Part shown: piece by piece, positions 1 through 64,000 of the stretch
How the letters are laid out: every line of letters begins with the position of its first letter
Numbering within the stretch: the first letter of the stretch is position 1
DNA from: Purpureocillium takamizusanense
Lineage: Eukaryota > Ascomycota > Sordariomycetes > Hypocreales > Ophiocordycipitaceae
DNA length: 64,000 nt
NCBI RefSeq assembly: GCF_022605165.1
Contig: NC_063069.1
Coordinates: forward strand, 3,596,001-3,660,000
Direction of reading: 5' to 3'
Translations under genes and position numbers: made by a program
The notes under the pieces: model-generated
Told to the model about the DNA's origin: nothing
Database searches by the model: none
What the model saw: the letters and a program-made list of their open reading frames with translations, nothing else

Positions 1-1287
1 ATGTAATCACGAATACGGGACAACAGCTTAACGGAGCGGCAAAGCCGGAGGAGATGCCCACATCACCAAACCGAAGACTGGCTTGTCTATCATCCTCCAC
101 CAATTATTAGCCTGTCCACTAACGTAGAGGCGCCAGCTTTCCGAGCAGCAGCAGGGGTATTGTGGGGCCTGAGTAATACGTCTTTCTGCCAATGAGAGGC
201 CAGACGATTTCCCAAATAGGTAGCCCTGGATGTGGTGAGACTGAAAATGAAGTAAGCCGATGTTAGTGAACTTGGAGTAAGCCAGAAGATATTTGGCCCG
301 GGGGTACGTATGTAACCCAAGTATCAATGGGCCCCTTGTCGACAGGGTCAAGTAGTAATGTTGATTCTTATCCCAGCTCCTGATGCCGAACCGGGGATAG
401 CACTTATGCACAACAAAGGGCACATGTGAAGTGCACATAACGTCAATTGACGCTTGCTCTTGTAGACAAACACCGAAGATAGACGGTGAGCAACATTCAG
501 CATATCACACAAGACTTAACAGAACTCGTTGCGTTGACATGGTAAGGATACATCGGATGAGTAGTTGCATCATTTGCCTTCATTGATACGACTAGGACAG
601 GTACTGCGGGATGAATGCGGTAGTCGTGCTCCATGGCGGGTCGGTGTTGAGACACAGTGATGTCGTGGCGCGGCCTGGTTGGCCGTCTGCACGTGGCGTT
701 CCGGGAACCAGCGCAGTGAACCGCTCTGCTGGGTTGTATCCAGGAACCAAATTTCGTCGACCACACGCTGCCCATGCTTTGCGCCTGAACACCCCTTGCT
801 TCAGTAGGTTCTATGTTGTGTGCCCTTTGATGCCTAAGTGTGCGTGCCACGATACTCGCACGACGTTCCGGCGTCATGACCAATACTATCAGGGAGTCTG
901 TGCCAAAATTGCGGCGACGCTTCATTTCTATCGTAAACATGCCCTCGCGACTTTTGTAATATGTCTGACTAGGTTCTGGGCAGCAAACAGCTCTAGAGGT
1001 CCCAGATGATATCTTAAAGACGCAAGGGAACCCGACCATTCTAGTATAGCACTGTAGAGATTCTCAGTTCCCCGCCCTCCTCATCAATCATAGCTTGTTT
1101 TCCCATCCGGCGATACAGCCGGGCCACTGTATAGTCTTTAAAAGCTATTATAGACAGACATCCAAAAATGCCAACAGATTTTGTTTCGTCATTTTGTTTG
1201 AGCAGTGCAGAATGAGCATGGCGGCGAGGACCATGTTTGACCTGTCACGCTGTCTGGAAACGCGGTTTCCGCCAGCGAGAGCCATCA
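1..1287. other. No gene recognised
   Basis: Short overlapping open frames exist on both strands (longest 180 codons, minus strand, 497-1039), but none has a recognisable motif, plausible introns or family resemblance. The stretch lies 3' of the bZIP gene that ends at 1288. It may contain the remains of an old mobile element, but I cannot support that from the sequence. Confidence 0.5.
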
Positions 1288-2944
1288 TCACCGACCAAAG
1301 GTTCGGTAGCTGTAGTCTATGGTCAGCACGCGCGGTAGCATGCAAGACCGCCGTTGATTCCTCACCTCGTTTTGTAATGCTTTTTTCATTACCGTGATAT
1401 TTTGCTGTGGCGTTGTTGCTGAGGCAGACGAAGAGAGCTTGCTAGGGCCTTCTGTAGTCTGTATTAAACGATCTATACTTGCCTCTAAAGACTTCTCGTC
1501 CGTGGCTTTCCCCTCGGCCACTAGGAGAGACTCCGCTGTTCTAAGAATTTCTTCATTGAGGCCTCTGTGCTCCCAGGGGTCCCATGACTGAGCGGAATCC
1601 AGTACTTGTGAGAGAAGCCTAGGCAATCGGCGCTTTCGGCTCATGGACTGCTCAGCTGCTAATGGTGATGATTCGTCAAAGCTGGAGTTGTAGTATGCTT
1701 CAGCAAACGAGTCGACGTTGTTAAACCCCAGGGCTTCTAAGCCTTCAATGGCTGCTTCGAGGCGGTCCTCGATGCTCAGACTTGATCCCTGTGTCGAGGA
1801 TGAGGATTTTGCGGCAAAGGCGTAGTGGCGATCGGGCACCGCATCATCTGGAGTGACTGATGGCGGGTCATGACTAATCGGCGATTGTTGTTGTGTTGCG
1901 TTGTCTGCGGTGTGCGAACGCGGTGTAGTCTCCGGACCCGAGAATTGATGGCTCGACCTCCAGGTCGCATGGGGCAGGTCGCCGGTGGATGTCAACTCCA
2001 TCATATCATCCAAATTGTGGAAGTCTGCAGGCGAGACGCTGAAAGAGTTACCCCGAGTCATGTTCGTACTCGACATCATGCTCTGCGCGGCTGCGGCCGA
2101 ATTCGTTGCACAGGGCGACCACTGTGACTGTTGAAGGGGTCCAGGTGATTTAGCAGCCGATACTTCGGCCTTGTGCGCAGCCGAAGATGCTTCAGACGGG
2201 TTGTTGATCTTGGCCAGTAGCTGCATTTGAAAACGAAGGCAATCCTGGAGTATTGATTGCGATAAGCTCGCTGGCCCATCGGGGTCATTTCGGGGCCCTT
2301 CAGGCATATAAACGGGAATCGGTGGGCACTGGCCGAGGGAGACAGGAGGCGTTGGGATCGATGGCTGAATATAAGACGAGGTGTCTCCGTGCTGCATGAG
2401 CGGGGCCGAGTCGAGAAACCACTTACTGTCGTCATGGCCGGCCATGTCGATTTGGTGTTGAAAATGATCTATGTCTTTGGCGTCCTGTTGGCTGGTATTC
2501 AGGTCGCCGATAGCCAGGGGTGGTGTTGGTGGCGACGCAGAGTTGATGGAGCTTGGCTCAGTGTCGTTTGTGCTACCATTGTTCCCAGACGGAGGCGTGC
2601 TGGTGAGGTGCAAAGTTGCGGCGGATGATGATGGAGGGGACAGTGGTGATGGATCGCAGCGCTCCGCTTCCTCTTTTGCCTTTTGCTCTTCGTGAGCCTG
2701 CAGGCGGGATTGGAGTTCTCCAAGCCGAGCTTTCATGCGACTCCCTGCGATATGCATCAGCGCGACGAGTTATTTCAGTGGGCCACGGGGTCATCCTACG
2801 ATATGAGCGCTGGGCCACGCGGTTTTGAATCCGCTTCTTCTCCTTCCTGTCCTTGACTCTGGTCCAGTCGTCTTCGGCGGATAGTTGCACTTCGTCCTTG
2901 TCGGGGAGCGAGTACGGTCCAGGGTTTGAGGATGTAGGGGCCAT
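1288..2944 (-). CDS. bZIP transcription factor (Yap-like basic region)
   Basis: Predicted nuclear bZIP regulator of about 533 aa, probably pathway-specific. Exon 1 is 2944-2800, the intron is 2799-2745 (55 nt, GTAGGA...GCAG), and exon 2 is 2744-1288. Splicing joins the basic region RIQNRVAQRSYRSRMKARL, which has the N-x-x-A-Q-x-x-(Y/F)-R pattern of fungal Yap-type bZIPs, followed by a short leucine-rich helix. The middle is Ser/Pro/Gln-rich. A C-terminal block of about 120 residues, with an LEALGF motif and a Trp-rich PLLLAK-like segment, matches the second bZIP at 23782-25307. That gene has an intron of the same length at the same codon and phase, so the two are paralogs. It lies next to the aminotransferase gene and about 8 kb from the PKS. 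The bZIP assignment is seen directly; control of this cluster is inferred. Confidence 0.85.
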
Positions 2945-3971
2945 TGTTTGAATGCAAGTCGTGGTTGCTATAACAGTGACAACATGTCCCGTGAAAGTGC
3001 TGCCGTCTACGGCGCATCATTGAAGTACACAGTCAGCATTGTCGGATCGCGGGGTCTTGGAATCTGAAATACGTACTACATGTAAGCAAAGCGTCGATCG
3101 GAAAGGTGCTTCAGCTTCGGGTTGCACCAGATAGCGCTGGCTCGTCAAGTCAGCGCTACTGGGAACCAAACACGGCTCGGTTGCCATTGAATCAGACTCA
3201 CTGGCACCTCACCCGCCGAGGTAGGTAGATTCTGAAGGATCCTCCTTCCCCCCCTTAGCGCGCCTGCGACGGGGCGTGTAACAATCGACTTGGGGCAGGT
3301 TATCCGCCCGAAGGTTGCACGGCGTATGCAGGCGGCATGCAAAGACGAATGTTGTGATGATGCGAGAAGGAAGAGCTAGGCGGATAGGCGGCAGGCTGCA
3401 GACATGTTGCCCTAATGGTCCTGTGGCCCACTGATGAGAGGCTGAGTAACGACTTTAAAAAGGTTGTAAGCTCAATTGGCTTACTCGAGTCCAAATCTGG
3501 GTGGTTGCTGTGCACTCACACGCTTCCCTGCACGTCGCAGGGCATGATTTACCGAATCCTTCGGCACACCCGTGTGGGGTGCACGGGTGGTAACTAATGC
3601 AACTACGTATGCTCCGTTCCCGCGGAAGCCGTTGCGCGGATGTGTTGGACAAACCACCATCTTGCCCCGACACACCGGGCTCTTCTCGTGAATGCGGGGC
3701 GGGCAATTGCACACGTAGATCCATGGATATCGTGTGATCGTTAAACGCAGCCAAGCGCCGAGATCAATGCATCCAAATGGTCGGTAGCGCGGAGCACCCA
3801 ATCCATGTCCCACGAGCATCGGCAGCTCGTGTTTGTCTCAGCAGTCCCTGTGAACGGGGTCGACCAGTTTCTGCGCGATCCATTGTGAGCTTTTCCTTCC
3901 TGTACGGTCCGGTGGTGACTTTGACTTCGCGCTTACACGCTCTGCTTCACCCCCAAGACGCCCCCCCAAAA
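2945..3971. promoter_or_regulatory. Divergent intergenic region between bZIP and aminotransferase
   Basis: The bZIP gene starts leftward at 2944 and the aminotransferase starts rightward at 3972, so this 1-kb stretch should hold both promoters. No convincing coding potential was found on either strand. Confidence 0.5.
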
Positions 3972-5346
<1,375 letters not shown>

Positions 5347-5555
5347 ACGTATAAGAAACCAAGACTGAATTGTAATGCAATTTCTTCATTTGCGTCAGGG
5401 CAGAGTCAACCTAGCAGTTACGGTTTGTTGACAGTTGACATCTCACGGTACGTGCCATGTTGACGCCTGGCATTAAGCTCTTGGTCTAGCGACTGGACAA
5501 TGGCGAGAAGGACAAAGTAGATTTATTGTGTGTCAACTCATTATCGGGGTTGATT

Positions 5556-7547
5556 TCAGTTTACCGTTATGCCGAACAATTCTGCCACCGCATCTTTAGT
5601 CTCCCGGAGCTGGCGATCCTCCGCATCCTTCAGCTCTTGCTCCAACCCCCCACCGTACCCAAAATATTGCTTGACAGCGCTCCACCAGAAAGCAATATCA
5701 AGAGACATAAGAGCCATGCGGGTTGAGATCCTTTCCCGGAATGTTTCCTTCACCTGCCCATCATCTTTGATGGCCTTGAGAGCACAGGACCCAATGAGCT
5801 TGATGCGGTTAACAGGTGAGCCCAGGAACCTGTTGTTTCCCTGCACAATGGTAATGTTGCGCTCCAGGAACAGCAGCTCACGTGGGAACAGACCCTCGTC
5901 ACCCAGATATGCCGCAGCTTCGTCAATCATCCGCTGCTTGCGCTCTTCAGGGGTTTCCTTAGTCCGCTCCCACCCTTGGCTACTTTCGTTGTCTGCATTA
6001 GATGGGTTTTTGTACGGCCGCATGAGCGACGCGTCAGCCCACGCATCGGCGCTCTTCATCCCCCATTCGCGCGATACTCTCTGAAGTGCAGCATCATCGT
6101 TGGTGACAAGTGCTTTCCAGAATCGGGCGTATTGTCTTCTCAGCTCGTCCGACATTGTAATATAGAGGCCGTGATCGAGAAGCACAACCTGCGCGCGCGC
6201 AGGGTGCTTAGGGTTCTGACGTACGAGAATGTTGCCAGGGTGCGGGTCGCAATGGACAAAACCCCACGAGAACATTTGCGCGGAAAACAGCTCCACAACA
6301 GTCCTCATGACGTCTTCCAGGCGAAGGCCAAGCCCAGCTTTATTGGACGCGGTCGAATGATTTGCTGCGACCCGGCCGGTGATTGCGTCTCGATCCCAAA
6401 GCTGGACTGCATCCACCCACTCCGTTGTAAGAACTCGCTTGGAGGTGAACTCTCGGTACACCTTCGGGATATAGACACGGTCGCGGAGTGACGGATCGTT
6501 CGCGATCAGATCTGCCATCTTCTCAGAGTTGCCCGCCTCGTGCTCGAAGTCCGTCTCCTGCATTACCCTGTCGGCGACGAACTGACCCATGCCACCCATG
6601 GGTAGCCCAGTCACCCAGGCCGTGTACTCGGTCATGAGCTTCATGGACCAGAGGTCCCAGGACACTTGCTTGGAGATCTCCCGCCGCTGAACCTTGACCG
6701 CCAAGCCACGGCCGTCCGGTAGCCGAGCGTAATGCACCTGGGCAATGGATGCGGAGGCCCGCGGCTCCCGTTCGAAGACAAACAGGGAGTTGCCCTGCTG
6801 ATCAGATTCAGTGACGCCAAAGACCTCCTCAATGCTGCGACCACCGAAATCCTGCTTGATGACTTTTTCGACGTCAGACCACGAGCTTTGCGGCGCGTCG
6901 TCGAACATTTCGCCAAACATGCGTTGGTACTCCTCGGGAAGCACGCTCCCCTGCATGGCCACGGCTTGCCCGGCCTTGAGATACAGACCGCCGTTCCACT
7001 TCAGCATGGAGCACACGCGCTGCGCATTGCGATGGTGGAGATCCTCCTCTGGATGCCTGGCCAGCCAACAATCCTTGCCGTAGTGAAGCTTGTAGTCAAG
7101 GCCGACCCGTGCGAGCACCGCATAGGCAATGGTCGTGCGCAGCATCACGCCGCCAAATACATACCTGTCGAGCAGGTAGTCGCCAATACAGAGCTCGACA
7201 AGAAGAATCAAGCCCTTCCAGTACCATTTGATCTTGATGGCAGGCCGCGCCTTCTTGTCGTCGGCTGGTTTCGCACCATCCTTCGCTGACGGGTCCGATT
7301 CATCATGCCGCACGTGCGCAGCACTTTCGGCTGATACTTTGGAAGTTGCTGAGCTGTCCAGGGAGGTGTTGGTGAATTGGTGGAAGGCTAATTGGGGCAG
7401 GCAGTTGCGCCTGCTTTTCAGCGCATTGCGAGTCGTCGGCGCCAGAGCCAGTCGAGAGGACACAAGACCGGGTGACTTGAGGCTTTGGGTGACACTGCGC
7501 GACAGCGCCGTCATGTGAACGCCTCGCAGGAGGCTGGTTGTGCCCAT
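5556..7547 (-). CDS. ABC1/ADCK/UbiB-family atypical kinase, mitochondrial (Mcp2/ADCK-like)
   Basis: Single-exon gene of about 663 aa from the Met at 7547; an in-frame Met at 7589 would add 14 residues. The N-terminus is rich in Arg/Ser/Ala and poor in acidic residues, as expected for a mitochondrial presequence. The family motifs appear in order: YLKAGQ (KxGQ motif), ASIAQVH (Ala-rich loop), AVKVQ (ATP lysine), FEHEA, VHCDPHPGN (catalytic loop) and LLDHG (DFG equivalent). Relatives act in mitochondrial lipid or coenzyme Q homeostasis. It runs tail to tail with the aminotransferase (209 bp apart) and interrupts the cluster. It is probably a housekeeping passenger, though a role in self-protection cannot be excluded. 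Confidence 0.9.
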   Translation of the reverse strand: MGTTSLLRGVHMTALSRSVTQSLKSPGLVSSRLALAPTTRNALKSRRNCLPQLAFHQFTNTSLDSSATSKVSAESAAHVRHDESDPSAKDGAKPADDKKARPAIKIKWYWKGLILLVELCIGDYLLDRYVFGGVMLRTTIAYAVLARVGLDYKLHYGKDCWLARHPEEDLHHRNAQRVCSMLKWNGGLYLKAGQAVAMQGSVLPEEYQRMFGEMFDDAPQSSWSDVEKVIKQDFGGRSIEEVFGVTESDQQGNSLFVFEREPRASASIAQVHYARLPDGRGLAVKVQRREISKQVSWDLWSMKLMTEYTAWVTGLPMGGMGQFVADRVMQETDFEHEAGNSEKMADLIANDPSLRDRVYIPKVYREFTSKRVLTTEWVDAVQLWDRDAITGRVAANHSTASNKAGLGLRLEDVMRTVVELFSAQMFSWGFVHCDPHPGNILVRQNPKHPARAQVVLLDHGLYITMSDELRRQYARFWKALVTNDDAALQRVSREWGMKSADAWADASLMRPYKNPSNADNESSQGWERTKETPEERKQRMIDEAAAYLGDEGLFPRELLFLERNITIVQGNNRFLGSPVNRIKLIGSCALKAIKDDGQVKETFRERISTRMALMSLDIAFWWSAVKQYFGYGGGLEQELKDAEDRQLRETKDAVAELFGITVN

Positions 7548-8583
7548 CGCTATTGTGCGCTGGCGATGCTGATTCAGGAAACAGAACACAGCGTATAGGA
7601 AAATGGCCGGTCACAGGTAGGAGGGGTGAAAACTTGGAGGAGACGCGTCTTGCCATGGAATACGCGTCGCAACGACCTCGGATTAGGATCAAGGGTTAGC
7701 AGCCAGGCTGTTCGCGCGGACGGCCATCGGCAAGGACAGACACGCAGTACAGTCACATGTGCGTCGCGGCCGACTGCCATTCCCGCGTCCTTTACTCAGT
7801 GTAGCTCTCACGGGCGTATCATTAGGTGATAAGCGGGATGCGACTCAACCCCTAGGGTGACGGAGTGGTCAGGTCTTCTGCCCAGCCGCTCCAGTGACGT
7901 TGGCCCCGGTTCAGCAGCGCTTCTCCGTGGGCTCATATGCAACGGGGCGGAACGTTGCGACAGTAAGCCAGACCCGAGGCTGTTAGCGCTGAGCTTCGTG
8001 CCAAGTACTCACCGAGTTCCCCACCCGTAGAATTTCAGTCTCCTCGACTAACTGGAGACGTGGTACGAGGCAAGATGGTGGATACTGGTACAGACTGCAC
8101 CTTGTGCATGATCGGGAACCGAGAACCAGGTGCTCGGATTCACTTCATCTGGCTCTGTGGCTTCATGTTGTCGTATCTAGCGATTCCGCGACCTTTTGAT
8201 GGGAATCATCGCCTTCAGGCGTTGGCTGGCGCTTCAACACTGGCCTGTGGGAGGATGTACTGCAGATTAAGAGGATCGGCTGCTAAACAAGTGTCCGCTA
8301 GCTAGTTCAGGAAGCACTCGTATTATGGCCAGGAGGTGCTGAACTGTTCCAATCATGTTTGTCGGCTGACTGCGCCGCGCTGGAAAATTAACTTACATGG
8401 TGCCTTCTGTATGCAGTAGCAAGCAGTGTCTTGGCCACTAACGGGATGGCTGGATGCGTTGACCTAAAGACCAAAATCCAAGCACGACGCCGTGATTCCT
8501 AAATCGTGCGTTTGCTGCTTGCCCGGGACGGACGACCAAAGAAACCTCGGCCCATTGAATCTACCGCCTGCATCACCGTGAGA
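7548..8583. promoter_or_regulatory. Divergent intergenic region between kinase and first P450
   Basis: It separates the leftward kinase gene from the rightward P450 gene and should contain both promoters. Short open frames here have no recognisable motifs. Confidence 0.45.
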
Positions 8584-10447
8584 ATGGATTTACTGATGTT
8601 TAACATCGGTACTATGGCAGCGATCATGTCGCGAATTGGAGTCATCGTATTTGCTCTCACTACTGTGGTTGCAGTCGTGGTAAGTAAACTTTAGCCTCAG
8701 CTAGATGGCCACTGAAAGGATAGCAGGGCGTTGGTGTGTGCGTTTACCGAATAATGTTCCATCCCCTGGCAAAGTATCCGGGCCCGGTCTTAGCAAAAGT
8801 CACGAATCTATACTCTGCCTACCACGCCTGGAAAGGCGATATTCACGTTGATATATACTGGTGTCACCAGAAATACGGTGTGTGCCCTTACTGCGTATGC
8901 GATGCTGAAAAAGGCTCACAGAAATGACAGGTGATCACCTTCGCTACGCGCCCAATCGCCTTATTATAAACACCGCGGGTGCTCTGCGAGGTATGGCGCC
9001 CATGGCAGTCCTCCAAGGCAAGTGGCAGGTAGCTGACGGCCGTGGCCCATAGATATATATGGTCATCACGCCAAGGTTACCAAGTTCAAAAATTATGAGG
9101 TTCTGTCTAAGCAAGCGGCGAACCTATTGACCCTGAGAGACAAAACCCAGCACGGCCGGCGGCGACGAGTCATCAGCCAAGCTTTCTCTGAAAGTAGCCT
9201 CCGCTTGTTCGAGCCCAAGATACAGTCCCGTGTTGTGAAGTTCTGTGAGCTTCTGAGACGGGCGCCTGATGGCTCGTCAACTCGACCTGGAGAATGGTCA
9301 GAACCTATTGATATGAGCAAAGCATGTGAGAATTTGCGGAAGCAAGGGCTTGACAATGGAAAAAGAGGCTGACTGATAGTAGTCAACAACCTGGCCTTTG
9401 ACATTATGACTGCGGTTTCTTTCGACACTGACTTCAATACCATGGAGAAACCAGAGTACCGATTTGCTCTCAAAGCTATTGAGGACTCTAACGTGCGCCT
9501 AGGGGTACTTTTGCAGGCGCCCGAGCTCAGTCTCAGGTCGCTAGACAAGAAGCTATTTCCCACAGCATACGTCGCAAAGTATAAGTTTGTCAAGTTCATT
9601 CGCACGGTAATGGCCAAGCGCCTCGCTGCTTCCAAGGCCACATCCAAGGATATCTTTTCATTCCTTCAAGACTGCAAAGATCCAGATTCTGGCAAAGAGC
9701 TAAGCATAGCCGAGCTGAGTACGGAGACGGCGACATTCATCGTGGCGGGTGAGCGGCCCCTTCCTTCCTCTTCTTTTCAATAGAGTAAAAAGGCCGAGAT
9801 ACTAAGAGCATGTAGGCGCGGATACATCATCCACCAGTATGGCTGCGGTGTCACATTATATAACAGGTTCCTCCAGCTGCTACCGCAGAGTTGTTGAGGA
9901 GGTCCGAAACACGTTCTCCTCCGTAGACGAGATCTGTCTTGGTCCAAAGCTGAACTCCTGCGCTTTCTTGCGTGCCTGCATCGATGAAGCTCTCCGTTTG
10001 TCACCTCCAGGTGGCAGCGCTCTCTGGCGAGAGGTCGAGCATGGCGGTACCCTCATTGACGGAACGTATGTTCCGGGTCACTGCGAGGTTGCCGTGGGTA
10101 TTTATAGCATTCACCACAGCGCCACGTACTACACGGAGCCATTTTTTTACGATCCGAAGAGGTGGTACAGACCTCAAGACGCAAAAGGATCTCGAAACGA
10201 ATCCTCACGGTTGCCGTACATGCCCTTTTCAGTTGGACCACGCAGCTGCGTCGGCAAGCCTCTCGCAATTGCTCAGATGATGATTGTCTTTGCACGGCTC
10301 ATCTGGGAATATGAACTTCGGCGGGCGGACTACGATAGCGACTGGGCGTTGGGAGACCACAACGCGGCCGAGTATGTCCTGAAAGACCATTTGACGGCAT
10401 GGAAGGAGGGGCCCGTGTTGAGGTTCAGCCCGCGAGTCAAAGCTTAG
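8584..10447 (+). CDS. Cytochrome P450 monooxygenase (cluster P450 1)
   Basis: Membrane-anchored heme monooxygenase of about 525 aa. Exons: 8584-8679, 8727-8877, 8931-8990, 9053-9325, 9383-9748 and 9816-10447; all junction phases agree. The N-terminus has a hydrophobic anchor (about residues 10-33) followed by [10 protein letters not shown] (proline-rich hinge). Later come AGADTSSTS (I-helix oxygen-binding motif), EALRLSPP (K-helix ExxR), PKRW and [15 protein letters not shown] (heme-binding loop; Cys is the axial ligand). All catalytic elements are intact. It is co-directional with the PKS, starting about 2.8 kb upstream of it, and probably oxidises the polyketide product. An upstream in-frame Met at 8506 is less likely because it would bury the anchor. 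The substrate cannot be read from sequence. Confidence 0.9.
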
Positions 10448-11346
10448 ATCACTCGCACAGGTGGGCGGCATTAGGCAACTAGAACTCCAATGCATGGGCA
10501 GGCAGCAGCGTTGGGCGACAAGGGAGGCATTAGACAGGCGAATATGTCATGGATCGGCAAGGCATAGATAGGCGCGGAACCAGAAGCCGGGGGCATGTAA
10601 TAAACTTGGCTGTTACATGCAGTCGCAGCAAAGTACCTACATAAACGTCCTGGGGTGCACTGTCCGACTCAGCGTTCTTCCACCGAATGTAAAACGCCCC
10701 GTATCCCAATTGGGTTAAAATTCTGAGTCAGGTGGCTAGTCCTCATAAGGCGAGTTAGCATTAGCAAGATCCAATGGCATTACGGAACTAACCCGATGGC
10801 ATCACGCCTTACTCATGTCTCGAGTTACCTGGCTGCTGTTGGAAAAGCGATAACAACACGTGCATATGTGAGAGCCTCTATGTCTGACGAGACTAGCGGC
10901 TCCGGCTTGGACAAGCTGTTCATGCGATGCTTCGGATGAGGCGCGATCTACGTGTGTTTGGCGCAAAATGCAGGGAACAAGTGCTTCAGCCAAAGCTCAG
11001 ACCGGAGTTAGTCTGTATGCTGACAAGTAGTAACATACTTGGTAGTACATGTACGAAAATCATCGAGACCTCTCGGACACTGGGCAGCTAGTGTCCGAAG
11101 CGTCTGGCAACAACAGAGGAACGGAGCGTAATCGCCGTACCTACACGAGGGAAACATAGGCAGCCATATTTTGCGAATGAATATACTGCGGGAGAACATC
11201 GCCATCTAGCGGGTAACTAAGGCTGCCATTCTTTCCTCACCAGCGAACTGCATTGCCCAAAACAAAACTTCACATCAGACAAGACCAAGAGAGGAAAGTG
11301 CTGGACCATTGTCAACTCCGCGAGCTGTCAACGGAAGTCGTCTACG
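10448..11346. promoter_or_regulatory. PKS promoter region with an AP-1-type TGAGTCA site
   Basis: Gene-free 0.9 kb upstream of the PKS start. A TGAGTCA heptamer (bZIP AP-1/Gcn4 core) lies at 10724-10730, about 620 bp upstream of the ATG, and is a plausible target for a cluster bZIP. A single 7-mer can occur by chance. Confidence 0.4.
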
Positions 11347-14300
11347 ATGCCCAGCTTGACAGAACAGCCACAAGAGAGGTTGTTGGCCATGCCAAGCGTC
11401 GCGAACGGGGCAGATCGCGGCAATGATGCCGTAACTTCAGCGTACTCCAGCAGTGGAAATAAGATGGCGGAACCCATCGCCATAGTTGGCATGGCCATGC
11501 GACTTCCAGGAAACGTCCGTACCGGCAACGAATTCTGGCGGATGCTGGTTGAAAAGCGGAATGGGCTGTGCGACGTGCCTCAAGATCGATACAACGTCAA
11601 TGGTTTTCACGACCCATCAGGCAAGCCCTCAACGTTCCGCATGAACAAAGGCTACTTCCTGCAAGACGTTGATATTGCCCAATTTGATACCTCCTTCTTC
11701 TCGTTGTCCAAAGCGGAGCTAGAGCGTCTCGACCCACAGCAACGGCAACTTCTCGAGGTTGCATACGAATGCATGGAAGATGCAGGCGCGACCTCGTGGC
11801 GAGGTAGCAATACAGGTTGCTATGTCGGTGTATTTGGCGACGATTGGCAGGACCTCAACGCCAAGGAAACCCTCCACAAGGGTGGATATCGGGTTACAGG
11901 ATACGACGATTTTGTTCTAGGAAACCGAATCTCGTACGAATTCGACCTACACGGCCCCAGGTGAGATTAAAGATTTTTTCTGTTTTAGGAAAAAAAACTC
12001 AAGAACAGTTAGAACTAACATATTCCAGCATGACCGTCAAGACCGGATGCTCGTCATCTCTAGTGTGTTTAGACATGGCTTGCGAGGCAATACGGAAAGG
12101 CGACTGCGACGGCTCGTTGGTTTGCGGTACAGGGTTAATATTTTCTCCAACTATGACGCTCGCGCTTAGCGACCAAGGCGTGCTCTCCCCTTCAGGCATT
12201 TGCAAGACATTTGATGCCTCTGCAGATGGATACGGACGTGGCGAGGCTGTCAACGCCATTTACATCAAAAGACTGAGCCAGGCTATCGAAGATGGCGATT
12301 CGATCCGAGCGGTCGTTCGCGGAACTAGTGTGAATTGCGACGGGCGCACGCAGGCCATGCTGACGCCCAGCCCGACAGCCCAGGAGTCGCTCATCCGCCG
12401 TGCATACGAGCAGGCAGGGATCCAGGACATGTCGCGGACTGCCATGGTGGAGTGCCATGGCACAGGAACCAGTGTCGGCGACCCGCTGGAAGCCACCGCG
12501 GTCGCCAACTGCTTTGGGGATCAGGGAGTATACATTACTTCTGTAAGTCTGACAAAGTCTCAACAAACCTTGGCATGCTCCTAATCTTCGCACACAGGTC
12601 AAACCCAATGTCGGGCATTCAGAAGGAGCCGCGGGTCTCACTAGTCTCATCAAGGCTGTCCTGGCAATTGAGCACCGCCTAATACCGCCGAATATTTTCT
12701 TCAAGTCGCCCAACCCAGCCAGTGAGTTTCCAGGGGACAAGTCCATTGCTCGCCAGTGTGGCGCGTTGACCAGCCTCCAGTCCCCTTCTCGAGATGCAAA
12801 CTGCGCGTCCCCGTCGAGACAGAGGAATGGCCAGCAGGCCGTGCTGAGCGAGTGAGCGTCAACTCATTCGGAATCGGCGGCGTCAATGCTCACGTAGGTA
12901 TCGGAGTCCATACATGTGGCATTGTGCTGATTAGTTTAGGTGATTGTCGAATCCCTGCAAGAGTACCATAATCACGACCAGTTATCGCCCAACGGTTCCA
13001 TCAGTTCTGCGTCTCCGGCCGGCGACATGACGCCGACAGACAGCGATAGTCTCGAGGATGTCGGCAGTAGTGAGTCCGGCTCAGTCGACGTTTTTCCAAA
13101 TAGCAACGACGTCCAAAGCAATGGCCACTCCGACCCCGACGAACCAATGGGACACAAAGGCAGCGGGTCTAAGCTGCAGGGCCATGAAACGCGCTCAACT
13201 GATTCTTCAATAACTCGAAGCCAGAATGGCTATGGTCTCAGCCAAGTCGAGTATCCGGAGCGCCCGCACCTCCTCCTATTCTCGGCCAACAGCGAACCGG
13301 GTCTTAAAGATGTGATCAAGACTTATCAGGAATTCCTTCCCACAAGCCATCCCTCTCTGACAGATGTAGCCTACACCCTGGCTCTTCGACGAGATCACAA
13401 GACCCACCGCGCCTTTGCGATCGCTGGGAGCAAGTCGTCACTGGAGCTGTCGCAGCTGGAGACGGTCAAAGCACCGCCAAGGATTGCATGGATTTTTACC
13501 GGGCAAGGTGCACAATGGCCACAAATGGGAGCGGATCTCATCGACACCAACGCTGTATTCCAGGGGACGATCCGCGGCCTGGACGCTTTCTTGGCCGGAC
13601 TACCCAGCCCTCCGCCTTGGACCATTGAGGATGAGCTGCGAAAGACGGCTGAGAACAGTCGTGTTCAGAAGGCGGAATTCGGCCATCCCCTATCCATAGC
13701 CGTTCAAATTGGCCTCATCGACGTTTTGAAGTCGTGGGGTCTCAGGCCAGATTCGGTGCTTGGCCATTCTTCAGGCGAGATGGCCGCTGCATATGCCAGC
13801 GGCTCCATCACTGCCAAAGCCGCCATGGCAGCTGCCACGTTCCGCGGCACCACCAGCACCGGCGGCACAGCTGAGAAACGAGGTTCAATGGCGGCTATTG
13901 GTCTTGGCGCGCATGAAATGGCACCCTATATGGAGCCTGGTGTTGTGATCGCCTGTGAGAATAGCCAGTGCAGTGTCACCATTTCTGGAGATTCTGAGCA
14001 GGTTGAAAAGGTGGTTCAAAGCGTGAAGGCCCAGCGAGAGGGTGTCCTGGCGCGGTTTTTGCGTGTTGAGAAGGCCTTCCACTCCCGTGAGTAGCCAACC
14101 CATAAACCAACCTTCTGACTAGTCACTGACCCTTGCCCAGACCATATGCTCGAGTACGGGCCTCTGTACGAGGAGCACTTGCAGCCGTTCGTCAACAGTA
14201 GCTCTCCGATAATACCATTCTACTCATCTGTTACCGGTAAGAGGTTGGCTGACGATGGCTGCCTTGGACCCGCCTACTGGCGCAGGAACATGGAGAGCCC

Positions 14301-17300
14301 AGTCTTGTTTAACACTGCCCTGCGATCCGCCATGAGTGCGCAGGAGGGTCGTCTTGTGCTCATTGAGATTGGACCTCACCCAGCCCTCAAAGGCCCTGTC
14401 GGTCAAATTTTGCGAGACATGGGACGTTCGGCAGACGTTCACGTTGGAACGTTGCATCGTGACAAGGGCTGCGACGAGAGTCTGCTCCAGCTTGCTGGCA
14501 AGCTGTTCCAGCAAGACGTCCCTGTGGACTTCTCGCATGTGCTGTTGCCAAGTGGCCGCCATGTTGCAAACCTGCCTCGGTACCCATGGAAGCGAGACAA
14601 CAGTTACTGGGCCGAGTCGCGCATGACGCGGGAGTGGAGGTTCCGGGAGCATGGCCCCCACGAGCTACTTGGATCTCGTGTTATCGAGGTCTCCAACGAG
14701 CCATGTTGGAGAACTAAACTTGCCCTCGATGATGTCTCCTGGCTTTCTGGCCATGAGGTGGGTGGCCAAGTCATTTTCCCCGGTGCGGGCTACATCTCCA
14801 TGGTAGGTGAAGCTATTCGACAGCTCCATGGCGAATTGGCGTACGGCCTCAAGAATGTCAGCATAAAAGCCGGCTTGGTTCTGGAACACGGCAAAACGGT
14901 TGAGATTGTGACAAATTTGTCTGCGGTTGCCACAGACTCGTCTGACGAAGCGTCATGGTATACGTTTAGCATCAGCTCCTACGACGGCACGAAATGGGTC
15001 AAGCATTGCGTCGGTGAAGCAAGGCCGTCTGTCGACAAGGCAGTGCAACTCAGCGTTCAGTCACCCAAAGATTTGGCCAGAACCGTCGATGGTGATGAGT
15101 GGTACAACATACTCAATCGTGTTGGGTTCAACTACACAGGCCTGTTTCGTGGCCTGCACGGTATTACTGCGGAGCCGGGAGACAATCGGTCGGCAGCGTC
15201 TGTGCCGTCGCTGGGTCCATCGCACACCGGGAAGTTCGCGATGCATCCCGCCGTCATGGATCAATGCTTTCAGCTCTTCACCGTTGCCGCATACCGCGGG
15301 CTGGGCAGGAACTGTAAGAACATTGCTGTCCCAACTTTTATCGAAGAGATCATTGTGCGTCCCACGACACATGATCTGCGCGTTGGGGCAACCATCCACA
15401 CTCTGGAGCGCGGCTCATTCGTGGGTGATCTTGTCGCCGAACAGTCTGGCCAGTTGCAGCTCTCACTCAAAGGGTTCAAGGCATCTGCATTGACAAGAAG
15501 TGATGATGAAGATGAGAGATTGCCCTTGATCACTCGCTTGGAATGGAGACCCCACGCTCACTTCGTGTCGTTGGCGGATCACTTGCATCCTCGACCGCAC
15601 ATCCCCCGGGAATGGCCTCTTTTCGAAGAGATGATGCTTCTATGCGCCATTGATCACCTCGAAACCATAAAACTGACCGAGGAGACCCAACCGCATCTGC
15701 GCAAGTTCTTTTCGTGGATGCAAGATCAAGTCGACAAGTACCAGTCTGGGGACAACCTGTTTATTGCGAATGACCGAGGGTTGTTGGAGCTCACCAAGGC
15801 TCAACGACTTGCACGAATTGCAGACATTGCCGCGGATGGCGAAAAGTCTCAGTACCCAGCCTTTGGCATCGCTATCCACCGGCTCTTCCAAGCGGCCGAG
15901 TCAATTTTCAGTGGCGAGACACATCCGTTGCATGTTCTAATGAAGGACGACGTTCTCACGCAGTTCTATGCTGTTGGCGACGAGCTCAATTACGCCAGTG
16001 CCCTGCGCGTCTTGGGGCACACCAACCCCAGACTGAGGATCCTTGAAGTTGGTGCAGGCACCGGCGGTACGACGGTCAAGGTTCTCAAGGCGCTCACGTC
16101 GTCCTCTGGGGAGAGATTGTACAGCAGCTACACCTACACTGACATCTCTGCTGGCTTCATGGCCTCGGCAAAGGAGCGCTTCGCTGGAGCTGACGGCCTG
16201 CAATATGCCACTCTAGACATCTCACAGAACCCATCAGAACAAGGCTACCAGATGGGAAGCTACGATTTGATCATCGGTTCAAATGTGAGTTGCCCTGCGT
16301 GCAGGTCATATATGGCAGGGTCGCACTGGAGCTGACACAAGGACCAGGTTGTTCACGCCACCCCTCACCTGAATGTCTCTCTTTCCCACCTCCGTAGCTT
16401 GCTGAGCCCCGGTGGGAAGCTCTTCTTACAGGAGCTATGCCCTGGTACGCAGTCCATTATCTTCTGAAATCTCCGAAGTCAACGCTGACAAGTCCTAGAT
16501 GCGAAATATGTCAACTATGTTATGGTGAGATACAACTCACGCTCCAAGTAACACGAAAGTACTTACGCAGAACAGGGTTTCTTGCCCGGCTGGTGGCTGG
16601 GTGAAAGTGACAACAGACCCGATGAGCCGTATATCTCCCCAGAAAGATGGGCCGAAGAGATGTTAGCGGCCGGCTTTGCCAAACCGGAGGCTATGGTGGT
16701 CGACGGTGCCACGCCTTATCAGCAGAGCGCAGGTATCATAGCCTCGCCAGCCTATGAGACACCAAGACCCCCGAAAGTATCGTTGCTTTCTCACAGCATC
16801 GATGGGGCGTACGTCACAGAAGCTAAGCTAGTTCTTGAAGACCTGGGGTTCACTGTTGATGTCATTACATTTGGACAAGAGCTGCCGAGCCACGATGTCA
16901 TCAGTTTGCTGGACCTTCAGACTTTCACTGTCCATGATCTTGATGATGCCTCGTTTCGGGCACTAGTCGCGCAGCTCCAATCGCTTGACTTGGACTCCAA
17001 GATAATCTGGGCCACTCGCTCTGCGCAGGTCGCCTGTACGGACCCAAGGACTGCCATGAGCCTTGGTCTTACCAGAACCGCTCGTAGCGAGCTGTCTACC
17101 AAGTTGTTCACGGTCGAGATTGACGACAAGACCGACCGTTTGGTTGCTGCGAGATGCCTCGCGGATATTCTGCTGAGACGTCATAGCCCGCAATTAGACG
17201 TGGAGTCCATGGATCCGGACTGGGAGTATGCTATCATCGATGGCCAGGTTCTCGTTCCAAGAATGCACTGGCAGACCATGGGAGATGCCTTCGAGCAAAT

Positions 17301-19696
17301 CGACGACGAGAGTTCTCAGCCTACGGCCAAGCAGCTCACTGTCAAGACTCCGGGATTGCTGCATACTATGGGCTGGAGCGAATCCGAGCGTGTACCTCTC
17401 AAAGAGGGACAGGTAACGGTTCAAACGAGAGCGATTGGGCTTAACTTCAGAGTAAGCTCTCCAGAATTGTCCATTCTTTACGCAAGGCTTACCATTCTAT
17501 AGGATGTTCTCATCGCCCTCGGTATTCTGGACAATAGCACGCGCGAAATCGGCCTCGAAGGCTCGGGCATGGTGACTGAAGTAGGCCCCGGAGTTGATAA
17601 GCTTCGGCCGGGTGATCGTGTCATATACATGTCAAGCGGCTGCTTCACTACGCACATTACATTGTCTCAAACGCTCTGCGTGAAGCTCGACGATGGCTTG
17701 ACCTTTGAACAAGGCGCGGCACTGCCCTGTGTCTATGCTACAGCTGCAATGGCTCTCGTGGACAAAGCCAACCTACAGCCGGGACAGGTTAGATATATAC
17801 TCCTTTCTGAAACCTGTGTGTGTTTGCGTGCGCGCCAGAGCTGACTTATATCTCCTCAGACGATTCTCATTCACTCAGCCTGTGGTGGCGTTGGGCTTGC
17901 TGCGATTCAGATCGCTCAAATGCTTGGTGCCGAGGTATTCTGCACCGTGGGTAACGAAGACAAAGTCCGCTACCTCATGGACAACCATCACATCCGGCGC
18001 AACCGCATATTTAACTCACGCGATACATCGTTTTTACGGGATGTGATGGCTGTGACAAGCAACAAAGGTGTTGACGTCGTGCTAAACTCTCTCTCGGGAG
18101 AACTTCTTCATGCGTCGTGGCGATGTGTCGCGGAGTTTGGAACCATGATCGAGATTGGCAAGCGGGACTTCCGCCGCAGAGCCAAGCTCTCCATGGAGGC
18201 ATTTGAGGCCAATCGCACATTTGTCGGTCTCGACCTTTGGCAGGTATCTCAGGTTCGCCCCGAGCAAGTTGCAAGGTACGGTTCTTGTTCTGTCGCATTC
18301 CAATTCACCTCGCGCATTGTGACACATATGGCTAACTTTGTACAGGCTCTTGGAGCGTTGCATCAAGTGGATGCAGGAGGGATTGATCAAGCCTGGCGTC
18401 ATCGCAAAGGTGTGGGATGCCCAACAGGTTCAAGACGCGTTTCGCTTCATGCAGGGTGGGCGGCACATCGGCAAGATCATTGTTAGGATGCCAGTGGAAT
18501 CCAGCGTTCTCGAGTCGACCAAGGAGCGCCCTTTGCCACACCTTCGCCCTGACCGGAGCTATCTTCTCGTCGGTGGCTTGGGAGGCCTCGGTCGCTCTAT
18601 CGCAACTTGGATGGTTGAGAATGGCGCACGCCATCTGGTCTTCCTCTCGCGGTCTGCTCAACCAGGCCCTCATCTGGAAAGGTTCGTGGGTGAACTCACC
18701 GCCCAGGGATGTGAAGTACAGCTGGTCTCAGGCAGCGTCAGCAGCTTGGACGACGTAAAGCAGGCGGTGAACAGTGCATCGAAGCCGATCGCCGGTGTCA
18801 TGAACTTCTCCATGGTCTTGCGAGACATTTCGCTGTCGGACATGAGTTTTGCCGACTGGACGACTGCAGTCTCACCCAAGGTCGAGGGCACATGGAACCT
18901 TCACCATGCCATCACGTCCGAGCTGGATTTCTTCATCTTGTGTTCCTCATACAGTGGTATTGTTGGTCAATGGGGACAGGCGAACTATGCCGCAGCCAAC
19001 ACCTTCCTGGACGCGTTCGTCCAATATCGTCACCACCAAGGATTAGCGGCGTCCGTAATCGACATCGGCGTTATGGGCGAAGTGGGATTCGTGTCAAAGA
19101 ACCAGGACATCTTAGGCCTTTTCCAGAAATCCGGCATGCGAATATTAAAGGAGCAGGATCTTCTTGATGCCATGAACTTGGCCATTCTACGGTCCAAACC
19201 TGCTCAGACCCAAAATCCTAATGGGGGGTACGGCAGCCCTGGACAGATTTTGCTTGGATTGGTCACGAGTGTGCCTATCGCCTCGCCCAACAACCGCGTC
19301 GTCTGGAAGAACGATATTCGCATGAGCATCTACCACAACATCAATGGCGGAAGGGACTCGGCATCTGCGGTGGCGACGGAGCTTGACGACATCACGACGC
19401 TGTTGAAGTCGGCTGCGTCCGACCCATCGGTGCTTCAAGATAAGGAGAGCACTGTCATCATTGCGACGGCCATTGCGTCTGCGTTGGCCAATTTTCTGAT
19501 CAAAGAAGACGGCAGCATCAAATTGGACGACTCTCCGGAACATGCAGGCTTGGACTCTCTAGTCGCGATGGAGCTTCGGAATTGGATACGGCAGAGATTC
19601 GGGGTGGACACAACGGTGATGACCATTGTGCAGAGTACGTCGATTATGAGTTTGGGAGATTATATTAGGGAAGCTCTGGTCAAGCGCTCACGGTGA
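11347..19696 (+). CDS. Highly reducing type I polyketide synthase (KS-AT-DH-cMT-ER-KR-ACP)
   Basis: Iterative cytosolic PKS of about 2568 aa. Exons: 11347-11960, 12029-12542, 12598-12721, 12781-12893, 12940-14086, 14141-16284, 16348-16444, 16499-16524, 16576-17451, 17503-17787, 17860-18275 and 18346-19696; all phases agree. Active sites appear intact: KS Cys212 (in KTGCSSS, not the common TACSSS), His348 (ECHGTGT) and His383 (NVGHSEG); AT Ser732 (GHSSGE); DH His1042 (SGHEV) and Asp1211; C-methyltransferase SAM loop GAGTGG at 1475-1480; ER nucleotide loop GGVGLAA near 1989; KR Rossmann loop GGLGGLG near 2195 and Tyr2333; ACP Ser2523 (GLDSL). The protein ends just after the ACP, with no thioesterase, reductase or condensation domain, so product release needs a separate protein. 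Candidates in the window are the thioesterase-fold protein at 28578 and the LovD-like enzyme at 50480. It should make a methylated, largely reduced chain. Confidence 0.95.
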
Positions 19697-22533
19697 GAGT
19701 ATGCACGGCCAAGCCTTTTTTATCAAATTCACGATATATTGTCTATTGGCCAGTCTGCACATGCCATTAATGTTGTGCATGTATAGCATATACGTTGACA
19801 ATAGCAAGGATTCTTGCGGCGATTGTCCCTGTCCTACATCAGCATTAAGACCTGCACGATCCCGCAGTCTGTGTTACAAAGGAGACCATGCAGCGGTTGC
19901 ACAGACGGGCGAGACCACGTGGTGTGAGGTATGGCAGCCGTCCGCCTCGTGTGAATGAGGAAATGATTCATGTTGCCACCTGTCTCCGAGCCTGAGCGGC
20001 GCAAAGACAGCAGCAGCATTCACAGGGTTCAGTTCAAACTGATCGTCGCAGGGTTTCATCGGGATCTGGGCTTTGCAGCGTTGCAAAGCTCAACGCTCAA
20101 GAGCCCACAACCCTTGCCCGAAAGGATGAGATTGACGGCCGTAGATCAATGATCGACGGGACAATGAGCCTGTTTCCCTCGACGGTGGTGACGGCGACCT
20201 ACCGTGCCCTCACGTGGCGCGCTGCAAGTGTACGAACGTACGGGTGGAACCTTTGGAGAACGGGGTTCTGGGGTGTCTGCGTATGATCACAGGCGCTTGT
20301 GATGAATCGCTGCAGACTAGGCTTCTGCTACGTGTGAAAGAGGCCGTGAATCTCGGCCGGCAGGCGGACTTGGCTTTCCGTCACTAGCAGGCGGTCCCCA
20401 CCCCGAAATATAGACGAATTGCTGAATACAGCCAGACTTACGGCACGATGCCCACTTGGCTTCAATTGCGTGTCGACTAGGCAAAAGATCGAGTGTACCA
20501 GACTCGACCTGATGAGGTTGCATGCGGGGGCTACTAGTCGCAGATTGAAGTACTTATACACAAACACGCTCGTGTCTTGCATTGTATGTCCCGTACAATG
20601 CTCCGATGTTTATCTGGCAACCGAATCGTGCGACTGATCCACGCAGTGAACTCGGCCGAGTCCGGCCCCAGAGAGTTCCGCGATGCAGTCGCCACCTAGG
20701 TGTAGCCATGAAGCCGATGTAGCTCCTTTTGCTTGCTGCCACACATCTCCGAGGACACGGCACCAGGACAAGCACTAACGCGGAGGCTAGGCTTCTGTGA
20801 AGTGCGATGGATGGGTGGTGTGTGTGCCCCAAGTGCCCCTATCTCCTGCACCAGGAGTCCTGCCACCAGCGTTGCCGGCGCCAGACAGTAATGCAGCCAA
20901 ACACGCGTCAGTGGCGGTCATACAGGACCATAAGCTGCCCAAGAATTGCCAGCCGCGGGTTAGGCCGACGTGACTACGGGGCCAATCGGCAGACGGGCAT
21001 GTGCCAGTGCCGCCACCCATCTTGATGGAGAGAAGAGCCTTCCAGCCTCTCAATGTGGCCTGCTTCAGGGGGGGATGGGCATCTGCAGCCTCCCTATTGC
21101 CGTGGCCAGGAACGAAGCACACGATCCGTCCGGCCCGAGCCCCGTGGCCGCCGCCGCCGCCGATTCTGCGGGCCCGGGTTGGAGCCGTGCCCATCACGGT
21201 GCTGCTCGCTTGCGCCTCTGGTCGGATTTTCTCAACAGATACCTACCATCTGCAGCTACCCGGGCCGCATCGCTAGAGACACACGATGAATTGCGCACAG
21301 CCACAATGGAGTGAGGCGAGAAGCCAGGTCCCGGTGCCGCGGCGAGCATCAAGGAGGAATATTGGGCATGCTGCCGCCCTTTGTCTCCTGGGCTCAACTG
21401 GTCCGAAGCGATGCCGCCAAGTAAGACGGACCGGTCTCACCACGTACTACTGTTACCACCACGAAGCCTCGTAAGGCTGGGCAGGTTAGCGCTGAGTCTA
21501 GCCGGCTACCAGACAGGGGTTCGAAGCTTGAACCTCCCCTGACAGCCAGGAAGCCCGCGGCATCTCTCCGCGAGCCGCCCGCGGAGCCGTCCCCACCGAT
21601 GCCGACCCTGGCTGGGTGGGATTCACGCTACTACGACCGTCTACGACGAAGCAAGTGGCGGATCGCCTCGGAGCGGGCGGCTGGTGCGGGCGCCACCTTG
21701 GGTGGCCGCGCGCTTTGGAGCTTTCCCACCAATTGCCGCCATGGCAATGACCCGGAAGCTCACAGGATGAGATGATGCCTTCTGCATGCCCAGCAAAGGG
21801 TGAGCCGCGTCGAATCACGCGCAGACGCCCCCAAGGCCCCCCCTGGCCCGGCAATGAGGCATCCCACGGCAAGCTAAATTCTCACAGTGGATCACCTGCA
21901 GCCATCGTTCCAAGATGAATTACCGGGACTGAGTCGCTCGACACGAACCCGACCTGCTCAAGAGAGATCTGGTTGCGTGTTTCCTCGGCTTCAGCTCATG
22001 CAGACTAAGAGGCGAGATCCGTGGAGGCGTGACAAGCTGCGTTATCCGTCCGATATGTGCGACGTAGAGAGCCGTCACCTTGTCGATGACACAACCAGGC
22101 CGCGGGGGGCAGGGCACAAGTGGTAGAACCCCACTGCTGGTTTTCCAAGGGGTTAACCGTCGTCGGGCCATGCGACGTGACACGACAGTCAAAGAAGTGG
22201 CATTTTATTATGTATGCGTGCATGTTTGCAAATCACGAGACAGTTAACGGCACGCTGATGTCCCTCTCGGTATCTCTCATTAAGTATGCCGCCAACTTGT
22301 CAATCGCGAGTGCCCAATGCCCCTCGGATTTTGCCCGCGCTCGCGTCGGGACTGGCGTAGACCACTGACCACCATGGTATAGACTATAGTAGTGCTGAAC
22401 GCATCTTGCCAGTGGGAGCCAGCCCGACTCATATCGGGTCAGCGGCACTTGTTGTACCCCTCGATCTGCGTCGCTTTTTTACCAGGGCCGCCGGATAAGC
22501 CGGGGGTGAGATTGTCAAGACGCCTCCGCCATT

Positions 22534-22648
22534 TCTATTGTTGGCCTACCAGTGAGATGTTACTGCGTATGCGTTTCATCTCAACAACTGCGCCAGGCTC
22601 GCAACGCCATCATACACAGTAACATCTCATTTGTAGGCCAACAATAGA
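22534..22648. repeat. 115-bp element with 32-nt imperfect terminal inverted repeats
   Basis: The left arm (22534-22565, starting TCTATTGTTGGCCTAC) and the right arm (22617-22648) are reverse complements at 30 of 32 positions, around a 51-nt loop. I see no clear target-site duplication next to the arms. It could be a small non-autonomous DNA transposon (MITE) or a long hairpin able to feed small-RNA processing. The inverted repeat is directly visible; its identity is not. Confidence 0.75.
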
Positions 22649-23091
22649 TCCAAGCGGCCCGTGACACAGCACTGCGCCAGCGAATTGCCGCACATAGCCT
22701 TTAGATCATTGTGGCTGGCCCAACCAGGGCCCGGGATGATCAACAGCTCCTGGTTCTAGAAACCAGCCGGTGTGTTACACAGACAAGCCGGGAGATAAGT
22801 ATACCATTAGCAGCATCTTGGAGCCCTTCCTAGTACCTTATTGACTGAGTTGGTACTGTGCTCCATGCCTTCCTTCGTCATCCGCACCATGGCGCACGGC
22901 AAGTAGACTTGGGATGGTGTTTTCTCCACGATGTAACCCCGATGCTTGCGTTGCACCTCGACTCGGCCTAAATAATGCACCGACACAACTTGGCGCGGTT
23001 TCTCGAACCAGGGGTGCCGCCGCATCGCTGGCAGAGCACCTGGATGCGTTTGAGAGTTTGGGTAGCATGCACTTCATTCGGTCTCGTAGGG

Positions 23092-23109
23092 CAAACTCAC
23101 CAAGGCTTG
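23092..23109. repeat. Copy 1 of an 18-bp motif shared by two upstream regions
   Basis: The 18-mer CAAACTCACCAAGGCTTG occurs exactly here and at 28465-28482, in the same orientation. This copy lies about 670 bp upstream of the second bZIP start codon. Similarity continues to 21 bp with one mismatch and then stops. Confidence 0.55.
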
Positions 23110-23781
23110 GCTTCGTAACGCGGTTCCATATGTTGCCTCTCAGGTCAATTTGATAGAAGCCTCAAGGTGGTGCCGCAGCTATCGGCACGAAGTTCGGCAT
23201 CGAGCTCTGTTGCCTATCTGTGCTGTAAGCCCAGGTTTGAGCCGTGATAGGAACTGTCATGGCCTTCTCATGGTGTCGTCATTGCTTGCCCGCGGCGCGC
23301 GCGGGTGGAATTGATGTAACGAGTTCATGCTGCCATGGTCGGTATTGGCAGGCCTTAGCGAACGAGCCCTCATATCTTTGCGCTCAGGTAGATGCCCGCT
23401 GCTTCAGTATGCCGATTCACTGGACACGCAGTGTTGCTGACCTTTCGCTGACAGCACGCCAGGCTACGTCGTATGCGCATCCTTCAGGATTACAGGCTAC
23501 TATAGTTGTAGGATGGCACCCTTTCGCCCTGGGGTGCACGCAGTAAACGGCCAAGCCCGCCTTGCCGCCAATCCCCGCCGTTTTCTGGGCATCCTTGACT
23601 AGGGAAACATGTTCGGAGCTCAGTCTCCTGTCTGCGTCCTGCATACATAACAAAACGTATGTCAGCGTCTGCCCTTTATGATGTTGGACGTCTGCCATCT
23701 TATATGCCACGACGCAACGTAACTCCGTGTCTGTCAGAATTAGTCGTCGGGTCTTTCTTACTCAGGCCGACTGCTTTCACA

Positions 23782-25307
23782 ATGACCAAAGAGGATTGGA
23801 CGCTGGTAACCGACCGCAGCCAGAAGAAGAGAATACAGAATCGAGTCGCGCAGCGCACGTACCGTAAGTTATGGACACGGCTAGCTACCCCATCCAGATA
23901 TACTTACATGCTTGCCAGGCAACCGGATAAAACAGAGGGTAGAGGAACTTGAGAAAGAGGTCAGCGAATACAGACGTCGTGAGCAGGAGGCGGAGGGCAT
24001 CAAAGATGGAGAAGCCAGTGCCAATGGCAGCAGTGTGGCTATGCAAAGCAGTGCCACGGACATCCGCAGAAGCCCGGGGCGAGACAAAGAGAACCCAGCC
24101 GGACCCAGCCGTTCGAACTGTACCGCCACGAGCAGAGACCAAAGTACCAGCAACAATAGCGATAAGAGCAACGACAGGGCCAGCAGCAGCAACAGCAGTT
24201 ACATTTTAGATATGGAGATGGCAGATGGAGATGCGAGGCCCAGCGACATGGGGACGATGCTGCAACCGGGAGGCTCGGCGATACAGTCCCAGTGCTTGGC
24301 GCAACCAGGCCATCCGCGATCGCAAATGCCCCCGCAAGTTGCCTTTGCATCCTTCCCCGGATTTGCCTCTCCGCCTTTGTCTCAGCCCTACAGTCTCAGC
24401 CCGGACTGGGGCTGGTCAAATGTCGCCAGCAACATGTACCGAGAGACCCTGCATCAACAGAGCCTGCCTGGTAAGCAGCACCTCCGCGCATTATTGTCAT
24501 GGACAGAGGGCTTATATCAGACTAATGTTTCCATTCGTAGCTTTCACTGGTATCGGTGCAGGCAGACAAAGCAGCACATGCAACGGTAACGCGGCGGGCT
24601 CGGACGCGTCGTATCAGCTGTCATCTGAAACTTCTTATTTAGTCCGGCCAGGAGTTCAAGAACACAGCCACATTCCGACACCAGATGGGACCATGGATAT
24701 TCCCACCACAACTGCAGACCGGTCCTCAGACGGGGGCTCCATAGGAGCTCCTAGTCCTGCTAGCTCAGGGAGCGTCTCAAGCACGACACCTCAACGGAAC
24801 TACAACAACACAATTACAGTGGACCCATCTCTGAGAGACAGGCCATTAGAGGAGAGATTTGAGCATCTTCGTCAGTGCATGGAGAGTCTGGGCCTGGGAA
24901 GCCTCGAGGACAGTATGGGACGGTATTACACAGAAGACTTCGACCACGACTCCGATATATCACAGGATCAGCGCAACAGTAGACACAGCGAGCTACCTCT
25001 GTTGCTGGCCAAACTGCGTACAAACGCAAAAGGGTGGTCGCAGTGGGAGGCGCACGGCTATCAATATGAGATCATCAAGTCCGCAGAGACCATTGCTCGC
25101 TCTGAGAGAGCCGAATGCGCCGCATCACGAACGGCGTTTGCAGATGTCTTGGTCGAGATCGAGAAGCTGCCTACCGAGACTGATGGGTTGGACAATTCTT
25201 CATTATCAAAGGCATTCCGACCTTTAACAAAACTGTTTCAGGACAAGGTAAGGGGCCAGACCTATGCCCAGTACAGGAAGTTGCACGGTAATAACCAGAC
25301 TCCCTAG
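23782..25307 (+). CDS. bZIP transcription factor, paralog of the 1288-2944 gene
   Basis: Predicted nuclear regulator of about 466 aa. Exons: 23782-23863, 23919-24470 and 24541-25307. Splicing out 23864-23918 (55 nt) joins RIQNRVAQRTYRNRIKQRV, a Yap-like bZIP basic region, to a short leucine-rich helix. A low-complexity middle follows (Ser/Gln/Asn-rich). The C-terminal block (ESLGLGSLED, ELPLLLAKLRTNAKGWSQWEAHGY) matches the C-terminus of the other bZIP. The first intron has the same length, codon position and phase as in that paralog. It lies tail to tail with a P450 gene. It is a likely regulator of the PKS cluster; whether the pair form heterodimers or act in series is unknown. An upstream in-frame Met at 23659 is possible but less likely. 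Confidence 0.88.
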
Positions 25308-25705
25308 GTTCCAAAGTTGTGGGCATTGACCGAGTCGCTCGTCGGCTGCGACGAGAGCGCGAACCAAAGACAGCGCCGTTATACGTCTCTCGCCATCATG
25401 TTACTTCTTTGTTGCTCTGGCCAAGTTCGAAAGCCGCAGATGACAGCGTTGATTGGTAGTTGCATGGAAATTGCGTATGGCAGTCAGGCCTAGGGAGAAT
25501 GAGCGGAACAGCGGCTTGTTGCAATTCTGGATATCTTTACAGAGGCGCCTCGGGGAAAGTAAAATGAACATGGAAAACAGGACGGGATTCATTGGAACCC
25601 AAATTTCTTCTTGCCCACAGTAGAAACCTGATAGATAACTAGCGAGTGGTGCCTTTTGTTGGCCTGTACCGAAGCGGCGTGAATCTGCCTTGTCTGTGAC
25701 TTGAT
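25308..25705. other. Convergent 3' region, no gene
   Basis: The bZIP and P450 genes converge here. A 102-codon open frame on the minus strand has no recognisable motif. The stretch should contain both transcript ends. Confidence 0.5.
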
Positions 25706-27426
25706 TCACGAATGTCTCTTGTTACGACGAGTGAAAACAACGTGTAGTTCCTCCGGATGTAGCATGCCGAGATCCTTGGAGTCTTGTACAAGCTTGCTAC
25801 CATCTTCGCCGGGAGCAAACGCCACGTCGAATTGGAGGATGATCTGAGACGCAACCACCGCCAGCTGTATGTAGGCCAGGTTTTTGCCTATGCAGGATTC
25901 TGATCCAGCCAGGAATGGCAAAAATGCGTCCTTGTGCTTGATCATTTCAGGCCTCGAGTACCACCTTTCGGGCACAAACTCGCGGCATTGATCGTACACT
26001 TGCTCGTCTGTGAGTCTCTGTTAGAAGCCACCAACTAGACCGACCGGAGAACTTCGTGCAATAGATGGGGTAGCATACCTAGGCCCATGACGTAGGGCGG
26101 CATCTGAATGATGGTGTCCCCTGGCACGTGCTGCTCACCAATGCGGATTCCCTCGGGAGGAGTCTTCCGGAAAAAGCCAGATGGCCCAGGGTAATGCAAC
26201 CGCAGTGTCTCGTTGATGCACGCATGGAGCAGCTGGGCCTGGCGAATGTCCGAGTACGAGATCAGGTTCGGGTCGGATACAAGCGGCTCCACCTCTTCCC
26301 GCACTCTGTTGACGAGGCCCGCCTCCTTGCAGAACCGATAAAACATGTGTACCAGCGTTGTCGACGTCGTATCGCTGCCTGCAACAATCAACATGCGGGA
26401 ATCGCCTTGGAGAAGGGGCAGTATTGCTCGCTTCGTTTCCGAGGTCAGCCGGTCGTAGTGCTCGATCAGCGGCTGCATCATGTCCGCGTGGGCTGTCTTG
26501 CCCTGCTGTTGCATGCGGTTCTCCAGCTGCGTCGCCGCAAAGGCGGCCAAGCCGCGATTCCCGGAATTGGACTTGGGAATGGTGGCAAATACCCGGTATA
26601 GCCAGGGTGGCAGCGCGAAGCCTTGAAGATGCAGTCCGTCTCCCACCACCTGAAGCGCCGAGTGCGTCTCGCCGCTGGCGAGCATATTGAAGGACCCATT
26701 GAAGACAATGTCACACATCATGTCCATGCCCCAGTACCCGAACCACTTCGTGACGTTCATTGGCTTTCCCGATGAGGCATCGATTTGAGATGTGAGCAGG
26801 TCGTGAAACTTTTGTAGGCGCGAAGCGTAGCCTCGGAGCGCCTTGTCGTTGAATGCCGGCGCGAGGATGCGACGTCTCCTATCGTGGGCAGCCCGATCGC
26901 GCGTTGTGTTGGTCGAGATATACGGCATGTCTTGACCGTACCAAGCCGACTTGATGCATTTCGAGTTTGCTCCGAGGACGATCTTCATGCCGTTCGGGTC
27001 CACAATGGAGAGGTCGTTGGGTCCAACGCGAACATATCGGCCATATTTTTGGTGCAAGGCGTGGAGCTGTCGGTGTCCACGGAGGTCGGAACTCAGGTAT
27101 ACAAAGTATAGCTTGGACAATCTCGCTGCAAATGGTCCTGGAAACCGATTCAACGGGTTGAAAAATAGTCGGTAAAGACAAACACTGCTCGCTAGGCCAG
27201 CTAGATAAAGAATTAACAGCACTGATGTGCTTGAGGTGACTGCGAGAAGTGACGTGGCGCTGCCTTCTCGTGACCACTTGACGGCCCAGAGGGATACCGA
27301 CCCAGCGAGAAGTATGGCCACATATCGCCAAGGGTATGCATGCCTTTCTCCATGCTTGAAGTGTAGAAGGTGTGTCGCGACTCCGCCGACGATGGCAAAA
27401 GCCTGTTCTGAAGTGGTTGGCATCAT
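25706..27426 (-). CDS. Cytochrome P450 monooxygenase (cluster P450 2) with atypical heme loop
   Basis: Membrane-bound P450 of about 549 aa. Exon 1 is 27426-26079, the intron is 26078-26008 (71 nt), and exon 2 is 26007-25706. The N-terminus is longer than usual, with about three hydrophobic segments before the hinge FNPLNRFPGPF. The I-helix motif AGSDTTSTT, the K-helix ExxR in NETLRLHYPG, the meander PERW and the heme loop FLAGSESCIGKNLA are present. In the loop the usual Arg two residues before the Cys (GxRxC) is replaced by Glu (GSESC), so heme-propionate contacts must differ. The axial Cys is kept and the frame is open, so it is probably expressed. It probably tailors the polyketide; the substrate is unknown. 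Confidence 0.9.
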
Positions 27427-28373
27427 GTGGCTTTCTTAATACCCCAAACTCTTAGCAATCGGATTCGAGTTTTGTAAGCGATATTGCTACAGGTGCGATA
27501 CCCGCTGTTGATGACGTCTGAGAGGGTATGGCTTCAACGACTCCGATATCACCGGCTCAACATAATGGTTGGCTCTGCTGAACTTGCATGATCTGCATAG
27601 ATTATTGGTACGAAGGTTCCCCCGTGCCGCGGGCGGCGGCTTCGCCCTGTGGAAGTGGCCAAATGCGTGTTGCGCTAGTGGTGTGGTTGGATTAGTAGCC
27701 AAGTAGCTTAGCTCTGTTGGCGCCACAAGAGTACAAGATTGAAAGGATAGGTGACTGTCCCGTGTCACGTAGCTGAAGAGACACTTCTGCGAAATCGGCC
27801 ATCCTCGTTGTCTAAGTCACAAGACATTTTTCACCACTTTGTGTCTTCGAGCGGCCCTCATCACACATAGGCACGACGGAGCAGTCGGGCTTATTCTGAG
27901 TACCGTCACCGACGACCCTTCCTAACCATGAAGGTAGCTAGACAAGGCAAGTCATAGTTACTGTTAGCTTGCGCTGTAGTTGGGCTGTACACCTCATGCG
28001 CTGGGCGGTCACAGCGCTCGACGACGCCACAAGGATCCTGATGCAGATGCCTGCAGTTCGTAGCATGCTTTTTGATGACTTTCCTGACGATGCACTGCCG
28101 ACGAATAAGCCTTATTAGTTGGGTTTCTTGCTTCTGGAGTGTCACCGAGTCTGATCACAGATTCCGGACCACTGCATGTGTGGTGGATCGGGCCTCTTCC
28201 TTAACATTCAGCCCCTTCGCGTATACACTCCAACATGCGATTTGTCTTAGAGAAAACTAAGGCTGTTGAGGAACGGTCAGCGGTCGATCAGCGTCCACTA
28301 GAGCTTTTCCCCTGGGACTAAATGCTGGCCACTAAATCCCCTCACGTAAGCCATTCATCACCAAGGTGACGGT

Positions 28374-28420
28374 CGTGCTGGTCAACAGGCCATGGGCTAC
28401 ATCCAATGACGACCAGCACG
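28374..28420. repeat. Inverted repeat upstream of the thioesterase-like gene
   Basis: The arms CGTGCTGGTC (28374-28383) and GACCAGCACG (28411-28420) are perfect reverse complements separated by 27 bp, about 160 bp upstream of the start codon. The right arm overlaps a CACGTG. It could be a dimer-binding operator or a chance palindrome. Confidence 0.4.
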
Positions 28421-28464
28421 TGACGGCACTGTTCGAGACGCCTTCGCATGTGTGTGGGATGATA

Positions 28465-28482
28465 CAAACTCACCAAGGCTTG
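28465..28482. repeat. Copy 2 of the 18-bp motif shared with 23092-23109
   Basis: Exact repeat of the 18-mer found upstream of the second bZIP gene, same orientation, about 96 bp upstream of the thioesterase-like start codon. It may be a common regulatory site of the cluster. Confidence 0.55.
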
Positions 28483-28577
28483 ACTATTGACCAGGGTTCA
28501 TCTTCCTGTCGCCTCTCACACTCGGTGTGCGCCGTCCGCATGAAACGAGTACGCAATCGTCCTTACTTACAGCTGCA

Positions 28578-29492
28578 ATGGATCCGCAAGAGCGCAGTCC
28601 AAATCTGATGGCGCAGGTGCATGGCTTCATGTTTTCCTGGTGGGGACTGGTGGCCCTCCTCGTCCTCATCAATCTCAAGTCTTTCCCGGGTGTATGGACG
28701 ATTCGAGCACTTTACCACCTGAAGGCCTCCTTCAACGACCAGCTCCGACAGACATTTGTATCACCAACAGCCGAAAATGAGCAGCGCCGGGTGCCAAAGA
28801 CGCCCAAAGGTGCTGGCGACACGACTAATTGCCACCCGCTGTTCCGGCCAGAGATTATATCTTCACATGTGCCTCCAGCAGAGATCGACTTCAACTTGCA
28901 CAAGTCCAACTCGACCTTTTTTACCGACTTGGATATTGCTCGCATCAAGTTGGTGGGCCGTATCATGGCCCCCGCTTGGCCTCTGGACCGCATGCTCGTC
29001 GAGTATAAAGGCCGCGATGGAGAGATGAAGCGCGAGCGAGTCAAGGGACGACCTGCGCTTGCTCTTGGTGCTACCTATACCTCCTTCAAACGAGAGATGA
29101 AGGTGCTGGCACGCTACGATGTGGAGTCCCGGATCCTTGGATGGGACTCTCGATGGCTGTACATTGGCTCTTGGTTCTTAAGCAAGAAGGGAGGTAAAGG
29201 CAACAGGCAGCTTTTTGCTTCCAGCCTCTCGAAGTATATTGTGAAAAAGGGCCGAATCACGGTGCGGCCAGAGCAGTTCCTGACCGAGTCTGGATGGATC
29301 CCTCCCCGTCCAGAGAGCAGCGCAAATAGTAATGGCTCGGAGTCAGGCCATGGGAGTGGTGGCAACACAACGCAGAAAAATCAAGACTCTTGGACGTGGG
29401 AAGAAATCGAGTCGCATAGGCTTAAGGGCATGTCTGTGGTGGGCGGATGGGCTGACGTGGACTTGCGTCTGGAGGAGGCTTGTTCTTTATGA
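28578..29492 (+). CDS. Them6-like thioesterase-fold protein (4HBT_2 type)
   Basis: Single-exon gene of about 304 aa from the Met at 28578 (an in-frame Met at 28527 would add 17). An N-terminal hydrophobic segment (about residues 11-27) is followed by a hot-dog-type domain. The segment NSTFFTDLDIARIKLVGR resembles the conserved N-terminus of the fungal/animal Them6 thioesterase-like family, and a GATYTSFKREM segment follows. The C-terminal third has a Ser/Gly/Asn-rich insert and ends in a family-like LKGMSVVGGW block. Such proteins are predicted to hydrolyse acyl thioesters; few are characterised. As the PKS lacks a release domain, this is a candidate for offloading or editing. It converges with P450 3 (121 bp apart). 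Confidence 0.75.
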   Translation: MDPQERSPNLMAQVHGFMFSWWGLVALLVLINLKSFPGVWTIRALYHLKASFNDQLRQTFVSPTAENEQRRVPKTPKGAGDTTNCHPLFRPEIISSHVPPAEIDFNLHKSNSTFFTDLDIARIKLVGRIMAPAWPLDRMLVEYKGRDGEMKRERVKGRPALALGATYTSFKREMKVLARYDVESRILGWDSRWLYIGSWFLSKKGGKGNRQLFASSLSKYIVKKGRITVRPEQFLTESGWIPPRPESSANSNGSESGHGSGGNTTQKNQDSWTWEEIESHRLKGMSVVGGWADVDLRLEEACSL

Positions 29493-29612
29493 ACAAGGAA
29501 CCGAGTGTGGGACAAAGTTTCAGTAAATTTAAAAATCATTTTTTCTCTACTTAATTGTATATGCAGTCCCGCTCCTTGCTGAGAGCTGAGGCTCGCGCAC
29601 GATATTGACGAA

Positions 29613-31384
29613 TTATGTGGGGGATGTGTACCTGCGAACTGGCTTGAGGCGAACCATCAGAGGGAGCTTCTCCCACAGTGTGAAGGATTTCTGGTCAAGC
29701 CAGTCGTGTGCTGGATCAATCAGTTCGAGGTCGAAGTCCAGAAGCAATCTTGCCATGATCAATCGCATCTCCACGTTGGCAAGCCTAGAATTAAGTTAGT
29801 CATGGGTCGCAAACGCCAGAAGTTTCAGTAGGATCGTACGATTTGCCAAGGCAGTTGCGAGGGCCTGCGGAGAATGGATTAAGGACTGAGCTGTTGTCCT
29901 TTTCGAACCTTGTGTCACCGAGAAAGCGCTCAGGCACGAACGCATTGGGCATTGTAAAATTCCTCTCAGAATGGTTCGCTGGCCACTGGGAGACTGAAAC
30001 GGAGGTCTATCACCAGGTCAGTTGAGGTCTAAAAAAGCACAAGCCATAGCTGACTTACGCCTCCAGGGATCCAGTGCCCTCCGATCATGTCTCCATTGCC
30101 CGGCACAATGCGCATGAAGCCCGCAGGACTCGGAGGGTAAATGCGTAGCGCCTCAGAAAGAACGGCGTGGAGATAAGGCATGTTGCTAACCGCCTTGATG
30201 GTTGCCTCGGACGAGTGGTGGAACGTTCCGCGAACCTCCTTTGTGAGTTTCTCGAGAGCTTCTGGGTTGGACAGGAGCATGTAGGTGCACCCAGACAGAA
30301 GTGTTGCAGTCGTCTCGCTGCCTGCGACGAGCAAAATGTTGGCATTGCTGTCAATCTCGTCGCGGTTCATGCCCTTCGGTTCATCCTTGAACTTCTTGAT
30401 GTGGGACATGAGGTCCGGATGCGATGACTCAGAGGCAAGTCGCTCGCCTACTCGGTCGAATACAAACTGGTTGAACTGTCGGCGTTGCTCGAGCAGGTTC
30501 TTTGGCGCCAAGCGCTTCACAATTGCCTGGAACAATGGGTACCGACGAATGGCGCTGTTCAGAGAAATTGCTCGTACGGACTTGAAGAGCATCCGGACCC
30601 AGGGATGGTAGTCGCTGTCTCGAAGGCAGTTGAAGGACTCGCCGAAAGTCATGTCGGCGATGATGCTGATGGGTGTTAGCAATCGGATACCATGTTGGTG
30701 CATGCTCAGTGATGTTTACTTACTCAAACGTGAAGAAGTTGAACCATTTCACCATATCGACTACACCCTTTGAATCGTTTTCGGTCTGTTCATGAAGTCG
30801 AAGAACAAACAACTCCACGTACTCTTGGATCATTGACTCCTGCTCACGAAGCACCTTGTCGGAAAAGGCCGGTGCCATCATTTTACGCATGCGCGGGTGC
30901 GCTTCGGCGTCCGCCTGGAGTATGGACCATGTGTTGTTGTATGGCGCCGCAAACCACCGCCGGTCCTTGAGATAGGTCCCCTTCGTGGCCTTCTCGCCAT
31001 TGTGTGCGGCGTATACATCCTGCCAGATATCGGAGATGAACGACACCTCGTCGGGGGCGATGCGTACAACATCGCCATACTTCTGATGTAGGGAGTGAAG
31101 CCACTTCACTAGGTCGCCGCGCAGCTGGTTACGCACATACGGAAGTCTGCTACAGGCGGCATATTTGGGGCCCGGAATGCGACTCAAAGGATGGAAGAAG
31201 ACGAGGTACAGGGAGCGAACGTAAAGGTACAGGACCGACTACAGTCTGGGTCAGCGCGTCTTCGATGATTGGGGCATTGAGGCTGGGCACGTACTACAGC
31301 AAATGCGCAACCAGCTGCTACGCCAATGTTGCTGAGTGTTAGGCGCGCGAACACCTCTGAAAAATTGGCGTGGAGGGACGGCAT
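29613..31384 (-). CDS. Cytochrome P450 monooxygenase (cluster P450 3, CYP65/TRI11-like)
   Basis: Membrane-anchored P450 of about 516 aa. Exons: 31384-31295, 31238-30724, 30665-30059, 30006-29840 and 29784-29613; every junction phase agrees. The N-terminal anchor is followed by FHPLSRIPGPK. WLHSLHQKYGDVVRIAPDEV, AGSETTAT (I-helix), EALRIYPPSP (ExxR), GGTSVSVSQW, FVPERF and NPFSAGPRNCLGKS (heme loop) are all present, giving a complete enzyme of the isotrichodermin-hydroxylase-like group. It is divergent from the ABC transporter gene (1.86 kb between start codons) and converges on the thioesterase-like gene. Probably a tailoring oxygenase of the polyketide; the reaction cannot be predicted. Confidence 0.92.
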
Positions 31385-33243
31385 GTTGTGGGAGCCGCAA
31401 ATGCTGTCGAAGATGAATATGCACGAATGCAAAAGCGGAGAGTTTCAAGCTGCTACGCTGCAGTGCATTTCACGATCGTGAAAATGTCAAAAATTACACA
31501 AACGTTGACCGCTGAATATAGACCTAGCCCCTGATCGTTGGTGAAAGTGATCATACGTCGGATAATCCGTTCCAACCGCCTACTGACTCTTGTTGGAGAT
31601 GGTCGTCTCTGAGTAAGTATCGCTCGCATAGCCAAGCCAACAGTTTGCTTACGTGGGAGACTAGGCCGTCGTGTGTCGGCGCTTGCGGTGTTAGCAGCAA
31701 GTGACTGTCTGTTTGCTACGAAGCGTTACTTGACGTCCTGCTCTGGAACTTGACGTCTCGGGCGGAGGGGCCACGACATTGCTGGTATTGGTATAAAGCG
31801 CACATTTGGATTCTGGCTGGAATAAATGCTCAAAAATATTGGCGTTAGCATTGATATAATGGAGGGCTCGTCGACACTGTTCACTGTTCCACCTGACGAT
31901 TGCCAGCGAGGCCGATTAGCCGTTGCCAGTGGGGTCTAACAGATATCCTGCAAGATGCATTGCCGAGTTAGCAATAGAATCACGACTCGAGCGGGCGCAC
32001 AATTGACTTTTGAACGAAAGGCGCATTATCGTCGTTTTGCCGACTCAAACCAGCTCATGTTCCTCTAGCTGTACTCATTCGGGTAGTATAAGCGACGCGG
32101 CCCGTCGGATAACTTCAATTGGCAACACGAGATCGGACGATGGCCAGGCGGTGATGGGGGTTACACATAGCACGGGAGCCGCCGACTTCTCAAGCCCGCT
32201 CGCCTTGGCGGAACGGCTGCATGCTTAACCGAGAGTGTCAAGGACCAACTCGGATCTTGTGGATGTGGTGTTGTTGGGTTGGCTCGCAGGATGACAGTAG
32301 TGAATGCATGGTCCCATGTTCGTACTTGGTGCGCTGGTCGTGCCACACCGAGGCGATCCAGTCTCCAGGGCAAACTGGTCTCCAGGGAATATATGGGAGT
32401 ATCAGCTCCCCGTCTGGCCAACGGTCTACTTCGTACATGCTCTACAAAAATATCCGAGGTCAAAGCTTCTTCCATCCCTCCACTTTCTTCCGGGCTTGAT
32501 GATGGTCGAGTGTGCCCCCATCGCGTGCCACCTCTTGTCGTGACCTGCTGGGAGCACGAGCGGACGAACGAACCCCTTGGCGCAACGGAGGCCTACATGC
32601 TTCACCTTGGGGGCCGCGTCCAGTGATAAGCACTGTAGTACTAATACTTTCTATTTCCTAATGTGGCGACGCGCCATTGCGGCGAGCCAGCGGGCCCGCT
32701 CCCCCCCCGTGTACTCTACATGGCTGAGTGTCTCGTTACCGGGACTTGGCCGACGATCTGGGTACACGGCTGACCACTTGAGGTTTGGTATGCAGACAGA
32801 GTATTGCCAAGGGAGTACCGGTACGAACCATGACCATGGATCTCCCTGAGCGAATCCTACGTCGGCCAGTGCCTGAGCCACACCGGTGCTTTTGGCTGTC
32901 ACGGCATTGCGCGCTGCAAGGTTAATGGCACACATGACTGGGCAGGGATGGCAGCTCGCGAGCAGAGCGGCTCAGGTCGGAAAGGTCCTGCGATGACATC
33001 GGTTCTGCCACTGCGTAGTACTAGATTCGCAATGCGTTGACACGTGCCCTACCCGTGTTTTTTCCTGTTGCTCTAGGGAGCTTGGGACTTGGATTCACGA
33101 TACCGAGCCCCTTTGCCCGATTTTGGCTGCGAGATTGCGAACCGACACTGCTTTTCACAGGCACTGCTCCAGCAGACAACGCCATTCAAGCTTGTTGTGT
33201 GTGTCTCCGTGTCATTGTATGCGGATTCGCGTAGAATCCGACA
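31385..33243. promoter_or_regulatory. Divergent intergenic region between P450 3 and ABC transporter
   Basis: 1.86 kb without a recognisable gene. It carries a direct pair of CRE-like sequences at 31728-31757. The short open frames here show no family motifs. Confidence 0.45.
31728..31757. promoter_or_regulatory. Tandem CRE-like bZIP sites (ACTTGACGTC twice)
   Basis: ACTTGACGTC occurs at 31728-31737 and again at 31748-31757, 20 bp apart start to start, so on the same DNA face (about two helical turns). TGACGTC is the core of CREB/ATF-type bZIP sites. It lies about 350 bp upstream of P450 3 and 1.5 kb upstream of the exporter gene. Binding by the cluster bZIPs is inferred; their Yap-like basic regions might prefer TTACTAA-type sites. 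Confidence 0.4.
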
Positions 33244-36200
33244 ATGTCGGCGCCAACGGCATGTTTGGATAGCTCTTTTGGGCCCTGGGCTGGTGCGGCA
33301 TGCCGCGGTGGCTTCGACTTCACACTTCTCTTTGAAGAGACGATACTATCGATACTTTCGTCCGCCATCGTCATCCTCGTCGCGCCAATTCCCATAGTCC
33401 GGCTGGCTAGAAAGCCCCCAAAAGTGAGAACCAGCGCTCTCGACTGGCTCAAGAAGGTATGTCGTCACCTGTTGTCTCGATACCGATTTTTCGGGGAGCA
33501 GGAAATGCATGTTACCCGGCGCCTCTGCTAAGTTGTTGTGCCCATGGACGCAGACCTCGTCAATATGTTTTGTTCTTCTGAGCGCCGCGCTGGTCGGGCT
33601 ATGGGCACGAAATTCCACCATCACCCAGACGCGCGCGTCAATTCCTTGCGCCGTTCTCACATTCGTATTGTCCATTGTCTACACCATTCTGTCATCAATC
33701 GAGCACCGCTTGTCTCTCCGTCCGTCTTCGGTGCTTAGTCTATATCTCGGCCTCTCCGTTCTTTTCGACATAGCGCGAACGCGAACGCTTTTTATGCTAG
33801 ACAATGCCAGCGACAGCGCCATACCTCCCGTTTTCGCCTCGAGCTTAGCTCTGCGGGTGGTGATGCTCCTGCTCGAGTCCACCGAAAAACGCTCGCTTTT
33901 GCTCGCCAAGTACAACGACGCTGCGCCAGAAAGTGTGGGCGGGCCTTATAATCTCGGCGTCTTTTACTGGCTCAGCACCCTCTTCTTTACTGGCTACCGC
34001 AAGATCCTTGAGATAGGTGACCTCTATCCGCTAGACGATGAGCTGCGGTCGATGGGGCTGGCGCAGAAAATGTCTGACGCATGGGGGAAAGGTATGCGCT
34101 TGACACAACGCGTGAAGTGGCTCAAACGATCGATGCTGACATTATCCATCATCTTGAAAAAGTACCTGATAAGACGATTCCGAATGTTCTTTTCGTCACT
34201 TGGCTCAGGACTTTCTCCAAGACGATGTTCATGCCTGTTATACCCCGGATCTTCCAGATTGGCTTCACCTACGCTCAGCCTTTCCTGATCACTGCCGCGA
34301 TTGAGCTGGCAGCAACCCCGCAAACGCAACCATATAACAACAATGGGTATGGTCTGATAGGCGCCTATGTCCTCGTATATACTGGAATCGCGGTATGACT
34401 CCCTTCGGCTCCTCTCTTTGCCTCTGACTCGCTCAGTGGTTGATGTTTGTGCATCGCATAGGTTTCGGTTGGCCAGTATGAATGGCGGAACTACCGCGCG
34501 GCAACAATGATGCGCGGTAGCATTATTCCACTGATATATCAGAAGTCCTTGGCCCTCGACTCATGTTCCACAGCCACATTTCATCCCACTGCTGCGCTCA
34601 CACTCGTGAGCACCGATATTGAAACCATCACTTCCGGCCTGGTCCAGATCCACGAAACTTGGAGCAACTTAGTGGAGATTGGACTTGCCATCTATCTGCT
34701 GGAGAGGCAACTTGGCGTCGCCTGTGTCATGAGCGTTGGATTTGCCTTGGGTAGGTCTCTCCACTCCAGTTCTTGAACTACAAAGTGGCCTTCTCTGACC
34801 TAATTCCCCGCTTCAGTCGTCATGGTTGGTACAGTATTCCTCGCAAAGCCAACTGGTACACATCTAGCAGCCTGGATCCAGGCATCGCAAGTCCGTGTGA
34901 TTGAGACCTCCAAGGCACTTGCCAGTATCAAGTGGCTGAAGATATCCGGTCTAACGGATGTTGCTTTTTCCGTCATCCAAAATTTGCGAAAGAAAGAGCT
35001 TGTCGTGTCAGAGAAGTTTCGGTACCTTCTTGGACTTTCACTGGTGTTATGTATGTTGCCTCCCCGTTTGCCCGTCTTCACGCAGCTGAACAAACGCAAC
35101 TAGCGATATGCACGCCTATAATGGGACCTCTCCTTACCTTTGCCGTCTTCGCTGGAATCGCGACCCACGGCGGCTCAACATTGACAATTGCAAAAGTGTT
35201 CACCGCATTCTCGATTATTGTGCTTCTGAATAGCCCTTTGGCCAAGATCGTGCAAGCACTCCCACAGATCTTCGGCTCTATCGCATCCTTTCAGCGCATC
35301 CAGGATCATCTCAACGCGGATGAGCGACATGATCCCCGCTCAACAGCGAGCGATGCCAGGCCTGAGAGCGCCCATGCCTTTCAGAAAACCATCTCTGGAA
35401 GCCACAAACTTACATCGCCGGCGGAACTCAGTGACGACACGATGATATCCATCGAAGGAAAGTTCTCGTGGCGGAGTGAGGCTGCTACGACAGCAAGTGG
35501 AACCAGTCTTGTCACCAGAAGTGATGAGGGGCACTTGGCCGCCGGCGAGAATGAGGACGCTCGAGACATACCAGTCATTGATATATCTCCTCGCCTCGAC
35601 ATACCTCGAGGCGCACTGACGCTTATCCTCGGTCCCGTCGGTTGCGGAAAATCTACGCTCTTGAAAGCGCTCTTGGGCGAATTATCCTCTTTTGATGGTG
35701 TCATCGCGGCTCATTACTCGGGAGCAGTCACATACTGTGATCAGAACCCTTGGTTGCCAAATGAAACCGTTAAAGACATCATACGTGGTAGATCAGCCAG
35801 TGACAATGCCGATGCGGACAGCTCTGAGAAGGCGGACTTCGACGAGGACTGGTACCGCGTCGTGGTGGGCTCCTGCGAGCTACAGCGAGATATGCAAATC
35901 TGGCCACGGGGCGACATGACACCTGTAGGCTCCAAGGGAATCTCAATGAGCGGTGGTCAGAAGCAGCGACTGGTCAGTCATTTGTCATTGGGCAACTTAC
36001 CAACGATGGAGCTGACCATTGACAATAGTCGATCGCCCGAGCCGTGTATGCTCGGCGTGCGCTTGTCATCTTTGACGACGTCTTCAGCGGCCTGGACGCC
36101 AACACCGAAGATATCGTATTCGAGAAGTTGCTTGGCAATTCTGGTCTCCTTCGTAAGGCCAACATGACAGTCGTTCTCGCATCTTCAGATGGTTCGTTCA

Positions 36201-38663
36201 CTCTCCATGGCATTGCCCTGTCTTCTTTTACGCTGACACGACTGCAATAGTCCGCCGCGTCCCTTTCGCTGATAAGATCGTCCTACTCAATCAACATGGC
36301 CAGGTAGAGCACACAGGCGTCCCGGCAGATCTCAAACAGGTTGCCGAACTTGGCTGGGCAGACCGGGATGTGGACGCTCAGCACTCGAAGCCAGGCAATG
36401 ACAAATCGGGCCGCAAGCAAGGAGAACAGTCCGAAAGTGCACCAGAAACCCTACGACGGTCACACACTAACCACGGACCGGACAGCTCCGCGGCGGTGCA
36501 GGAGGTCCTCCAAGCTGTCGAATCTCAAGCCGACACTGCAAGGCAAATGGGTGACTCGGCTGTTTACAAGTTCTACGTCAAGTCTGCCGGCTGGCTCACA
36601 ATGACAATATTTCTCATTGCAATTTGCGTCTACGCATTCTGCGACTCTTTCCCCAGTAAGTCCAGCAGCGCATTGCGGTAGACAGCTCTGAGCTAAGTAA
36701 TACAGGCGTATGGCTCAAATGGTGGGCGGAAGCAAATGAGAAGAACCCAAATTCGGACCTGGGCAAATGGCTTGGGGTTTACGCGGTTCTCGGGGTCGGG
36801 GCCGTCGCGGCGTGCCTCATCGGAACCTGGCAGCTCTTCATCATCACGATCAACCGATCCGGGTTGTATTTTCACAACCTTTTGGTAGAAACGGTATCTC
36901 GAGCGCCGATGATGTTTCACTCCACGACAGATACCGGCATCACCGTGAATCGATTCAGCCAGGACCTTCAGCTCATTGACATGGAACTCCCGTCTGCCGC
37001 CCTGGGGGTCGTAATGGGTAAGTCGTAGTCGACATACACGCGCTCTACCAAGCACTTGCTAATTGTGTAGCACTATCATTCGGTGTCGCCCAGTTTATCT
37101 TAGTGTGCGTTTCCTCAAGATATATGGCTGCTCTTCTGCCGTTCCTCCTGGTCGTGTTGTACGCCATTCAACATTTCTACCTCCGCACTGCGCGTCAGCT
37201 CCGGCTCCTCGACATTGAATACAAGGCCCCGCTATACACCCAGCTCATGGAGACCATTTCTGGCGTTGTTACCATCCGCGCCTTTCGCTGGGAAGCCCAA
37301 TCGACCGCAAAGGCGATGCGAATTTTGGATATATCCCAGAGGCCGAGCTACCTCCTTTTCTGCGTGCAGCGCTGGATCACCTTTGCCGTCAACATGGTCA
37401 TCATGGTGCTGGCCGTCATCCTTATCGTGTTCACGACCACCCTGCGCGAAGCAATTGGTCCGGGATACGTTGGCATTGCTCTGAGCAATATTTTGGCCTT
37501 TAGCGCGACTATGCAGGCGACAATCACGAGCTGGGTTACACTCGAGATCGCATTAGGAGCGGTTGCCCGTATCAGAAGCTTTTCTATGCAAGTTCGAAGC
37601 GAAGACGATGAAGCAAGAGACAGCCTAGCAAAGGCGGGTGTGGACGCACAGCTGCTGAGTCTCACTGCAGAGACTGTCGGAGAATGGTGGCCGAGTCAAG
37701 GGCGAATTGAGCTCGACAACGTCACTGCGTCATATCCGTACGTTCACATTGTCGAGGCCATGAATTCCCGCGGAACCGTTTTGCTAAACATCGCTCAACA
37801 GTTCATCTGGCCGAGTCTTGTACGATATCACCATGGTGGTCGAGCCGGGCCAAAAGGTTGCAATATGCGGGAGGACGGGCAGGTACGTGACAAGTCGCCG
37901 GACAGTAACACGACCCGAGTGGCTGATTCACAGCGTGCAGCGGCAAATCATCGCTGTTTCTCAGCCTTCTCGGGCTCATAACCCAAGACTCTGGTTCAAT
38001 CGTGATAGACGGCGTCGATTTGGCTACCCTGCCGCGAGAATACCTGCGGTCGCAGATTGTCGCGGTGCCGCAGGAAGCCTACATCCTCGATGGCACTGTG
38101 CGACTCAATGCGGACCCGTATCATAACAAGGAATCACTCGGAAGCGCAAACTCATCAGGCTCGCGCGATGACCAGATCATTGATGTGCTGAAGCGCGTTG
38201 GCTTATGGGAGAAGATCGCAGGTCGCGGGGGCCTCGACATGGTCATTGACGACAAATTTCTGTCCCAAGGCCAGGCCCAGCTAATGGTACTCGCACGAGC
38301 GATGCTCCGAAAAGATGAGAGCCGGGTTCTCTTGCTTGATGAGGCAACGAGCAGGTAAGATAGCCCTCCCACCTCTGTGAGGTACAGCGGGAAGCTAATG
38401 GGTTTTGCAGCTTGGATGAGGCCACCACCACACTTATCGACGAGATTGTGAGCACATGGTTCAAGGACTGGACAATTCTGGCCATTGCCCACAAACTCGA
38501 CGCAATTTTGGACTATGACCGCGTCGCTGTGTTGGATGCCGGCCGTCTCGTCGAATACGACCAGCCTCGTGCGCTTCTACAGCGGCCAGCATCCATCTTC
38601 AAGGAACTGTACCTGCTGTCAACTAACCAGGCGTCCAGCCCGACTCCAAACTCTGATGAGTAG
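33244..38663 (+). CDS. ABCC (MRP-type) full ABC transporter
   Basis: Full-length exporter of about 1562 aa, probably in the plasma or vacuolar membrane. Exons: 33244-33456, 33533-34091, 34163-34392, 34462-34750, 34817-35050, 35104-35972, 36029-36191, 36251-36655, 36706-37017, 37071-37737, 37802-37882, 37941-38354 and 38411-38663. It has an N-terminal TMD0-like set of helices, then TMD1-NBD1-TMD2-NBD2. NBD1 has Walker A GPVGCGKST (about residue 685), signature MSGGQKQR and Walker B VIFDDVFSGLD, with Asp where the catalytic Glu normally sits; this is usual for ABCC NBD1. NBD2 has GRTGSGKSS, signature LSQGQAQ and LLLDEATSSLD with the Glu kept. Family members export conjugates and metabolites, so export of the cluster product or self-protection is likely. 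Confidence 0.93.
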
Positions 38664-38965
38664 TAGGCTGGTGTTATTTCAAGTCAATCCCACTTCTGTC
38701 ACATAGGACGGTCATTGCTTATCGTGGTAACCCGTGACCGCCACGCACCGAGTCTCTGCTTTTCCACTTTGGCCTTGTACAGTATATAGACGAACTATCA
38801 TAGCAAACTGTAAGATATAATTTTTCTGCATTTCATGTCCTTCAAGTTGATGCCACACATGATAGCGTTGATATAAAGTGTGCTTGACTTGGCAATTTCT
38901 TCGTCCCCTACAAGGATCCTGATGCTATCGTTTCCAGCAAGTCCCAAGTATGCCAAAATCGCAGC

Positions 38966-40484
38966 CTACCCGCGCCAGACAGCCTCGAACGTCATGAAAG
39001 TACCAGCAACCTCATCCCGAATAATCTCAAAGCGCTCATCCGCTGCCTTGAAGAGATCCGTCATCTTTTTCGCGGCCTGCTTGGTGTGACCAAACAGCGA
39101 GAGCGTCTTGAGACTGATTACATTGCTATACTTCAGCAGCGAGCGAGGCATGACCGCGGCAGCTTCGGGGCCAACGTCCACCATCAGATCTAAGACGAGA
39201 ACACGAGCCCCGGGACGAAGAGCGGGCACCAGTGCCTGGATAATCTTGACGATGTCCTTGTTGGACCAGTCGTAAAACACCCACTTGAACAGATAAATGT
39301 CTGCCTGAATCGGCTGAGGGGTGAAGAAGTCATGAGCAAGGAAAGAGACGCGCTTCTTGAGCTCGTCAGAGATATAGCCATCGTCAAACTTTGCCTGACA
39401 ACTGGGAAGATCCTGGACGATGATCTTGAGATCGGGGAACTTTTCAGCAAGAGGCACGTCGTCGTGGCCGCCTGAGCCGCCGAGCTGGTAGATAGTCAGC
39501 CACTTGTTCGTCAAGCCTAGATCCGGATAACTTACATCGACCACGGTGGCTTTGCCAGCACCAGCCCAATCAAGGGCTTCAAGGAGGGCACTTTCTGCAC
39601 CCATCTTCTCCTTGGCCAGGCGCAGCGATTCGACCATATCTCTCTGTCGCCAGCCTTTTCGCTCACCTTCACCGTCCCGGTCGAGCCAGTCATAGTAATC
39701 CTTGAATTGGCCAAGAGGGCCGCCCTTATAGAGCATGCCAAATGGTGTCTCGCTGATCTCATTGGTGAGCTTGTCCTTGCCAAGAAAGTTCTTCTCAAGC
39801 GCTCGGTTGAGGATGGAAAGCGGCCCCCCAAGACCATCAATGGTGAGGTTAACGATGATCCGCAGAGTGGGATCCTTTATCATCGCGGCAGATCGTGACG
39901 TGTGGCGGATGCGCGAGTTGGGGTCACCAATCGTCACAGGCTCAAAGATGCGGTTGCAGAAAGCGTAGGGCAGGATGGCTTCAACCGCCTCCTGCGGAAG
40001 GCGGACAGCCTTGGCGATCTCGGCAAAAGAGGCGTCGCCGTCCAGCGGGACCGCATCCCAAAAGTTGAAGTAATTGAGGATGTTGAGAGTGGCCGAATCA
40101 GCCATCGCCTACAGATCTCGCCATCAGCCTGACTGCCTTGTGGGAATGCTACTCATTTCATGGCGAACGCACGTTCTGAGCGACATCAGTGATGCTCTGA
40201 GAGGCCCCATGCACAAGAAAGGTCAAGTCATTGAGAAGATCGAGCAGTGCGAATCGCTCAGTCACTGTCTCGGGAGGGAGCTTCGAGAAATCCTCCTGAC
40301 ATTCTGCGGCAAAAGTAGGGTCGGGGATGTCATTCTCATCCATGCGCTTAATGAGCTGCTGAGAACTCTCAATGAGCTTCTCCAGTCTCTCCTTTAGGGA
40401 CACGGGAGGGGACGCAGGGACGGCGGGAGCGCCGTTGGTGTCGGCCTGCGACGCGGCAATGTCGTATTGAACGTTTTCTCCCAT
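38966..40484 (-). CDS. COMT-type O-methyltransferase-like protein with His-to-Tyr change
   Basis: SAM-dependent class-I fold protein of about 467 aa. Exons: 40484-40173, 40108-39536 and 39484-38966. The second intron (39535-39485, GTAAGT...CAG) is 51 nt and stays in frame, so an unspliced reading inserts 17 residues; removal restores VVDLGGSGGHDD, the SAM-binding loop. The N-terminal part is the usual helical dimerisation/winged-helix region (DSATLNILNYF). At the position of the catalytic base of plant-type COMTs (HDW) the protein has FYDW (Tyr at about 366), so classical base-catalysed O-methylation is doubtful unless Tyr or another residue serves. OMT-like proteins of fungal polyketide clusters can be pericyclases (LepI type), which is an alternative here. 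It converges with the ABC transporter. An upstream Met at 40535 is possible. Confidence 0.88.
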
Positions 40485-42248
40485 GATGAGTAGCGCGTGA
40501 TGATCAATGAAGGAAGCTGTGTTTACAACGAGCACGAGATGATTGACCCGCTGATGAGCTATCTTCCTAACATTTCATTATAAAAACTACGGCAGACCAA
40601 GTGTTTTGACTCGGACACTAAGGGCCAGCGTCCATTTCGTGGCGTATGCGGCGCGAATTCGCATGTCAGGGTCTCTCATTAGGCGACATCCGAAGTGTCA
40701 ACATCTAAAAAGGGGCGTTTCATGGTTGTGTGCTATTATATATGGGGACTTCTAAGCCTTGGGGTGTAATCTTTGGGGCTCTGCTGAGTCTGCTCAATGA
40801 TTTGCATTGATACAGGGGGTTGTCACAGGGACCAAGCACCAGGCATCCCACAAACCTGTTTATCGTCCGGGTGCCATTGAGTTGACAGCGATGCGATAGA
40901 CATTTGGTGAGTAATCGTCAAGCTGCACTGCGGGCATTTTGTGGTCGTGTCTTGCTTAATATCCTCGGTGCGACCTTGAGCGTGCAACTGGCCACGGGCA
41001 GGCGCTTACTGTCCAGCGCAGGAGTCGCAAGTAGGTCCGCCTCACAGGCCAATCGCACGACCTTAGGTGAGCCAGGCGTCTTTGAAGCCCGGAAGATGCC
41101 AGCTGAGGCGTTTCTACCGATGTGGGCTTGGGTCACCGGGGCCAAATAACCGTTCATGTTTAAGCGCGGACTCGACCTAGAGGTGGTATAGGGTATCTTT
41201 CATCGGACGTGCTCCAAGGTTGCCACGCCTTTGTCGCGATCCCCGGGCATTCGCTCTGGTAGGCTTGCCGGTAGGGCTAGGCATGCCCTCGGTCGGATGC
41301 TGATTTGAAGTACAAGCTTTGATGCATATCTGCGAATGCGAAAAATCTTGGGAGCACTCCTGACTTCCGCTGGAATCTAACTAGTATGCCAAATCGACTA
41401 CATGTACGGGACTCGACAAAGATTCCTTCGACTCTCTAGAGATAGCACTAGACCACTTTCCTACCTATCTTTCCACTGAATCTTGGATTGCGCCCCTGAT
41501 CATACATTGGTTGTGTAAAATTGGCCTTGTCGCCAGACGACTCCTGCCCATCGACCGTGGACCGATGAATTTTGACGGCGCCCATTGAGCGACGCGACCG
41601 CTCGTCCTATGGTGTATTAGATGAGTGCTGAGCTCAATACCGGGCGAGCAGCCGCCTACTATATTTATTGACCGCCTGCTAGGTTGCTTGCGCTCCGAAA
41701 GATAAAACTTGGCCCTTGAGCTGGCAATGAAATACTCTAGTATTCAAGCAGTCTTGCAGCCAGTTCTACTCAGTCTATCAGGAAGTCAACTCAACGGCCT
41801 GCCCAGCGGCTACAGGTAACTACCCGCTGCCACGGAACCCTGAAAACTACCCATAGGGCCTTTGTAGCGCTTGGCAAGCAGGGAATCTGGGCAGCCATCA
41901 ACGTCATTCGGTGACATCATACCGCCAACCCCCAAGATGTGAGACATGGTTTGTCACCACCCGCTGGAAGAAATCCAATCGTGATCGCCAACTCGTGCTC
42001 CCTTCAGTCGGTGGCGATTCCTCTTAAACTGCCGGGTCGCCCCCAACTGGGCGCGACAGACGTGCGCACGAGCTATCGCCATCAGACACGTCAATGGACT
42101 TGATGCTACCTCGTCGCTCAACTCCCGGTCTGCGACAAATGTTATACAAGCCTGCCTCCCTCCACGTTCCCCCGTTCGTGCCACCCGGGCCGACCCCAAA
42201 CCTCAAAAGCCTTTCACACACTGCGACGTCCGAGATCTTGTCCTCGAA
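40485..42248. other. No gene recognised; likely border of the polyketide cluster
   Basis: 1.76 kb with only short, featureless open frames. It contains the promoter of the O-methyltransferase-like gene at its left end. I see no repeats or RNA genes. Confidence 0.5.
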
Positions 42249-42527
42249 ATGTCGTCCAGTGGCAGCGGTCGAAAGTCCGGTGACTACGGTCACGGCAGCA
42301 CTCCCCGTTATAACTCGATCAGCAATAATCCGAAGACGTTTGTCGGTCGCTTAGCACCGCCAGATCCGCGACCGTCGAGGGCCGATCCCCACCATCGCAG
42401 CCACCGAAAGAGCAAAGAAAAGGAGAGCGGCGGCTTCGATTGGGGTGAAGGCATTGCGCTCGCACTCATCGGGGCGACGGCCCTCTTCAGCATCGACAGG
42501 CATTTGGACAAGAAGCGAAACAAATGA
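42249..42527 (+). CDS. Small hypothetical protein with one membrane segment
   Basis: Open frame of 92 codons. The N-terminal two thirds are polar and rich in Ser, Gly, Pro, Arg and His with many basic residues (HHRSHRKSKEKE). A short hydrophobic segment follows (GIALALIGATALFSI, about residues 68-82), then a basic tail (DKKRNK). This layout fits a tail-anchored protein. I do not recognise a family. It is accepted because of the ordered composition and lack of stops, but it could be a chance frame. Confidence 0.45.
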   Translation: MSSSGSGRKSGDYGHGSTPRYNSISNNPKTFVGRLAPPDPRPSRADPHHRSHRKSKEKESGGFDWGEGIALALIGATALFSIDRHLDKKRNK

Positions 42528-42724
42528 ATGGCCGCTGCCGGGACGACATATTACGAACGAATGACATGAACGAATCACGAAGTACAAGATCATGGCGCCA
42601 TAGCTTTTTGGTTATTTGGATAGTGTACGATACTTAGGAGCATAAGGATGGCTGAATCATGCACACGAGCGTTGTCGAGTGCTTCAACAATTGGATTGTG
42701 ATTGAGAATCCTCCACTACTTCAT

Positions 42725-43354
42725 CTATGAGCTTGCTGTGACTTGTCTCTCGATGGCCGTCCTCCAGCTCTCCAAACTCCGCACTTCCAGGCCTTCGACT
42801 TTGGCCTCATCATCCCACACACGCAGCTGGCACATCTCGCGACACCAGGCGCCCGATCCGAACTCGTCCTTCTCCGCCCCGCTCATGGGGCCACCTTGGT
42901 AGGCCAAGCTCTTCTTGCTCGCGTCCGACAGCTTGTCGTAGTACTCCTCGTCCACGGCGCAGAGATATCGTTTCGCAGCAACGTGTGACTCGACCAAACG
43001 CGCCACCTTTGGTGCAAAGCCCAGTGCCAGCAGGAATTTGGCTCCAAGCGTCTCGTGGCCGACCCTCCCGACGCTGCTGTTCGTTGTCTGTCCGCCGAGG
43101 TTCTGCGCGCGACCGCCGGTCAGGGACCAGAGATCCTTTGCCGGTGCGAACTGGCCAACATCGTGAAGAAGGGCCGCAACCTGGGTGGCCTCGTCGACGG
43201 GCGGTGAGGCGAGCGCGGCTTGGTTGGCGCACTGGAGCGAATGTTGTAATTGGGAGATGGGTTCGCCAATGTACGGCGTGTTTTCCGACGCTTCCAAAAC
43301 ACTAATGATGTATTCGGCAACAGAAGCCGGAGATAATGACGCGGGAACGACCAT
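42725..43354 (-). CDS. PhnZ-like HD-domain oxygenase
   Basis: About 209 aa from the Met at 43354 (the frame is open to a Met at 43543, but conservation starts here). PhnZ is a mixed-valent diiron HD-domain enzyme that cleaves the C-P bond of 2-amino-1-hydroxyethylphosphonate to glycine and phosphate. Signature elements appear in order: YIGEPISQLQHSLQCA (Tyr, Glu and His of the PhnZ N-terminus), LLHDVGQ (HD motif), GHETLGAKFL, ESHVAAKRYL (metal His and Lys) and RVWDDEAK (C-terminal Asp). The one visible departure is HDVGQ where PhnZ has HDxGH: a Gln in place of a substrate-contacting His. It is co-directional with the PhnY*-like gene 0.85 kb upstream. The family is well supported; the exact substrate is inferred and may differ from 2-AEP, for example an N-methylated analogue as in TmpB. 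Confidence 0.8.
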   Translation of the reverse strand: MVVPASLSPASVAEYIISVLEASENTPYIGEPISQLQHSLQCANQAALASPPVDEATQVAALLHDVGQFAPAKDLWSLTGGRAQNLGGQTTNSSVGRVGHETLGAKFLLALGFAPKVARLVESHVAAKRYLCAVDEEYYDKLSDASKKSLAYQGGPMSGAEKDEFGSGAWCREMCQLRVWDDEAKVEGLEVRSLESWRTAIERQVTASS

Positions 43355-44199
43355 GTTGAGAGATGTAGCGGTTTGGGCTTCGTGTCCTTTCGGGTGTCCA
43401 GTGAGGCAAGAAACATGCAATATGAGGATGACGAGTTTGGTCAGCTTGACAACAGCTGGCGCACGTGGCCGTCGGATTTGCGCAGAGAACGGTGATGCTC
43501 CAGCACCGCTGCACAGGGCAACAATCCATGGAAATCCCAGCAACGTCTATGTCTTGTAAATCTTTGGCCGTTTAACCGTCGGACCGCTGCATGGCCACGC
43601 CTCCAAAACGGCTCCAGCGTAGCGGCCAGCTGTCCCACCAGGGCGGCCGTCATCTTCGCACGTGGGCACATCCGTTCGTGTAAAGCATAAGCCTCCGGCG
43701 ACTAAACTAAACTTGAGTTTGACCCGACAAGCGACGCAACGTTCGCGTGGAGACTGTGCCATTAGTACAAGTCCACAACCGTCCCATCCAAAGGGAAGAG
43801 CCGGAAACGTGAGGACTGAAAAGAAAAATTCACGATTGGGCTGTTGAGGGCCTGCCGATTGCAACGTCGGTGCGAAGTCCGACTTTCTTGGCCTCGACTT
43901 TTGTGCGGGGCAAGGGCGGCAAGGAACGAAACAGGGGGGGTGATAAACCAAAAAGACGGCACCGAGCATGAACCGGGGCACTTGTCGCCCTCGGTTGCAG
44001 GCAGGCTTGCAGCGACATGGCTGTCGGTGTGAAGGCCGAGGCCACGGCGCCTTGCCTCTTGTGGTAGACGACTTGCAGATCCGATGGACCGGACTGGCTT
44101 CTGTCACACTCGCAGGGTTTGAGCAAAGGGCCTTGAGTGGCAGCTGTTCGCTGTTGTCTACCTGCAACTATCGCTAGCTACGATGGCAACGCAGACTGT
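43355..44199. promoter_or_regulatory. Upstream region of PhnZ-like gene with two CACGTG boxes
   Basis: CACGTG occurs at 43462-43467 and 43659-43664, 108 and 305 bp upstream of the start codon, each in the context GCACGTGG. CACGTG is the core site of the Pho4/NUC-1-type phosphate-starvation regulators of fungi. The 206-codon minus-strand frame here has no recognisable motif. Confidence 0.5.
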
Positions 44200-45202
44200 C
44201 TAGAATGCAACCTGATGACCCGCCTCCAAACTCAGCATTGGCGAGCCAAAGCCATACGTGAATGCACCCTTCTCGTACGACTCTCCTTGTTTCCGCATGT
44301 GCGTGGCCGGCCACTCCTTCTTCCTGTCCTCATAGTAGCCCTTGTGCATGTCACCCTCACTTGCGCAGTTGTACGTGGCATAGATGGCCTTGCGATCGGC
44401 GCTGCTCGTGTTCGGCCCACTACGGTGCGCAAGATACGACGTAAAGATGAGCAATTGGCCTGCAAAACAGCTGGTCAGAAACGAGCCATTGTGCGTGCAG
44501 GAGAGGGCGTGTCCATTACCTGCTTCCAGCTCGACAGGCGCCCACGTCTGTGAATCTACCCAGCTCTGCTCAATGCAGTTGGTGGTCTTGTTGATGGGAA
44601 CCTGCATCTCGTGGCTGGCATCGACGACCTCGAGCCCGCCGTTTCGGAGATTGGACGGGTCCACGCTCAGGAGGATCGTTAGGTGCTTCACATCCTTGAT
44701 GTGTGTGTAGGCGACGGCGTCAATGTGAGGCGCAAAGCCGCCTGCTGCTGTCAGATACATCGCGGCTATACACGCGAGCCGGACACCAAATGCGATGAGA
44801 CATACCGCTTCCCGACAGCTTGTAATTGATCTTCTCCTTAAACAAGAGCATGGGCTCTCCAGCAAGATCGTTCAGCAGCCCGAGGAGCTTCTCTCCTCTG
44901 AGCAGATGGTTGAAGCCCGTATGCCCGTCGACAAAGTTTTCCGTACGGCACAAGACACGCTCACCCTTGTCATTGACCTCCTGTTACCAGGGTTAGAACA
45001 TGCCAAGTGTTCGCCCAAGACAAAGGCACGCGAGCCGGCAACGTACCTCATAGGGCATAAAGTCAGACTCCTCGGTGGGCTTGTAATCATGAACCTGCTG
45101 CGCCCAGCTTTGCAGATTCGTCACCTCCTCTGGCGAGAGGAAGTCACGGACAATGAGATAGCCATTCTTGTGGAAGAAGGCGCTCTGCTCGGAGGTGACC
45201 AT
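44200..45202 (-). CDS. PhyH-family Fe(II)/2-oxoglutarate dioxygenase (PhnY*-like)
   Basis: About 290 aa. Exons: 45202-45047, 44980-44806 and 44741-44200; phases agree, and the chosen second acceptor gives the conserved GSGGFAPHIDA. The N-terminus KNGYLIVRDFLSPEEV is typical of PhyH dioxygenases. RVLCRTENFVDGH, LLFKEKINYKL, PHIDA (first Fe His and Asp) and AHRSGPN (second Fe His, then Arg for 2-oxoglutarate) follow. The pattern and length resemble PhnY*, which hydroxylates 2-aminoethylphosphonate at C1 to give the PhnZ substrate. Its neighbours, a PhnZ-like enzyme and a GIT1-type permease, support a phosphonate role. It could act on another small zwitterion, but the pairing makes phosphonate the leading idea. 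Confidence 0.85.
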
Positions 45203-46108
45203 TGTAACGGTACGGGAGGAGGCGTCAATGTGACTGCAGCAAAAAAGTCTGGCTTTGTGAGAGCAAAGCAGGGCCCTGTTCGACTATTGGAACACGAGAC
45301 AAGTACGCACTCGTTGATTTGACAGGTTGCAAGTTGAGGCGACCGGGTTTTAATACGCATGTCATCCAGATGGACGGCTCCCATCCGACGGGTTCCACCG
45401 CGCATCTTGACGATGCCATGTACTTCGTAACTTACAAGCTCGTTGCCGCCCGACATGTTACATCAGCCCTTGATGAATGCCCAGTCCTGGATCTGCATTT
45501 AGACATCGGCGGAGGACCCCGCGACGCGCGACCGTTTCCTCTTCTTGGGACCCCCCCCTGGCCGGCCGCCCCTTCACACGCTGCTCCAACTGTCACCGTC
45601 CTGCGGCGCTACGGGGACCCGGCCCTCTACGGGCCCCGCCTCCGCAAGCCTCCCGTAAATCACAGCTCCGGACGGGCCCACGTGTGCGGTTTCCGACGGG
45701 ACTTCGGCACCCCGCGCGCACACAATGGCGGAAGATGTGCGTCTTCTTGCTGGAATCTATACGGAACTGGCCGTAAACGAGCTTGACTCCCCCTACAGAC
45801 ATGGCTGCAAATATTTCATACGGGGGCAACCGCCAATGATCAGCCGGAGTAGGCTCTGAGACGGCCCTGGCTTGAGATGCGGCATCGACGCACGTGGCCA
45901 GGCGCGCGTGCATTCCAGGCTCACACTCTGGGACTCGGCACAAGAGCTGTTTGGGGAGCCTAGATATTATGGTCTACCTGTCTGAGAATCTGTAAATAGA
46001 AAAGAGCATCCTGAGTCGTCTGGAGTGCAACCAGTTCAATTCCTTCCTTCAGTCGTGGGACAGGACTGTATCATCTCTCTCGTCATATTTGGGGCCGGCA
46101 GTTCCACC
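45203..46108. promoter_or_regulatory. Divergent promoter of PhnY*-like and permease genes, two CACGTG boxes
   Basis: This 0.9-kb stretch lies between two head-to-head start codons. CACGTG lies at 45679-45684, midway between them, and at 45891-45896, 213 bp upstream of the permease ATG. Open frames here are compositionally odd (GC-rich, Arg/Pro-rich) and have no family motif. Co-induction of the two genes by phosphate limitation is inferred. Confidence 0.55.
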
Positions 46109-47789
46109 ATGGCAATCACTGAGGTCGACAACAAAATGGTGGTGGATAAGCAGGACGGCTCACGCGATGAGGGCGTCGTGAAAGACTCGTCGGATGTCGT
46201 TGTTGAGACAACCGCGCAAGTCGCGCCCCAGGTCAACTGGGCCTCATCCATCACCATGGTCATGGTGGGTGGTATGGCACTATTCTCGGACGGATACAAT
46301 GCCGCGATTGTCGGTTTCATGAATCCGGTCTTGTCACGGCTTTATCCCGACGACTACACCTCGTCCATCAAGACAAGCGTTTCTAACGCCTTCTTGATTG
46401 GCGAGGTATTCGGAATGCTCTTCTTCGGTTGGGCGATTGACAAGTTGGGCCGACGCAGTGGCATCGTTTGGGCCACCATTTTCCTGGTCCTGGGCATCAT
46501 TCTCGCGACCGCCTCTCACGGGACCACCAACACGGGCATGTTTTGGATGCTCATTATTGGACGCGGCGTCGCTGGGTTTGGTGCGGGAGGTAACGAAGAA
46601 CTCCGATACTTCGAGGCGTGCGACAATGGACTTGGCTGACGAATTGCCAGGCGAGTATCCTACCTGTGCGACAAGCACTACCGAAGCCAGCGACGAGAAT
46701 GCCCCTATCCGACGTCGACGAGGGATCCTCACGGCCGTTGCTACGGACTTTGCGATTGACCTTGGATTCGTTGTTGCTGGTATTGTTGCCATCATAGTTC
46801 TCGTGGCATATCACGAACGCCTTGGCGATGGCTTGTGGCGCGTCAACTTTGGCATTGGCATCACATTGCCGGTTGTTCTGCTCTTCTTCCGTCTGCGCCT
46901 TGTCAACTCGACCCAATACCACAAACACGCCATGAAAAAGCAGATCCCCTATGGTCTCGTAATTCGACGCTATTGGAAACCGATGCTGGGTACCTCTCTT
47001 GCGTGGTTCATGTACGACTTTGTGGTAAGGATTGCACTGATTGACCCGGGTGTTATCCTTCATCGAGGCGCTTACAAGCCTGATATAGACATATCCCTTC
47101 GGAATCTTCGGCTCAACAATCCTCGACACGCTCAACCCGAGCGGCACGTTGCTCCAGACTATTGGCTACGGCACAGTGCTCAATTGTTTCCTCCTGCCAG
47201 GAACTATTATTGGCGGATTGCTCATGGATCGGATCGGCCGCAAGCAGACCATGACTCTTGGATTCGTTCTATGGTCGCTGCTTGCCTTCATCATCGGTGG
47301 AGCCCTGAAGCCCATTCTCTCCGTCTTCCCGCTCTTTGTTGTGTTGTATGGCATCTTCAACACGCTCGGAGAAATGGGTCCTGGTGTAAGTCGACAAACC
47401 GCAGCAGTACGATGGCGCTCGGCTAATACGTGCCCTCTTTCTAGGTCGCGACCTTCCTCTGTGCTGCCGAATCTTTTCCCACTCCGGTGCGCGGCCACTT
47501 CGTCGGCCTCGCCGCTGCCGTAGGCAAGGCAGGTGCTGCCATCGGAACTCAGGTGTTCAACCCGATTCAGAACTCGTTCCACGACGATGAGAAAGGCGTG
47601 CAGGGGGTCTTCTTAATTGGCGCTGCATTTGCACTGACTGGTGCTGTCATCTCATGGTTCCTCATCCCCGACCAAGAAAAGGACCTTGAGAGTGAGGACG
47701 TTCGCTTCCGGCGCTACCTGGAGGAGCATGGATATCACGGCGTGTTCGGAGAAGATGTCAAGCCCACCATCTCCGCGAGTACGGCTTAG
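46109..47789 (+). CDS. MFS permease of the GIT1/PHS type (phosphate or organophosphate:H+ symporter)
   Basis: Twelve-helix transporter of about 498 aa. Exons: 46109-46589, 46651-47024, 47089-47385 and 47445-47789. It resembles yeast Git1 (glycerophosphoinositol permease): an ALFSDGYNAA first helix, a NAFLIGEVFGMLFFG segment, IDKLGRRSG, ASHGTTNTGMFWML, and GRGVAGFGAGGEYPT, which forms across the first intron. In the second half MDRIGRKQT and FNTLGEMGPGVATFL are seen. The N- and C-termini are polar and cytosolic. Git1 relatives carry glycerophosphodiesters or phosphate, so import of a phosphonate or phosphate ester is a good guess given the PhnY*/PhnZ-like neighbours. The substrate is not proved by sequence. 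Confidence 0.88.
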
Positions 47790-47897
47790 ATGATGATGTA
47801 TATAAGTGACTGATTCATAGCCATCGATGATCAAAATGGTCTCTTGCATCGTCCAACAGGATGCAGCTCGCATTCCCATTGCTCGCTACAATTGCAA

Positions 47898-48957
47898 CTA
47901 GCCGTTCGATCGTCCTGGTACATCGGGCTTGAAGTGTTTCATCAGTGTTTTGTTTCCCAGCCTCTCCACCTTCCTCCTAGCCCTAGTTTCTTCTCTTCTA
48001 GCCTTGTCCAATTGCTTCCTTCTCGTGGCCAAGACTGAGCGGATCTCATGACTTGGCAGGAGCGCCAGCGTGTTTTGATCCCGAACGCTCAGCTGAGAAA
48101 GCCGTGCGGCGAGAATAGCTGAGCTCGACTCATCTTTCGCAGCAACATCCTGACCTACTCCTCTCGGCTGCTCCGAACCGAGCTGGGCATTTCTCGACCC
48201 GTCAGATACTTCTTGTTGGGTGGATCGCGGCCTGGCTTGCGCCTCGCGTAACGCTCTGTGGCCGAGAAGCTTGCCTGATGGAAGCCGCAAGGACGCTTCA
48301 TCTGGTCGTGCGAGATCTGCCAAGTCATGGTATTGCGACTCAGGAAGCTCATAGAAATCTTCCGTATCTGCGGAAATGTCGAACCGGCAGTGTCCCTTGG
48401 CCGTCATATGCTGCTGAATGCCTTGAACTGTGCTGCGCCGCGTCGTGCACAGGATGCATTCGCGGTATCCGAAGATGACGACATGGAGGTACCAGATCAA
48501 GGTTTGTAGATCGACAGCCAGGCAGCTTTGATACGGCACAATGAAGCTGTGCACCGAAGCCATGTGGGCGACATTGCTCTCGAACCCGTCACTCTCATCA
48601 CCGCAGAACAGGCATTGTCGCGGATTGAACGATGGAGCTGAATCTTGGCCTTCTGTCTCGTCCGCGTCGCTTTCCGTCTGACTGTCAGTAGACTGATCCT
48701 CCGCCGACCATGGTTCTATAGCTGCCACACTGTCGTCTGTTCCGTGGCTTCGGGGAGTCGGCACGGCGGCTCCCAGAGTCGCCACGCGACACTGCAATTT
48801 GTAGACGCTGTGATGCTTTGTCAGTCAGAGTCCAGAAAAAGGATGTGCTCTTCTACACGTACTGCGAGTCGCTTTTTGCGTGATGCCGAAATTCCGCAGA
48901 CGTTGCGAGCGGAGTATCGCAGAGCCTGCAATGAAAGGCAGCTGGCGCTCTGTCCAT
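47898..48957 (-). CDS. REI1/REH1-like C2H2 zinc-finger protein
   Basis: About 334 aa. Exon 1 is 48957-48863, the intron is 48862-48808 (55 nt), and exon 2 is 48807-47898. Splicing completes the first finger: FHCRLCDTPLATSAEFRHH, then KSDSHVYKL. Two more zinc-finger blocks follow: CLFCGDESDGFESNVAHM and ECILCTTRRSTVQGIQQHM then KGHCRF. This three-part layout is that of Rei1/Reh1, cytosolic factors in late 60S ribosome maturation. The C-terminus is basic and helical (RRKVERLGNKTLMKHF). The protein is shorter than yeast Rei1 (393 aa) and the finger spacing departs from consensus, so it may be a diverged second paralog. It converges with the permease gene (108 bp apart). Confidence 0.82.
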
Positions 48958-50479
48958 GGTCGCGTCTAAAATCTTTTCCGGGCTACAAGCTTAGACTTGC
49001 CGTCAATCCAGCTGGGCGTCGCGCTGAGCGGCTTGGTAAGAGTTTGGGATGGGCGCTGGTTGACCAGCAGGCTGCTCCGATGCGATATGGCCCCTAATGT
49101 ACGAATTTTGACATTTGGAACCTCGCGTCTTGTTCCGCCTAAATCCGGGTATCCGGATGGAAACTCCTTGGTGCCAAGTTTCGTTGCTCACATGAGCTCA
49201 CTACCCCACGATGCAGGGCGCAGACTGATGCTGAACTGCTGAAGCTAAACCACAAGACAAGCTACCATTGGCCCACCAGCGAAACCAGAGCTAAATAATA
49301 GGCGATCAGTGACTCACGCATGGATGGCTCACTCTGGCGACTCTTGAATCAGCATCTTTTCTTTAAATTGCTCAGCACAGAGACTCCATTCCAGGCGGTT
49401 TGCGCCAATGTACACGTTGGGATCCTTGCGGGCAGGCTATTAATCTGGCCCTTGTCGAATACTGCATCCTGCGGTCGCGATGGTTGTGGCAGGACCCCAT
49501 TGATGCTATCGCGAAGAACATTTGATGCTGTTGGCTTCACATGCCTACCCAGTAGTTCCCCGACGGTCGCCAAATGTTGAACCCGTAACTTCTGCATTAT
49601 CCTGAGAGGTATGCTTTCGATATTTGTCAACTAAAAATTATCAAGGTGATCTCCAAGTCGCCCCCTTTCCCTAGGCTCATGCGGGGCCATGTCACATCTC
49701 TTTGTCTTAGCACGGGGTCAACGCCTTACCAAGCGAGGACATCGCATTTCGCCACCGTGGCTGATCTACTCATCAAGCAGCCAGAAGCCTCAAAGATACA
49801 ACTATATGCGCCCTGACGTGAGAATAAGAAAGTAAACGTGCATGCGCCGTACAGGGATCTGGAAATGAATGATATCCCAAAGCAAGAGTGGCAAGTGCCC
49901 GTCGTGCAAATGATCCCGCATTTGTTTCGCTAGACTTCTCACCGAGGGCCCCCAAGGCATGCAACCAGCCGAGAGAGGCGATCGCCTTATGCACCAGCAA
50001 GTCTTCCGGGCACTTATTGATTGTTGCGTTTCAGCTCGTGCGTCATGGCTCCGCCCTGCTGAGGCCGTCGAGGGTGACAGGCGGCCGAGATATTAGGTTG
50101 GAACTGCTTCCTCCGCGACTGCGAGCTGGACCGGAGGCTAGACAGAGTGACACAGGTGGTAGCACAACTGATTTAGTCGCTTTAGCGAGGATCATCCAAG
50201 TCACTGCTGGAGCGATATGGGCTTGCTCCGCAGTGCCGAGACTGATGCTTCCTTTCCTGTGGAGCGACATCGTCAAGTCGTGCAACCACACACCCTATAC
50301 GCGACTTCTCCCTTGGTCATAATAATTCCAGGTGTCGAGACTCGGTGGCTCTCGCTATATAAAGCAATAAAAGTACGTATGCTGCCGTCAAAGGACTTTT
50401 AACATCCGTATCAAAAACTCGTACTTCTGTGTGCGATTGTAATCATCCCTTGTGTCAATTCGACAGTACTACGCCCGAA
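48958..50479. other. Intergenic, no gene recognised
   Basis: 1.5 kb lying between two divergent genes. Short frames on both strands lack motifs. It should contain the promoters of the zinc-finger gene and the beta-lactamase-fold gene. Confidence 0.5.
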
Positions 50480-51898
50480 ATGAAGTTCTCCGAAAAGGCC
50501 ACCCAGGAGCTTCAAGCTGTTATGCACGATGCTGTCTCCCGGCCAGAGGGTATACCAGGCGCGACTGTGGTCGTCGTCGGCACCGATGGCACTGAGCTCT
50601 TCGCCAAGTCAGCTGGCAAACGAGGCGTTTCGGGCACTGAGGACATGGCGTTGGAGCACATTTTCTGGATTGCCTCGTGCACGAAACTACTAACTGGAAT
50701 TGCCTGCCTGCAGCAGGTTGAACGTGGCTCTCTGAAGCTGGATGACAGTGACCAACTTGAGAGTTTTTGCCCTGAGCTCAAAGACTTCAAAGTGTTCAAC
50801 AAAAATGGGGGCCTGGAGCCCAAAAGAAAAGGCATTACACTCCGAATGCTTCTCACGCACACGGCTGGATTTGGGTATCCATTCTTCAACGAGAAGCTAC
50901 GAGATTGGTGCATTTCCGAGGGCGCGCAGATGTCTGCTGCCAGTTTGTCAGACATGAACGCGCCGTTGTTGTTTCAACCAGGAGAAGGCTGGGAATACGG
51001 GGTATCGTCGAGTACTTTGAGCTATCCTGAGAGAAATGTATCGCTGACAAGTATAGATTAACATTGACTGGGCAGGTATTGCATTGGAGAGAGCCACGGG
51101 TACCAAGCTCAACGACTACATCCAGACCCATATCTGCCAGCCTCTGGGTTTAGAGAACGTGACCATGTTTCCGACGTCGGAAATGAAGGAAAAGCTCGCG
51201 TACATGCATCAACGCTCGCATGATGGGACTTATTTGGCTCGTGACCATTTCTATGAGCAACCACTCAAGGCTCAGACCAAGGAACAACAAGATGCCATAT
51301 TTCACAGCGGCGGGGCAGGCATGTTTGCCAAGCCACAGGAGTTCTGTCGTAAGATAAACAAATTGAACATCTTCAACAACATTGCTGCTTACATTATACT
51401 CTGCCAGGTGTCCTGTCCGTTCTGCTGAACGGTGGAATCTGTCCCAAAACAGGGGCCCAGATCCTCAGAAAGGCCTCCGTGGACGACATGTTTCGCAACT
51501 CCGTCCCTCAATTTCCGCAATTTGGCCGCCAGGGCATTCCCGCTGCAATTCCGGAACTGACGCATCCTGTTCCGGACTTGTACCCGACAGAAGGCAACTC
51601 GCCACAAGGATTTGGTCTCACTATCATGCTTACAGGCGGTGCCACTGGTCGGTCTGACAGTACTGGGTGGTGGGCTGGACTCCCGAACCTATTCTGGTGG
51701 GTAGATCGTGAAAAGGGTGTTGCGGGGATGATCTGCACGCAGATTCTGCCATTCGCTGATCCCGATGTCTTGAGTCTTTGGGGTAGAGTTGAGGCGGGTG
51801 TGTACAAGGCTCTGGCGGCAGCAGAAGAACAGGGTTTTTGGAATGAGACAGGCTTCGTGCAAAGACTTGCCAAGGACTATGATGGACGGGGCACTTAG
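50480..51898 (+). CDS. Serine beta-lactamase-fold esterase/acyltransferase (LovD/EstB-like)
   Basis: About 434 aa. Exons: 50480-51001, 51057-51348 and 51408-51898. The class-C beta-lactamase-type SxxK motif is SCTK in IASCTKLLTG (nucleophilic Ser and general-base Lys). The catalytic Tyr is in GWEYGINIDWAG, which forms across the first intron. HTAGFGYPF, HSGGAGMFA and the C-terminal GWWAGLPNLFWW segments match fungal LovD-like proteins. The length is near LovD (about 413 aa). LovD transfers acyl groups from a PKS or thioester to a polyketide alcohol; others in the family are esterases. It lies 31 kb from the PKS, so pairing is uncertain. An in-frame Met at 50429 would add 17 residues. Confidence 0.87.
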
Positions 51899-52730
51899 AG
51901 ACTCAGTATGACAACTCTAGGTGACCCCAACCAACTGGGGGTTTCTTTGTGCGCTTCCTCTTACACTTTGAAAGCCTTTATGCCACGACTATGTGGGAAT
52001 GATGTAACAGTCGCCAGCTAGCCGAGCAGCAGACGCAGAAGGGAACAGAGATTGAAGACCCCAATATTCCCGTTCATAAAATCTTCCATAGCAAGCCATT
52101 TTCCCCGTTGAGTGAAGGCCCGCGGATAAGGCGACTCGAGTTGACGCGACCGAGTTCGCGAGGCAGGTCATAACATTTATTGAGCTTTCCTTGCGAAAGG
52201 ATCGCCGCAGTTACAGCATCTAAATACACACTCTACACATCTTGACAAAGGCACGACGAAGATCTCAATCATGGCCCAGTCACGGCGCTGCCTGCGACTT
52301 AGCCACGCCACCTGGGTGCGATTTGCATATCACCCACAACACCGTCGCCGGCGACGTCTGTGTCACTCAAATTGGCATTGCGATAGAGAATACCGGTTTA
52401 GATAATACCTTCTTGTCCATAAAGGCTTGTGCAGACGCCAGTGTCGATGAATATTATCTCTCAATGAAGCGCACCGACACGAGCGCGACGACGTATACCA
52501 CACAGATGAGCGAACGGAAGAAAGCGCTGAGAGGTTGTTTCTCCCCAACAAGAGGGCAGGTACTAATGCCAAAGAGTCGAATTTGCCAATGTGAGCGTGT
52601 ACGAATTGACGGCTCCGGTTCTTGCCAATGGGAAGACAGTAGCTTGCCACGGGCCATTGAATGTTAGACTCGAGAAGTTCCCGGCATCGGAGCAGCCTAA
52701 GTCTCCATGAAGTTCCTGATTTCATAATCT
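51899..52730. other. Convergent 3' region, no gene supported
   Basis: The beta-lactamase-fold gene and the alpha/beta hydrolase gene converge here. A 141-codon plus-strand frame (52242-52667) has no recognisable motif and is not called. Confidence 0.45.
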
Positions 52731-53789
52731 TTACCTTTCAATAGACTTCGACACTGCACTGCGTGTGAGTAGCCTCCCCAGGTTATGGACACTTCGGGAC
52801 GTACAGTCAATCATGGTTTGCCAGATCTCGTCCATGTAGAAGAGAGACGAGATGTGCCCACCGGGAATTATCTTGAGCGTCGCATTCTTGTAGTTGGCAA
52901 CCAGCCAGTCGTTCGTGCTTCCACCCACGTGATCGTTATCTGAGCCGATGACGAGGACTGGCTTTGAAGCATGATGCTCATCCAAGGTTGCTGGATTGAA
53001 GCCCCAGTCCGCGTGGATCACATCCGACACTTCAATAAAGCCTTCCCAGGTCTGGCAACATTTAATAGCATTGTTGGCGAGCCTAGTGATGAATTCCTCT
53101 TCCGTCTGGCCTTTCTTCTTCAACCATGCGGCGAACGTCGCCCACTCGTCTGGATCCATCCGAGCAAAGAGCGTCTGGTTGAGAAATCCTTTGGCACCGT
53201 CCAAGGTCTTGAACTTGGAGGCTAGGACGCTGCTGGTGAGACGCTGTAAGAGGTGGAAGGGGACGAGCTGCGACGGCGGGCCGACGGAAATCCAGGTCTG
53301 CCAATTGAGCGACTTTGCATGATCGGTGTGGTATTTGAACGGCGAGAAGCCAGCAAGAAGCATGCAGCCTGCAATCTTTCGGCCGGCGGGGAAAAGGTCG
53401 TAAGGAGCCCCAAATATCATCTGCGCCTGGACCGTTCCATATGAGCCGCCTGCGACGTACATGGTGTCGAAGTCGCCCGTGGGGTATAGGTGAGCTAGTA
53501 GAGCCGTGAGGTCGCGTGCCAGCGCAGTGTGATACGACTCCCCTGAGAATCGAGCGCTTGACCTGCCCATACCCGGGAGTGTTGGTGATATCCAGTGGAC
53601 ACCGAGCTCCTGGCAAGGCACCGGGACCTCACGGGCGCTGCCAACGCTCATCAATCCACTGAAGAAAAGAACAATCGTCCGCGAGTCCGGCGGGCCATTG
53701 TGGGCGAAAGCTAGCTGTCGACCACCGCCAAGGTCCAGGATGTGTTCCTCGTCGCCTTTTTGGGCATCGTACATTGCCGGCGAAGTCAT
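52731..53789 (-). CDS. Alpha/beta hydrolase
   Basis: Single-exon gene of about 352 aa from the Met at 53789 (an in-frame Met at 53837 would add 16). The fold elements are clear: LFFSGLMSVG near the oxyanion region, the nucleophile elbow VAGGSYGTVQ (G-G-S-Y-G), a downstream acidic segment VIGSDNDHV, and the catalytic His in IPGGHISS. It has no signal peptide, so it is probably cytosolic. Substrate class cannot be predicted. It is 1.3 kb from the mycosporine ATP-grasp gene and converges with the LovD-like gene, so it might serve either group or neither. Confidence 0.82.
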   Translation of the reverse strand: MTSPAMYDAQKGDEEHILDLGGGRQLAFAHNGPPDSRTIVLFFSGLMSVGSAREVPVPCQELGVHWISPTLPGMGRSSARFSGESYHTALARDLTALLAHLYPTGDFDTMYVAGGSYGTVQAQMIFGAPYDLFPAGRKIAGCMLLAGFSPFKYHTDHAKSLNWQTWISVGPPSQLVPFHLLQRLTSSVLASKFKTLDGAKGFLNQTLFARMDPDEWATFAAWLKKKGQTEEEFITRLANNAIKCCQTWEGFIEVSDVIHADWGFNPATLDEHHASKPVLVIGSDNDHVGGSTNDWLVANYKNATLKIIPGGHISSLFYMDEIWQTMIDCTSRSVHNLGRLLTRSAVSKSIER

Positions 53790-55062
53790 GACGACTGCGA
53801 GAGCTCTGTTTCCAGAAGGGCCTCTGTTTTGAATCACAAGCGTTGTGAATCCAGCTTCAGATGAAGTAAGCCATGCGCAAATCGGTCAGGACGTCCCGCG
53901 ATGATGCTATTGTTGAATGGGGGGTGCCAGGAAGCGCCGCACAAGTCTCGGTCCTCACCTACGATGGTGCTGTCAGGAATTGAACTAGTTGTGCATTCGG
54001 TTGCCATTTGTGCTTTTCAAGCGGGAGCCTTGCCAGTGACGCGGCCCCTCAGGTGGCGTACTTCGTATTGGTCTCAATTCAGCTGCCTGGTGATATCCCC
54101 TGCCCCGCCGATACCGGCAACACTGTAGTGAATGAAACGCGGGCCGCGACAAGGTGGCTCGCGGAGTCTTACACGTTGCCGAAGGCCGTTCGAGAGGGCT
54201 GGTCCAGAGGAGGGTACATGCACCCTGGACGGCTCCAGCCATCAGTTGCCTTTCTGCTGAGCGTTCGCGCGCGGGTATCCGACTACGCAGAAGGCTTTGT
54301 AGTACGTACGGTGGTCTTGGGGTCGGGGCGCAATGACCGCAGATACGTGTGCAGATCTGTCAATTACTATCCTATCGTTACGAAGCACGGAGTTATTCAC
54401 GATTGCCAGCCTGCCATTACGGACTTCGCTCATGCTGCCGCATTCCTCGGGCTGGTTAAGCAACGGGTTCACATTCCATAATAATAGCGCGCGCGACTCA
54501 GTCACATTTATTGTGGCAGCCGCAAGCCCAGGCCTCTGGTCCGTGGTTTTCTGCAACATCGCGCTCGCGCAGTGGTTGCCGCCTTGCCTTGAGCTCTCTA
54601 CTAACTAGACGCCGGAGCCAACTAAACCGGAATAGAAATCCATCTTCGTATTAATGCAGGATTCCGATAGGAAGAACCCAGTGGCGGGATGAACTTTGGC
54701 CATGAACGCCGCGGCAGGCGTTTGAGTGTAGGCAAAGTGATTGGGAACCCGATTCCAGAATGACGTACAGCGAACGGTCTGCAGGCTTTAACCCTTTTCA
54801 CCAGGTGAAGGGAAAAACAGAAGACTGTAAGTCATTTAGCAGAAATGCCGCGCTCCTAGTTAATTATTGTCGTCATACGCTTCACATCCAGAACATTACA
54901 TTGGCAATTACTGAGGGAAAAGTGAACGACACATTAAGGATGAGCCATGTGTTGTGTAGTCAAACGTTAACGTTTGCATGATCTGCGCTACTCGTGACGA
55001 ATTTAGAAACACATTCCCTATGATGCTTCCCTCTGTGCCTGCGCTCCGTCTCTGCCCTTGCT
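53790..55062. other. Intergenic, no gene recognised
   Basis: 1.27 kb between the hydrolase start and the ATP-grasp stop. A 157-codon plus-strand frame shows no family motif. It contains the hydrolase promoter. Confidence 0.45.
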
Positions 55063-56565
55063 TTAATATCCAGCTTCGAATATCTTGCCGGTGCTGACAT
55101 TGATCTTTGACCAACGACCCCTCGCCATATGCTTGACGAACTGCATAGGCCAGTAGACATGGTACAACCACCACCATGGCCAAGGGTCCCAAGCTTCAAA
55201 AGTTCCGTCTTTCCAAGTGCATGCACGGTGGATGAAGGCCTGTAACACTTGCCAAAAAGTGACAAGACTCAGCACTCCCCGTGCCGCGTGCCAAGCCGGG
55301 ATCGCAACATGCTCGACTAAATCTTGGCCAATCCAGTAATACTTGTCTTGACTCTGGGCATAAAGCGGCTCCAATCGAAGAGGGCGGGTGTGGTCAAGGA
55401 CCGCCAGGTACTCATCAGCCATTTCTGGCAAGCCGCCCAACAACACCACCGCCGTGTGCACTCTCGGGTTGCACTCGATAGGATAGATATCGATATCGTG
55501 ACCTTGCTTTGTGTCGTTGCCGCCTCTCTTGACAAGAAAATCGAAGCTTACATGTCCGGTCCAAGTATCGCCCCCAGACGCCACTATTGTCTCGGTGAAA
55601 TGAAGCATCTTTCTGCTCAGCTCTGACTTAACAGGACTGGGCAAGGCGACATAGTGCATCAAGAGGTCAGATGATGGGCACGCGACAAAGGCCCGAACGC
55701 TGCCACGCACCACCAATGCATGTGTGCAGTACTCGTCGCCTTGAATGAATTCTTGCACGATAAACTCGACACCGGGCCCGAAAGGGATGGAGTCTATGCG
55801 CGAGATCGTCTCTTCAGCAGTTCGAAGAGGGAGGATCGGCTTCTCGAAGCGCGCAAGATCATTGACACCCTCCGGTTTGACGACGTATTGTGCATCGCCT
55901 GGACGAAGCGACAAACCTCCTCGCGCGGACAAGAAGTCCACAAGGGTGGTCTTGTCAGTCACGGTTTGGGTGTCAGGCGCGAGAAGGCCCAGGGAGCGCG
56001 AGAGCTCTATAAACCGTGTCTTGCTATCCAGCACTGCAATATCCTCGATGCATAGTTGGACTGCTTTGGCTTCTGTGTTGCGCTCGATGTACTCTTTGGC
56101 CCGAGCGTCGTGCAGGGCGGCGACCACATCAGAAACGGATATCCAGAGATTCACGCCTTCCTGTTGAACTATCTGCGCAAGTCGCTTGAGGTAAGGGTCT
56201 TCGGGGACGTCTTTCTCCGAGGGGTGCCGCGTAACATGTGCTTGGCTTGGTCGGGGCAAGACGTAGAATGCATCCAGTGCCTTCGACACCCGCCCCGGCG
56301 ACAGGCGTTTGCAGTCCGCGCCGATGACTCTATGTCCTTGGCTGTGAAGTAAACGGGCAATAGTGAGCCCTTTAGCCATGCCCATGCCATTGACGAGTAT
56401 GGTTCTCTGCCTTGCGTTGTCGGCACGTCCATGGCGTCGGGCGCTGGATCCAGCAATTTCCAGTATTGAAAGGACCGCAATCACGATCGTGCTCAGGGGC
56501 AGGATGGCCAGGCTTAGACATAGCAACAAAAGGTTTTTGAGGAAATGGACGGTGTAGCCACCCAT
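55063..56565 (-). CDS. mysC: ATP-grasp ligase, MysC-like (mycosporine synthase)
   Basis: Single-exon gene of about 500 aa. An N-terminal hydrophobic segment (about residues 7-36) suggests membrane association, also seen in cyanobacterial MysC. An ILVNGMGMAKGLTIAR preATP-grasp Rossmann segment follows, then ATP-grasp elements: YVVKPEGVND (ATP lysine), FIVQEFIQGDEY (adenine-binding stretch) and YPIECNPRVHTA (Mg-binding Glu and Asn). MysC joins an amino acid, usually glycine, to 4-deoxygadusol by phosphoryl activation, giving a mycosporine. The neighbouring O-methyltransferase and sugar-phosphate cyclase genes are the other two steps. In ascomycetes the amino acid may differ. The symbol is assigned by homology and context. 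Confidence 0.87.
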   Translation of the reverse strand: MGGYTVHFLKNLLLLCLSLAILPLSTIVIAVLSILEIAGSSARRHGRADNARQRTILVNGMGMAKGLTIARLLHSQGHRVIGADCKRLSPGRVSKALDAFYVLPRPSQAHVTRHPSEKDVPEDPYLKRLAQIVQQEGVNLWISVSDVVAALHDARAKEYIERNTEAKAVQLCIEDIAVLDSKTRFIELSRSLGLLAPDTQTVTDKTTLVDFLSARGGLSLRPGDAQYVVKPEGVNDLARFEKPILPLRTAEETISRIDSIPFGPGVEFIVQEFIQGDEYCTHALVVRGSVRAFVACPSSDLLMHYVALPSPVKSELSRKMLHFTETIVASGGDTWTGHVSFDFLVKRGGNDTKQGHDIDIYPIECNPRVHTAVVLLGGLPEMADEYLAVLDHTRPLRLEPLYAQSQDKYYWIGQDLVEHVAIPAWHAARGVLSLVTFWQVLQAFIHRACTWKDGTFEAWDPWPWWWLYHVYWPMQFVKHMARGRWSKINVSTGKIFEAGY

Positions 56566-56894
56566 GTTAGCGTTTCATAGCACACACAAGGCGCCAGACA
56601 TGCTTCAGGAAGATGTGCATTGTCACAGGCTCTGGGCGACTGAAAGTAGACCTAGGACCACTTACCTTGACGGAGAATTTACATCACCTAAGTGGAACAC
56701 GTCATTGATTTGTTCAGCATGACGCAATGACTACCAAACCGCCAAAAGCAGCACAGGTGCAGTTTATTCACGTTTCCCGAGATCATTATGTGTCCCATTT
56801 GCTCATACAATATACATTTCAGTTTTTGTCCATCTATAGATACTGTATAACCCTGATGTGCATATTCCGCGACACTCTTTTTAAAATCATAGCC
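56566..56894. promoter_or_regulatory. Spacer between MysC-like and MysB-like genes
   Basis: 329 bp between two co-directional leftward genes, AT-rich in its right half. It should hold the end of the mysB-like transcript and the promoter of the ATP-grasp gene. Confidence 0.45.
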
Positions 56895-57862
56895 TCAGGA
56901 ATTCTTGCCAATGCATCTGGTAATCTCTATCCCGTCCTGACGAAGTGTTAGCGATACTTCCGTATTGACGTGCTGCAGGGCACTTACGGGAACACCCGTA
57001 GGCTCAAAGCTATTGATCAGCTCGCTTTGGTAGACCAGACTTGGATCACCCTGCAGGCCATGGTTCAAGTGTTCGGCTCCCTGTCGTTCCTCGTATTGCT
57101 TGGAACACTTGTCATCAAATGAATCGACCTCATCCGTTCCCTTTGCCCCTCGCATTTTCTCTTCTACCGTACTCCTCACGTAGGCAAGGTACGGGGGGTT
57201 TCCTGGCTTGATGACATTATCGGCCGCAAGCACTGTGCCTGGACGGACTAACGACAACTGCTCGCATAGTTTTAGGTCAGGTGTGTAAGCGGGCTTGTAG
57301 TGATCCAGGAACAGAATGTCAATTCCTGTCAATCGGCCCTCGGCATGTAGGCGCCGAAGAGAGCGGTCGCTAGTGCCGACCACGACTTGAACAATGTTCC
57401 GAAGACCGGCGAGCTCGATCAAGCTGCTGGCCACGGCTGCAAATTCCGGATTTCTTTCGAGACAGATGTATTGTTGACCACCGGCGCGATGCAAAGCGTC
57501 TCCAAAGAGTATTGCAGAATAGCCAACATACCCTCCTAGCTCAACCTGTGTTGAAGCGTGAATTGACGGCCAAGCGAAAGGGGTTTCAGGGAGTTTGGGA
57601 TGGGCGCCTATACCATCGTGCGAGGTCGCACCTCTGCTATCAATTTCGTGACGATGGCCCCTTTGGCTTCGCCAACGTTCATGAGGTACTTCTGCGTCCT
57701 TGCGAACTCATCAATAGCGCTCAAAACCTTGCCCGGCGAGCCGCGGAGGGAACCAATGTCTGGTCGACCATATACATAATGTAGCAGCTCAATCTCACGC
57801 CCATCGTCAAAGTAGACATCCTCCTGAGGAGCGTACGCTTGCTTTGAGTCGAACGGAACCAT
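56895..57862 (-). CDS. mysB: O-methyltransferase, MysB-like (4-deoxygadusol formation)
   Basis: About 282 aa. Exons: 57862-57614, 57545-56988 and 56936-56895. The last intron (56987-56937) is 51 nt and in frame; removing it gives FEPTGVPDGIEITRC instead of a 17-residue insert. The Met at 57862 is chosen because conserved sequence (YFDDGREIELLHYVYGRP) begins soon after. A catechol-OMT-like SAM site is seen in VELGGYVGYSAILFG and CLERNPEFA, with metal-site-like DILFLDHYKP and LAADNVIKPG. MysB methylates the cyclase product to 4-deoxygadusol. It lies head to head with the cyclase gene (1.1 kb), which suggests co-regulation. Confidence 0.88.
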
Positions 57863-58969
57863 CTTGTCTGCTGGGATTGTCGACGAGAGTTGATGCGACT
57901 CCAAAGACCGTCTAGAGGTTGAAGCAGTCCCCTCGACAAACCGGAAACCCGTTTCCTGAACAGAGACAGGCAATTCGACGGGGCATCGGGTCCTTCTTTC
58001 GGCTTCTGAGCTTCGGTCAAGTCGTGGCATATCGATGACGCGCATATCCCCTCTCACTATTCCGTTTGCATGGTCTCCGGTGAGCCGCCTCCCGGCCGTT
58101 GCATGAAGCTATACTTCTTAGCAGCAGGCTTGGGGAGTCGCGAGAGTTCCTTTCCCGTCTGAAATTGCGATGTTTCTTGATCGACTTTGTGCCCGGAGCC
58201 ATTGCGATTGGCTGGGGCTGTCTCACTGGCTGGCTCAAGCTTGTAGGTACGTGGCTTGACCCCGGATGGTGTGACCGATGACACGCACGTTCTGTACGAC
58301 GTTGCTTTTGCGTGGACTCCCGCCTCTGAAGAGCCTCCAACCTTATTACCCGCCCCAAAGCTTTTGCCCATCCACACCACGTCGATGCGACCTTTAGCCC
58401 CCAGACTCCGTTACGGAGCTCTGATTTCGCATCGACATCATGAGTCACTCGTAGTGACCCGTGAATAAGGCGGTGGGGATGAAGACCCGTATTTTCACCG
58501 TGTTTCCATTTGTGTGTCTTGAAAGAAGCAAGACGTGTGAGGGTGTCGCGTCCCATCGCAGCGTAACAAATGGAGAAGGCGCGAGCATATCTCCACACCA
58601 GCTGCTGTAGAGCTCCTCGAGTCGTTCGGTCATCCAGTGCTTCAACGTTTCACTGTCGACAGACGTGGTCTAGGCTAAAGGCAACAGATCAATGTGGCTT
58701 AAACCAAAGCTCGAATTACAGCTCGAAGATGTCAGCGTCAACGACTACACCGCAACCTCTAGTCTGCTACAGCGTTCTCCAAGTTGCAGGAAAACACCCC
58801 AGTTGCCGATATGCATGCAAGTCCACTGACCCAGGTCCAAGGAATAAAAGCCATAGCAGCCCAATGCAATTACAAACGTTGAAGTACCTTCGTATCTATT
58901 GACACACTCAGAACCTTGATTTCATCGTTTCTTGCAGTCTTTCAGAGTCCACGGTCCCCGTCCATCAAG
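57863..58969. promoter_or_regulatory. Divergent promoter of MysB-like and MysA-like genes
   Basis: 1.1 kb between two head-to-head mycosporine genes. Open frames here are extensions of the upstream reading of the O-methyltransferase or have no motif. I could not pick out a light-responsive element by eye. Confidence 0.45.
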
Positions 58970-60523
58970 ATGTCCGACATGAACGCAACCGTGACCGAGG
59001 TCGCAAACGGCTTCAACGTTTGTGGCTACGAAAAGATTGAATATGACTTTGCATTCCTGGATGGAGTCTTTGACTCGGCAAATCTGCAGCTCGCCAACTG
59101 CTATCGTAGTTGGGGGCGATGCCTTGCCGTCATGGACCTCAACATCTTTACCCTCTACGGGGAGACCATTGAAGCTTACTTCAAGAGCCACAATATTGAT
59201 TTGACGATACACAAGACCATGATTGGCGAGAAAGCCAAGAGCATGGACACGCTGCTGAGCATCGTTGACTCCATGAACGACTTTGGTGTTTATCGAAAGG
59301 AGCCAGTCTTGGTCGTTGGAGGAGGTTTGGTCACGGACGTAGCAGGGTGAGGATGAAGCTCACCGTCCCATCATGCCCTGGATTGTTGACTGACCACGCC
59401 ATACGCAGCTTCGCTTGTGCCGCGTATCGCCGAAACACAAACTACATTCGGGTTCCGACTACCGTGATCGGGCTCATTGACGCGTCCGTGTCCATCAAAG
59501 TGGCCGTCAACTACGGCCAGTACAAGAACCGTTTGGGCGCATACCATGCCCCCATTCATACATTCTTGGACTTCACGTTCCTCCGAACACTTCCCATGGC
59601 TCAGATCCGTAACGGATTCGCGGAGCTCATCAAGATCTCATCCTGTGCGCACAAGGAGACGCTGGACCTTCTTGATGAACACTGCGAGGATCTCATTGGC
59701 AGTGCTTTCGGTCGGTCCGACGCGTCTTCTCAGGCTCTTAGTGAGGCAGCAGATAAAATTTGTCGGGCCGGTATCTTGGAGATGCTCAAGCTGGAAACTC
59801 CGAACTTGCATGAAATCATGCTCGACAGAGTCATTGCTTACGGCCACACGTACGTGCTTCGTCCGTCATCTATGCCCGACTACTGACATTACAGTCTACA
59901 GCTGGTCACCTCTGCATGAGCTAGTCCCCAACCCGCCCCTGCGCCACGGCCACGCCATCTCCATCGACATGGCCTACTCGGCAACGCTATCTTTCCTTCG
60001 AGGTCTGCTAACGGCTGCGGACCACCAGCGACTGCTTCAACTCTTTTCACGAGCCGGATTATCCATGGACCACGATCAATTCGACGGGCCACTGCTTGAG
60101 AAGGCAACTGCCGCCATCCTGCGTACGAGAGATGGCAAGCTCCGCGCTGCTGTCCCCGTCAGCCCCATGGGCGAGTGTACATTCCTCAATGATGTCTCAC
60201 AAAAGGAAATGCTGGCTGCGTTGGAGGCACACAAGCTACTCATGAAGGCATATCCTCGTCACGGCGCAGGCATCGATGCATTCGTGGATGCCAGTGACAC
60301 TGGCTACACTGTGCACGGACAAGCCGTTGAGTCCACGATGCCCGAGTACACCACTGGCAATGGTGTCTGCAGTAATGGTGTAGGGGGTGTTACTTACAGC
60401 CCCATCCCCTCGGCGGATGCGCCGTCGCCGGTCATTCAGGGCATCGGCGGAAACAAGAGCCTTTCAAACTTGGCTCCTCGGCAGATCGCCGTGACCGTAC
60501 AGGATGGAGCTGGCGAGAGCTGA
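58970..60523 (+). CDS. mysA: Sugar-phosphate cyclase, desmethyl-4-deoxygadusol synthase (MysA-like)
   Basis: About 479 aa. Exons: 58970-59346, 59409-59849 and 59902-60523; phases agree. It belongs to the dehydroquinate-synthase fold: [17 protein letters not shown] (NAD-binding), [23 protein letters not shown] (metal Glu), YGHT (metal His, formed across intron 2) and RHGHAISID (second metal His). DDGS turns sedoheptulose 7-phosphate into desmethyl-4-deoxygadusol, the first step to mycosporines. EEVS and DDGS share these motifs; the adjacent MysB- and MysC-like genes favour DDGS. The last 65 or so residues are a low-complexity Gly/Ser/Pro-rich extension. The Met at 58970 is chosen; an upstream in-frame Met at 58916 is possible. 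Confidence 0.9.
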
Positions 60524-61729
60524 TTGACAAAATTTGACATGAATTCTTTTGGCCTATTTTGTCACGGGAAACGAAACGTTGCATATTATGTCAGAGGGAA
60601 CGAAGGACGCGAAATGTGGTGTAGACACCATATGTACTTGTTACGGTACAGCAAAAGTCCAAACGGCATTTGAACCTTGTGATTCGCATTAACGACCACA
60701 ACATCTTCTCTCAGCCCTAACCGTTGGTCATATCTAAAACACAGAATGACTGCGATCTCTGGCCCGTGGGCATCACTTGTTGCCCTGAGCTGAGACGTGG
60801 CAATGATCGATTTGGACATTGTAGCCCGTGCTTCAATGTTGACAACATGCCTACCAAAACACTACCATGCATGGCGATTGCAGCAAATATGGATATATTC
60901 GGTCGGGACTGAGCATCCTGGTGCATGCCGCGGGCTGGGAAAGGTTGTTGAAAGCCATGGCTCGCTCTACTTATGAATTGGCTGCGGGTGAATATGCGCC
61001 GCCACCAAGGAGGCACGCATCTTGCGTCAGCACTTCGGGTCCAAGGCAGGCAAAAGCATTAGGGAACTGAGACACAGGGAAGCCTGCTAATGTGCACCAA
61101 GTTAGAAGACTGATGACCCCAAGTACCGCAGGTCAAGGTTTCTGTTCTATAAAGCGCTTCCATTGCTCCGCGGCAGCAACACAGACTTACTGCGGTGAGT
61201 GAGGTTGCACCTGTTGTTCTCTTAATCTGTCCCCATTTCAAAAAATTGGGGTCCAAATCCTTCGTACTGTGTTCGCTTGGGTTGTACTGGAGACGCGTTC
61301 GTTGTGCCTGTGGGGGACCGCGCAGTATTACTGTCGCGAGGCGCGGGACGAGTTGAATGACCTAAGCTCACTCACGGCCGTGATTTCGAGGTGACGACTG
61401 GCAGTGCGTACCGTGCATGAGTTGCGGCCCATCTCACTTGGCCATTGACTGTCGAAAACAATATTTCGGCTCTGGCGACACTTTTGCCACGTGGTGCAAT
61501 TGGTGCACAAAGGGTTATTAAGACAAAACTGCATCGTGAAGTCAGGGTTACATGGACTCAATAGACGAGAAACCTTGTGGATACATGGCAACTTACCTTA
61601 AGCGTCTGCTGTTACATTTCCTGTGCATCGCTCTCTCTGTGGCCTTCTTCCTCTTCCCGTCAATTCTATAGACAATCCCTCATAGCTTGCTACTCGTTTT
61701 TTTCGCAATTGGACAGTGCCTTGACAGCC
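60524..61729. other. Intergenic, no gene recognised
   Basis: 1.2 kb between two co-directional genes of the mycosporine group. Only short featureless frames occur. It contains the promoter of the 2OG oxygenase gene. Confidence 0.45.
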
Positions 61730-62860
61730 ATGGATTTGCCTACACTCGACTTTTCCTTGTTCACGCAAGGCTCAATACAGGAGAGGAAGAATGTTGCAAG
61801 GTCTCTTGTGTCGAGCTTCAAGAATCATGGATTTGTCAAACTTACCAACCATGGCCTCCCCGAAGACATCGTCAAGGCATACATGAAGGCAGTCAGTGCC
61901 CTCAATACTCGACTACTACCTAGCCAAATCCCAAAGTATCGTACTAACGAGCTTGTCAAGGCCGTCGATTTCTTCGCGCTGCCGACAGACGTAAAGATGA
62001 AGATATCCAACCCTCGTGGTCCGAACCCGCAACGCGGATTCAGTTGGGTCGGTGCAGAACAGACGTCTAAGCTGAGGCCCGAAAACCTGAACGGCCAAAA
62101 ATCATGGGATGAATTGATGGACGCCCGAGTAAGCTGTGTGCACCCTTGCTTTTACGTGGCTCCGTTCATGGCTAATTAAACTACGTAGGAGCACTTCGAC
62201 GCCGGCCCGCCAGGCGACAAAGAATTCCCTAACAAGTGGCCCTCCGACAAAGAACTGCCAGGTTTTCAGCAACTCATGGAAGGTTGCTATACCAAGTTTC
62301 AAGATATCTGCCTCAAACTAATGAGGGCAATGGAGGTTGGTCTCGACCTTCCAGCTGACACGCTCGTGCAGAGGTGCCAGCCAGCATCAAGCGAGCTTCG
62401 TCTCAATCATTATCCGCCGACCGACTTGCGCCAATTGGCCGAAGGCAAGGTCAAGCGAACCTGGCCGCACACAGACTTTGGGATTATCACACTGCTATTC
62501 CAGGACTCGGTCGGCGGCCTGGAGCTAGAAGATCGTTCCAAGCCCGGCACCTTTGCGCCTGTCCTGCCTGGCAATCCTGACGGCCCGACAGAAATGGTGG
62601 TGAACATCAGTGACACCTTCCAGCGATGGACCAACAAGGCTATTATGGCTGGGGTTCACCAGGTCTCTGTGCCACCGACAATGAAAGGACGCACCGAAGG
62701 CTTCTGCCCTGAGCGCTACTCAGGCATCTTCTTTTTCAAGGCGCATCGTGATACATCGGCAGGTCCGCTGCCTCACTTTGTCACGGAAAAGAGACCGGCG
62801 GCATACGATGAGATCACGGCGCTTCAGTACCAACAGCGAATGACAAAGGTGCTGTACTAG
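61730..62860 (+). CDS. Isopenicillin-N-synthase-like Fe(II)/2-oxoglutarate oxygenase
   Basis: About 333 aa. Exons: 61730-61891, 61961-62128 and 62189-62860. The first intron (61892-61960) is 69 nt and in frame; it carries a perfect TACTAAC branch point at 61942-61948, and its removal gives the usual AYMKAAVDFFALP spacing. The N-terminal DIOX_N-type domain includes FVKLTNHGLP. The jelly-roll core has HTDFGIITLLFQD (first Fe His and Asp), VNISDTFQRW, GVHQVSVP (second Fe His) and RYSGIFFF (Arg for 2-oxoglutarate). All ligands are present. It follows the cyclase gene in the same direction and may hydroxylate or otherwise tailor a mycosporine. Cyanobacterial MysH is also an Fe/2OG enzyme, but this one has the IPNS-like architecture. 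Confidence 0.88.
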
Positions 62861-63622
62861 AGTGGTTGAGGGCTCCCGGGGCTGGTGCACCAGGCCGGTG
62901 CGGTTTCCACGGGCATGCGTGAGCATCCAAGTAGAAATAGTGAAGCCATTGCCTTGAATTGGGAAAAGTTACCTAGACTGCCAAATTCGTAGGAGATGCT
63001 CGGGTTTATTGGCTTACACATTCTCCTGGCAGGCCGTCCCGCCCAGCGGCTTGGCGACCTGCATTGCGTGATTACGGGAACACGAGCAAGACGGAGGTAA
63101 TGCCGAGATACCTAGTCGCACGGGATGCGAATGAACAGCAGCAACGCCGGACCAGGAAGTATTGGGCGCACAGAGCTTTCCGTCCGATTAGAATGTGCAA
63201 TTATTAGCGGACCGTTCCGTGCCCAGCTCTGCTCACCCCCTGCCTGCGTCCCACCAGCCCATACGCCACCAGGCATCAGTCATTTTGTGCTGAACACAAC
63301 CGGGGTCCAGGGGGAAACAAACCCTGAACGACTGGAACGCTAGCCTCACCATGGCTAGAGTGTCGCGGGGAGCCAATGTTGGGTCGCCGCGGAAGCGGGA
63401 AGTGTGTCAAACACCCGCACACAGGGACCACCCCCGAATGGCCTGGCGGCTTGCCAGGCGAGATGGGAGCTGAACCCCTAGATAAACCGAAATGCTGCCA
63501 GGGTCGAAGCCGTGCACTGTTGGATCTTTCTTTGGGTCACAGCTGGCACGCTCGACGGACCCAAAACCTCCAACAGGCTACGCCGTCGCAGGCTCCATCA
63601 GTTTCTGTGTCTACTTGACGAG
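62861..63622. other. Intergenic, no gene recognised
   Basis: 0.76 kb between two co-directional genes; the short frames have no motif. It should hold the promoter of the last P450 gene. Confidence 0.45.
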
Positions 63623-64000
63623 ATGTCGTGGCTGCTGGTAGCCTTCAGCGCCCTGGGCGCCTTGTTCGTTGCTCAATCTGTCAGCTCCTTCTTGCGCCTT
63701 CGGCACATCTCTGGTCCACGATGGGCGGCATGGACCAATTTGTGGATGGTCGTCAATCAGCTAAGTGGACGAATGCACCTCGTCCTACATGACCTGATCA
63801 AGACGCATGGTAAGTAAGGCAAACACGCCAGGCGGTCCACGGTGTACTTCCCCTGGGCAACATTGACACGGCCCCGGACGCTCGCCTTGACCCGTGCACC
63901 GAGTGCCATTGAGGAGGTGATGCGAGAGCCTCATGGGGCTGACGTCCGTCTGCGATAGGGCCTATTGCAAGAATTGCCCCAAACTGGGTCGTATGTGGCG
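63623..64000 (+). CDS. Cytochrome P450, N-terminal part, cut by window end
   Basis: Only the first two exons are visible: 63623-63809 and from 63961 to the window end; the intron is 63810-63960. The Met at 63623 starts an anchor helix (WLLVAFSALGALFVAQ), then a hinge (LRHISGPRWAAWTNLW) and, across the intron, IKTHGPIARIAPN, the beta-1 region. This pattern is typical of pisatin-demethylase-like fungal P450s. The heme and I-helix regions lie beyond the window, so completeness and function cannot be judged. It may extend the mycosporine group or belong to the next locus. Confidence 0.75.

Follow-up and report, generated by a model that had tools for sequence, protein, structure and literature searches.

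Three adjacent, intact genes at positions 42725..47789 of the analyzed window, a 64,000-nucleotide stretch of the Purpureocillium takamizusanense genome, encode an HD-domain oxygenase, a PhyH dioxygenase, and a permease. Together they probably represent a fungal phosphonate-scavenging module, in which an unfused PhnY*/PhnZ-type pair would convert an aminophosphonate, most likely 2-aminoethylphosphonate (AEP), to glycine and phosphate. A previous sequence-only reading had proposed this trio from short protein motifs, all of which are present in the encoded proteins, and its outline of the locus is borne out here.

The HD gene (42725..43354, minus strand) consists of a single exon encoding 209 amino acids. 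The PhyH gene, predicted to encode a PhnY*-like 2-oxoglutarate/Fe(II) dioxygenase of 272 amino acids (44200..45202, minus strand), comprises four exons (45202-45047, 44980-44806, 44747-44520, and 44459-44200). Divergent from it, the gene of an MFS permease of the phosphate-transporter group (46109..47789, plus strand, 498 amino acids) also has four exons (46109-46589, 46651-47024, 47089-47385, and 47445-47789). All six introns of these two genes are 58-66 bp long with GT..AG borders, and each contains CTRAY, a candidate branch site. PhyH and HD occupy two separate open reading frames, with the PhyH stop at 44200, the HD start at 43354, and 845 bp between them. A fusion of both through splicing, resembling the fungal enzyme PhoF, was considered and rejected, since it would require an intron of ~850 bp versus the 58-66 bp of the six found, and both frames appear complete. 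Further upstream in the window lie polyketide synthase domains (12940-19693) and an O-methyltransferase (38969-40108).

Sequence and predicted structure support the view that the HD protein is a PhnZ-type oxygenase, as the sequence-only reading had suggested. The protein matches the PDB entries of PhnZ (E 7e-34) and TmpB (E 8e-22). When its predicted model (pLDDT 89.3) was compared with known structures by Foldseek, PhnZ occupied ranks 1-7 and TmpB ranks 8-10, with human MIOX at rank 13 (E 0.11); the match to the PhnZ fold had an E value of 2e-13, a TMt of 0.93, and 40% identity. A loop near residues 75-98 is longer than in PhnZ and modeled with low confidence. K108, S126, and R158, presumably involved in phosphonate binding, are retained, and the overall count of retained PhnZ active-site positions is 11/11. 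Also complete is the set of di-iron ligands (H34, H58, D59, H80, H104, and D161 in PhnZ numbering), corresponding to the H...HD...H...H...D motif given for PhnZ-type oxygenases in PMC8177086; the fungal protein is a putative mixed-valent di-iron oxygenase. Its YxxE loop (Y24/E27) reads YIGE, identical to PhnZ, and the Glu of this loop touches the substrate amine in PhnZ and TmpB according to the same paper (PMC8177086). A search of the frames at this genome's other three HD loci did not find YIGE. In a tree of 103 rows, the fungal HD protein clusters at moderate support (92/60) with PhnZ and two rows from bacteria, outside the TmpB clade (99/98) and apart from rows resembling the Gimesia maris (Gm) enzyme. 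Profile searches, which the sequence-only reading had put forward as a check, returned matches far beyond chance, but neither HD nor PhyH reaches a curated cut-off; for HD the scores are 161.4 bits on TIGR03276 (cut-off 214.6), 118.6 bits on the TmpB model NF049941 (cut-off 300), and 112 bits on the GmPhnZ1 model NF052439 (cut-off 300). We rejected a TmpB identity on the grounds of the tree, the missed cut-off, and the absence of a TmpA-type partner, and a MIOX identity is ruled out on the fold of the predicted model.

For the PhyH protein, tree placement, signature residues, and a pairing rule in bacteria support a probable resemblance to PhnY*-type hydroxylases, in agreement with the earlier assignment. 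It matches Pfam PhyH (E 3e-26) and the GmPhnY* model NF052437, a methylphosphonate hydroxylase (156 bits, E 1e-45, below the cut-off of 500 bits), and remained unmatched by the TmpA model at E values up to 0.1. The score of 156 bits falls within that of the best PhyH proteins unlinked to HD genes (146-167) and below that of HD-linked ones (203 and up). The iron triad HxD...H and the 2-oxoglutarate arginine are retained (H118, D120, H198, and R209), with roles that we take to be those known in the PhyH family. E101, A123, Y124, and Y228 each occur in 24/24 HD-linked rows, the fungus included, and in 6/21, 6/21, 2/21, and 6/21 unlinked rows, respectively. In the tree, the fungal protein is placed on a long branch in a 28-row clade (88/94) that unites all 24 HD-linked rows (23 bacterial ones and the fungus) with four unlinked ones; a second tree, for which 8 long or distant rows were left out, puts it on a 30-row side with 24 linked and 6 unlinked rows (99/96). 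The trees were built without the sequences of HF130 PhnY*, experimentally tested TmpA, and PhoF; one HD (L056) and one PhyH (L129) were dropped for in-frame stops, and L097, L098, and L110 were omitted from trees and loop comparison as duplicates. No PhyH relatives were found in viral contigs. The sequence-only reading had offered phylogeny as a possible refutation; the trees do not refute it, as HD lies beside PhnZ and PhyH among HD-linked proteins, with the moderate support of the former and the long branch and unlinked neighbors of the latter as qualifications.

The pairing of both enzyme types follows a rule in the sampled bacteria. Every locus scoring above 200 bits on NF052437 has an adjoining HD gene (23/23, or 21/21 once L097 and L098, both from genomes picked for an HD-PhyH pair, are set aside), and none of the 20 loci below 200 bits does, within flanks of ~1.5 kb, with L118 being a fragment and L132 and L142 ending at contig ends. 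From the HD side, 80 of 299 bacterial relatives were kept, only two of which have a PhyH neighbor, a point against the proposed module, and the PhyH side was therefore sampled through genome search. Among the neighbor frames at other bacterial HD loci, 79 were compared and 21 of 100 left out, with 13 of the 80 HD loci not entering neighbor clustering; four frames match PhnM, four PhnD, three PhnE, and two PhnX. The labels TmpA, FAD, and HAD on bacterial loci each derive from likeness to a single protein, and the proteins concerned match NF049936 TmpA (341 bits, cut-off 400), TIGR03364 (over cut-off), and TIGR03351 PhnX-like (188 bits, cut-off 218.9). The loop of PhyH-linked bacterial HD proteins is YxE in 19/23 rows, and the other four include three Gm-like YYDE loops. 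One bacterial PhyH from the clade of the fungal protein is encoded on a plasmid stretch with aepY.

Profile and PDB matches support assigning the permease to the phosphate-transporter group of MFS proteins, which we take to be the Pho84/GIT1 group, and the GIT1-type label of the earlier reading would be one candidate within it. In common with this group are the match to Pfam Sugar_tr (E 7e-42) and that to the PDB 'Phosphate transporter' 7sp5 (E 5e-27); the phosphate:H+ symporter model TIGR00887 was matched at 143 bits, with its cut-off of 610 missed. The promoters of the trio contain the hexamer CACGTG, a sequence also used by various bHLH factors. Two copies, at 43462 and 43659 and both GCACGTGG, are located in the intergenic region upstream of the HD gene (43355..44199), and two more, at 45679 and 45891, in the stretch separating the divergent PhyH and permease genes (45203..46108). 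Of the 15 copies in the window, four thus fall within these two regions, which span 1,751 bp, or 2.7% of its length (binomial P 0.0006; at least four in the promoters in 0.2% of 2,000 shuffles), values that are optimistic because the sites were first spotted by eye. Near related permeases of this genome, none of them a known PHO gene, CACGTG is absent from the examined stretch on contig C8, occurs once ~1 kb upstream on C6, and once inside the gene on C10, which counts against control by phosphate starvation. Three of the four promoter sites fit GCACGTG, the NUC-1 consensus in PMC12506109. These candidate sites hint at PHO-type (NUC-1/Pho4) control by phosphate starvation.

In the proposed pathway, the permease would bring a phosphonate into the cell, where PhyH, as a putative PhnY*-type Fe(II)/2-oxoglutarate hydroxylase, would place an R-hydroxyl group on the carbon adjoining phosphorus. 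The PhnZ-type HD protein would then use O2 to cleave the C-P bond, yielding inorganic phosphate and a carboxylate product, which for AEP as the most likely substrate would be glycine. A NUC-1/Pho4 phosphate-starvation factor may act on the genes through the promoter sites.

Other readings of the locus have to be weighed. The same chemistry might serve methylphosphonate or another small phosphonate, as in the Gimesia maris pair, rather than AEP. The closest named model for PhyH is indeed the methylphosphonate hydroxylase, and in a review (PMC10574752) PhnY* is described as a highly specific step and GmPhnZ as cleaving hydroxymethylphosphonate and (R)-hydroxy-AEP alike, so that the HD protein alone cannot decide the substrate. 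However, the loop of the fungal HD protein is spaced as YxxE, like those of PhnZ and TmpB, whereas YxE prevails in PhyH-linked bacterial HD proteins, and the protein's separation from the Gm-like rows likewise makes us regard a different substrate as unlikely. That the oxygenases act on a non-phosphonate compound, and either neighbor a phosphate-type permease by coincidence or belong to the upstream polyketide cluster, appears less plausible still: PhyH proteins are diverse, and polyketide synthase domains and an O-methyltransferase are encoded in the window, yet the PhnZ loop, ligands, and fold, the PhyH-HD pairing rule, and the CACGTG enrichment all speak against it. Membership in the polyketide cluster was rejected, as position is the sole argument in its favor and the synthase domains identified lie more than 20 kb from the trio.

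A further alternative arises from a second locus. On contig C1 at 1.2 Mb, a PEP-mutase-like gene (223 bits on TIGR02320, cut-off 319.6 not reached; PDB 5unc, E 1e-28) is separated by ~1.7 kb from a gene for phosphonopyruvate decarboxylase (323 bits, above the cut-off of 312.5), suggesting that the organism may also make phosphonates; a fungal PEP-mutase-domain cluster is put forward as a hypothesis in PMC6099105. The pair could then recycle phosphate from, or tailor, the fungus's own product, and the plasmid-borne bacterial relative accompanied by aepY would fit this idea. We nevertheless consider it improbable: the trio lies on a separate contig (C2), the PEP mutase cut-off is missed, PhnW matches in this genome are weak only (best 39.6 bits), no CACGTG occurs within the 7.8 kb examined at the PEP-mutase-like locus, and a permease adjoining the pair fits uptake. 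A broader scenario, which we offer tentatively, is that the same fungus makes C-P bonds via PEP mutase and phosphonopyruvate decarboxylase and breaks its own or environmental phosphonates for phosphate via a PHO-regulated, unfused PhnY*/PhnZ pair and permease. Together with the PEP-mutase-like pair, the trio makes phosphonate cycling testable within one organism.

Returning to phosphonate scavenging as the preferred reading, an unfused pair with a linked permease and PHO-type sites would point to fungi operating this pathway as a nutrient module under regulation. It would also be relevant to the origin of PhoF and provide an additional, eukaryotic route of phosphonate breakdown. The chemistry itself is already known from bacteria and one fused fungal enzyme. 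The sequence-only reading knew of no characterized fungal version, but one exists: in Fonsecaea multimorphosa, PhoF combines PhnY and PhnZ in a single fused protein and acts on AEP and 3-aminopropylphosphonate (PMC10574752). The accessible literature describes no other fungal enzyme that cleaves C-P bonds oxidatively, and our search, which left subscription papers mostly uncovered, found no unfused fungal pair. By that description, PhoF resembles the trio in combining the same two enzyme types in one fungal pathway but is one protein, whereas the trio has two genes and an adjoining permease gene. TmpA/TmpB share with the trio an HD oxygenase of the same fold with a YxxE loop, yet the trio's first enzyme is a PhyH protein without a TmpA model match and its HD protein falls outside the TmpB clade. 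GmPhnY*/GmPhnZ1, acting on methylphosphonate, are likewise a PhyH and HD gene pair, to whose hydroxylase model the fungal protein is related below cut-off, but differ in HD loop type and tree position. With the HF130 PhnY*/PhnZ pair from a marine bacterium, the trio shares the YIGE loop, all 11 of the PhnZ positions compared, and the 40% identity of the HD model to PhnZ, and it differs from that pair by an intron-bearing PhyH gene and the longer, low-confidence loop of its HD protein.

The three genes that the sequence-only reading had placed together at 42725–47789 were all found intact there. The HD-domain gene (43354–42725, minus strand; one exon, 209 aa) and the PhyH-family gene (45202–44200, minus strand; four exons, 272 aa) are arranged in tandem with a spacing of 845 bp, and the MFS permease gene (46109–47789, plus strand; four exons, 498 aa) diverges from the PhyH gene across 906 bp. 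All six introns of the trio measure 58–66 bp, have GT..AG ends and each contain a CTRAY sequence. Downstream lie a zf-C2H2_2 frame (47901–48824) and a Pfam Beta-lactamase frame (50363–51058); elsewhere, the window carries acyltransferase, dehydratase, ketoreductase and carrier domains of polyketide synthase type (12940–19693) and an O-methyltransferase frame (38969–40108). Five P450 frames were also counted in the window.

The HD protein is predicted from sequence and modelled fold to work like PhnZ, in agreement with the earlier reading. PDB sequence searches matched it to PhnZ from the marine-bacterial source HF130 (4n6w, 4mlm, 4n71; E ~7e-34) and to TmpB (6npa; E 8e-22), with no other distinct PDB sequence listed up to E = 1. 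Foldseek with an AlphaFold model (mean pLDDT 89.3; 19 rows) returned PhnZ at ranks 1–7 and TmpB at ranks 8–10, human MIOX appearing at rank 13 (E 0.11). According to PMC8177086, PhnZ and TmpB have H..HD..H..H..D ligands and a YxxE loop, the Glu of which approaches the substrate amine. In the fungal protein, 11/11 PhnZ positions checked are conserved, and its loop, YIGE, is identical to that of PhnZ; the frames examined at three other HD loci of the same genome (14 contigs, 35.6 Mb) lack both the YxxE loop and the HxxxKR motif. A tree of 103 HD rows groups the protein with PhnZ and two bacterial rows at moderate support (92/60) and excludes it from the TmpB clade (99/98). Since it falls below the curated cut-offs of the PhnZ-type (TIGR03276), TmpB (NF049941) and Gimesia maris (Gm) PhnZ1 (NF052439) models, we assign it to none of these families.

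The neighbouring PhyH protein, previously read as PhnY*-like, scores 93 bits against Pfam PhyH and 156 bits against the NCBIfam GmPhnY* model, with a chlorinating enzyme second (30 bits) and the TmpA model not among its NCBIfam matches; PDB matches are weak, led by ectoine hydroxylase (E 2e-5). At E 1e-20, the GmPhnY* model matched 16/396 actinobacterial, 16/392 planctomycete and 5/398 pseudomonadote genomes. Among 43 loci from sampled and separately taken genomes, fetched with flanks of ~1.5 kb, a PhnZ-type HD gene was present at 23/23 loci scoring above 200 bits versus 0/20 below, or at 21/21 when two loci from genomes picked through an HD–PhyH pair (L097, L098) are dropped. Loci L110 and L119 have one HD gene in common: in a single actinobacterial genome (G129:C1 4566015–4567705), two divergent PhnY*-like genes adjoin it. 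On a Rhodococcus plasmid retrieved by plasmid search, the PhyH and HD genes overlap. The PhyH tree places the fungal row in a 28-row clade (88/94) of all linked rows, i.e., those with an adjacent PhnZ-type HD gene, plus four unlinked ones, one of them located in a plasmid stretch that carries aepY; in a tree rebuilt minus eight rows, it lies on a 30-row side (24 linked, six unlinked; 99/96). On an Azospirillum plasmid (L103, 3842–5581), a PhyH match belonging to the PhnY*-like clade lies inside a gene annotated as an aminotransferase; aepY, for phosphonopyruvate decarboxylase, is close by. Residues E101, A123, Y124 and Y228 are common to the fungal protein and 23/23 linked bacterial rows, and occur in 6/21, 6/21, 2/21 and 6/21 unlinked rows, respectively. 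Tree placement, shared residues and the bacterial pairing speak for a PhnY*-like protein; against this, its model score falls in the range reached by the top unlinked proteins, and it sits on a long branch. We regard the enzyme class proposed for the pair as quite probable.

The 103 HD rows were also grouped by linked partner gene, each label being assigned by similarity to a single protein (TmpA-like, TIGR03364 or PhnX-like). YxxE occurs in all three named rows (fungus, PhnZ, TmpB), in 26/27 TmpA-linked, 19/21 FAD/HAD-linked and 21/29 other rows. The 23 PhyH-linked bacterial rows mostly carry the shorter YxE (19 rows); three of the four with YxxE read YYDE and are Gm-like. This YxE, which lacks one residue relative to the YxxE of PhnZ and TmpB, is seen in sampled Actinomycetota at L075, L092, L100, most of L104–L117, and L119. 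In the fungal pair, a PhnZ-type loop thus occurs together with a PhyH partner, a combination that would favour an aminophosphonate substrate. The loop is no proof of one, because GmPhnZ is described in PMC10574752 as cleaving both hydroxymethylphosphonate and (R)-hydroxy-AEP.

The permease, with a Pfam Sugar_tr domain, a phosphate:H+ symporter model as its top NCBIfam match (143 bits, below the cut-off of 610) and PDB phosphate transporters as matches (E 5e-27), is a phosphate-transporter-type MFS protein; frames 41–50% identical to it lie at three other places in the genome. Four of the 15 CACGTG sites in the window fall within the trio's two intergenic stretches (1,751 bp; binomial P 0.0006), as do three of the nine window sites that fit GCACGTG, the Neurospora NUC-1 DAP-seq consensus given in PMC12506109 (P 0.0015), P values that are optimistic because the sites were spotted by eye before counting. 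Shuffling the two stretches reached four sites in 0.2% of 2,000 trials, and CACGTG is the commonest of the 64 palindromic hexamers there. The trio may share PHO-type control. The comparison set, related permeases and a PEP-mutase region with no proven PHO gene among them, gave one site ~1 kb upstream of the C6 permease, one inside the C10 permease gene, none in the stretch examined at the C8 permease and none in 7.8 kb of the PEP-mutase region.

This last region (contig C1, ~1195500–1199806) holds divergent PEP-mutase-like and phosphonopyruvate decarboxylase frames ~1.7 kb apart, with an MFS-like frame beyond the latter. The former scores 223 bits with TIGR02320 (cut-off 319.6), matches PDB 5unc (E 1e-28) and has four extra residues in its EDK..NS motif; the latter exceeds the TIGR03297 cut-off (323 versus 312.5 bits). 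As a candidate locus for phosphonate synthesis, it suggests that this fungus may both produce and degrade phosphonates. A PEP-mutase-domain cluster in the fungus Phaeoacremonium minimum is reported as a hypothesis in PMC6099105.

In the proposed scheme, a phosphonate would be taken up, hydroxylated at the alpha position by the PhyH protein and cleaved at its C–P bond by the HD protein, the favoured case being 2-AEP to glycine and phosphate; we lean towards this scheme as a whole. Among 79 frames neighbouring L019, L086 and those bacterial HD loci that have no TmpA, PhyH or FAD/HAD partner, matches to PhnM (4), PhnD (4), PhnE (3) and PhnX (2) place the HD family in phosphonate company. In the literature searched, with subscription papers mostly outside its coverage, we found no split fungal PhnY/PhnZ pair with a permease and PHO-type sites. 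The earlier statement that no fungal version had been characterised is contradicted by PhoF, a fused fungal PhnY–PhnZ described in PMC10574752. Whereas PhoF is a fusion, the trio has a split pair, a permease gene and PHO-type sites.
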